Below, one piece after another: positions 1-36,549 of a DNA stretch of 36,549 nt. The position numbers were made by a program, and so were the translations under genes. Position 1 is the stretch's first letter; every line of letters begins with the position of its first letter. The notes under the pieces were generated by a model that did no database searches, was not told the origin of the DNA, and saw only the letters and a list, made by a program, of their open reading frames with translations. Where the stretch lies: NCBI GenBank assembly GCA_018261815.1, contig JAGTRL010000007.1, positions 1 through 36,549 on the forward strand, given 5' to 3'. This DNA comes from Pseudomonadota bacterium. GTDB lineage: Bacteria > Pseudomonadota > Gammaproteobacteria > Burkholderiales > Burkholderiaceae_C.

Positions 1-1
1 G

Positions 2-328
2 GCGGACCTGGCGCGTGAGTGGCTGGGCCGGGGCGTGAGCTGCGTCATCGTCACCCACGGCGGCGAGGGTGCCAGCGCCTGGCGCACTGGCGAGCAGCTG
101 CGTATCGGCCCAGTGGCAGTGACCGTGGTCGACACGGTGGGCGCGGGCGACACCTTCCAGGCCGCGCTGCTGACGGGCCTGGCGGAGCGCGGCGTCTGGA
201 CGCGCGAGGCGCTACACGACATGGCGGCAGCACCGATGCGGCAGGTGCTGGAGTTCGCCGCGCGGTCGGCGGCCATCACCTGTTCGCGCCGCGGTGCAGA
301 CATGCCGCGGCGCTCGGAGCTTGGGTAG
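2..328 (+). CDS. PfkB-family carbohydrate kinase, C-terminal part (5' end outside window)
   Basis: The reading frame is open from the window edge to a TAG at 326-328, so only the last 108 residues are present. It carries the PfkB signature 2, DTVGAGDTF, encoded from about 131. The second Asp of GAGD is the catalytic base that deprotonates the sugar hydroxyl for transfer of the ATP gamma-phosphate. The following helix (QAALLTGLAE) and the final AARSAAITCSRRGAD segment match the end of fructokinase/ribokinase-type folds, where the last motif lines the ATP pocket. The family phosphorylates fructose or related sugars in the cytoplasm. Substrate cannot be set because the N-terminal sugar-binding half is missing. 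Fructokinase is the most likely label; 2-keto-3-deoxygluconate kinase or ribokinase are alternatives. Confidence 0.85.
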   Translation, partial: ADLAREWLGRGVSCVIVTHGGEGASAWRTGEQLRIGPVAVTVVDTVGAGDTFQAALLTGLAERGVWTREALHDMAAAPMRQVLEFAARSAAITCSRRGADMPRRSELG

Positions 329-369
329 ATCGCTTCAGCAGCGTTGCAGCGCCGCGCCTGACAATGACT

Positions 370-618
370 TTAAGCGGCGATGGCCGTGGCCAGGCACTTG
401 TTGCACTTGCCGAGGCCCGGCAGGCGCGGGTCGGGCTTACCGTCGCCGGTCTTGAAGTTCGCCTGGCAGCGCCGGCAGACGTACATCTTCGAGCTCGACA
501 TCATCGGCTTGGCGCCGGGCCCGGTGGACGGCCGCGCGGCGGTGTACTCGGCCTGAGTTTGGCGCAGCCGCTGTCCAGTTTCAGAAACGACAGGTGCAGA
601 TGAACGTTTTGTGGCCAT
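370..618 (-). CDS. Small zinc-ribbon-like hypothetical protein
   Basis: This is an 82-residue basic protein starting at the ATG at 618. A TTG five codons upstream (633) is also in frame but has no better ribosome site. The N-terminal half is Ser/Thr/Gln-rich and probably disordered. The C-terminal half has two CxxC pairs, CRRC and CNKC, about 23 residues apart, the spacing expected of a four-Cys zinc ribbon. No enzyme motif is visible. It lies downstream of the nitrilase gene on the same strand, with a long inverted repeat (634-682) in the gap, so it may be separately controlled. It could bind nucleic acid or be a small zinc-binding accessory protein. I do not recognise a named family. Confidence 0.6.
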   Translation of the reverse strand: MATKRSSAPVVSETGQRLRQTQAEYTAARPSTGPGAKPMMSSSKMYVCRRCQANFKTGDGKPDPRLPGLGKCNKCLATAIAA

Positions 619-633
619 GAGCTTGATCCCCAA

Positions 634-682
634 TTATCCCCGATTTTAACGGAACATCGTCGAGCCCGCCCATCGGGGATAA
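634..682. repeat. 11-bp perfect inverted repeat between nitrilase and zinc-ribbon genes
   Basis: TTATCCCCGAT at 634-644 is matched exactly by ATCGGGGATAA at 672-682, leaving a 27-base loop. In minus-strand RNA it lies 10 bases after the nitrilase stop, and its second arm ends 15 bases before the ATG at 618. It could be a hairpin acting as attenuator or weak terminator, although it has no U-run, or a two-site operator. The long loop fits an operator or regulated leader better than a simple terminator. Confidence 0.6.
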
Positions 683-692
683 CCGGGGCCGG

Positions 693-1493
693 CTACAGGC
701 GCCGATGCTGCAGCGCCGGCAGCTGTGTGCGTACCACGGCCAGCCGCTGCGCATCCACCGACGCCAGCACCACGCCTTCGCCTTCGGCCTGCAGCGCCAG
801 CACCTCGCCCCAGGGGTCGACGATCATGCTGTGGCCCCAGGTGCGACGGCCGTTTTCGTGCGTGCCGCCCTGCGCCGGCGCCAGCACCACGCACTGGTTC
901 TCGACCGCGCGGGCGCGCAGCAGCAGTTCCCAGTGCGCCTGTCCTGTCGTGTAGGTGAAGGCCGAGGGCACGCACAGCAACTCGCAGGGCGGCTGCATCA
1001 GCGCGCGGTACAGCTCGGGAAAGCGCAGGTCATAGCACACGCTCAGGCCGACGCGCAGCGGCCCGGCCTGCAGCGCCACCGGCTCGCTGCCGGCTTCGAG
1101 CACCCGGCCTTCGTCGTATTGCTCGCGGCCGTTGTCGAAGGCGAACAGGTGCATCTTGTCGTAGCGCGCGGCCAGCGTGCCGTCGGGTGAAAACACCAGG
1201 CAGCTGTTGGTCACCCGCGCGGCGCGGCCGGTGCGCAGCGGCAGCGTGCCGCCAATCAGCCACAGCCCGTGCCGGCGCGCCTGTGTCGCCAGGAAGCGCT
1301 GGATCGGGCCGTCACCCGGCGCCTCGGCAATGGCCAGCTTGTCGTCGTCGCGCCGGCCCATCAGGCAGAAGTACTCGGGCAGCGCCACCAGTTGCGCGCC
1401 GGCGGCCGCGGCGCGCTCGATCAGGCCGCCGGCGGCGTCGAGGTTGCGCCCCACGTCGGGCGTGGACACCATCTGCAAGGCGGCGATCTTCAT
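693..1493 (-). CDS. Carbon-nitrogen hydrolase (nitrilase superfamily, Nit1-like omega-amidase or deaminated-glutathione amidase)
   Basis: This 266-residue cytoplasmic enzyme has the complete nitrilase triad: Glu40 (VALPEYF), Lys113 (YDKMHLF) and Cys153 (SVCYDLRFPE). The CYDLRFPELYR stretch is typical of the Nit1/Nit2 branch, which hydrolyses the amide of deaminated glutathione or alpha-ketoglutaramate as metabolite repair. The length of about 270 aa is normal for that branch. Its ATG (1493-1491) overlaps the TGA of yhdP (1492-1490) as ATGA, so the two are translationally coupled. The yhdP-nit order is common in betaproteobacteria. Exact substrate is inferred from family; a general amidase is possible. 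Confidence 0.9.
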   Translation of the reverse strand: MKIAALQMVSTPDVGRNLDAAGGLIERAAAAGAQLVALPEYFCLMGRRDDDKLAIAEAPGDGPIQRFLATQARRHGLWLIGGTLPLRTGRAARVTNSCLVFSPDGTLAARYDKMHLFAFDNGREQYDEGRVLEAGSEPVALQAGPLRVGLSVCYDLRFPELYRALMQPPCELLCVPSAFTYTTGQAHWELLLRARAVENQCVVLAPAQGGTHENGRRTWGHSMIVDPWGEVLALQAEGEGVVLASVDAQRLAVVRTQLPALQHRRL

Positions 1494-4400
1494 CCTGGGG
1501 GCCTCTTCTCGGGGAGGTCGACGGCGCCACGCGCCGGGGCCGACGGCGGCACCGAAGCCGGTGTCTCGGCGTTGCGGTCGACCCGCTTCACGTTCGGGTC
1601 GACCCAGGAGCCGGTGATGTGCAACTCGCTGGTGCCGGCGGCGATCAACGGCTCGCGCAGCATCCATTGTGCAAACAAAGTGCCCAGGCCGATGGCCGGG
1701 TTGATGACCATCGTCGCCAGCGCCGCGCCGGTGGCGTCGAAGTTGGGCACGATCAGCACGCGCAGGTCCTGCGTCTCGTTCAGCAGGTCGGCGCTGCCTT
1801 GCATCAGCACCGTGGCCTGCGCGCCGAGCATGCGCAGGTCGGATGTCTCGGCCACGCCGCGCGTGACCTTGACATCGCCTTCGATGCTGTCGAAGGCAAA
1901 GCCTGCCTGGAACAGGTCGCGAAAGTCCAGCGACAGCCGGCGCGGCAGCGACTGCAGGCTGAGCACGCCGAGCAGCCGCGCACTGCCTGGGTCGGCATGC
2001 AGGAACTGGCCGGCATCGATATCCAGCCGCAGCGTGCCTTCCATGCTGGGGTAGTCCAGCGTCAGCGGTGAGCCGGCCCAGGACAGCTGGCCCTGCATCT
2101 CGCCCTTGCCGCCGCGCAGCGCATCGCCGACGCCCAGTCGTTCGAGGAAGGCGCCGCTGTCGGAAAGTGCGAGCTTGAAGTCCAGCGCCATGCGCCGTGT
2201 GCCGCCGGCGGCCCAGCGGCCGCTGGCATGGAACTGGGCCTCGGGCGCGCTCAGGTCCAGCTGGTCGAGCTGCCATTCGCGTTGGCCGGCGCGGCCAGGC
2301 AGCAGCCGGTTCACCGCCTCCACTCGCAGTCGGCCGAGCTTGCGCCCGCGCAGCTCGAAATCGTCGACGCTGATGTCCAGCGCCGGCACGCTGGCCGGCG
2401 GCTGGCTGAGCAGGCCCTCGACCGCGGACACCTGGGACTGCGGCACCGACAGCCGCTGCAGCCGCGCCGTGACGCGCCCTGCCTGCTCGCTGCCGCTCGG
2501 CGGCCGGTACTCGATGTCGCCGGCCAGTTGGTCGGCCTTCAGGTTGGCCTTCCACCAAGGTTCGGCGGCCGCGCCCTGGCTGGACAGCGTGGCCTGCAGG
2601 TTCGACAGGAAGCGTGTGCCGGAGCGCAGCTCGTCGGCGCGCAGCTGGATGGCCTGAGGCAGATAGCCGCCAACGGCCGGGCCCGCGGCCATGCCGCTGC
2701 GCTCGGCCAACGCCTGCCAGGCGTCGACATCCACCCGGCCGAGGTTGAGCACCGCTTGCACGCCAGCGGCCGGCAACGGCGGCAGCGTGTCCAGCACAGC
2801 AACACTGCCCCGGTGCACCCGCGGCTCGAGCCCGGACAGGTCGCGCTGGAACTGCGCCTTCAGCAGGTCGCCCAGCTCGAACTGCAGGCTGTCGCGGGCG
2901 TTTGTGTTCGGGTCGGCCAGCGGCGACAGCTGCAGGCGAAGCGGCAGCGGCGTCGCCGCCACCGGCTTGGCCAGCGGCGCCGGCAGGTCGATCTGCAAGC
3001 CCACCAGATTGCTCTGCAGCAGCAAATCGGGCCGGCCGTCGGCCACGGCCAGCGTGCCGCGCCAGGCGGTCTGACCGCGCAGCAGGCTGCCAAGGCGCGC
3101 CAGCGCCACCGGCTGCGCCGTACTGCGCAGCGCCTCGGCCGTGACCGTGCCCTGGGCGCTGAGGCGCAGCGTGCCGTCGGCGCCGACGCTGCCATCGAGC
3201 GTGGTGTCGCCGCCCAGCAGCCGGGCGTTCAGCGAGCGCAACACCAGGCCCTGCGGCGAGAAGTCGACCATGCCGCGCGCGTCCAGCAATGGGGGCCCCT
3301 CCGGGTGTACGCGCAAGTCGTTGCCAGCCAGCTGCAGGCTGCCGCGCAGCGTGGCCGCCGGGCTGCCGGCCAGCGGGATGCTGGCCTCCAGCTTCAGCTC
3401 GCTGGGGCCTGTGATGCTCACCGACTCGAGCGCCGCGCCGGCACGCTGGCCCAGCGGCGCCAGACGCACGAAGCGCAGCAGGTCGGACGCCGGACCGCGC
3501 CCCAGCCCCTGCAGCGTCAGCAGTTTCTGCGGCGCGGCGAGGTCGGCGATGCCGCCTTGCACGTCACGCAGTTCGTAGCCCCACATCCGCCCGCTCAGGC
3601 GGCGCAGGTGCATGGCCAGGCGGTCGAATTCGATCTCGCCGCTGGCCTGATCGACCGTCGGCCAGGGCGAGACGAAGGCCGGTTGGCCGCCTTCGGCCAC
3701 GCGGCTGGGAAGGTAGGCATAGACCAAGTCGCGAACTTGCAGCGCGATGCGCAGTTCGCCCTCGCGCACGCTGTGGAATGGAAAGTCGGCGAGGTCGCCC
3801 TTGACCCTGAAGGTCGCGGCGCTGATGCTGCCCCCCTGCACCGCGTCGCGCACATGGTGGCGCGCTTCCGCGGCGATGCCCAGCGGAAGGTAGCGCGCGA
3901 CGCTTTCGGCACGGGCACGCTGCAGCCTGGCGCTCAGGTCGAGCGTGCCGGGAAAGCGTGCGCCGCGGCCGCGGCCTTCTTCCGCGCCGCTGCGCCAGGT
4001 GGCCTCCACTTCGCCCTGCAGGTCGGCATTGGCGATGCGCGTGTCGGCCAGCTTGACTTCGATCGTGCTCGGCTTGCCGGGCGCGGCGACGATGCGCCAG
4101 GACAGCGCCGCCTCCAGCGCGTCGACCCGCAGTTCGGGCTGCTCCCACAAGCCCGGGAAGACCAGTGCACCATCCTTGATGGCCAGCTTGGCTTGGCCAC
4201 CGCGCTCGTTGGCCGACAGCTGCAAAGTGGCGCGGCGCAGACCTGGCCGGCCCGGGCTGCTGCCGGCTGCGAGCTCTGCCGCCTGCAGCGCCAGATCGCT
4301 GAGCCGGACATCGACCTGGTAGCTGGCCGGCTGGTCCACGGGTCCAACCCAGCGGGCCTTCAGGCTGTCGAGCGTACCGCGCGGCGCCAGCCCGGCCACC

Positions 4401-5608
4401 AACGCACGCAGCGGCTCGCCCAGCGGCGCGCGTTCGGCCATGCGGGCCAGCGTATCCAGGTTCAGCCGCTCGCCGGCGACCTCGCCGCCGGTGACTGGCG
4501 TCGAGGCGGTCCACGGCTCGCGCAGGTCCTGCGCCTGGCGCCAGGCCACGCTCAAGTCGCCAGCCGGCCAGGCCAGGCCGTCGCCGGTGAGGAAGGCCAG
4601 GTCTTGGGCGCGCAGGCGGATGCCGGAGGCGTCGCGCTCGGCGTCGAGACGGCCCTGCAGCTGTTGCAGGGCCAGCGGCTGCAGCGACGCGCCCAGCTGC
4701 ACCGACACCTCGCGCAGCGCGAAATCCAGCGTCGCCTTGCGCGGCATGCCCTCGCTGAAGTCGACCCAGGCGCGCAGCGCGCCGGCGCCCTCGCCCAGCT
4801 CGACCGGCAGCGCCAGATGGCGGCGCAATTGGGCCGCATCGACCTGCGGGAACTCGGCGAACAGCGTGCCGCTCCAGCGCTGCAGTTCGCCGGCCGGCGC
4901 CAACAGCGGCTGCCTGAAGCGACCACGCAACGTGAAGCGTTGTCCCCAGGCCGGCGGCGGCGTCGCATCCAGGCGCAGCGCGTGCTGGCGCAGGCCGTTG
5001 CGCAGCACCAGGTCGAGCTGGGTCAGCACCAGCGGCGCCGTGCCGCTGCGTTCGTCGGTAAAGTGCAGCTCGGCATTGCGCACCACGAACTCGTGCTGCT
5101 GCAGGAACCAGTCGCGGGCCCGTGTGTCGCCGCTGCCGACGCTGCCGCCGTCCCAGTCGAGCCCGGCAATATGCCAGCGGCCGAAGCTGTCGCGGCGCAC
5201 CTCGAGCCGCGCGCCGTCGATCAGCACCTGCTCGAAGCGCAACGTCAACGCCAGCAGAGACCGCACCGCCAGCGCCGTGTGCACCCGCTCCAGGACCAGC
5301 GCCTCTCGGCCCTCGCGGTCGAAAAGGCGCAGGTCGCGCAGCTCGAAGGCCGGCACCCACCCGCTGGACTGCACGTGGATCGAGCCGATCGTCAGCTTCA
5401 GGCCGATGGCCTCGCCGGCAAGCTGTTCGACGCGCCCACGCCAATCGTCGATGTGCGGCAGAATCGCCCAGTGCAGCGTCAGCCACAGGGCGAGGAACAC
5501 GCCCCACAGCAGCAGCACCCCGGCCGTGGCCATGCTGGATGCTGTGCGCAACCACTGCCAGCGGCGCGGCAAGGCGGCATCAGACCCAGGAGACAAGGGT
5601 GAGACCAT
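1490..5608 (-). CDS. yhdP: YhdP-family AsmA-like envelope protein (phospholipid transport)
   Basis: This 1372-residue protein has a short cytoplasmic N-terminus and one membrane anchor at about residues 27-48 (VLLLWGVFLALWLTLHWAIL). A very long periplasmic region follows, made of repeated beta-rich AsmA/DUF3971 segments. The C-terminal part (RMLGAQATVLMQGSADLL and NPAIGLGTLFAQ) is the AsmA-like C-terminal domain typical of YhdP. Length fits the family (about 1270-1400). In E. coli, YhdP with TamB and YdbH forms a bridge-like hydrophobic groove carrying phospholipids from inner to outer membrane. The ATG at 5608 is divergent from glnE, with 129 bases between. I found no convincing promoter in that gap. 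Confidence 0.92.
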   Translation of the reverse strand: MVSPLSPGSDAALPRRWQWLRTASSMATAGVLLLWGVFLALWLTLHWAILPHIDDWRGRVEQLAGEAIGLKLTIGSIHVQSSGWVPAFELRDLRLFDREGREALVLERVHTALAVRSLLALTLRFEQVLIDGARLEVRRDSFGRWHIAGLDWDGGSVGSGDTRARDWFLQQHEFVVRNAELHFTDERSGTAPLVLTQLDLVLRNGLRQHALRLDATPPPAWGQRFTLRGRFRQPLLAPAGELQRWSGTLFAEFPQVDAAQLRRHLALPVELGEGAGALRAWVDFSEGMPRKATLDFALREVSVQLGASLQPLALQQLQGRLDAERDASGIRLRAQDLAFLTGDGLAWPAGDLSVAWRQAQDLREPWTASTPVTGGEVAGERLNLDTLARMAERAPLGEPLRALVAGLAPRGTLDSLKARWVGPVDQPASYQVDVRLSDLALQAAELAAGSSPGRPGLRRATLQLSANERGGQAKLAIKDGALVFPGLWEQPELRVDALEAALSWRIVAAPGKPSTIEVKLADTRIANADLQGEVEATWRSGAEEGRGRGARFPGTLDLSARLQRARAESVARYLPLGIAAEARHHVRDAVQGGSISAATFRVKGDLADFPFHSVREGELRIALQVRDLVYAYLPSRVAEGGQPAFVSPWPTVDQASGEIEFDRLAMHLRRLSGRMWGYELRDVQGGIADLAAPQKLLTLQGLGRGPASDLLRFVRLAPLGQRAGAALESVSITGPSELKLEASIPLAGSPAATLRGSLQLAGNDLRVHPEGPPLLDARGMVDFSPQGLVLRSLNARLLGGDTTLDGSVGADGTLRLSAQGTVTAEALRSTAQPVALARLGSLLRGQTAWRGTLAVADGRPDLLLQSNLVGLQIDLPAPLAKPVAATPLPLRLQLSPLADPNTNARDSLQFELGDLLKAQFQRDLSGLEPRVHRGSVAVLDTLPPLPAAGVQAVLNLGRVDVDAWQALAERSGMAAGPAVGGYLPQAIQLRADELRSGTRFLSNLQATLSSQGAAAEPWWKANLKADQLAGDIEYRPPSGSEQAGRVTARLQRLSVPQSQVSAVEGLLSQPPASVPALDISVDDFELRGRKLGRLRVEAVNRLLPGRAGQREWQLDQLDLSAPEAQFHASGRWAAGGTRRMALDFKLALSDSGAFLERLGVGDALRGGKGEMQGQLSWAGSPLTLDYPSMEGTLRLDIDAGQFLHADPGSARLLGVLSLQSLPRRLSLDFRDLFQAGFAFDSIEGDVKVTRGVAETSDLRMLGAQATVLMQGSADLLNETQDLRVLIVPNFDATGAALATMVINPAIGLGTLFAQWMLREPLIAAGTSELHITGSWVDPNVKRVDRNAETPASVPPSAPARGAVDLPEKRPPG

Positions 5609-5737
5609 TCGGCGTTAGAGCATTTGCGCATCGCACAGGGTGTCGCGAGGCCCGGGTCTGTGGGTTGCGCACAGAGCGTGTCGGCAAGCGCCGCAAGCTG
5701 CGCGATCCAATCTAGCACACCGCCTCGCCGCTGCAGC

Positions 5738-8494
5738 ATGGGTTCGCCCTTGTTCCATGACGCTGGGCCACTGGGCGCTCCGGCGCTGGCTGCGCACAGC
5801 CGCTTCGTACAGCGCATCCGCCGCCGCTATGCCGACGAACTGCCGCTGCTGCCGCCAGGGGCGATCGATGGCGCCACGGTAACTGCCCTGGTGCAGACCT
5901 TGCGCGACGGCGGCCGGGCGCTGCCCTCGGCGCTGCGCGTGGCGCGGCAGTTGTGCCTGGAGCGGCTGGCCTGCCTGGACGTGGAACAGGCTGCGCCGCT
6001 GGCCACCGTCACGGCCGGCATGACGGCGCTGGCCGAGGCCACGCTGGAGCTGGCGCTGGCCCAGGCGCTGGCCGAAGCCGAGCAGCGGCATGGCGTGCCG
6101 CGCGACGCGCAGGGCCGTCGCATCGAGTTCTGGATCGTCGGCATGGGCAAGCTCGGCGCGCGCGAGCTGAACGTGTCCTCCGACATCGACTTGATCTATG
6201 TCTACGAGGACGAGGGCGAGACTGACGGGCCGCTGCAGGTGAGTGCGCACGAGTACTTCTCGCTGGTGGCGAAGAAGCTGTACACGCTGATCGGCGAGAC
6301 CACCGAGGACGGCTTCGTCTTCCGCGTCGACCTGGCGTTGCGGCCGAACGGCAATTCTGGCCCGCCGGTGTGCAGCCTGCCGATGCTGGAGGACTACCTG
6401 CAGGTGCAGGGCCGCGAATGGGAGCGCTTCGCCTGGCTGAAGAGCCGCGTGGTTGCGCCGCAGGCCAGTGTCGCCAGCGGACGTGCGCTGGCGCTGCGCT
6501 CGCTGGTCACGCCTTTCGTCTACCGCCGCTACCTCGACTACGGCGTGTTCGAGGGCCTGCGCCAGCTGCACCGCAAGATCCGCGACGAGGCGCAGCGCCG
6601 CGCCGCCGGCCGGCCCGAGCGCGCCAACGACGTCAAGCTGTCGCGCGGTGGCATCCGCGAGATCGAGTTCATCGTGCAGCTGATGCTGGTGGCCCGCGGT
6701 GGGCAGTACCCGGAGATCCGCACCCGCTCCACGCTGCGCAGCCTGCAGCGGCTGGCGGCACGCGGGCTGATGAAGCCGGCCACCGCAGGGCGGCTGGCCG
6801 AGTGCTACGACTTCCTGCGCCGCGTCGAGCACCGCATCCAGTATCTGGACGACCAGCAGACCCACCTGCTGCCCACCGCCGACGCTGACCTCGGCTGGAT
6901 CGCGCGCAGCCTGGACCTGGCGTGCCATGCCGATGCCTGCGAGCTGCTCGACCGCCTGGGCGAGGTGCGCGAGTTCGTGGCCAACGAGTTCGACGCGCTG
7001 CTGCACGACGGCCAGACGCCGTCAGCGGCGGCCAACGGACGCAATGGCTGCACTGCCTGTGGTGCCGGACCCTTGCCGGTGGACAGCGAACAACTTCTCG
7101 AGCGGCTGCCGCAGGAACTGGCCGAGCGCGTGCGCCAGTGGGCCAAGCACCCGCGCGTGGTGGCACTGCGCGACGAAAGCAAGCTGCGCCTGGGCCGGCT
7201 GGTGCAGCGTGCCGCCGAATGCGTGGGCGACGGGCGCTGCAGCGTCAACGCGGTGCTGCGCTTCGTCGACTGGCTCGAGCCGCTGCTGCGCCGCGAGAGC
7301 TACCTGGCACTGCTGGTCGAGCGCCCGGCCGTGCAGTCGCGGCTGCTGCGGCTGCTGGGCATGGCGCGCTGGCCGATGCAGTACCTGATGCGCCACCCCG
7401 GCGTGATCGACGAGCTGGCCGACGAGCGGCTGCAGCACGGCCGCTTCGAGCCCGCAGTGTTCAGCGCCGACCTGCAGTCGCGCCACGACGCGTGGCAACG
7501 CTCGGGCCAGGCCAACGAGGAATGGCTGCTCGACACGCTGCGCCATGCGCACCATGCCGAATTGTTCCGCACGCTGGTGCGCGACGTGGAGCGCGAGCTG
7601 ACGGTGGAGCAAGTGGCCGACGACCTGTCGGCGCTGGCCGACGCGGTGCTCGACATCACGCTGCGCTGGGCCTGGGCGATGCTCAAGCAGCGCCATCGCG
7701 AGGCGCCGCGCTTCGCCGTCATCGCCTACGGCAAGCTCGGCGGCAAGGAGCTGGGCTACGGCAGCGACCTGGACGTGGTCTTCCTCTACGACGACAGCGA
7801 CGAGGACGACAAGGACCGCGCGCAGGAGGTCTATGGCCACTTCGTGCGCAAGCTGATCACCTGGCTGACGCTGCGCACCTCGGCCGGAGAGCTGTTCGAC
7901 ATTGACACCGCACTGCGGCCGAACGGCGGCTCGGGGCTGCTGGTGACCTCGATCGAGGCCTTCGAGCGCTACCAGCTCGGCCGCGGCAGCAACACCGCCT
8001 GGACCTGGGAACACCAGGCCATCACGCGGGCTCGCTTCTGTGCCGGCGCGCCCGATCTGGCCGGCCGCTTCGAAAGCGTGCGCCGCGGTGTGATCACCGC
8101 GTCGCGCGACGCCGCGGCGCTGCGAGAGGAGATCCGTGCCATGCGCGAGAAGGTCCGTGCCGCGCACCCTGTGAAGGCCGGCCGCTACGACGTCAAGCAC
8201 AGCCCGGGCGGCATGATGGACGTGGAGTTCGCGGTGCAGTACCTGGTGCTGGCGCAGGGCGCGGCGCAGCCGGGGCTGCTCGACAACGTCGGCAACATCG
8301 CGCTGCTGCAGCGCGCCGAGAACGCCGGCCTGCTGCCCGTCGGCATCGGCCACGCCGCGGCCGACGCCTACCGCGAGCTGCGCCGTGCGCAGCACCTGGC
8401 GCGTCTGGACGAGCAGCCGACGCACTTCGAGCCGCAGCTGCTGGCGGCGCACAGCGCCGCGGTGCTGGCGCTGTGGCACGCCGTCTTTGACTGA
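5738..8494 (+). CDS. glnE: Bifunctional glutamine synthetase adenylyltransferase / adenylyl-removing enzyme
   Basis: The 918-residue protein has the duplicated nucleotidyltransferase architecture of GlnE (E. coli about 946 aa). The N-terminal adenylyl-removing domain has GMGKLGARELN followed by SDIDLIYVY, from residue 135. The C-terminal adenylyltransferase domain has AYGKLGGKELGYGSDLD from residue 663. The paired Asp residues in each SDxD bind Mg2+. A linker with RGGIREIEFIVQ and a later SPGGMMDVEFAVQYL match the helical regions after each catalytic domain. The enzyme attaches AMP to, and removes it from, a tyrosine of glutamine synthetase under control of PII and glutamine. An in-frame ATG at 5624 would add 38 low-complexity residues; 5738 is preferred because family similarity begins soon after it. 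Confidence 0.97.
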   Translation: MGSPLFHDAGPLGAPALAAHSRFVQRIRRRYADELPLLPPGAIDGATVTALVQTLRDGGRALPSALRVARQLCLERLACLDVEQAAPLATVTAGMTALAEATLELALAQALAEAEQRHGVPRDAQGRRIEFWIVGMGKLGARELNVSSDIDLIYVYEDEGETDGPLQVSAHEYFSLVAKKLYTLIGETTEDGFVFRVDLALRPNGNSGPPVCSLPMLEDYLQVQGREWERFAWLKSRVVAPQASVASGRALALRSLVTPFVYRRYLDYGVFEGLRQLHRKIRDEAQRRAAGRPERANDVKLSRGGIREIEFIVQLMLVARGGQYPEIRTRSTLRSLQRLAARGLMKPATAGRLAECYDFLRRVEHRIQYLDDQQTHLLPTADADLGWIARSLDLACHADACELLDRLGEVREFVANEFDALLHDGQTPSAAANGRNGCTACGAGPLPVDSEQLLERLPQELAERVRQWAKHPRVVALRDESKLRLGRLVQRAAECVGDGRCSVNAVLRFVDWLEPLLRRESYLALLVERPAVQSRLLRLLGMARWPMQYLMRHPGVIDELADERLQHGRFEPAVFSADLQSRHDAWQRSGQANEEWLLDTLRHAHHAELFRTLVRDVERELTVEQVADDLSALADAVLDITLRWAWAMLKQRHREAPRFAVIAYGKLGGKELGYGSDLDVVFLYDDSDEDDKDRAQEVYGHFVRKLITWLTLRTSAGELFDIDTALRPNGGSGLLVTSIEAFERYQLGRGSNTAWTWEHQAITRARFCAGAPDLAGRFESVRRGVITASRDAAALREEIRAMREKVRAAHPVKAGRYDVKHSPGGMMDVEFAVQYLVLAQGAAQPGLLDNVGNIALLQRAENAGLLPVGIGHAAADAYRELRRAQHLARLDEQPTHFEPQLLAAHSAAVLALWHAVFD

Positions 8495-9083
8495 GACTTC
8501 CGGCCTGAGCGACCGCCCCGGCGCGCTGTGGTTGCTGAACAGTGCCGGCCTGGCGCTGGCCGCGGTGCTGGCCTGGTGGGCGGACAGCGCCACCCTCGAC
8601 TGGCAGCCGCAGCGCGCCTGGCCCGAGGCCTGGCGCTGGTGGAGCGCGGCGCTGGTGCATTTCACGCCGATGCACCTGGGCGCCAACCTGCTGGCCACCG
8701 CGCTGGTGGCCGCCTATGGCTGGGCTGCGCGGGTGCCCTCGCCGGTGGCATGGGCCTGGATCGCGTCCTGGCCCTTCACCCATCTGGCGCTGTGGGCCAA
8801 ACCGGAGCTGCTGCACTACGGCGGCCTGTCCGGCGTGCTGCACGGCGGCGTGGCCGCGACCACGGTCTGGCTGGTGCTGCGCGGCCAGGGGGCGCAGCGC
8901 ACGGTCGGCTGGATGATGCTGATCGGCCAGAGCGTGAAGCTGCTGGTCGAGGAGCCCTGGGGCGCCGCGATCCATCCGCCCAGCGAACTGGACGTGGCCG
9001 TGGCACCGCTGGCCCATGCCAGCGGCTCGATCGCCGGCGCGCTGCTGACGTTGCTGGCGCTGCGGCTGGCGCGGCGCGGCTAG
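8487..9083 (+). CDS. rrtA: Rhombosortase (rhomboid-like intramembrane serine protease)
   Basis: This 198-residue membrane protein has about five or six hydrophobic segments. The catalytic serine motif is GGLSGVLHGG, with Ser115 and an adjacent His119. The terminal histidine motif is PLAHASGSIAG (His177), as expected for the rhomboid Ser-His dyad. VHFTPMHLGANLL is the early His/Asn helix of rhomboids. Rhombosortases cleave GlyGly-CTERM tails from exported proteins in the inner membrane. No good ATG exists in frame; a TTG at 8487 overlaps the end of glnE (stop 8492-8494) and is the best start, though uncertain. No GlyGly-CTERM substrate is encoded in this window. Confidence 0.82.
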   Translation: MTETSGLSDRPGALWLLNSAGLALAAVLAWWADSATLDWQPQRAWPEAWRWWSAALVHFTPMHLGANLLATALVAAYGWAARVPSPVAWAWIASWPFTHLALWAKPELLHYGGLSGVLHGGVAATTVWLVLRGQGAQRTVGWMMLIGQSVKLLVEEPWGAAIHPPSELDVAVAPLAHASGSIAGALLTLLALRLARRG

Positions 9084-9114
9084 ACTGCTCGCTCCCCACC
9101 ACCAGGAGACGACC

Positions 9115-9777
9115 TTGATCACACTGTGCGGCTTTTCGGTATCGAACTACTACAACAAGGTGAAGATGGTGCTGCTCGAAAAGGGCATCCCTTTCAACGA
9201 AGAACGGGTCATGACCAAGTCGAAGGACGAGGTGGTACTGGCGGCTTCGCCATTGGGCAAGGTCCCGTTCATCCGTACCGACAAGGGCACGCTGTGCGAG
9301 AGCCAGGTGATCGTCGACTTCCTGGACGCAATGTCGCCGCAGACGCCGCTGACACCGACCGACCCTTGGGAGGCCGCCAAGGTGCGCGAATTGGTGACCT
9401 TCATCGACCTGCACCTGGAGCTGGTGGCGCGCGAGCTGTACGCGCAGGCCTTCTTCGGCGGCACGGTCAGCGAGGAAACACGCGAGCGAGTGCGCAAGCA
9501 GCTCGCCAAGCACATCGCCGGCTTCAAGCGGCTGGCGAAGTTCTCGCCCTACGTCGCCGGCACCACCTTTACCCAGGCCGACTGCGCCGCGTATGTCAAC
9601 CTGCCGCTGGTGGCGATGGCCAGCAAGGCCGTGCTCGGCGAGGACCTGCTGGCCACCGCCGGCATCGACTGGAAGGCCTACGTCAAGCTGATCGGCGAGC
9701 GGCCCAGCGCACAGCGCGTGGCCGCCGACCGCAAGGCCGATACCGAGCGCATGGCCGCCGAAGCGAAGGCGGCCTGA
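9115..9777 (+). CDS. Glutathione S-transferase family protein
   Basis: This is a 220-residue soluble protein. The N-terminal thioredoxin-like half starts ITLCGFSVSNYYNKVK and contains LGKVPFI (the cis-Pro loop) and ESQVIVDFLD (the conserved Glu-Ser that holds the glutathione gamma-glutamyl group). The C-terminal half is all-helical. The start is a TTG at 9115, supported by AGGAG at 9104-9108, six bases upstream; no in-frame ATG lies near it. The catalytic residue is ambiguous: Ser8, Ser10, Tyr12 or Tyr13 could serve. It follows the rhombosortase gene by 31 bases and converges on the ferritin-like gene. It probably detoxifies an electrophile or has a maintenance role; the substrate is unknown. 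Confidence 0.88.
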   Translation: MITLCGFSVSNYYNKVKMVLLEKGIPFNEERVMTKSKDEVVLAASPLGKVPFIRTDKGTLCESQVIVDFLDAMSPQTPLTPTDPWEAAKVRELVTFIDLHLELVARELYAQAFFGGTVSEETRERVRKQLAKHIAGFKRLAKFSPYVAGTTFTQADCAAYVNLPLVAMASKAVLGEDLLATAGIDWKAYVKLIGERPSAQRVAADRKADTERMAAEAKAA

Positions 9778-9798
9778 GGCCGAACGCGCCGCCGGCCC

Positions 9799-10665
9799 TC
9801 AGCTCGGCTGCGGCTGAACCGCCGGCGTGGCCAGCGCCAGGCGGGCGCTGACTTCCTTGCGGTAGCGGTTCAATTCCTGCACGCTGGAGAAGCTGCGGTC
9901 GAGCAGCAGACTCATGTTGTGCAGGATGCGCTCGACCACCTTGGTCTCCCACACCGCGTCGAACTGGATCTGCTTGTCCAGCCAGTGTTCCAGCCAGGCC
10001 GGGTCGGGCAGGCGGCTCTGGATGGTGTCGCGCGGAAAGAGCTTGACGTTGACGTGCAAGTTGGTCGGGTGCAGCGCCTGCGCGGTGCGCCGCGCGCTGG
10101 CCATCAGCACGCCCACCTTGGCAAAGGCGGCACGCGCCTCGTCGCCAAAGCGCTGCATCGCCCGCTTCATGTAGCGCAGGTAGGCGCCGCCATGGCGCGC
10201 TTCGTCCTTGGCCAGGGTTTCGTAGATGTGGCGGATGACCGGCTCGGTGTGCCATTCGGCGGCGCGCCGGTACCAGTGGTTCAGCCGGATCTCCCCACAG
10301 AAATGCAGCATCAGCGTCTCCAGCGCAGGCGCCGGGTCGAACTCGAAGCGCACCGCGTGCAACTCTTCCTCAGTGGGCACCAGTTCGGGGCGGAAGCGGC
10401 GAAGGTATTCCATCAGCACCAGCGAGTGCTTCTGCTCCTCGAAGAACCACACGCTCATGAACGCGGAGAAGTCGCTGTCGCCCCGGTTGTCGCGCAGGAA
10501 CATCTCGGTGGCCGGCAGCGCTGCCCACTCGGTGATGGCGTTCATCTTGATGGTCTGCGCCTGCTCGTCGCTCAAGCGCGACGCGTCGAAGCGATCCCAG
10601 GGGATGTCGGTATCCATGCTCCAGCGCACGGCCTCGAGCTGCTTGAAGAGTTCGGGATAGAGCAT
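9799..10665 (-). CDS. Ferritin-like di-iron protein (possible acyl desaturase or oxygenase)
   Basis: The 288-residue, mainly helical protein carries two ExxH di-iron motifs: Glu77-x-x-His80 (FFEEQKHS) and Glu155-x-x-His158 (AKDEARHGG). Single Glu candidates lie at 54 (ATEMF) and 125 (CGEIRLNH). The order E, ExxH, E, ExxH is that of the ferritin-like/acyl-ACP desaturase/R2-like fold, in which a four-helix bundle holds an O2-activating iron pair. It is far longer than ferritin (about 170 aa), so iron storage is unlikely. The ATG at 10665 is chosen; the frame is open 37 codons upstream but the extra residues look non-coding. It is divergent from the lipid-modification operon beginning at 10930, so a lipid desaturation or oxygenation role is plausible but unproved. 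Confidence 0.8.
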   Translation of the reverse strand: MLYPELFKQLEAVRWSMDTDIPWDRFDASRLSDEQAQTIKMNAITEWAALPATEMFLRDNRGDSDFSAFMSVWFFEEQKHSLVLMEYLRRFRPELVPTEEELHAVRFEFDPAPALETLMLHFCGEIRLNHWYRRAAEWHTEPVIRHIYETLAKDEARHGGAYLRYMKRAMQRFGDEARAAFAKVGVLMASARRTAQALHPTNLHVNVKLFPRDTIQSRLPDPAWLEHWLDKQIQFDAVWETKVVERILHNMSLLLDRSFSSVQELNRYRKEVSARLALATPAVQPQPS

Positions 10666-10929
10666 CGTCGGTCCTGCGCAACAGTTGTCGCATTCTATGG
10701 ACCATTGCCCACCCCGCGACAAGGAGTGACAAGCCCCGCACCGCCAGCAGTTCCAGGCAATAGCCTCAGACCGCACTGGGATAAAGGATTACCATGAGAG
10801 ACAAATAGCGTCCAATGCGTTCACAATTAATACTCATCAGTTCAATTTCGACTTGTCGTCTCTGCTCAACATGATCCGGAACCCCACCTTTGCCCACGCG
10901 CCCGACGTGGTCGGCAGGGCCTGAAGCCC
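10666..10929. other. Divergent intergenic region upstream of lipid-modification operon
   Basis: This 264-base gap between two divergent genes includes a markedly AT-rich stretch (about 10781-10850) in a GC-rich neighbourhood, the likely promoter zone. A -35/-10-like pair on the minus strand (TTGGAC, 18 bases, TAATCC with the -10 at 10786-10791) could serve the ferritin-like gene. On the plus strand TGATCCGG at 10872-10879 resembles the -35 element of some ECF sigma factors, but no matching -10 follows at the right spacing. None of these is strong. Confidence 0.35.
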
Positions 10930-12222
10930 ATGCGCCGCATTGCGGTCATCGGCTCGGGCATCAGCGGCCTGTCTGTCGCGCACGCGTTGGCGCCGCAGGC
11001 CCAGGTGTCGCTGTTCGAGGCCGACGCGCGCTTCGGCGGCCACAGCCACACGGTGGACGTGCGCCTTAACGGTGTGCGCCACGGCGTGGACACTGGCTTC
11101 TTGGTCTTCAATCACCGCACCTACCCTCGGCTGGTGGAGCTGTTCGCGGCGCTGCAGGTGCCCACTGCACCTTCGGAAATGAGCTTTTCGGTGCAAGTGC
11201 CTCAGCAGGGCATCGAATGGAGCGGCTGCGATCTGAACACCGTGTTCGCGCAACGCAGCAACCTGCTGCGCCCGCGCTTCCTGGGCATGCTGGCTCAGAT
11301 CCTGCGCTTCAACCGGCTGGCAACCGGCATGGCCGAGTCCGGCGACGAGGCCTCGATGGCCGAGCCGATCGGCGATTTCCTGTCCCGCCAAGGCTTCGGC
11401 GAGGCCTTCCGCGATTGGTACCTGCTGCCGATGCTGGGCTGCATCTGGTCCTGCCCCACCGACGAGATGCTGCGCTTCCCGGTGGCCACGATGATCCGCT
11501 TCTGCCACAACCACGGCCTGATCCAGGTGAGCGACCGACCGCAGTGGCACACCGTGGTCGGCGGCTCGCGGGTGTACGTGCAGAAGATGTTGGCGAGCAT
11601 TCCCGACGCGCGTCTGCGCACCCCCGTGCGCACGGTGCGGCGCGTGGCCGGCGGCGCAATCGTCGCCACCGACCACGGCAGTGAACACTTCGACGAGGTG
11701 GTGCTTGCCTGCCACAGCGACCAAGCCCTGGCCCTGCTGGCCGACGCCAGCCACGACGAACGCGCGCTGCTCGGCGCCATCCGCTACCAACCCAACCAGG
11801 CTGTGCTGCACACCGACGCGACGGTGCTGCCGCGGCGCAAGCTGGCCTGGGCCGCCTGGAACTACGAGCGCGCGGCTGATTCCGCCCGCGAACAGTCCGC
11901 GGTATGCCTGCACTACCTGATCAACCGGCTTCAGCCGCTGCCCTGGACCACCCCGGTGGTGGTGTCGCTGAACCCCAGCCGCCACATCGCGACGGACAAG
12001 ATCATCGGCGGCTACGACTACAGCCATCCGGTGTTCGATGCTGCGGCCATCGATGCACAGCGCCGCCTGCCGCAGATCCAGGGCCGCGCGAGCACTTGGT
12101 TCTGCGGCGCCTGGACGCGCTACGGCTTCCACGAGGACGGCCTGATGTCGGGCCTGGCCGTCAGTGCCGCGCTGCGCGAGCGGCTCCAGGCCGGCGAACT
12201 CGCACAACGGGAAGCGGCATGA
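10930..12222 (+). CDS. FAD-dependent amine-oxidase-like oxidoreductase
   Basis: The 430-residue flavoprotein begins with a dinucleotide-binding motif, IAVIGSGISGLS, at residues 4-15, followed by the GGHSHTVD segment. It ends with a second FAD motif, CGAWTRYGFHEDGLMSG. This is the layout of the NAD(P)-binding/amine-oxidase family (COG2907) found next to DUF1365 and Cfa genes in many proteobacteria. It is the first gene of the operon. Its stop overlaps the DUF1365 start as ATGA at 12219-12222, indicating coupled translation. It probably oxidises or desaturates a membrane fatty-acyl or isoprenoid chain; this is inferred from neighbours, as the family has carotenoid-desaturase-like relatives. It is soluble or membrane-associated, with no signal peptide. 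Confidence 0.9.
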   Translation: MRRIAVIGSGISGLSVAHALAPQAQVSLFEADARFGGHSHTVDVRLNGVRHGVDTGFLVFNHRTYPRLVELFAALQVPTAPSEMSFSVQVPQQGIEWSGCDLNTVFAQRSNLLRPRFLGMLAQILRFNRLATGMAESGDEASMAEPIGDFLSRQGFGEAFRDWYLLPMLGCIWSCPTDEMLRFPVATMIRFCHNHGLIQVSDRPQWHTVVGGSRVYVQKMLASIPDARLRTPVRTVRRVAGGAIVATDHGSEHFDEVVLACHSDQALALLADASHDERALLGAIRYQPNQAVLHTDATVLPRRKLAWAAWNYERAADSAREQSAVCLHYLINRLQPLPWTTPVVVSLNPSRHIATDKIIGGYDYSHPVFDAAAIDAQRRLPQIQGRASTWFCGAWTRYGFHEDGLMSGLAVSAALRERLQAGELAQREAA

Positions 12223-12989
12223 CGTCGCGCGCGGTCGCGCAGATCGCCACCGGCGTGGTGCGCCACCGCCGGCTGCGGCCGGTGGACAACGCCTTCGAGT
12301 ACCGCACCTACTTCCTGATGCTGCCGATGCGCCGGCTGCGCGACGAGCCCTGCCCCGCGTTGACGCGCAACCGCTTCGGGCTTCTCGCCTTTCACGACCG
12401 CGACCACGGCGACGGCCGCAGCGACGCGCTGGCCTGGCTGGATGAGTTGCTGGGCGCCGAAGGCATCCACGATGCCGACGGCGAGGTCTGGCTGCAGACC
12501 TATCCGCGCGTGCTGGGCTATGTGTTCAAGCCGGTCAGCTTCTGGCATTGCGAGCGTGCCGACGGCTCGCTGGCGGCGATCGTGGCGGAGGTCAACAACA
12601 CCTTCGGCGAACGGCACTGCTACCTGCTCGCGGGCGAGCATCTGGCCTATGGGCACGACCTGCAGGCCCGCAAGGTGTTCCATGTTTCGCCCTTCAGCCA
12701 GATCGTCGGTGGCTACCGCTTCCGCTTCATGCGCAGCGCCTCGCCCGATGGCGAGCGCTGCGTGGCCCGCATCGACCATGAAGACGCTGATGGCGCACTG
12801 CTGCAGACCAGCCTGTCCGGCCGCCTGGCGCCGCTGACGCCGGCCAGTGCCCGCGCCGCGTTCTTCGGCATGCCGATGATGAGCTTTGGCGTCATCGCCC
12901 GTATTCACTGGCAGGCCTTGCGCGTATGGGCCAAGCGCGTGCCCTACGTGAAGAAACCGGCACCACCCGACAGCTTCGTCACGCGTTGA
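12219..12989 (+). CDS. DUF1365 family protein
   Basis: This 256-residue protein has the DUF1365 landmarks: an N-terminal VRHRRLRPVDNAFEYRTYF, a central LGYVFKPVSFWHC, and EVNNTFGERHCYLL in the second half. KVFHVSPF and GGYRFRF follow. No signal peptide or membrane helix is obvious and the length is normal. The biochemical role is unknown. The family occurs almost always with an FAD amine-oxidase-like gene before it and a Cfa-family gene after it, as here, so a role in the same lipid-modifying pathway is the reasonable inference. It starts inside the previous stop codon (ATGA) and is followed by cfa-like after 27 bases. Confidence 0.93.
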   Translation: MTSRAVAQIATGVVRHRRLRPVDNAFEYRTYFLMLPMRRLRDEPCPALTRNRFGLLAFHDRDHGDGRSDALAWLDELLGAEGIHDADGEVWLQTYPRVLGYVFKPVSFWHCERADGSLAAIVAEVNNTFGERHCYLLAGEHLAYGHDLQARKVFHVSPFSQIVGGYRFRFMRSASPDGERCVARIDHEDADGALLQTSLSGRLAPLTPASARAAFFGMPMMSFGVIARIHWQALRVWAKRVPYVKKPAPPDSFVTR

Positions 12990-13016
12990 TCCCCTTCGAG
13001 CCCCGAGCCCCTCGCC

Positions 13017-14243
13017 ATGAGCCGCAGCACGACCGCCCCATCCTTGTCCCTTCCCGAATCCGCGCCGGCCGCCGCGCGTGCCGCCTTCGGGTTGCTGCGC
13101 CAGCTGCGCATCGGCACGCTCGATCTGCAGTTGCCCGACGGTACGCAGATGCGTTTCGGCAGCGGCGCCGAGCATGAACCGCGTGGCGCGATGCGGCTGC
13201 GCAACTGGAAGGTCTGCGCCGCATCGCTGCGCAGCGGCGACATCGGTTTTGCCGAGTGTTTTATCGCCGAGGACTGGAGCTCGCCCGATCTGGTGGAGTT
13301 GCTGAAGGTCTTCATTGCCAATCGCGAGGCGGTGGAATCGGCCATCTACGGCAGCTGGTGGGGCTCGCTGCTGTACCGCGTCAAGCACCTGCTGAACCGC
13401 AACTCGAGGCGCGGCAGCCGCAAGAACATCCATGCCCACTACGACCTGGGCAACCCGTTCTACAAGCTGTGGCTGGACGAAACGATGAGCTACTCGGCCG
13501 CCTGGTTCGAGGGCGACTTGAGCCGCGACCTGCCACAGGCGCAATGGGCCAAGGTGCGGCGCGCGCTGGACGAATGCCGCGTGCAGCCGGGCCAGCGCGT
13601 GTTGGAAATCGGCTGCGGCTGGGGTGGCCTGGCCGAATACGCCGCACGCCACTGTGACGCGCGCGTCACCGGGGTGACGCTGTCCACCGAGCAGCTGGCC
13701 TTTGCACGGGAGCGGCTGCGCGCGCAGGGCCTGGACGACAAGGCGGACCTGCGGCTGCAGGACTACCGCGACCTGGCCGACGGCCCCTACGACGCGGTGG
13801 CCTCGATCGAGATGTTCGAGGCGGTGGGCCGCCAGTACTGGCCCGGCTTCTTCGCCAAGCTGCACCAGCTGCTCAAGCCGGGCGGGCGGGCCTGCATCCA
13901 GAGCATCACCATCCGCGACGACCTGTTCGACCGCTACGTCGATTCCACCGACTTCATCCAGCAGTACATCTTCCCCGGTGGGCTGCTGCCCAGCCCGAGC
14001 GCGTTTCGCGACCAGGCTGAAGCAGCAGGGCTGCGCATCGTCAACGAGCTGCGCTTCGGCGAGGACTACGCCGAGACGCTGCGCCGCTGGCGCGTGCGCT
14101 TCCTGGCCCAGGAAGCCGCCGTGCGCCAGCTGCGCTTCGACGGCCGCTTCATGCGCATCTGGGAGTTCTACCTGGCGTACTGCGAAGCGGCCTTCGCCAC
14201 CGGCAACACCGACGTCATGCAATTCACTCTGGAAAGAAAATGA
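13017..14243 (+). CDS. Cfa-family fatty-acyl-phospholipid methyltransferase (atypical cyclopropane synthase)
   Basis: The 408-residue enzyme has the Cfa plan: an N-terminal lipid-binding domain (1-135), then the conserved NIHAHYDLGNPFYKLWLD and the SAM-binding motif VLEIGCGWGG at 195-204. Later come DFIQQYIFPGG and the C-terminal WEFYLAYCEAAF. Such enzymes transfer a methyl group from SAM to a double bond of membrane phospholipid acyl chains. Two E. coli Cfa residues reported to bind the catalytic bicarbonate appear replaced. The Cys of YSCGYW is Ala here (YSAAWF, about 159-164), and the His of FEHVG is Ala (SIEMFEAVG, 263-271). Classical ring formation is therefore doubtful. A methyl- or methylene-fatty-acid product, such as a furan fatty acid precursor, is possible. 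Confidence 0.9.
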   Translation: MSRSTTAPSLSLPESAPAAARAAFGLLRQLRIGTLDLQLPDGTQMRFGSGAEHEPRGAMRLRNWKVCAASLRSGDIGFAECFIAEDWSSPDLVELLKVFIANREAVESAIYGSWWGSLLYRVKHLLNRNSRRGSRKNIHAHYDLGNPFYKLWLDETMSYSAAWFEGDLSRDLPQAQWAKVRRALDECRVQPGQRVLEIGCGWGGLAEYAARHCDARVTGVTLSTEQLAFARERLRAQGLDDKADLRLQDYRDLADGPYDAVASIEMFEAVGRQYWPGFFAKLHQLLKPGGRACIQSITIRDDLFDRYVDSTDFIQQYIFPGGLLPSPSAFRDQAEAAGLRIVNELRFGEDYAETLRRWRVRFLAQEAAVRQLRFDGRFMRIWEFYLAYCEAAFATGNTDVMQFTLERK

Positions 14244-14926
14244 CGCCCCCGCAGCGCCTTCGGCGCCTCCCCCCAGGGGGCGCCGCCAGCAGACCGGCGA
14301 AGCCGCATCCGCGGCGGCCGCTTGTAGATGGTGAGTCATGCACAACGGGTGCATGCCTTGGTACACCCTGGCCCGCCCGCCGCAGTGTTCTGCTGCTGCT
14401 CGCCACGTTGCCGTGCACAGCGCTGGCCAGCCGCGCGCCGCAGGCGCTGCCGCCGGAGCTGAAGACCGAGCTGCGCGATGCGCGCTTGCTCGGCGAAGGC
14501 ACGTTGCGCTACCTGGGCCTGCACGTCTACGACATCCGCCTGTGGGGCGAGGTCGACTTCAGCCTGAGTGACCTGCCGGGCTCTCCGTTGGCACTGGAGT
14601 TGCAATACGCCCGCTCGCTGGACGGCAAGGCCATCGCCGAACGCTCGCTGAAGGAGATGCAGGGTCTGGACAGCATCGATGCGGCGCTGGCCGAGCGCTG
14701 GCTGCAGCAGATGCGGCAGATCTTCCCCGACGTGAAGAAGGGCGACCGCATCACCGGCGTGCAGCGCCCAGGCGAAGCGGCCCGCTTCTTCGTCAACGGC
14801 CAGGCGCGCGGCGAGGTGCGCGACGCCGAGTTCACCCGGCTGTTCTTCGGCATCTGGCTGTCACCGCGCACCTCGCAGCCGCGCCTGCGCGAAGCGCTGC
14901 TCGGCACGCAGGGCCGCAGCTCGTGA
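14240..14926 (+). CDS. Chalcone-isomerase-like exported protein
   Basis: The frame of 228 codons contains a hydrophobic signal-like segment (SVLLLLATLPCTALAS) and a mature domain with GEGTLRYLGLHVYDIRLWG. Its end, QRPGEAARFFVNGQARGEVRDAEFTRLFFGIWLS, matches the bacterial chalcone-isomerase-like domain. The fold binds fatty acids in plant relatives; bacterial members are poorly known and not flavonoid enzymes. The only usable in-frame start is the ATG at 14240, overlapping the stop of the Cfa-like gene. This makes the first 30 or so residues a translation of the GC-rich repeat at 14246-14320. The native start was probably displaced by the repeat, or a frameshift lies near 14350-14390. Its stop overlaps the MFS start (GTGA, 14923-14926). 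Confidence 0.78.
   Translation: MTPPQRLRRLPPGGAASRPAKPHPRRPLVDGESCTTGACLGTPWPARRSVLLLLATLPCTALASRAPQALPPELKTELRDARLLGEGTLRYLGLHVYDIRLWGEVDFSLSDLPGSPLALELQYARSLDGKAIAERSLKEMQGLDSIDAALAERWLQQMRQIFPDVKKGDRITGVQRPGEAARFFVNGQARGEVRDAEFTRLFFGIWLSPRTSQPRLREALLGTQGRSS
14246..14320 (+). repeat. GC-rich palindromic dispersed repeat, copy A
   Basis: About 75 bases beginning CCCCCGCAGCGCCTTCGGCG match the reverse complement of 25671-25747 with about seven mismatches and one single-base gap, counted by eye. It contains two small hairpins: AGCGCC/GGCGC around TTC, and a C6/G5 stem around one A. It starts three bases after the stop of the Cfa-like gene, in the direction of transcription. It behaves like a REP-type intra-operon element. 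Confidence 0.8.
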
Positions 14927-16233
14927 ACGGCAGCCTGGCCGCCATGCCCGCGGCCCCACCGCCAGCGGCCCCTACCGGTTGGCGCGATGGCTGGCGCGAC
15001 GGGCTGAGCTACGGTGCGCTCGGCCTGCCGCTGGCCTTCGTGGCACTGCCGTTGTACGTGGTGCTGCCGAACCACTATGCCGAAGCCTTTGGCGTGCCGC
15101 TGGCCTGGCTGGGCGCCTTGCTGCTGGCGGCCAGGCTGCTCGACGCCGTCGTCGATCCGTGGATCGGCCGCCTCTGCGACCGCTGGTTCGCGCATTCGGC
15201 CGCGCGCGTGCTGGCCATTTCGGGTGCTGCGGCGCTGGCGCTGGCCGTTGGCTTCTTCGCGCTGTTCTTTCCGCCGATGCGCGATCTGCCCGGCCTGCTC
15301 GCCTGGTGCGGCGCGACGCTGGCCTTGAGCTACCTGAGCTACAGCGTGCTCAGCATCGTGCACCAGTCCTGGGGTGCCCGGTTGGGCGGCGACGCGGCGC
15401 AGCGCGCGCGCATCGTCTCCTGGCGCGAGGGGCTGTCGCTGGTGGGCGTGCTGCTGGCCAGCGTGCTGAGCTCGACACTCGGCCCGGCCGTCACCAGCGC
15501 GGTGCTGGCGCTGTCGCTATCACTGGGCCTGGCGGCGTTGCGTCGCGCGCCGCGCGCACCAGCCGGCATGTTGCCATCGCAGGCGGCGCCGATGCGGCTG
15601 GCGCTGGCCAATCCGTCGTTCCGGCGGCTGCTGACGGTCTATCTGGTCAACGGCATCGCCAGCGCGATCCCAGCCACGCTGGTGCTGTTCTTCATCCGCG
15701 ACCGGCTGCAGGCCCCCGCCTTCGAGCCACTGTTCCTGGGCGGCTACTTTCTGGCCGCCGCCTTGTCGATGCCGCTGTGGCTGCGCGCGGTGTCGCGCTT
15801 CGGCCTGGCACGCAGCTGGCTGGCCGGCATGCTGCTGGCCATCGCCAGCTTCGCCTGGGCCGCCGGCCTGGGCGCCGGCGACGTGCTCGGCTTCGCGGCG
15901 GTGTGCGTGGCCAGCGGCGTGGCGCTGGGTGCGGACCTGAGCCTACCCGGCGCGCTGCTGGCCGGCGTGATCCGACGAGCCGGCCACCAGGGCCGTGCCG
16001 AAGGCATGTACTTCGGCTGGTGGAACTTCGCCACCAAGCTCAACTTGGCGCTGGCCGCAGGCATCGCGCTGCCGCTGCTGGGCCTGTTCGGCTACGCCCC
16101 GGGCAGCCGCGACGCTGCGGCGCTGGACGCGCTGACGTTGGCCTACTGCGCACTGCCCTGCGTGCTGAAACTGATTGCCGCCGCGCTGCTGTACGCACGC
16201 TGGATGCGCAGCCCTGAAGGATCGACCGAATGA
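14923..16233 (+). CDS. MFS transporter (GPH/MelB-like)
   Basis: The 436-residue protein is strongly hydrophobic with about twelve membrane segments. Between the second and third segments lies DAVVDPWIGRLCDRW, the cytoplasmic loop motif of the glycoside-pentoside-hexuronide and related MFS group. SWREGLSLVGV and WWNFATKLNLALAAGIALPLLG are also typical of that group. The start is GTG at 14923, overlapping the previous stop. Sugar transport is the family textbook role. In this operon, between a lipid-modifying enzyme and a lipoprotein, it more likely moves a lipid or lipid intermediate across the inner membrane; that is inference. Its stop overlaps the lipoprotein start as ATGA. Confidence 0.9.
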   Translation: MNGSLAAMPAAPPPAAPTGWRDGWRDGLSYGALGLPLAFVALPLYVVLPNHYAEAFGVPLAWLGALLLAARLLDAVVDPWIGRLCDRWFAHSAARVLAISGAAALALAVGFFALFFPPMRDLPGLLAWCGATLALSYLSYSVLSIVHQSWGARLGGDAAQRARIVSWREGLSLVGVLLASVLSSTLGPAVTSAVLALSLSLGLAALRRAPRAPAGMLPSQAAPMRLALANPSFRRLLTVYLVNGIASAIPATLVLFFIRDRLQAPAFEPLFLGGYFLAAALSMPLWLRAVSRFGLARSWLAGMLLAIASFAWAAGLGAGDVLGFAAVCVASGVALGADLSLPGALLAGVIRRAGHQGRAEGMYFGWWNFATKLNLALAAGIALPLLGLFGYAPGSRDAAALDALTLAYCALPCVLKLIAAALLYARWMRSPEGSTE

Positions 16234-16754
16234 GACGCTGGTTCCTGGCCGCTGCCGCGGCAATGCTGTTGAGCGCCTGTGCGGCGCCGACCGTCGACGA
16301 CTACGCGGCCGAAAAGCCGCTGCTGGACCTGAAGACCTACTTCAACGGCGAGTTGGTCGCGCACGGCCTGTTTACGGACCGCGACGGCAAGGTGGCGCGG
16401 CGCTTCGTGGTGCAGATGTCCGGCACTTGGGCGGGCAACCAGGGCACGCTGGACGAACGCTTCACCTACAGCGACGGCAAGACCGAACGCCGCGTCTGGC
16501 GTCTCACCGACGAAGGCAACGGGCGCTGGACCGGCCGCGCCGACGATGTGGTGGACGTGGCCGAAGGCCGTGCCGCCGGCAATGCGCTGAACTGGCGCTA
16601 CACGCTCAAGCTGCCGGTGGGCGGCAGCGTCTACGAAGTGCAGTTCGACGACTGGATGTACCTGATGGACGAGCGCGTGATGCTCAACAAAGCGGTGATG
16701 AGCAAGTTCGGCATCCGGCTCGGCGAGGTCACGCTGGCCTTCTACAAGAAATGA
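16230..16754 (+). CDS. DUF3833 family lipoprotein
   Basis: This 174-residue protein has a lipoprotein signal peptide with lipobox LLSAC (Cys17), so the mature protein is lipid-anchored. The residue after Cys is Ala, consistent with sorting to the outer membrane. The mature region matches DUF3833: LDLKTYFNGELVAHGLF near the N-terminus, TWAGNQGTLDERFTYSDG, and DDWMYLMDERVMLNKAVMSKFGI near the end. The beta-rich pattern suggests a lipocalin-like barrel. The family lies in Cfa/DUF1365 operons in other proteobacteria. A role in carrying or handling the modified lipid in the periplasm is plausible but not shown. ATGA overlap with the MFS gene. Confidence 0.93.
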   Translation: MRRWFLAAAAAMLLSACAAPTVDDYAAEKPLLDLKTYFNGELVAHGLFTDRDGKVARRFVVQMSGTWAGNQGTLDERFTYSDGKTERRVWRLTDEGNGRWTGRADDVVDVAEGRAAGNALNWRYTLKLPVGGSVYEVQFDDWMYLMDERVMLNKAVMSKFGIRLGEVTLAFYKK

Positions 16755-16764
16755 TCGGCTCCCC

Positions 16765-17550
16765 ATGTCCCTGAATCCGCGCATCACCGACTGGACCGGT
16801 CGGGTCGTCTGGCTGGTCGGCGCGTCCACCGGCATCGGCCGGGCCACGGCCTCGCTGCTGCATTCGCGCGGCGCTCGCGTCATCGTCTCGGCGCGCACCG
16901 CCACCGCGCTGGAAGGCTTCGTGCGCGCCCACCCGGGCAGCGAGGCGGTGGCGCTGGATGTCACCGACCGGCAGTCGCTGGCGCAGGCGGCGACTCAAGT
17001 GGTGGCGCGCCACGGCCGCATCGACCTGGTGGTGTACAGCGCGGGCGTGTTCAAGCCGATGCGCGCCACCGCCTTTGACCTGGACGAGGCGCTGCGCCAG
17101 CTGAACATCAACTACGTCGGCGCGCTGAACCTGCTGGCCGCCGTGCTGCCGCAGCTGCTGCATCAGGCCGGCGCCGGCCAGCCGGCCCACCTGAGCCTGG
17201 TGTCCAGCGTCACTGGCTACCGCGGCCTGCCTACCGCGCTGGGCTACGGGCCGACCAAGGCGGCGCTGATCAACCTGGCCGAGACGCTGTACCTGGACCT
17301 GAACCCGAAGGGCGTGGGCGTGTCGCTGGTCAACCCGGGCTACGTGGACACGCCGGCCACTGCGCAGAACGACTACCAGATGCCGGCGCTGATCGGCGCC
17401 GACGAGGCCGCCAAGCAGATGGTCGGCGGCTGGGAGCGCGGCGAGTTCGAGATCCACTTCCCGAAGCGCTTCACCCGCGCGCTGAAGCTGGCCAGCCTGA
17501 TCGGCGACCGCATGTACTTCGCCGGCGTGCACCGCCTCACCGGCCTGTGA
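16765..17550 (+). CDS. Short-chain dehydrogenase/reductase (lipid operon)
   Basis: The 261-residue classical SDR has cofactor motif GASTGIG at 19-25, Ser147 or Ser148 (LVSSVTGY), Tyr161 and Lys165 (YGPTKAA). The usual NNAG is YSAG at 91-94, a variation seen in some SDRs. The end of the protein (ERGEFEIHFPKRFTRALKLASL) resembles SDRs that work near membranes. It probably oxidises or reduces a hydroxyl or keto group on a lipid, with NAD(P)H. It begins 10 bases after the DUF3833 stop and its own stop overlaps the next gene as GTGA, so it belongs to the same operon. Confidence 0.92.
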   Translation: MSLNPRITDWTGRVVWLVGASTGIGRATASLLHSRGARVIVSARTATALEGFVRAHPGSEAVALDVTDRQSLAQAATQVVARHGRIDLVVYSAGVFKPMRATAFDLDEALRQLNINYVGALNLLAAVLPQLLHQAGAGQPAHLSLVSSVTGYRGLPTALGYGPTKAALINLAETLYLDLNPKGVGVSLVNPGYVDTPATAQNDYQMPALIGADEAAKQMVGGWERGEFEIHFPKRFTRALKLASLIGDRMYFAGVHRLTGL

Positions 17551-17996
17551 ACGCGTCCGCTGCGAAGGCGCGCGACCCGCGCGTGCAGCGCATCATCCAG
17601 GCCTTCGAGCAGCTGCGCGCCAGCAACGTCGAGCGTCTGGGCGAGATTTACCGCGCCGACGCGCGCTTCAAGGACCCCTTCAACGAGGTGCAGGGCGTGC
17701 CGGCGATCCAGCAGGTGTTCCGCCACATGTTCGTCGCGCTGGACGGACCGCGCTTCGTCATCCGCGACGCGGTCTGCGATGGCGACCAGTGCTTCCTGAG
17801 CTGGGACTTCCTGTTCCGCATGCGGCGCTTTCGCCGCGACGAACAATGCATCCGCGGCGGCACGCATCTGCGCCTGGCCGCCGACGGCCGCATCTGCGAC
17901 CACCGCGACTACTGGGACGCGGCCGAGGAGCTGTACGAGAAATTGCCGGCGCTGGGCGCGCTGATGCGCTGGCTGAGGCGCCGAGCCAACGGCTGA
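17547..17996 (+). CDS. SnoaL/NTF2-like protein
   Basis: This 149-residue protein has an NTF2-like cone fold pattern. An N-terminal helix (RIIQAFEQLRASNVERLGEIYR) is followed by ARFKDPFNEVQGVPAIQQVFRHMF, then beta strands and a final HLRLAADGRICDHRDYWDAAEELY. The DPFN and HRDYWD segments are typical of SnoaL-like proteins co-encoded with Cfa and SDR genes. Such domains act as small isomerases, cyclases or ligand binders; catalytic identity cannot be read. It starts at a GTG overlapping the SDR stop and is the last gene of the eight-gene operon. It ends four bases before the convergent gene at 18001, with no terminator hairpin between. Confidence 0.88.
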   Translation: MNASAAKARDPRVQRIIQAFEQLRASNVERLGEIYRADARFKDPFNEVQGVPAIQQVFRHMFVALDGPRFVIRDAVCDGDQCFLSWDFLFRMRRFRRDEQCIRGGTHLRLAADGRICDHRDYWDAAEELYEKLPALGALMRWLRRRANG

Positions 17997-18000
17997 GACC

Positions 18001-18471
18001 CTAGATTTGCCCCTCGGTCAGCGAGTGCACCTGGAACTGTCCGGACTTGTCCACCAGCCAGACTTCCACGAACTTGACGCGGCCGATGCGCGCAGGCGGC
18101 GGTAGCGGCGAAGCACGGTGGATCATCGATACCACCCAGGGCGTGACCTCGCGCGCCGCGGCCGGCTGGCGCAGCACGCGTACCTTGAGCACCTTGCCGC
18201 GGGCGTCGATCTCGGTCTCGGTGACCAGGATCGCGTAGACCAGCGGCGGCACCTTGCCCTTGAGGATGTGAGCCGGATAGGCGCCGTAGATGTGTCGTGC
18301 CGCATCGATGCGGTAGGCCTTCGCTGTTGGCGCGTCGGACGGCTGCAGCGCCGCCACCTTCTGCGGTTGGGGCACGGCCGCGAACTGCGCTTGCGCCGAA
18401 GCGCCGGCCAGCGCGACGGTCGCCAGCATCACCAGCCCGAACGAACGCGGAATGGGCCCGGTCAAGGTCAT
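18001..18471 (-). CDS. Exported TonB C-terminal-like protein
   Basis: This 156-residue protein starts at an ATG at 18471; a TTG ten codons upstream is less likely. A Sec signal peptide ends near GASAQAQ. The mature part has YPAHILKGKVPPLVYAILVTETEIDARGKVLKVRVLRQP followed by a helix and a last strand, similar to the TonB C-terminal (energy transducer) alpha/beta domain. Unlike true TonB it has no membrane anchor that would remain and no proline-rich spacer. It may be a periplasmic partner protein rather than an energy transducer. It stands alone between the lipid operon and corA, on the same strand as corA. Confidence 0.7.
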   Translation of the reverse strand: MTLTGPIPRSFGLVMLATVALAGASAQAQFAAVPQPQKVAALQPSDAPTAKAYRIDAARHIYGAYPAHILKGKVPPLVYAILVTETEIDARGKVLKVRVLRQPAAAREVTPWVVSMIHRASPLPPPARIGRVKFVEVWLVDKSGQFQVHSLTEGQI

Positions 18472-18533
18472 GCCGAAGCGTAGCGCGGCAAGGTGTGTCA
18501 ACAGGTGCTCGAGTGCTGCCGGGTTTAACGACG

Positions 18534-19508
18534 CTAGCGCAGCCAGCCCTTGCGACGGAAGTAGATGAACGGCGCGGCCACCGACGTGACCATCAAGGCC
18601 AGCGCGAAAGGGTAGCCGTAGGCCCAGTCCACCTCGGGCATGAAGCGGAAATTCATGCCGTAGATGCTGGCGATAAGCGTCGGTGGCAGCAGCGCCACGC
18701 TGGCCACCGAGAAGATCTTGATGATCTTGTTCTGGTTGATGTTGATGAAGCCGACAGTGGCGTTCATCAGGAAGTTGATCTTGTCGAACAGGAAGGTGGT
18801 GTGGCTGTCCAGCGAGTCGATGTCGCGCAGGATCTGCCGCGCCTCCTCGAACTGCTCGGCATTGAGCATGCGGCTGCGCATCATGAAGCTGACCGCGCGA
18901 CGCGTGTCCATCACGTTGCGGCGAATGCGGCCGTTCAGGTCTTCTTCTTTGGCGATGGCCGACAGCGCCTCGCCGGCCGCCTGGTCGTTGACGCCCTGCT
19001 TCAGCACGCTGGCGCTGACCAGTTCCAGGCTGTCGTAGATGCCTTCCAGCGCATCGGCGGAATACTCGGCGTCGGCGTCATACAGCTTCAGCAGCACATC
19101 CTTGGCGTCTTCGATGAGCGACGGGATGCGCCGCGCGCGAAGTCGCAGCAGCCTGAATACCGGCAGGTCCTCGGCATGCACCGAGAACAGCATGCTGCGC
19201 CACAGGATGAAGGCCACGCGCACGTTGCGCGGCGTGACGTCGTCGTCGATCAGGAAGTCCGAGCGGATGTGCAGCTCGCCGTTGTCCTCTTCGTAGAAGC
19301 GCGCCGATTCCTCCAGGTCGTCGTCGACGATGTTGTCGGGGATGGTCAGGCCGAACTGGCGCGCGACCCAGGCCTTCTCTTCGGGGGTGGGCGCCTCCAT
19401 GTCGACCCACACCGGCGGCTGTTGGCCGGGCAGATCCAGGCGATCGACTTCTTCCTGGAAGATGCGTCCGGCAAGGCGGCCGTTCTCCAGCGTGAACACG
19501 TTCAGCAT
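18534..19508 (-). CDS. corA: CorA magnesium/cobalt transporter
   Basis: The 324-residue protein has a long acidic N-terminal cytoplasmic domain and two C-terminal membrane helices. The selectivity signature YGMNF is present (GMN at 284-286), followed by an acidic loop (FMPEVDW) and the last helix ending in a basic tail FRRKGWLR. This is standard for the homopentameric channel CorA that takes up Mg2+, and also Co2+ or Ni2+, down the membrane potential. [29 protein letters not shown] is the stalk helix. An AGGAG-like site (GGAG, six bases before ATG) supports the start at 19508. It is transcribed away from hpf; the 359-base gap between them holds the promoters. Confidence 0.96.
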
Positions 19509-19867
19509 CAGCGGCTCCGGCGGGCTTCAGGCGGCTGCCTTGCCTGCGCCATGGGGACTGCGGGAAAGCTCGGGATGACCCGCCTCACCCCGCGGGCCCC
19601 GCGCCACGGTCGGTGCGGGGTCACTGGCTGTCGGAGTGGACGGTCACCAAGGGTGACTCTGGTCCAAGTAGGCCTCTTAGAAAACTGCGAGCCGGGATTA
19701 TCACACTCCGGCAACGGCCTCCGGCCCGCGTGGCGAGATGCACATCGGGTCACTTGTCAGCGCCGCATTTCGGTAGCACACTGGCCTTAAACATCGGGCG
19801 CATCGGCGCCCCACCCCTCAAAGTCCCCCTTCTCGCCTTTCCCACCACCCCTGCAAAGGAGGCCTTG
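19509..19867. other. Intergenic region between corA and hpf
   Basis: The 359 bases contain no convincing gene. A small hairpin, GTCACC-AAG-GGTGAC, lies at 19643-19657. AAAGGAGG at 19855-19862 is a near-perfect ribosome-binding site for hpf, five bases before its ATG. I looked for a sigma-54 promoter (GG-N10-GC) because the downstream cluster is nitrogen-PTS related and found none. No strong sigma-70 pair is clear. Confidence 0.5.
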
Positions 19868-20209
19868 ATGAACCTGACGATCAGCGGACATCACCTTGAA
19901 GTGACATCAGCGTTGCGAGAGTACGTGCTCACCAAGCTGGAACGTGTCACGCGCCATTTCGACCAGGTGGTGGATGTGAACGTCTTGCTCACCGTGGAAA
20001 AGCAGAAGGAGAAGGAACGACGGCAGCGATGCGAGGTCACGTTGCACGTCAAGGGCCGCGACATCTTTGTCGAGCAGTCGCACGAGGATCTGTACGCCGC
20101 CATCGACCAGTTGATGGACAAGCTGGATCGCCAGGTGGTGCGCCACAAGGACCGCACCCAGCAGCACCACCACACGGCCGCCAAGCGGCTGGACATTGGC
20201 ACCGCCTAG
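19868..20209 (+). CDS. hpf: Ribosome hibernation promoting factor (HPF/YfiA family)
   Basis: This 113-residue protein has the short-HPF fold: [20 protein letters not shown], a basic helix [22 protein letters not shown], then [41 protein letters not shown] and a His-rich tail. The family binds the 30S decoding region in stationary phase or starvation and promotes inactive 100S ribosomes. There is no long-form C-terminal dimer domain, as in gammaproteobacterial HPF. A very strong Shine-Dalgarno (AAAGGAGG, five bases upstream) fixes the start. In related bacteria rpoN often lies just upstream; it is not seen here. ptsN and hprK follow. Confidence 0.96.
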
Positions 20210-20351
20210 TCTCGGAAGCAGCGGCCGTCGACAAGTCAACGCGGCCGCCGCGCGCGCCGTGGGTTAGCACAACCGTTGCTGCGGCGCAGCACACTGGAGC
20301 TTATCCCTCATCCATGGGGCCTCGCGGGCGCCGTCACTACAAGCCGCTTTC

Positions 20352-20357
20352 TATAAT
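20352..20357 (+). promoter_or_regulatory. Consensus -10 element (TATAAT) upstream of ptsN
   Basis: A perfect TATAAT lies 15 bases before the ATG at 20373 and 66 before the ATG at 20424. The -35 region at 17 bases spacing is GC-rich and does not match TTGACA, so a transcription factor or a separate sigma contact may be required. A transcript starting at about 20364 would leave no room for a ribosome site before 20373, favouring the 20424 start. Confidence 0.55.
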
Positions 20358-20423
20358 TCACAGCTCTGTAACATGTCCGAGATACGCGCCGTCCCAGCAG
20401 GCGCATCGGATCCATCCATCGAC

Positions 20424-20894
20424 ATGAACCGCCTCGCTGCCATCTTGCCGCCCAGCAACGTGTTGGTCGATGTCGACGCCACCAGCAAGAAGCGCGTCTT
20501 CGAGCACGCCGGGTTGCTGTTCGAGAACCAGCATGCCATTGCCCGCGGCACGGTCACCGACAACCTGTTCGCCCGCGAGCGCCTCGGCTCCACCGGCCTG
20601 GGCCATGGCGTGGCGATACCGCATGGCCGCATCAAAGGCCTGAAGAACCCGCTGGCGGCGGTACTGCGCACGCAGTCGCCGATCGGCTTCGATTCGCCGG
20701 ACGACGAGCCCGTCAGCCTGCTGATCTTCCTGCTCGTACCCGAGGCGGCCACGCAGCGGCACCTGGAGATCCTGTCGGAAATCGCCGAGATGCTGTCCGA
20801 CCGCGAACTGCGCGAGCGCCTGATGGCCGAGCCCGACGTGGCCGCGGTGCACAAGCTCATCGCCGACTGGCAGGCCCAGAAATCGACCGCCTGA
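20424..20894 (+). CDS. ptsN: PTS IIA-Ntr protein (nitrogen regulatory EIIA)
   Basis: The 156-residue cytoplasmic protein begins [20 protein letters not shown], typical of burkholderial PtsN. It carries the phospho-accepting His67 in [20 protein letters not shown] just before it is the family signature. It takes phosphate from the NPr/HPr relay and controls potassium transport, sensor kinases and carbon storage rather than sugar import. An ATG 17 codons upstream (20373) is also in frame, but the sequence before M18 is not family-like and the -10 element lies too close to it. It is separated from hpf by about 200 bases with its own -10, and from hprK by 31. Confidence 0.95.
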
Positions 20895-20925
20895 GCCTGT
20901 ACCGGGCGCAGCAGGCGCTCTGCCG

Positions 20926-21876
20926 ATGAAACCCACCACCATCAGCGCCGAAGCATTGTTTGAGGCGCACCGCGCGGCGATGCGCTGGGACTGGATCGCC
21001 GGCCATGCCCATCCCGAGCGGCACTTCGACGACAACGCGGTACGCGACGCGCGCTCGCCGGCCGACCTGGTGGGCTACCTGAACTACGTCCATCCCTACC
21101 GGGTACAGATCGTCGGCCGCCGCGAGGTGGCCTACCTCAAGGCCTCGGCGCCCGAGGACCAGGAGCGCCGCATCTCGCGCATCGTCACGCTCGAACCCCC
21201 GGTGCTGATCGTGGCCGACGGCGAGACGGCGCCGCCACGGCTGGTGGCAATGTGCGACCGCGCCGAGATCCCGCTGTTCCAGACCGCCGAATCAGCCGGC
21301 CACGTGATCGACGTGGTGCGCGGCTATCTGGCCCAGCTGTTCGCCGAGCGCACCACGCGCCACGGCGTGTTCATGGACATCCTGGGCCTGGGCGTGCTGA
21401 TCACTGGCGAATCCGGCCTGGGCAAGAGCGAGCTCGGTCTGGAACTGATCAGCCGCGGCCACGGCCTGGTGGCCGACGATGCCGTGGACCTGTACCGCGT
21501 GTCGCAGACCGCGCTCGACGGCCGCTGCCCCGACCTGCTGCTCAACCTGCTGGAAGTGCGCGGCATCGGCTTGCTCGACATCAAGGCCATCTTCGGTGAG
21601 ACCGCGGTGCGCCGCAAGATGCGGCTGCGGCTGATCGTGCACCTGGTGCGCAAGGAGACGATGGAACGCGAGTTCGAGCGCCTGCCCTACGAGCCGCTGT
21701 ACGAGAACATCCTCGACATCCCCGTGCGCAAGGTGGTGATCGCGGTCGATGCCGGCCGCAACCTGGCGGTGCTGGTCGAGGCCGCGGTGCGCAACACCGT
21801 GCTGCAGCTGCGCGGCATCGACACCTACCAGGAGTTCATCAAGCGTCACCAGAGCGCGATGGACGACCCTACGTAG
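20926..21876 (+). CDS. hprK: HPr kinase/phosphorylase
   Basis: The 316-residue bifunctional enzyme phosphorylates, and by phosphorolysis dephosphorylates, a serine of HPr. The P-loop is GESGLGKS at 161-168. The HprK signature ([21 protein letters not shown]) lies at 208-228, and His146-Gly in [10 protein letters not shown] belongs to the catalytic core. The N-terminal domain (1-135) is the DRTGG-like regulatory half. In proteobacteria it works with PtsN and an HPr-like protein in metabolic regulation rather than catabolite repression. Its stop TAG (21874-21876) directly abuts the stop of the convergent cyclase gene (21877). The rapZ gene that often follows hprK in relatives is absent here. 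Confidence 0.97.
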
Positions 21877-22677
21877 TCAGGCGTTCAAGCGCTCGTCGAA
21901 GATCGCCACCGCCCGCGTCCAGCCCGCCGAAGCGCCGCGGATCTTGTGCGGGAAGCAGCTGATGTAAAAGCCGCTGGCCGGCAGCGACTCCAGGTTGTGC
22001 AGCTTTTCCAGGTGGCAGTAGCCGATGTCGCGGCCGGCCTTGTGGCCCTCCCAGATCAGCGAGGCGTCGTGCGTCTCGCCGTATTTCTTGGCGGTGTGCA
22101 CGAAGGGCGCGTCCCAGCTCCAGGCGTCGGTGCCGGTCAGGCGCACGCCGCGCTCCAGCAGGTACATCGTCGCCTCGTAGCCCATGCCGCAGCCGGAGCT
22201 TACGTAGTCCGGGTTGCCGTAGCGCGAGCCGGCGCGGGTGTTCACCACCACGATCTCCAGCGGCTGCAGCGTGTGGCCGATGCGCGTCAGCTCGGCCTCG
22301 ACGTCGGCCGCGGTGACCACGTAGCCATCGCCGAAGTGGCGGAAGTCCAGCTTCACGCCGGGCTGGAAACACCACTCCAGCGGCACTTCGTGGATGGCGA
22401 TGGCGCGCTCCTTGTGGCCCAGCGCCTTGTTCATCGTGCTGTGGAAGTGGTACGGCGCGTCCAGGTGCGTGCCGTTGTGCGTGGACAGGTTGACCAGCTC
22501 CACCGCCCAGCCTTCGCGGTCGGGCAGGTCTTCCTTCTTCAAGCCGGGAAAGAAAGGCTCGATCTGCTCGAAGGTGTGGTCGTGGGTGAAGTACTGGATC
22601 TTCGGCGCGAAGGCCGGCGGGTCACTCAGCACGTCGTTTTCCAGGTAGATCGACAGGTCGACGAACTTGCGTGTCAT
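21877..22677 (-). CDS. Cyclase family protein (metal-dependent hydrolase, kynurenine-formamidase-like)
   Basis: This 266-residue protein has the hallmark metal-binding motif HNGTHLDAPYHF (His67, His71, Asp73, His77), shared by bacterial kynurenine formamidase KynB, isatin hydrolase and related cyclases (PF04199). The middle has SSGCGMGYEATMYLLERGVRLTGTDAWSWD, matching the family GVRLVGIDxxSxD strand. Zinc or manganese is the likely cofactor and the reaction is hydrolysis of an amide, ester or lactone-like bond. AAGGAG eight bases upstream supports the ATG at 22677. It is the last gene of the TRAP operon, so its substrate is probably the acid imported by that transporter or a derivative. Confidence 0.9.
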   Translation of the reverse strand: MTRKFVDLSIYLENDVLSDPPAFAPKIQYFTHDHTFEQIEPFFPGLKKEDLPDREGWAVELVNLSTHNGTHLDAPYHFHSTMNKALGHKERAIAIHEVPLEWCFQPGVKLDFRHFGDGYVVTAADVEAELTRIGHTLQPLEIVVVNTRAGSRYGNPDYVSSGCGMGYEATMYLLERGVRLTGTDAWSWDAPFVHTAKKYGETHDASLIWEGHKAGRDIGYCHLEKLHNLESLPASGFYISCFPHKIRGASAGWTRAVAIFDERLNA

Positions 22678-22710
22678 GGCGGGCTCCTTGTGGGCAATGG
22701 GGGGTTGGGT

Positions 22711-23757
22711 TCAGCGTGTCCCGTTCCAGTGCACCATCGGCAGCCCGGCCACCGGCGAGCGGAAGCTCGGGATGGTCGTGCCCATCAGGCTGCCCAGGTA
22801 CACGGTCTTGAGGTCGGGGCCGCCGAAGGTCACGCTGGCCAGCCAGGGCGCCAGCGTGCCACGGGCGCGCAGCATGTCCTCGGGCGTGGTGCTGCCGTCG
22901 GCCATCTTGCGCATCAGCGTGCGCGAGGCCTCGGGGTCGCCGTCGTCCAGCAGCTGCAGCACATCGCCCTGCGGCGTCAGTGCGATCAGCCGGTCGACCA
23001 TGACCAGCGTGCACCACAGGTTGCCGAAGGCATCGAAGGCGATGCCGTCCGGCGGGCCACCCAGGTCGGCGGGGCCGAAGACCTCACGATCGGCGAGGCC
23101 CACGCCGCGCGCGCCTTCGACCAGCCGCATGCGGCTGATCTGCGGGCCCGTGGTCTCGACGATGTACAGCCACTGCTCGCTGGCATCGAGCCGCAGCTCG
23201 TTGGTGAAGTGGAAGCCCTCGGCCACCACGCGCAAGCCGTGCTCGTCGAGCACCGCGATGTAGCCGTCGCGCACCCGGCGCGCGGCGGCCTGCGTCCAGG
23301 GGTTGACGCGGGTGGACACGGTGATCCACAAGCGCCGTTTCGAGTCGCGCAGCACGAAGTTGACCTTGCCGATGGGCTGGCCGTCGATACGGTCGTGCAG
23401 CGTGCGCGTGCTGCCGTCGCGCGACATCACTTCCAGCAGGTCGGTGCCGAAGTTGGCGATGAGGATGTCGCCGTTGACGGCGAAGGCCAGGCCATTGGGC
23501 AGCGTGCCCTGGGTGTACTTGGCTTCCATCGCGGCGCCGCCATCGGCGCTGAGCCCGGCAAAGCGTGCGCTGGCACGCTGGCCGATGAAGCGCTGGCTGC
23601 CGTCGGCAGAAATGCGCACCACGCCGCCGCGCGCATCGGCCGACCACAGCGTGCCGTCGCGCTCGGCGAGGATGCACTCCGGGCGCTGCAGATCGTGCCC
23701 CACGTGCACGATCCGGGAACGGTCGACGACAAAGCCGGCGAGAGGGTTCGATGGCAT
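22711..23757 (-). CDS. SMP-30/gluconolactonase-family protein
   Basis: This 348-residue six-bladed beta-propeller protein has RPECILAERDGTLWSADARGGVVRI at the N-terminus, with a candidate metal ligand Glu. FTNELRLDASEQWLYIVET and DGIAFDAFGNLWCT hold the expected Asn and Asp positions. Members hydrolyse sugar or other lactones in a calcium- or zinc-dependent way, or are strictosidine-synthase-like. No signal peptide is seen. AGGAG upstream of the ATG at 23757 is clear, and the gap to dctM is nine bases. Together with the downstream cyclase it suggests ring opening or hydrolysis of an imported compound. Confidence 0.9.
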   Translation of the reverse strand: MPSNPLAGFVVDRSRIVHVGHDLQRPECILAERDGTLWSADARGGVVRISADGSQRFIGQRASARFAGLSADGGAAMEAKYTQGTLPNGLAFAVNGDILIANFGTDLLEVMSRDGSTRTLHDRIDGQPIGKVNFVLRDSKRRLWITVSTRVNPWTQAAARRVRDGYIAVLDEHGLRVVAEGFHFTNELRLDASEQWLYIVETTGPQISRMRLVEGARGVGLADREVFGPADLGGPPDGIAFDAFGNLWCTLVMVDRLIALTPQGDVLQLLDDGDPEASRTLMRKMADGSTTPEDMLRARGTLAPWLASVTFGGPDLKTVYLGSLMGTTIPSFRSPVAGLPMVHWNGTR

Positions 23758-23766
23758 GCGCGGCTC

Positions 23767-25086
23767 CTACTTCAGCAGCATCAGGCTCAACTGGGGAAAG
23801 GCCAGCAGCAACAGCAGCACGGCCAGCATCATCAGCGTGAACGGCGCCGTGCCGCGGAAGATGTCGCCCAGCGAGACGGACGGATCATCGAGCGTGCTCT
23901 TGATGACGAACACCGACAGCCCGAAGGGCGGTGTCAGCAGGCCGATCTCCACCGCCACCACGGTGACCACGCCGAACCACACCAGGTTCATGCCGAAGGC
24001 TTCGGCGATCGGCAGCGTCAGCGGCAGCACGATCAGCATGATCGACGACGAATCGATGATCGTGCCCAGCGCGATGACCACGGCCACGTACAGCGCCATG
24101 AACGCGGTTTTGCCCAACCCCGCCGCGGCCATGCTTTCCACCAGGAACTGCGGCATGCCCGACATCGCCAGCATGCGCGTGTAGATGCTGGCGCAGATGA
24201 TCAGGAAGCTCACCGCCACTGTCACGTGGCCAGTCTCGGTGAGCACGCTCCACAGGCTTTTCGCGTCGAGCTTGCGCTTGGCCAGCGCGATCAGCAACGC
24301 CAGCGCCGCGCCGACGGCGCCGGCCTCGGTGGCGGTGAACAGCCCGCCGTACAGTCCGCCGAGCACGGCGACGATCATCACCACGCTGGGCAGCAGCTTC
24401 ATCAGCATGCTGCCCCAGGACATCAGCGCCAGCGCGTCCACGGGCCGGGGCCGCGCGTCGGTGAACACCATGGCCGGGCGGAAGTGCGCCAACGCGACGA
24501 TGCCCGCCGCATAGGCCAGCGCCAGCAGCAGCCCGGGCACGATGCCGGCGGTGAACATGTCGCCCACCGACTGGTTGGCCAGGAAGCCGTACAGGATCAT
24601 CAGCAGGCTGGGCGGGATCAGCATGCCCAGCACCGACGAGCCGGCCACCACGCCGGTGGCGAAGCTGCTGCGATAACCGAAGCGCTGCATCTGCGGCACG
24701 GCCACGCGCGTGAACACCGCAGCCGAGGCGATGGAGATGCCGGTGATCGCGGCGAACACCGCGTTGGCCGCCACGGTGGCCACGCCCAGCCCGCCGCGCA
24801 GGCGCCGGAACAGCTGGTTGGCGACCTCGAAGGCGTCCTTGCCGACATCGGCGCGGGCCACCAGGAAGCCGGTCAACACGAACAACGGCACCACACCGAA
24901 GATGTGGCTGGCCACCGCGTCCGACGCGCCTTGGGCCAGCAGGTTGGCGGCCACCTCGACATGGCCCTTGATCAGCCACACGCCGACGAAGGACACCAGC
25001 GCCAGCACCACGGCCACGTGCATGCCGCACCAGATGAGCAGCAGCATCGCCCCCAGCGACAGCGAGGCGATCAGCGCGGAGGACAT
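23767..25086 (-). CDS. TRAP transporter large permease (DctM-type)
   Basis: The 439-residue integral membrane protein has about twelve hydrophobic segments spread over the full length. Typical DctM stretches are IPPSLLMILYGFLANQSVGDMFTAGIVPGLLLALAY, FTATEAGAVGAALALL and LVWFGVVTVVAVEIGLLTPPFGLSVFVI. It carries the sodium-coupled transport path of a tripartite ATP-independent periplasmic transporter. The dctQ stop and this ATG are directly adjacent (25087/25086), so translation is probably coupled. Substrates of the family are carboxylates and related anions; none can be assigned from sequence. Confidence 0.95.
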   Translation of the reverse strand: MSSALIASLSLGAMLLLIWCGMHVAVVLALVSFVGVWLIKGHVEVAANLLAQGASDAVASHIFGVVPLFVLTGFLVARADVGKDAFEVANQLFRRLRGGLGVATVAANAVFAAITGISIASAAVFTRVAVPQMQRFGYRSSFATGVVAGSSVLGMLIPPSLLMILYGFLANQSVGDMFTAGIVPGLLLALAYAAGIVALAHFRPAMVFTDARPRPVDALALMSWGSMLMKLLPSVVMIVAVLGGLYGGLFTATEAGAVGAALALLIALAKRKLDAKSLWSVLTETGHVTVAVSFLIICASIYTRMLAMSGMPQFLVESMAAAGLGKTAFMALYVAVVIALGTIIDSSSIMLIVLPLTLPIAEAFGMNLVWFGVVTVVAVEIGLLTPPFGLSVFVIKSTLDDPSVSLGDIFRGTAPFTLMMLAVLLLLLAFPQLSLMLLK

Positions 25087-25629
25087 TCAGAGCGCCCGGC
25101 GCAAGGCGCGCGCGCGCCGCAGGTCGGCCAGGGCCAGCAGCGCGAAGGTCAGCAGCGTGACGCCCAGTCCCACCAGCATGATCAGCCGCACCGGCCACAC
25201 CGGCGCGGTGAAGTCGCCGATGGCGCCGACGTACTCGCGGATGCGCACCGATTCGACCAACGGCGCCCAGGCGGCCCACAGGATGACCGCCATGAGCAGC
25301 GCGCCCACGCCGTGGAAGGCGGCCTGCAGCAGCGCCGCGCCCGCCGGGCGGCTGCGCTCGAGGCGATCGAGCAGCACCTCGGCGCGGGTGAAGCGGCCGC
25401 TGTGCAGCGTGTCGGCCAGCTGCAGGAAGACGATGCCGACGATCGACAGCGACACCAGCTCGGTGACACCGCGCACCGGCGCACCGAGCAGGTTGCGGCC
25501 GAGCACGTCGCTGTTGATCAGCAGCATCAGCGCCACGATCCACAGCGTGCCCAGCGCATTGAGCCCGCGGATCAGCCGGTGCAGGCCGAAGGGCAGCGGC
25601 AAGCCGTAGGAATCGGCCGGCGGCGGCAT
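25087..25629 (-). CDS. TRAP transporter small permease (DctQ-type)
   Basis: This 180-residue protein has four membrane helices (about 25-45, 60-80, 100-120 and 140-160). It contains the DctQ pattern LLINSDVLGRNLLGAPVRGVTELVSLSIVGIVFLQLADTLHSGRFTR, in which a conserved Arg-Asn stretch follows the first helix. It pairs with the adjacent large subunit. Between it and dctP lies a 126-base gap that contains repeat copy B, a candidate site where transcript amount drops between binding protein and permeases. Confidence 0.94.
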   Translation of the reverse strand: MPPPADSYGLPLPFGLHRLIRGLNALGTLWIVALMLLINSDVLGRNLLGAPVRGVTELVSLSIVGIVFLQLADTLHSGRFTRAEVLLDRLERSRPAGAALLQAAFHGVGALLMAVILWAAWAPLVESVRIREYVGAIGDFTAPVWPVRLIMLVGLGVTLLTFALLALADLRRARALRRAL

Positions 25630-25670
25630 CAGGCCACCAATCCGGCGAAGCGGCGCCCAGCGCCATCGAC

Positions 25671-25747
25671 CGGACGCCGCGGAACCGGCTCCGCCGGGCC
25701 GCTGGCGGCGCCCCCCTGGGGGGAAGCGCCGAAGGCGCTGCGGGGGG
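25671..25747 (-). repeat. GC-rich palindromic dispersed repeat, copy B
   Basis: Read on the minus strand this begins CCCCCGCAGCGCCTTCGGCG and matches copy A at 14246-14320 at close to 90 percent by eye. It lies nine bases after the dctP stop, again in the direction of transcription and inside an operon. Two stems, AGCGCC/GGCGCT and C6/G6, can form in the RNA. Confidence 0.8.
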
Positions 25748-25755
25748 GTGCCACG

Positions 25756-26826
25756 TCAGTTGGACCAGTCGCGCGGCAACGTTGTGCCGGCCTTCTTCAG
25801 CGCCTCGATGTACGCCTTCAGCACCTGGTCGCCAGGGCCGCCCTTGCCATTGACGTCGGCGGCCCAGGTCTTGGCCACCGGGCCCAGCGCATCGGCCCAG
25901 CGTTTGCGTTCGGCCGGGCTCAACTCGCTGATTTTGGCGCCGGCCGCCGTCATGTTCTGCAGCACCGTGGCCACCGCCGCGCCCTGGCGCTTGACGTACT
26001 CCTGTGCCCACACGTCGGCGGCTTCGCGCAGGGCCTTCTGCACCTCGGGCGGCAGCTTGTCGAAGACGCTCTTGTTGATCACCAGGCCGCCGGCGAACAT
26101 CGCACCGAAGTTGACCTTGGTGATGTACGGCGCCACCTCATGCAGCTTGGCGCCCGCGGCGCCGGTGGCGAAGACCAGGGCGCCGTCGGACACGCCGGAC
26201 TTGATGTCCTCGTAGTAGGTGTTCAGGCTGCCGGCCACCGCCACCGCGCCGGTGCCCTTGACCCAGTTGGCCGACGGCCCCGGCGCGCTGAGCTTCTTGC
26301 CCTGCAGGTCCTCCAGCTTCGCCACTGGGAACTTGGTCCAGATGTGGTACGAATCGAGCGCCATGCCGTTGAGGAAGACCAGCCCGTTCTTGGCCCACGC
26401 ATCGTTCATCGCCGGAATGGTCCTCTGCAGCTCGAGCACGGTCTGGTTGATGACGCCGACGTCGTCGGAGCCGAAGGGCGTGTAGTAGGTGACGTTCTGC
26501 AGCGGGAACTTGGCAGCTTCGAAGATGGTGCTGACGATGGCGATGTCGGCCACGCCATCGGCCACGCCCTTGGATTCGGTGCCCAGCTTCAGCAGCGTGC
26601 CGCCCCAGGCCTTGGTCCAGTCGATCTTGTACTTGCCGCCGGCCGCGGCCAGGCGCTTGTCCACCTCGGATATGAAGACCTCCTCGGTGAGCTTGACCCA
26701 CAGGAACACCGGCGGGTGGCCCGCAGCGACGGTCAACTTGATGACCTGCTGCGCCGTAGCAGCGGACGAGATCGCCAGGCCCAGCGTGGCCAGGCCCAGG
26801 GTTCGAAGGAAGCTTCGCTTGCTCAT
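25756..26826 (-). CDS. TRAP transporter substrate-binding protein (DctP-type)
   Basis: The 356-residue periplasmic protein has a Sec signal peptide MSKRSFLRTLGLATLGLAIS ending near AATAQ. The mature part is a two-lobed binding protein with GVADGVADIAIVSTIFEAAKFPLQNVTYYTPF, FPVAKLEDLQGKKLSAPGP and YYEDIKSGVSDGALVFATG, typical DctP landmarks. The usual carboxylate-binding Arg position is not obvious, since the PGPSANWVKGTG region replaces the common R-x-P form; a neutral or unusual ligand cannot be excluded. The ATG (26826-26824) overlaps the TGA of tetR as ATGA, so regulator and binding protein are co-translated. It is the first transport gene of the operon. Confidence 0.93.
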   Translation of the reverse strand: MSKRSFLRTLGLATLGLAISSAATAQQVIKLTVAAGHPPVFLWVKLTEEVFISEVDKRLAAAGGKYKIDWTKAWGGTLLKLGTESKGVADGVADIAIVSTIFEAAKFPLQNVTYYTPFGSDDVGVINQTVLELQRTIPAMNDAWAKNGLVFLNGMALDSYHIWTKFPVAKLEDLQGKKLSAPGPSANWVKGTGAVAVAGSLNTYYEDIKSGVSDGALVFATGAAGAKLHEVAPYITKVNFGAMFAGGLVINKSVFDKLPPEVQKALREAADVWAQEYVKRQGAAVATVLQNMTAAGAKISELSPAERKRWADALGPVAKTWAADVNGKGGPGDQVLKAYIEALKKAGTTLPRDWSN

Positions 26827-27497
26827 GCACGTCTCCGTTGGAGGGTGGGTTCGGGTAGCAGCACGGCGCCGACGCCAGCGCCAATGAAGTCGACCAGCAG
26901 CGCGCCGGCCTGGGGGTCGTTGGGCGGATTGCGGCCGCGCGACAGGCGTTGCACACGGTGGTCGCTGATGTGGTGGATCAGCGCCCCCAGCGCGAACTGG
27001 TAGGCCCAGGCGGCCTGCGGCCGCGTGCTGCCGGGGCAGGCACCGTGCAGCGCGTCGATGAAGGCATGGGCCATGGGGTCGAAGAAGTCGCCCAGCACGC
27101 GCTCGGCCTCGGGTGTGCGGTAGGCCAGTTCGCGCGCCACCAGCAGCGCATAGGCCTCGCCTTCGGCGCTGGCGCGCAACTGCAGCACCGGCTCGACGAA
27201 GGCAGCGACGATGGCGCGCAGCCGGTGGCCGCCGGCTGCGCCGGAGCATGCCTGCGCCAGCAGCGCCAAGCGCTCGTCGACAGTATGGCGCCACTGCTCG
27301 AAGATGGCATGGAAGAGCTCGTGCTTCGGGCCGAAGTAGTAGCCCACCAGCGCCAGCGGCACGCCGGCCTGCTCGGCAATCTGGCGGATGGTCACGCCGT
27401 GGTAGCCGCGCTGCGCGAACAGCCGCTCGGCCGCCAGCAGGATGGCCTGGCGCCGTTCGCCCCGCGGGGCGGCAGCCGGGACTTGCTGCATTTCCAT
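26823..27497 (-). CDS. TetR/AcrR-family transcriptional regulator
   Basis: The regulator has an N-terminal helix-turn-helix (AILLAAERLFAQRGYHGVTIRQIAEQAGVPLALVGYYFGPKHELF), the canonical TetR pattern ending in YYFxxKxxL. A helical ligand-binding domain follows. It is 224 residues from the ATG at 27497, the preferred start. An ATG at 27533 would add 12 residues but lies within the 18-base palindrome at 27525-27542, which is more likely the operator. The first gene of the TRAP operon, it overlaps dctP by four bases and is probably an autoregulated repressor released by the imported substrate. Confidence 0.92.
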   Translation of the reverse strand: MEMQQVPAAAPRGERRQAILLAAERLFAQRGYHGVTIRQIAEQAGVPLALVGYYFGPKHELFHAIFEQWRHTVDERLALLAQACSGAAGGHRLRAIVAAFVEPVLQLRASAEGEAYALLVARELAYRTPEAERVLGDFFDPMAHAFIDALHGACPGSTRPQAAWAYQFALGALIHHISDHRVQRLSRGRNPPNDPQAGALLVDFIGAGVGAVLLPEPTLQRRRA

Positions 27498-27524
27498 GCA
27501 CGCATTGAAAGCGCGCCGCCCAGT

Positions 27525-27542
27525 CTTGTACATGCGTACAAG
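27525..27542. promoter_or_regulatory. Perfect palindromic operator, probable TetR site
   Basis: CTTGTACATGCGTACAAG has two 7-base arms (CTTGTAC/GTACAAG) that match exactly around a 4-base centre. It lies 27 bases upstream of the preferred tetR start and 31 bases after the glgP stop. Symmetry, size and position fit a dimeric TetR-type operator controlling the tetR-dctPQM-lactonase-cyclase operon. Confidence 0.75.
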
Positions 27543-27573
27543 CCCTGAAGCTCGCCGCCCGCGGCGGCGGCGC

Positions 27574-29712
27574 TCAGTGGCGCGTGTAGATGCGCTGCGC
27601 GTACTCGCGCAGCATGCGCGTGGCCGAGAAGCGCGGGCCGTGCGTCATCAGGCTGCGGCGCATCATCTCCACCCAGCGCAGCGGCACGCCGTCGGCATCG
27701 CGCTCGTGGAACATCGGCACCACCTGCCGCTCCAGCAGGTCGAACAGGGTGTTGGCGTCGCGCCAGTCCTGCGCGGCGTGGTCGCTATCCTCGCGGCCGT
27801 CGATGGCCCAACCGTTGTGGCCGTCATAGGCCTCGGCCCACCAACCGTCCAGCACCGACAGTTGCAGCCCGCCACCGAGCACCGATTTCATGCCACTCGT
27901 GCCGCTGGCTTCGAGCGGCGGGCGCGGCAGGTTGACCCAGACGTCGCAGCCCGCCACCAGGCGGCCGGCCAGAGGGATGTCGTAGTCCTCCAGGAATGCG
28001 GCACGGCCGGCGACACCGGGTGCGCGCTTCAGCGTGAACAGGCGTTGCACCACCTCCTTGGCCTCGTGATCGTCGGGGTGGGCCTTGCCCGCGAAGACGA
28101 ACTGCACCGGCCGCTCACCACCCACCAGCGCGATCGCGCGTTCGGGCATCAAGCCCACCAGGTGCAGCCGCTTGTAGGTGGCCAGGCGGCGCGCGAAGCC
28201 GATGGTCAGGCGTGCCGGGTCGAAGCCGTCGCGTGCGGCCGAGGCGTAGTCCAGCGGCTCGCCGCGGCGCAGCCGGTGGCCGATGGCGTGGCGCGTGATC
28301 ATGCCGACCAGCTGCGCACGCGCCGCGCAGCGCGCGGCCCACAGTTCGGCGGCCGGCACGGCGGCCAGCGGCGCCCAGGTCTCCGGGTCGTCGGCGTGCA
28401 CCATCCAGCCCGCTGCGAGATGCCGGTCGAGCAGGTCGCGCATCGGACCGTGCAGCCAGGTGGGCACGTGCACGCCGTTGGTGACGTGGGTGATCGGCAC
28501 GCCTTCGCGCGCCCGCCCCGGGAACAGCGGCTGCCACATGCCGCGCGCCACGTCGCCGTGGCGTTGGCTCACAGCATTGGCCTGGCGGCTGGTGCGCAGC
28601 GCCAGCGCCGTCATGCCCGAGGGTTGTCCAGGCTGCGCCGGATTCATCCGACCCCGTGCCAGGAAGCCTTCGCGGTCCCCGCTCGCGTCGGCCAGCCGGC
28701 CGAGCATGCCCAGCACCTCGTCGCGCGCATAGGTCTCGTTGCCTGCCGCCACCGGCGTGTGGGTGGTGAACACCACCTGCTCGCGCACGCGCTGCCAGGC
28801 CTCGTCGTCGCTCAGCCCGGGCTGGCGCGCGCGCACCTGGCCGAGCAGTTCGTAGACGGCCAGCGCGGGATGGCCCTCGTTCAGGTGGTAGACCGCAGGC
28901 TCGATGCCCATGGCCTGCAGCGCGCGCGCACCGCCGACGCCGAGCACGGCGTACTGCGCCAACCGAATGGCGCGGTTGCTTTCGTACAGGCGCGAGGTGA
29001 CCCAGCGGCCGACCTGGCTGTTCTCGGGCCGGTCGGTATCCAGAAGGTACAGCGGTACGCGGCCCACGTCGACACGCCAGACCTGCGCGACCACGTCCTC
29101 GCTGTCGACCGGCACGGTCACCGTCAGCGGCTGCCCATCGCTGCCGCTGACCTGGACGCAGGGCAGGCGGTCCGGGTCGGCATCGAGCCAGTATTCATGC
29201 TGCAGGCCGGTGACATCGATGCGCTGGTGGAAGTAGCCGGTGCGGTACATCAGGCCGATGCCGACCATCGGCAGCGCCAGGTCGGAGGCTTCCTTCAGGA
29301 TGTCACCGGCCAGGATGCCCAGGCCGCCGGAATAGATCGGCAGCGAGCCATGCACGCCGAACTCGGCGCAGCAAAAGGCCACCGGATGCTGCGGGCTGGC
29401 TGTGCCGGTCCGCCAAGGCCGCTCGCGGTCGGCCTGAAGTTCCTGCGCCAGGCGCTCGATCCGGGCCACCAGCGCCGTGTCGGCCGCGGCGCGGCGCAAC
29501 AGCGATGGCGGCGTTTCGGTGAGCAGCCGGCGCGGGTTGGCGCCACAGCGGGCCCAATGCCCGGGGTCGATGGCCGCGAAGGTGGCCGCGCCGTCGGCGG
29601 CCCAGCACCAGCGGTAGTCGAAGGCCACACGCGCCAGCGGCTGCAGCGGGGTGGGCAGCGTGGCGGCCAGTTCGGCCACGGCCACGTCGATGTCACGATC
29701 TCCGGCAAACAT
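27574..29712 (-). CDS. glgP: Alpha-glucan (glycogen/maltodextrin) phosphorylase
   Basis: The 712-residue enzyme belongs to the short bacterial/archaeal alpha-glucan phosphorylase group. An N-terminal helical domain (LQPLARVAFDYRWCW) is followed by AEFGVHGSLPIYSGGLGILAGDILK, HLNEGHPALAVYELL and VFTTHTPVAAGNE. IGFARRLATYKR and EASGTSGMKSVLGGGLQLSVLDGWW come next; Lys609 in SGTSGMK anchors pyridoxal phosphate. It releases glucose 1-phosphate from alpha-1,4-glucans with phosphate. It is shorter than the E. coli type (about 815 aa), as usual for this branch. GGAG upstream supports the start. No other glycogen gene is nearby, so its context is uninformative. Confidence 0.95.
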   Translation of the reverse strand: MFAGDRDIDVAVAELAATLPTPLQPLARVAFDYRWCWAADGAATFAAIDPGHWARCGANPRRLLTETPPSLLRRAAADTALVARIERLAQELQADRERPWRTGTASPQHPVAFCCAEFGVHGSLPIYSGGLGILAGDILKEASDLALPMVGIGLMYRTGYFHQRIDVTGLQHEYWLDADPDRLPCVQVSGSDGQPLTVTVPVDSEDVVAQVWRVDVGRVPLYLLDTDRPENSQVGRWVTSRLYESNRAIRLAQYAVLGVGGARALQAMGIEPAVYHLNEGHPALAVYELLGQVRARQPGLSDDEAWQRVREQVVFTTHTPVAAGNETYARDEVLGMLGRLADASGDREGFLARGRMNPAQPGQPSGMTALALRTSRQANAVSQRHGDVARGMWQPLFPGRAREGVPITHVTNGVHVPTWLHGPMRDLLDRHLAAGWMVHADDPETWAPLAAVPAAELWAARCAARAQLVGMITRHAIGHRLRRGEPLDYASAARDGFDPARLTIGFARRLATYKRLHLVGLMPERAIALVGGERPVQFVFAGKAHPDDHEAKEVVQRLFTLKRAPGVAGRAAFLEDYDIPLAGRLVAGCDVWVNLPRPPLEASGTSGMKSVLGGGLQLSVLDGWWAEAYDGHNGWAIDGREDSDHAAQDWRDANTLFDLLERQVVPMFHERDADGVPLRWVEMMRRSLMTHGPRFSATRMLREYAQRIYTRH

Positions 29713-29805
29713 GCTTGTCTCCTGCGCCGCAGGGCGCTGGGTGACTATCGCGTGGCGTTGCCGGCCGCGAATTGATGCCGCTCAAGCGTTGGCGGCGCAG
29801 TGCCG

Positions 29806-30651
29806 CTAGCGCTTGCGCGCCAGCTTCGGGTCGAGCAGGTCGCGCAGGCCGTCGCCCATCAGGTTCAGGCCGAGCACCGCCAGCGCGATGGCCGCGCCGG
29901 GGTAGATGGCCAGTTGCGGCGCCTGGAACATCTGCGTCTGCGCCTCGTTCAGCATGCGGCCCCAGCTGGGCATCGGCGGCTGCGTGCCCAGGCCCAGATA
30001 GCTGAGTGCGGCCTCGGCAATGATGGCGGTGGCGAACTGCACCGTGGCCTGCACGATCAACACGCTGGCGATGTTGGGCAGCACATGGTCGACGCTGATG
30101 CGCCACGGCCCCAGGCCCGCGGCACGCGCCGCCAGCACGTACTCGCGCGCCCACACCGCATTGGCCGCGGCGCGCGTGGTGCGCGCGAACACCGGGATAT
30201 TGAACACGCCGATGGCGACGATGCCGGTCATCAGCCCCGGCCCGTAGATCGCGCCGAGCATGATGGCCGACAGCAGCGCCGGGAAGGCGAAGGTGAAGTC
30301 GGACAGGCGCATCACCCCCTCCTCGACCCAGCCGCGCCGCGCCGAGGCCAGCGCGCCGGCGGCCACGCCGAGGACCAGGCCGATCAGCACCGCCACCACG
30401 CCGACCAGGATCGAGGTGCGCGCGCCCACCAGCAGCTGCGAGACGATGTCGCGGCCCAGGCTGTCCGTGCCCAGCCAGTGCGCGGCGCTGGGCGGCGCCA
30501 GTTTGTTGGGGATGTCGATCTCGGTGGCCGGCCACGGCGTCCAGACCAGCGACAGCAGCGCGCTGGCCACGAACAGCGCGGTCAGCACGCTGCCGAGCAT
30601 GAAGCTCGGATTGCGCCGCGCGCGCGACCAGAAGCTTGCCTTGGCGCTCAT
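29806..30651 (-). CDS. Opp/Dpp-type ABC transporter permease (DppC-like)
   Basis: This 281-residue inner-membrane permease has an N-terminal helix (FMLGSVLTALFVASALLSLVW) then HWLGTDSLGRDIVSQLLVGARTSI, the DppC/OppC signature. About five further helices follow. The EAA loop is in EYVLAARAAGLGPWRISVDHVLPN, which contacts the ATPase. It ends LNLMGDGLRDLLDPKLARKR, a family hallmark. The ATG (30651) overlaps the stop of the DppB-like gene as ATGA. Substrates are usually peptides, but also nickel or opines. The ATPase genes that normally follow are missing; glgP lies next. Confidence 0.95.
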   Translation of the reverse strand: MSAKASFWSRARRNPSFMLGSVLTALFVASALLSLVWTPWPATEIDIPNKLAPPSAAHWLGTDSLGRDIVSQLLVGARTSILVGVVAVLIGLVLGVAAGALASARRGWVEEGVMRLSDFTFAFPALLSAIMLGAIYGPGLMTGIVAIGVFNIPVFARTTRAAANAVWAREYVLAARAAGLGPWRISVDHVLPNIASVLIVQATVQFATAIIAEAALSYLGLGTQPPMPSWGRMLNEAQTQMFQAPQLAIYPGAAIALAVLGLNLMGDGLRDLLDPKLARKR

Positions 30652-31610
30652 GCGTCGCTGGTTTTCAGGCGCGGGTCGACCACCGCATAGAGCACGTCGA
30701 CGACGAAGTTGACGGCCACCACCATGGCCACCAGCAGCAGGACCACGTCGCGCACCACCACCAGGTCGCGGTTGGCGATGGCCTGGAACACCAGCCGGCC
30801 CACGCCGGGCAGCACGAACACCTGCTCCACCACCACCGTGCCGCTGATCAGGAAGGCGAACTGCAGCCCCATGATGGTCAGCACCGGGATCATGGCGTTG
30901 CGCAGCACATGGCCCCACAGCGCCTGACGCCGCGTCAGGCCCTTGGCGCGTGCGGTGCGCACGAAGTCCTCGCGCATCACCTCCAACACCGCCGAGCGTG
31001 TCCAACGCGCCAGCACCGAGGCCTGCACCACGGCCAGCGCCACCGCCGGCAGCAACAGCGACTTCAGGCCTTCCCACAGGCCGCCACCGTCGTCCTCGCT
31101 CCAACCGGGGAAGCCGCCGGCGCTGACCCATTGCAGCTTCACCGCAAACAGCAGGATCAGCAGGATCGCGAACCAGAAGCTCGGAATGGCGATGCCCAGC
31201 TGGCTGGCGGCCATGACGCTGACGTCGCCCAGCCGGTTGTGGCGCGAGGCCGCATACACGCCCAGCACCAGCGCCACCCCCACCGTCAGCACCATCGAAA
31301 TCGCCGCCAGCGGCAGCGTCACGCGCAGCCGCTCGGCGATCAGCTCGCCGGTGGGCGTGTCGTAGGAAATGCTCATCGCCGTGCGTCCTTGCAGCAGGCC
31401 GCCGATCCATTCGCCATAGCGCTGGTGGTGCGGCCGGTCCAGGCCCAGTTTGGCCTGCAGCGTGGCCAGCGACTCCGGCGTGGCGCTCTCGCCCAGGATG
31501 ATCTGTGCCGCATCGCCGGGCAGCAGCTCCAGCACGGCGAACACCACCATCGACGCCACGGCCAGCGTGACCATGAAGGTGGCAAAGCGCTTCAGCAGAA
31601 ACAGAGACAT
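30648..31610 (-). CDS. Opp/Dpp-type ABC transporter permease (DppB-like)
   Basis: This 320-residue permease begins MSLFLLKRFATFMVTLAVAS, the standard DppB/OppB first helix. LLPGDAAQIILG and a periplasmic loop follow, with the EAA motif in DFVRTARAKGLTRRQALWGHVLRNA. The ATG at 31610 is preferred over an in-frame start 22 codons upstream, because homology begins exactly there. It heterodimerises with the DppC-like protein. The start is divergent from the aldehyde dehydrogenase gene (107-base gap). No binding protein lies upstream, so partners must be encoded elsewhere, or the pair borrows those of another system. Confidence 0.95.
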   Translation of the reverse strand: MSLFLLKRFATFMVTLAVASMVVFAVLELLPGDAAQIILGESATPESLATLQAKLGLDRPHHQRYGEWIGGLLQGRTAMSISYDTPTGELIAERLRVTLPLAAISMVLTVGVALVLGVYAASRHNRLGDVSVMAASQLGIAIPSFWFAILLILLFAVKLQWVSAGGFPGWSEDDGGGLWEGLKSLLLPAVALAVVQASVLARWTRSAVLEVMREDFVRTARAKGLTRRQALWGHVLRNAMIPVLTIMGLQFAFLISGTVVVEQVFVLPGVGRLVFQAIANRDLVVVRDVVLLLVAMVVAVNFVVDVLYAVVDPRLKTSDA

Positions 31611-31717
31611 TCGATGACCTGCGGGCAACGCCCTGCGCTGGCGCCGTTGGGGGACGGCACGGTGGGCGCACGGCAATCTATGATGCCCTACGGCCTTGCC
31701 GGCAAGGAGTTGCAGCC

Positions 31718-33172
31718 ATGTCCCACATCCCCTTCGACACCAGCGGCGTGTTCATCGCCGGCCTGTGGCGGCCCTGCGCCAGCGGCGAGACGCTGCCGCT
31801 GTTCAACCCCTCCGACGGCAGCCTGCTGGCGCAGATCGCGCGCGGCACGGCAGCCGACATCGACGCCGCCGTGGCCGCGGCCCAGGCCGCGCTCGACGGC
31901 CCCTGGGGGCAGCTCACGGCCGCCGAGCGCGGGCGCGTGCTGCACCGCATGTCGGCCAAGGTGCTGGAGCAGGCCGACGAGCTGGCGCGGTTGGAGGCGC
32001 TGGACGTGGGCAAGCCGCTGAAGCAGGGCCGCGCCGACGCGCTGGCGCTGGCCCGCTACCTGGAGTTCTACGGCGGCGCGGCCGACAAGGTGATGGGCGA
32101 GACCATCCCCTTTGCCAACGGCTACACCGCGCTGACACTGCGCGAGCCGCACGGCGTCACCGGCCACATCGTGCCCTGGAACTACCCGATGCAGATCATC
32201 GGCCGCTCGGTCGGTGCGGCGCTTGCCATGGGCAATGCCTGCGTGCTCAAGCCCGCCGAGGAAGCCTGCCTCAGCGCGCTGGCCTTCGCGCGCATCGCCG
32301 ACGAAGCCGGCCTGCCGGCCGGCGCGCTGAACGTCGTGCCCGGGCTGGGGGAGGAGGCCGGCGCAGGGCTGTCCGGCCATGCCGGCGTGCAGCACCTGTC
32401 CTTCACCGGATCGGTCAGCGTCGGTTCGATGATCCAGGCCGCCGCGGCGAAGCACACCGTGCCGGTGACGCTGGAACTGGGTGGCAAGAGCCCGCAGCTC
32501 GTCTTTGCCGATGCCGACCTGGACGCCGCGCTGCCCTTCCTGGTGAACGCCGGCATCCAGAACGCCGGGCAGACCTGCTCGGCCGCGTCGCGCATCCTGG
32601 TCGAGCGCAGCATCTTCGACGACGTGGTGGCGCGCATGGCCACACGCTACCGTGCCCTGCGCGTCGGCGCGGCGTTGAGCGATCTGGACGTGGGCCCGGT
32701 GATCTCGGCACGGCAGCGCGACGTCATCGAAGGCTACCTGGCGCTGGCCCGCCAGGGCGGGCTGAACATCGTGGCCGAGGCCGCGCTGGCCGAAGGCCTT
32801 AGCACCGGCGGCTATTTCGTGCGCCCCACACTGGTGGCCGACGTGCCGGCCACGCACCGGCTGGCGCAGGAAGAGATCTTCGGCCCGGTGCAGGTGGTCA
32901 TCCCCTTCGAAGGCGAGGCTGAAGGCCTGCGCATCGCCAACGGCACCGCGTTCGGCCTGGTGGCCGGCGTGTGGACGCGCGACGGCGGCCGAGCGCTGCG
33001 CATGGCGCGCAAGCTCAAGTGTGGGCAGGTCTTCGTCAACAACTACGGTGCCGGCGGCGGCATCGAGCTGCCCTTTGGCGGCGTCAAGGCCTCGGGCCAT
33101 GGCCGCGAAAAGGGCTTCGAGGCGCTGTACGGCTTTTCGACGCTGAAGACCGTCGCCATCCATCACGGTTGA
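31718..33172 (+). CDS. NAD(P)-dependent aldehyde dehydrogenase
   Basis: The 484-residue enzyme has all catalytic features: Asn155 in VPWNYP, Lys178 in VLKPAEEA, Glu253 in TLELGGKSPQ and the nucleophile Cys287 in GQTCSAAS. Also present are SFTGSVSVG (cofactor binding) and EEIFGPVQVV. It oxidises an aldehyde to the acid in the cytoplasm; betaine, aromatic or aliphatic aldehydes are all possible. AAGGAG at 31708-31713 precedes the ATG. It is followed after 10 bases by an SDR, an alcohol/ketone and aldehyde oxidation pair that could act in sequence on one compound. It is transcribed away from the ABC permeases. Confidence 0.95.
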   Translation: MSHIPFDTSGVFIAGLWRPCASGETLPLFNPSDGSLLAQIARGTAADIDAAVAAAQAALDGPWGQLTAAERGRVLHRMSAKVLEQADELARLEALDVGKPLKQGRADALALARYLEFYGGAADKVMGETIPFANGYTALTLREPHGVTGHIVPWNYPMQIIGRSVGAALAMGNACVLKPAEEACLSALAFARIADEAGLPAGALNVVPGLGEEAGAGLSGHAGVQHLSFTGSVSVGSMIQAAAAKHTVPVTLELGGKSPQLVFADADLDAALPFLVNAGIQNAGQTCSAASRILVERSIFDDVVARMATRYRALRVGAALSDLDVGPVISARQRDVIEGYLALARQGGLNIVAEAALAEGLSTGGYFVRPTLVADVPATHRLAQEEIFGPVQVVIPFEGEAEGLRIANGTAFGLVAGVWTRDGGRALRMARKLKCGQVFVNNYGAGGGIELPFGGVKASGHGREKGFEALYGFSTLKTVAIHHG

Positions 33173-33182
33173 AGGAAACGAC

Positions 33183-33929
33183 ATGAGACTCAAGGACAAG
33201 GTGGCCCTGGTCACCGGTGGCGGCTCCGGTTTCGGCGAGGGCATCGTCAAGAAGTTCGTGGCCGAAGGTGCCAAGGTGCTGGTCGTGGACCGCAATCTCG
33301 AGGGCGCGCAGCGCGTGGCGAAGGCCCTGGGGCCGAGTGCCGCCGCCTTCCAGGCCGACGTCAGCCGCAAGGAAGACACGCTGGCCATGATCGATGCCGC
33401 CGAGGCGAGCTTCGGTCCGCTGGACATCCTGGTGAACAACGCCGGCGTGTCGCACGTCCCCACGCCGACCGAGGACGTGAGCGAGGACGACTTCGACCGC
33501 ATCGTTGCGGTCAACATGAAGGCCATCTACCTGGCCGCCAAGGTGGTGGTGCCACGCTTCAAGGTACGTCAGCGCGGCGTCATCCTCAACATGGCCAGCA
33601 CGGCCGGTGTGAGCCCGCGGCCGCGGCTGAGCTGGTACAACGCCAGCAAGGGCTGGGTCATCACCGCCACGCGCGCGCTGGCGGTGGAGCTGGCGCCCTT
33701 CGGCATCCGCGTCGTCGCGCTCAACCCGGTGGCCGGTGAGACGCCGCTGCTCAAGACGTTCATGGGCGAGGACACGCCGGAGATGCGCGCGAAGTTCCTG
33801 TCCACCATCCCGATCGGCCGCTTCTCGCAGCCCGAGGACCTGGGCAACGCGGCCTGCTTCCTGTGCAGCGACGAGGCCTCGATGATCACCGGTGTGGCCA
33901 TGGAGGTCGACGGCGGCCGCTGCATTTGA
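33183..33929 (+). CDS. Short-chain dehydrogenase/reductase (ALDH-linked)
   Basis: The 248-residue classical SDR has TGGGSGFG at 11-18, NNAG at 85-88, Ser139/Thr140, Tyr152 and Lys156 (YNASKG). Asp36 after the second strand (LVVDRN) suggests NAD preference. The C-terminus has PIGRFSQPEDLGNAACFLCSDEASMITGVAMEVDGG, the common glucose-dehydrogenase/FabG-like ending. It probably oxidises a secondary alcohol or reduces a ketone. It lies 10 bases after the aldehyde dehydrogenase, and GAAGGAAA upstream gives a ribosome site. A run of palindromes separates it from the next gene. Confidence 0.94.
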   Translation: MRLKDKVALVTGGGSGFGEGIVKKFVAEGAKVLVVDRNLEGAQRVAKALGPSAAAFQADVSRKEDTLAMIDAAEASFGPLDILVNNAGVSHVPTPTEDVSEDDFDRIVAVNMKAIYLAAKVVVPRFKVRQRGVILNMASTAGVSPRPRLSWYNASKGWVITATRALAVELAPFGIRVVALNPVAGETPLLKTFMGEDTPEMRAKFLSTIPIGRFSQPEDLGNAACFLCSDEASMITGVAMEVDGGRCI

Positions 33930-33934
33930 GCGCC

Positions 33935-33972
33935 CCCAGGCCTGGGCCAGCCCGGCTCGCCCCCCGCGGGGG
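33935..33972. repeat. Two perfect 12-bp palindromes after the SDR stop
   Basis: CCCAGGCCTGGG (33935-33946) and CCCCCGCGGGGG (33961-33972) lie between the SDR stop (33929) and the methyltransferase GTG (33983). They differ in sequence from the repeat copies A and B but take the same place, just after a stop inside a gene run. They may act as RNA hairpins that lower read-through or protect the upstream message; a terminator is possible but there is no T-run. Confidence 0.55.
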
Positions 33973-33982
33973 ATCAAGCAAC

Positions 33983-34807
33983 GTGGCAAAGCCACATTTG
34001 CTCGAGATCCGGCGCGCCGCGCTGGCGGCGCTGGCGCTGTGCCTGGCGGCGCCTGCGGCACTGCGTGCCCAGGACGAGGTGCCTTTCGTCGTCACCCCCG
34101 ACAACGTCACGCTGGCGATGCTGGAGCTGGCCCAGGTGGGGCCGCAGGATTTCGTGCTCGACCTCGGCTCCGGTGACGGGCGCATCGTCATCCTGGCGGC
34201 GCGGCGCTTCGGCGCGCGCGGGCTGGGCGTGGAGATCGTGCCCGAACTGGTAGAACGCAGCCGCCGCCATGCCGCACAGGCCGGCGTGGCCGACCGCGCC
34301 ACTTTTGCCGCGCAGGACCTGTTCAAGACCGACCTGTCGCAGGCCACGGTCATCACGATGTACCTGCTGCAGGAGGTGAACCTGCAGCTTCGCCCCGACC
34401 TGCTGGCACTGCGCCCGGGCACGCGCATCGTCTCGCACGACTGGGACATGGGCGACTGGCGGCCCGACCGCAGCCTCACCGTGGACGCACCCGACAAGCC
34501 GGTGGGCCGCGACAAGCGCAGCCGGCTGCACCTGTGGGTGGTGCCGGCCCAGGCCGAGGGCGTCTGGTGCGGCACTGGGCCGAACCGAGGCGCAAGGCTG
34601 CGACTGACACAGAAGTACCAGACCTTCGGCGCCACGCTGTCGGCAGGAAACATGACCCGGCTTGTGGTCGGGCGCATTGACGGCGTCCACCTGCGCGGCG
34701 TGGGAGGCTTCGCGGCCGCCATCGACGGCGCGCGCCTGCGCGTCACGGACAGCGGCGACGCGCCGCCAGCGCTGCCTGGCGCCGAGTTCGAGCGCTGCGC
34801 CGGCTAG
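33983..34807 (+). CDS. Exported class I SAM-dependent methyltransferase-like protein
   Basis: The 274-residue protein starts at a GTG (33983). It opens with a signal peptide-like segment, MAKPHLLEIRRAALAALALC through LAAPAALRAQ, predicting export or a membrane anchor. The mature domain has SAM motif I, LDLGSGDGRIVILAARRFGARGLGVEIVPELVERSRRHA, and a later TVITMYLLQEVNLQLRPDLLALRPGTRIVSHDWDMGDW. This resembles lysine methyltransferase-like proteins of the FAM173/ATPSCKMT and Dot1-like kind. A C-terminal extension (TFGATLSAGNMTRLVVGRIDGVHL) is beta-like. SAM is normally cytoplasmic, so an exported enzyme would be unusual; the N-terminus may instead be a membrane anchor with the domain facing the cytoplasm. 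Confidence 0.8.
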   Translation: MAKPHLLEIRRAALAALALCLAAPAALRAQDEVPFVVTPDNVTLAMLELAQVGPQDFVLDLGSGDGRIVILAARRFGARGLGVEIVPELVERSRRHAAQAGVADRATFAAQDLFKTDLSQATVITMYLLQEVNLQLRPDLLALRPGTRIVSHDWDMGDWRPDRSLTVDAPDKPVGRDKRSRLHLWVVPAQAEGVWCGTGPNRGARLRLTQKYQTFGATLSAGNMTRLVVGRIDGVHLRGVGGFAAAIDGARLRVTDSGDAPPALPGAEFERCAG

Positions 34808-34819
34808 CGTGCGCCGCGT

Positions 34820-35083
34820 TCAGGCCATGCCGTGCAACTGCTCGTGGCGGTCGGCCGCGGCGGCCAGGTCGGCGGCGAAACCCGGGTCGGTCTCGCGGTA
34901 GGACCAAGCCAGTTCGCGCACCTCCTGTGCCTCCTGTGCGGGGCTCTTGCCCCGCGGCTTGGCGCTGCGGCCGAGGTCGGCCAGGGCGCGCCACAGCACG
35001 ATGAAGGCCAGGGCTGCGTAGCGTGAACCGCGGGGGATGGCCGGGCCGACGCGCGGCGCAACCTGCAGATGGATGGTGGTCAT
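34820..35083 (-). CDS. Small hypothetical protein
   Basis: This is an 87-residue protein with AAAGGAG eight or so bases before its ATG, which supports its reality. A short hydrophobic segment (SRYAALAFIVLWRALADLG) is followed by a charged helix (AQEAQEVRELAWSYRETDPGFAADLAAAADRHEQLHGMA). No cofactor or DNA-binding motif is seen. It follows another small gene after 12 bases, on the strand opposite the LysR regulator, so the two form a small divergent operon. I do not recognise the family. Confidence 0.65.
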   Translation of the reverse strand: MTTIHLQVAPRVGPAIPRGSRYAALAFIVLWRALADLGRSAKPRGKSPAQEAQEVRELAWSYRETDPGFAADLAAAADRHEQLHGMA

Positions 35084-35095
35084 GACCGGCTCCTT

Positions 35096-35347
35096 TCAGC
35101 GTTGAGTGGGCGTGTACTTCGTGCCCTGGCGACATTCGGCGGCAGCGGCCCGCAACTGGCGGGCCAACACCGGATCACCCAGCGCGCGGCGGTCGGCCAA
35201 AACTTCCAGCTCCCTGGCGGCACGCAACTGGCCGTAGCGATACAGGGCATTCCAGACCGTCGTGGCAATCGGCGGCACCTTCCATTCGATCGGCTTGGCG
35301 TGGCGACGCGCCAGCGGCGCGTCCGGAAAATTTCTGATGGCAGTCAT
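35096..35347 (-). CDS. Small hypothetical protein
   Basis: This is an 83-residue, Arg/Ala-rich soluble protein with AAGGCGAGGAG upstream of its ATG. It has PIEWKVPPIATTVWNALYRYGQLRAARELEVLADRRALGDPVLARQLRAAA, predicted mostly helical. No recognised family. It is the first gene of the pair divergent from LysR, and the AT-rich intergenic region (35348-35482) would supply both promoters. Its position suggests it may be a LysR target. Confidence 0.65.
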   Translation of the reverse strand: MTAIRNFPDAPLARRHAKPIEWKVPPIATTVWNALYRYGQLRAARELEVLADRRALGDPVLARQLRAAAAECRQGTKYTPTQR

Positions 35348-35408
35348 GTGGACTCACTCCTCGCCTTGCGGGCGTTGCTCCGGCGACTCCGCCGATGCAT
35401 CAAATATC

Positions 35409-35418
35409 GGGTTAACCC
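35409..35418. promoter_or_regulatory. GGGTTAACCC palindrome in divergent promoter region
   Basis: A perfect 10-base palindrome, GGGTTAACCC, lies in the AT-rich gap between the small gene and lysR, 62 bases before the 35347 start. It may be part of an operator for a second factor or an activation half-site. Next to it TATAAG on the minus strand (35417-35422 region) could be a -10 element. Confidence 0.4.
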
Positions 35419-35448
35419 TTATACTTATCCAATGAAATCTCAGCATGT

Positions 35449-35473
35449 AAGATATTTATAAGATTGATATCTT
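35449..35473. promoter_or_regulatory. LysR-type T-N11-A binding site
   Basis: AAGATAT at 35449-35455 and ATATCTT at 35467-35473 are perfect inverted 7-base arms with an 11-base spacer. The inner T and A (35455 and 35467) make the T-N11-A core of a LysR-family recognition box. It ends nine bases before the lysR GTG start, a position fitting autorepression, and lies about 102 bases upstream of the divergent small gene. Confidence 0.75.
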
Positions 35474-35482
35474 GAGGTCTTC

Positions 35483-36415
35483 GTGAACTTCCGCACACTC
35501 GACCTGAACCTGCTTCGTGTCTTCGATGCATTGATGTCCGAGGGCAGCCTGACACGTGCTGCCGAGGTGTTAGCGATCACTCAGCCAGCCGCGAGCCATG
35601 CCCTGAAGCGCCTGAACGAGGCCGTCGGCGAAGTGCTGTTCGTGCGCAACGCTTTCGGCATGACGCCCTCTCCGCGGGCCGAGGCCTTGTGGCCGCAGGT
35701 GCGCAGCGCGCTGGCCGCGCTGCAGCTGGCGCTGGCGCCCGGCGAGTTCGACCCGCAGACCCAGGCCGTCAACTTCCGGCTGGCCATGACCGACGCCACC
35801 GCCGCGCTGTTGGCGCCCGCGCTGGTGGCGGTGATCGAGCGCGAGCAGGCGCTGTGCAACCTGCGCGTGCTGCCGCTCACCACCCATGAGCCGCGCCGCA
35901 TGATCCAGCAGGGCGAGGTGGACCTGGCGTTGGGCCACTTTCCCGAAACCGTCACCGCGCTACTGGCCGCCGGGCGCCACGCCACGCTGCGCCATGCCCG
36001 GCTGTACGACACCCGCTATGTCTGCGTCATGCGCCGCGGCCACCCGCTGGCCGAGCGGCCGCTGACGCTGGACGCCTACTGCGCCGCCCACCACCTGCTG
36101 GCCAGCGCCACCGGCCGCTCTCAGGGCTACGTGGACCAGGCGCTCACCGCGCTGGGCCGGCAGCGCCGGGTGGTGATGAGCGTCAACCAGTACTTCACCG
36201 CCGGCCAGGTGGTGACGCAGTCCGACCTGTTGAGCGTGCTACCGCTGGCCTTCCTGCCGGCCACCGGGCACGAGGGGCAGCTGCTGGTGCGCGAGCTGCC
36301 CTTCGACCTGGGCGCGATGCAGGTCAACATGCTGTGGCACATGCGACACGACACCGAGCCAGCGCATAGGTGGCTGCGCGAGCGCGTGCTGCGCTCGGCT
36401 GGGGTGCAGCCCTAG
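35483..36415 (+). CDS. LysR-family transcriptional regulator
   Basis: The 310-residue regulator starts at GTG 35483 with TTGAGG upstream. The N-terminal winged helix-turn-helix (LNLLRVFDALMSEGSLTRAAEVLAITQPAASHALKRLNEAVGEVLFVR) is canonical, with the Gln-Pro-Ala-Ala-Ser-His recognition helix. The C-terminal half is the effector-binding domain (NFRLAMTDATAALLAPALV onward). The family binds T-N11-A sites; one sits right at its start. Genes around it include the divergent small genes and, 35 bases downstream, a malate/lactate dehydrogenase-family gene, all possible targets. The effector is unknown. Confidence 0.95.
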   Translation: MNFRTLDLNLLRVFDALMSEGSLTRAAEVLAITQPAASHALKRLNEAVGEVLFVRNAFGMTPSPRAEALWPQVRSALAALQLALAPGEFDPQTQAVNFRLAMTDATAALLAPALVAVIEREQALCNLRVLPLTTHEPRRMIQQGEVDLALGHFPETVTALLAAGRHATLRHARLYDTRYVCVMRRGHPLAERPLTLDAYCAAHHLLASATGRSQGYVDQALTALGRQRRVVMSVNQYFTAGQVVTQSDLLSVLPLAFLPATGHEGQLLVRELPFDLGAMQVNMLWHMRHDTEPAHRWLRERVLRSAGVQP

Positions 36416-36450
36416 CTGCGGCGGCGCTGGCCGACGGCCACAATCACCGC

Positions 36451-36549
36451 ATGGCTGACAAACACATCCCCACGGCAGCGCTGCGGCGCTGGGTCGAAGA
36501 ACTCTGGCTGGCCGCAGGCTGCGATGCCGACGAGGCGCGGCTGACTGCC
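36451..36549 (+). CDS. Ldh-family (malate/L-lactate/ureidoglycolate-type) oxidoreductase, N-terminus only
   Basis: Only 33 codons are within the window and the frame is open to the edge. The start is ATG 36451. The sequence IPTAALRRWVEELWLAAGCDADEARLTA matches the first helix of the Ldh_2/malate dehydrogenase-like family, in which a short beta strand precedes a helix ending in an Asp/Glu-Ala-Arg cap. Such enzymes oxidise 2-hydroxyacids or sulfolactate with NAD(P). With so little sequence the call rests on this pattern and remains moderate. It lies 35 bases after lysR on the same strand. Confidence 0.6.
   Translation, partial: MADKHIPTAALRRWVEELWLAAGCDADEARLTA

Follow-up and report, generated by a model that had tools for sequence, protein, structure and literature searches.

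The window, that is, the whole stretch of 36,549 nucleotides analysed here, carries eight open reading frames on the plus strand between positions 10930 and 17996, and every one of them gave a Pfam match above the curated cut-off. The genes, and a candidate operator in front of them, are as follows.

10830..10845, no strand assigned: candidate TetR-type operator ATACTCATCAGTTCAA, 84 bp before gene 1
10930..12222, plus strand: gene 1, FAD-dependent oxidoreductase of the UfaD type, putative acyl desaturase (Amino_oxidase 53 bits, NAD_binding_8 46 bits)
12219..12989, plus strand: gene 2, DUF1365 protein of the UfaO type, putative furan-forming oxygenase (PF07103, 257 bits)
13017..14243, plus strand: gene 3, Cfa-like SAM methyltransferase at the UfaM position, putatively methylating an 18:1 chain (CMAS PF02353, 285 bits)
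14240..14926, plus strand: gene 4, chalcone-isomerase-like (CHI) protein with a hydrophobic N-terminal segment, putative exported lipid binder (Chalcone_3 PF16036, 49 bits)
14923..16233, plus strand: gene 5, MFS_2/GPH-family transporter, putatively for lysolipid or acyl lipid (PF13347, 158 bits)
16230..16754, plus strand: gene 6, DUF3833 lipoprotein, predicted lipocalin/calycin-like barrel (PF12915, 241 bits)
16765..17550, plus strand: gene 7, short-chain dehydrogenase/reductase (SDR), of the same family as RSP_1087 (adh_short PF00106, 127 bits)
17547..17996, plus strand: gene 8, small SnoaL/NTF2-like protein (SnoaL_2 PF12680, 61 bits)

The junctions measure, in gene order, -4, +27, -4, -4, -4, +10 and -4 bases. 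The coordinates, genes and junctions of the initial annotation, which had described five of seven junctions as four-base overlaps and the others as 10 to 27 bases, were all reproduced. For gene 2 we chose as start the ATG at 12219, which lies within a longer open reading frame of the list. We are unsure where gene 4 starts, as its four-base overlap with gene 3 was seen in only 9 of 51 relatives, where starts had been chosen automatically.

We found the complete set of eight, in the order of the window, in 48 of 80 Burkholderiales loci identified through their DUF1365 gene (one of the 48, probably frameshifted with genes matching in pieces, was omitted from protein extraction). The remaining 32 comprised 12 loci with less than 5.9 kb downstream or less than 1 kb upstream and 20 without at least one gene (tblastn, 35% identity), and the gene order was broken in none of the 80. 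The eight genes are a real conserved unit, beyond chance, and the order kept in the 48 loci supports the earlier proposal of one coupled unit. That proposal was to fall if the CHI, MFS, SDR and SnoaL genes did not accompany the Cfa-DUF1365 pair in relatives; all of them were present in the 48 loci, and it stands. In the open-licence PMC literature, we found neither DUF1365 together with DUF3833 nor chalcone isomerase with at least two of cyclopropane synthase, FAD-dependent oxidoreductase and MerR.

Gene 1 begins with an N-terminal VIGSGISGL motif, has a median identity of 62% across 73 relatives and shares family and position with RSP1091, while gene 2 is the sole DUF1365 match in the genome sequence of the organism (85% complete). 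In the available text of PMC7380195, the FAD protein RSP1091 is UfaD and the DUF1365 protein RSP1090 is UfaO; mutants and in vitro assays place UfaD at the step that desaturates the methylated chain and DUF1365 at furan closure, and UfaD, UfaO and UfaM suffice in vivo. DUF1365, previously left as an unassigned step, is thus the UfaO family as far as that source goes. The AlphaFold2 model of gene 2 (pLDDT 95.1) gave no Foldseek match among PDB folds at E <= 0.001 (best 0.035) and hence no pointer to a UfaO cofactor, and sequence searches of the PDB returned nothing usable, with a best E of 0.08 for the gene 2 profile. Since its predicted fold lacks a clear match among solved structures, UfaO is a good target.

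In a tree that included 16 Cfa proteins from the loci, gene 3 joined the Cfa encoded beside ufaO of Rhizobium and Ensifer, separate from E. coli Cfa (support 99/97, with long-branch warnings for E. coli Cfa and one fragment, C411). The active-site residues of E. coli Cfa are Cys139, Glu239, His266, Ile268 and Tyr317. Gene 3 retains the Glu, Ile and Tyr, with Ala in place of Cys139 and Gln in place of His266, and so does not carry the canonical cyclopropane synthase set. All 24 UfaO-linked Cfa rows had Ala or Ser at 139 and Gln at 266; of the four outgroup rows, one likewise had Ser at 139. Apart from gene 3, the genome has a single full-length CMAS match, which keeps the canonical Cys and His and lies in what appears by eye to be a pyrB-pyrC-like context. 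One member of each of the UfaM, UfaD and UfaO families is found on adjacent genes, as judged by the CMAS, Amino_oxidase and DUF1365 matches. Considering family, position and gene order (for genes 1 and 2, family and position only), genes 1 to 3 most likely form a complete methylated-furan-fatty-acid cassette. The uncharacterised membrane-lipid modification first proposed for the locus is retained in part: it is probably a modification of membrane acyl lipids akin to that of the furan fatty acid genes, but its core chemistry is already published, because DUF1365 is the UfaO family and the FAD gene is the counterpart of UfaD. The available part of PMC7074977 reports that RSP_1090 and RSP_1091 are required for full RpoE activation, a finding compatible also with a role in signalling.

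We also looked at the products of genes 4 to 8. Gene 4 shows a hydrophobic stretch, RRSVLLLLATLPCTALASRA, recognised by eye, and is the least conserved of the set (median identity 44%, 51 relatives). Neither gene 4 nor gene 6 found a usable match when its sequence was searched against the PDB. Gene 6 has a lipobox, LSAC, at residues 14-17, and a simple lipobox pattern was present in 53 of 65 DUF3833 proteins as called and absent in 12. Its AlphaFold2 model (pLDDT 94.7) gave 20 fold matches in the PDB at E <= 0.001, with TM-scores by query length of 0.38-0.64, including nitrophorins, crustacyanins and designed barrels, a fold class that we take to be lipocalin/calycin. The gene 6 product is thus predicted to be a lipocalin-like lipoprotein, and lipocalin genes are annotated in three related clusters. 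As for gene 8, NTF2-family genes lie within the clusters of Azoarcus, Azospirillum, Cupriavidus pinatubonensis and Aeromonas salmonicida.

Gene 5 shows the hallmarks of GPH/MFS_2 transporters, namely the PF13347 match, an Asp pair in helix II (D74/D78) and a Lys in helix XI (K372), residues which presumably have functional roles in this family. Across 28 aligned rows, R71 and D78 are invariant and D74 and K372 are kept in at least 90%. Searched against the PDB as a single sequence, gene 5 found the lysophosphatidylcholine symporter MFSD2A first (E 1.3e-7, vs 0.0016 for MelB), but with the 28-row profile MelB came marginally ahead (2.4e-22 vs 1.4e-21). The single-sequence preference being gone, we rejected a clearly MFSD2A-like assignment, as sequence does not separate MelB-like from MFSD2A-like proteins here; gene 5 belongs to the MelB/MFSD2A family, and may handle lipids.

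For Rhodobacter sphaeroides, PMC7074977 (available part) lists RSP_1089 as a GPH symporter and RSP_1087 as an SDR, and their order matches that of genes 5 and 7. In the corresponding text of PMC7380195, single deletion of RSP_1089, RSP_1088 or RSP_1087 left the levels of furan fatty acid and its precursors unaltered. By analogy, and because of those deletions, genes 5, 6 and 7 (MFS, putative DUF3833 counterpart of RSP_1088, and SDR) are unlikely to be synthesis steps. According to PMC3818230, RSP_1089-1087 are, within alphaproteobacteria, conserved in Rhodobacteraceae only, a restriction that counts against the reading favoured below.

Taken together, we favour, with good though not full confidence, a furan-lipid operon in which genes 1-3 are UfaD, UfaO and UfaM, genes 4-8 handle lipids and control is probably of the TetR type. 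It would be a membrane-lipid operon, probably protective against oxidants. On phospholipid acyl chains, gene 3 (UfaM) would act first, methylating an 18:1 chain with SAM; gene 1 (UfaD) would then desaturate the methylated chain, with O2 as the proposed acceptor, and gene 2 (UfaO) would insert oxygen derived from O2 and close the methylated furan ring. This ring chemistry was demonstrated in R. sphaeroides and, in vivo, with Rhodopseudomonas palustris genes (PMC7380195, available part), and is extended to the window by likeness. Genes 4-8 are probably dispensable for the ring. Gene 5 could be the inner-membrane transporter of an acyl lipid or lysophospholipid, which the products of genes 4 and 6 could then bind and carry on the envelope side; genes 7 and 8 may act on by-products.

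A single transcript may combine two functions, with genes 1-3 making the furan lipid and genes 4-8 independently importing, exporting or repairing other lipids, for example those damaged by oxidation. We consider this somewhat unlikely. The silent RSP_1089, 1088 and 1087 single deletions would agree with it, as would the MFS, DUF3833 and SDR genes of Ensifer, which lie on the strand opposite to ufaD-ufaO, and a Marivivens plasmid on which an MFS relative stands with no ufaO closer than 6 kb. Close relatives of gene 5 occur on 16 plasmid records, with a DUF1365 gene nearby in five of the six inspected, and the order is tightly kept in Burkholderiales, both of which argue for a link. Genes 4-8 could also be a dedicated route for furan-bearing acyl chains or lysophospholipids: an MFSD2A-like transporter would take them out of the inner membrane and pass them to a CHI-like exported binder and the lipocalin-like DUF3833 lipoprotein, so that an oxidant-quenching lipid is placed in the outer membrane; we hold this detailed version to be unlikely. 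Under the favoured furan-lipid reading, what was a vague unknown lipid operon yields claims that can be tested: are three genes sufficient for the ring, and do the other five, which travel along across Burkholderiales, shift the lipid between membranes?

It is quite improbable, in our view, that the product of the Cfa-like enzyme is a cyclopropane or some other methyl-branched chain, and that the FAD protein and DUF1365 make something other than a furan (cyclopropene, epoxide or hydroxy acid, for example). The best models for gene 3 are indeed cyclopropane synthase models, and plant fusions of UfaD-like and Cfa-like domains include cyclopropane synthases, so that the loss of Cys and His does not exclude cyclopropanation. 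Gene 3 nonetheless lacks Cys139 and His266, which the separate genomic CMAS keeps. The accessible text of PMC7074977 gives RSP_1090 and RSP_1091 the annotation of putative cyclopropane/cyclopropene synthesis proteins, which is called unjustified in that of PMC3818230, and the mutants and in vitro assays of PMC7380195 tie DUF1365 to furan closure and UfaD to desaturation.

Regarding regulation, the site at 10830..10845 differs at 2 of 16 positions from a site located between a tetR gene and gene 1 in loci of the same genus, and none of 300 mononucleotide shuffles of the upstream region reached a match with two mismatches. A pattern written after seeing the sites was exact in 3 of 173 loci: the window region (L001), L162 and L164. 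The genome encodes a TetR_N protein, unlinked to the operon, with 65% identity to the TetR that precedes gene 1 in L162 (E 5e-74, against 2.5e-7 for the next best match), and a related candidate site with three mismatches precedes its gene. Judged from these sequence features, transcription of the operon is probably under a TetR-family repressor and not RpoE-ChrR or LitR.

The ECF sigma/ChrR control suggested initially found no support in this lineage, either by the search for chrR in the genome or by the search for promoter motifs. No ChrR passed the TIGR02451 cut-off in the genome, 85% complete (best 29.6 of 124.5 bits), nor in any of 18 same-genus genomes with DUF3833, vs one of six without it; partial matches below the cut-off occurred in this organism's genome and in 7 of those 18. 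The initial annotation had placed neither ChrR nor a sigma factor in the window; in agreement, the ChrR matches lie on other contigs, and no ECF sigma was among the window proteins scanned with Pfam (12 of them outside the operon). Neither of two two-part TGATC-type promoter patterns occurs in the 300 bp before gene 1, where a lone TGATCC lies at 10872-10877, and a sigma-70 scan of 10600-18200 returned no promoter-like site. RpoE-ChrR control was rejected on the ChrR and TGATC-type promoter results, and LitR control for lack of an ortholog in the genome (best 23% identity) and of its operator palindrome, TGTCC-N-GGACA, in the window. ECF/ChrR genes do lie near the cluster on plasmids of Azospirillum, Qingshengfaniella, Rhizobium and Phyllobacterium and on two of Ensifer, and a sigma/anti-sigma pair near it on a Burkholderia anthina plasmid; among the 65 Burkholderiales loci with 4.5 kb or more of upstream sequence, 38 have a divergent MerR-type gene before it (tblastn with the Azoarcus copy). 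Even so, membership of the ECF11 RpoE-ChrR singlet-oxygen or LitR/CarH light regulon is highly improbable in this organism, even if absence from an 85% complete genome is not proof. The same chemistry is found beside at least three kinds of regulator gene, ECF/ChrR, MerR with B12-binding domains and TetR.

Separately, an RNA with strong covariation, matching no Rfam family, was observed before the operon in 30 of 71 relatives; it is absent before the operon of the window. We rejected it as a leader specific to this operon: in same-family genomes, the FAD gene followed within a 1.5 kb flank after only 11 of 25 copies, and DUF1365 was missing in 7 of 25 RNA-positive genomes and present in 13 of 14 RNA-negative ones.

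Compared with known systems, the operon shares with R. sphaeroides RSP_1091-1087 (the ufaD-ufaO operon) the FAD, DUF1365, GPH/MFS and SDR genes and a small protein (186 aa, putatively DUF3833), in the same relative order. The R. sphaeroides operon has five genes, without CHI or SnoaL, an unlinked ufaM (RSP_2144) and an adjacent rpoE-chrR, whereas the operon of the window includes Cfa, CHI and SnoaL, and the search for ChrR gave no match above the cut-off. R. palustris RPA2571-2570-2569, which are UfaD-UfaO-UfaM in the available text of PMC7380195, share the first three steps and their gene order; genes 4-8 are not named in that text. The light-inducible Pseudomonas cluster at pmlR1/pplR1 (phrB, SDR, FAD oxidoreductase, ufaM) shares the FAD, SDR and Cfa-like genes, but is under class II LitR control and includes a photolyase gene, with CHI and MFS not named in the part of its description at hand. 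The full layout recurs on plasmid pAZKH of Azoarcus sp. KH32C and plasmid p2 of C. pinatubonensis, where all eight genes keep the order and strand of the window, preceded immediately upstream by a divergent MerR gene in Azoarcus and by a helix-turn-helix gene in Cupriavidus. The chemistry is of a known kind, and it is the bundling of the genes and their control that are a variant.

An ORF listing of the window reproduced the eight genes of the initial annotation with their strand and junctions, and Pfam backed each of its family names; of the eight starts, that of gene 4 is the least secure. The features discussed here are:

10930..17996, + strand: operon, genes 1 to 8 being FAD (UfaD-type), DUF1365 (UfaO-type), Cfa-like, chalcone-isomerase-like (CHI), MFS, DUF3833 lipoprotein, SDR and SnoaL
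10830-10845: palindromic site
9799-10665, - strand: ferritin-like protein, divergent from the operon; acyl-ACP desaturase profile above cut-off, AurF just below

The window spans one entire contig of a draft assembly in 460 contigs with 85.4% completeness, and among the first ~15 matches its closest DUF1365 relatives belong to Rubrivivax-type and other Burkholderiales (66-76% identity). Conservation was assessed in the best 80 loci from a DUF1365-alignment scan of genome contigs, a sample and no census, with gene presence scored by tblastn; the queries were all eight proteins of the window plus the counterparts from Azoarcus for seven of them. Results showed the complete set in the window's order in 48 of these 80 loci, so that the CHI, MFS, SDR and SnoaL genes do keep company with the Cfa-DUF1365 pair; the outcome named as refuting the initial annotation, their absence beside that pair in relatives, was not seen. 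Among the remaining 32, 12 had insufficient flank and 20 lacked at least one gene (SnoaL in 13, CHI in 10, MFS in 8), where absence by tblastn may reflect excess divergence, above all for CHI; an altered order was found in none of the 80. Median identity of the relatives to the window proteins was lowest for CHI (44%) and highest for Cfa (63%). DUF3833 was also present in 18 of 24 same-genus genomes drawn; stretches were fetched for 15 of these, 13 reached gene 1 and 11 of the 13 carried all eight genes (one had no SnoaL match, one no CHI match), at least three of the stretches being, judged by length, contigs already within the best 80 loci. Plasmid annotations of Azoarcus sp. KH32C and Cupriavidus pinatubonensis show this order as well. 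The ferritin-like gene also occurs in 38 of the best 80 loci (76-91% identity); it could be a further acyl-modifying oxygenase.

Genes 1 and 2 share families and order with R. sphaeroides UfaD (RSP1091, an NAD/FAD-binding protein) and UfaO (RSP1090, DUF1365), UfaM being RSP2144 there and the three together sufficing in vivo; gene 3 occupies the position of RPA2569 (UfaM) in R. palustris, where RPA2571-2570-2569 are the in vivo functional equivalent of UfaD/UfaO/UfaM (PMC7380195). In a tree of 30 rows, 16 of them locus Cfas, gene 3 clusters with operon Cfas of other Burkholderiales and ufaO-adjacent Cfas of Rhizobium and Ensifer, a group separated from E. coli Cfa with support 99/97, subject to long-branch warnings. 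Moreover, E. coli Cfa Cys139 is replaced by Ala or Ser and His266 by Gln in all 24 UfaO-linked rows, while among four DUF1295-type or other rows Ser stands at 139 in one and Gln at 266 in none. The genome has just one further full-length CMAS match, which retains Cys139 and His266 and lies among neighbours that look housekeeping-like by eye. That second Cfa gene (contig C411, L014:7489-8653) has canonical active-site residues and an N-terminal part apparently in another frame, which appears to be a broken gene or an assembly error. The predicted model of UfaO (gene 2) is confident (pLDDT 95.1), and its fold gave no significant PDB match.

Genes 5, 6 and 7 correspond to RSP_1089, RSP_1088 (presumably, for gene 6) and RSP_1087, annotated as a GPH-family sugar/cation symporter, a hypothetical protein and a short-chain dehydrogenase (PMC7074977). 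As each of the three was deleted in a chrR mutant with no detectable change in furan fatty acid or precursor (PMC7380195), genes 5 to 7 are probably not synthesis steps. Against solved structures, the single sequence of gene 5 matched MFSD2A best (E 1.3e-7) and MelB weakly, while a 28-row profile scored MelB slightly above MFSD2A. A lipobox is present in gene 6, whose predicted structure is lipocalin-like at high confidence; three related clusters carry annotated lipocalin genes, and the N-terminal segment of gene 4 is hydrophobic. We infer that genes 4 to 8 handle lipid.

We also considered how the operon may be controlled. Of seven alphaproteobacterial plasmid stretches opened, six have ECF/ChrR genes in the vicinity of the cluster, the seventh (Marivivens) having no ufaO within the stretch, and a B. 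anthina plasmid carries a sigma/anti-sigma pair. In the window's own genome (85.4% complete) no ChrR scored above cut-off, the best of three partial matches reaching 29.6 of 124.5 bits; the same held for all 18 same-genus genomes with DUF3833 (partial matches in 7), and one of six without DUF3833 had a full match. Of the 65 Burkholderiales loci (from the best 80) that include 4.5 kb or more of upstream sequence, 38 have a divergent MerR-type gene before the operon, with MerR and B12-binding_2 domains in both copies scanned; a LitR ortholog was not found in the own genome, at the same completeness. Upstream of gene 1 in three relatives (L061, L092, L099), TTTGTCCAGGACAAA-type palindromes or halves were seen by eye near the divergent MerR-type gene, for which they are a likely operator. 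Loci L162-L164, from the same genus, have a tetR-type gene (TetR_N domain in the L162 protein) immediately upstream of gene 1 with a palindromic site in between. The same site occurs in the window at 10830-10845 with 2/16 mismatches, reached by none of 300 shuffles, and within 4 mismatches in 8 of 71 relatives, where three shuffles gave 0-1 of 72. Own-genome contig C166 encodes a TetR 65% identical to that of L162, with a related site upstream (3 mismatches); a full-palindrome search of this genome hit one other place, no excess over the reversed control. Judged from sequence, a TetR-type repressor is our best guess for the window.

Further elements were seen in relatives:

30 loci of alignment A3, among them L021:2223-2338: structured RNA before the operon
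L103-L127, same-family genomes: structured RNA
L046:7991-8671: glutathione peroxidase gene running directly into the operon (PF00255, 114 bits)

The RNA, with three helices, a CTCC-repeat loop and a U-rich tail, precedes gene 1 in 30 of the 71 relatives (from the best 80) that include 300 bp of upstream sequence, and a covariance model added four loci. Two-sided changes preserve 23 of 25 consensus pairs, and 94% of alignment cells are paired, compared with 79% for shuffles and 39-49% for slid controls; the structure itself was derived from that alignment. The model found a single copy per genome in 25 of 40 same-family genomes, hits in 2 of 80 genomes of an order sample (one same-family, one weak), and none in the own genome. 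Rfam gave no match at gathering score in 7 loci; relaxing the threshold, in 4 loci, brought up tfoR as the best overlap (18.4 of 70 bits, E 1.3), which is at chance level. Since only 11 of the 25 same-family copies lie directly before the FAD gene and 7 of the 25 are in genomes without DUF1365, the RNA is probably an independent sRNA; we take it to resemble 'cuckoo'-type sRNAs with CCUCCUCCC loops. In eight same-family genomes (L130-L137) it adjoins an opposite-strand ORF family and a conserved downstream gene, its L133 neighbours by Pfam being glutathione S-transferase and adenylosuccinate lyase (purB). GGAACTT, the E. coli sigmaE -35 motif, lies upstream of the RNA in 17 of 30 loci; seven more matches, in loci without the RNA, are apparently inside an upstream glutathione peroxidase gene (one locus tested). 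By eye, such a gene runs into the operon in L041, L055, L057, L058, L064, L075 and L081.

This kind of cluster is already known, because others have been published: in V. cholerae, the Cfa gene VC1122 is induced by blue light (PMC5241685) and its DUF2878 neighbour VC1123 belongs to a MerR-type regulon (PMC12971978); Pseudomonas has a LitR-linked cluster (PMC9758184); a P. syringae ECF regulon includes orthologs of RSP_1087, 1088, 1090, 1091 and 2144 (PMC5507510); the R. sphaeroides operon and RpoE activation are treated in PMC3818230; and Aeromonas has NTF2-SDR-FAD-DUF1365-Cfa-DUF2878 (PMC10012899). UfaM/UfaD-like and UfaO-like proteins occur in plants (PMC10940516). The variant here is the eight-gene bundle with a probably swapped regulator.
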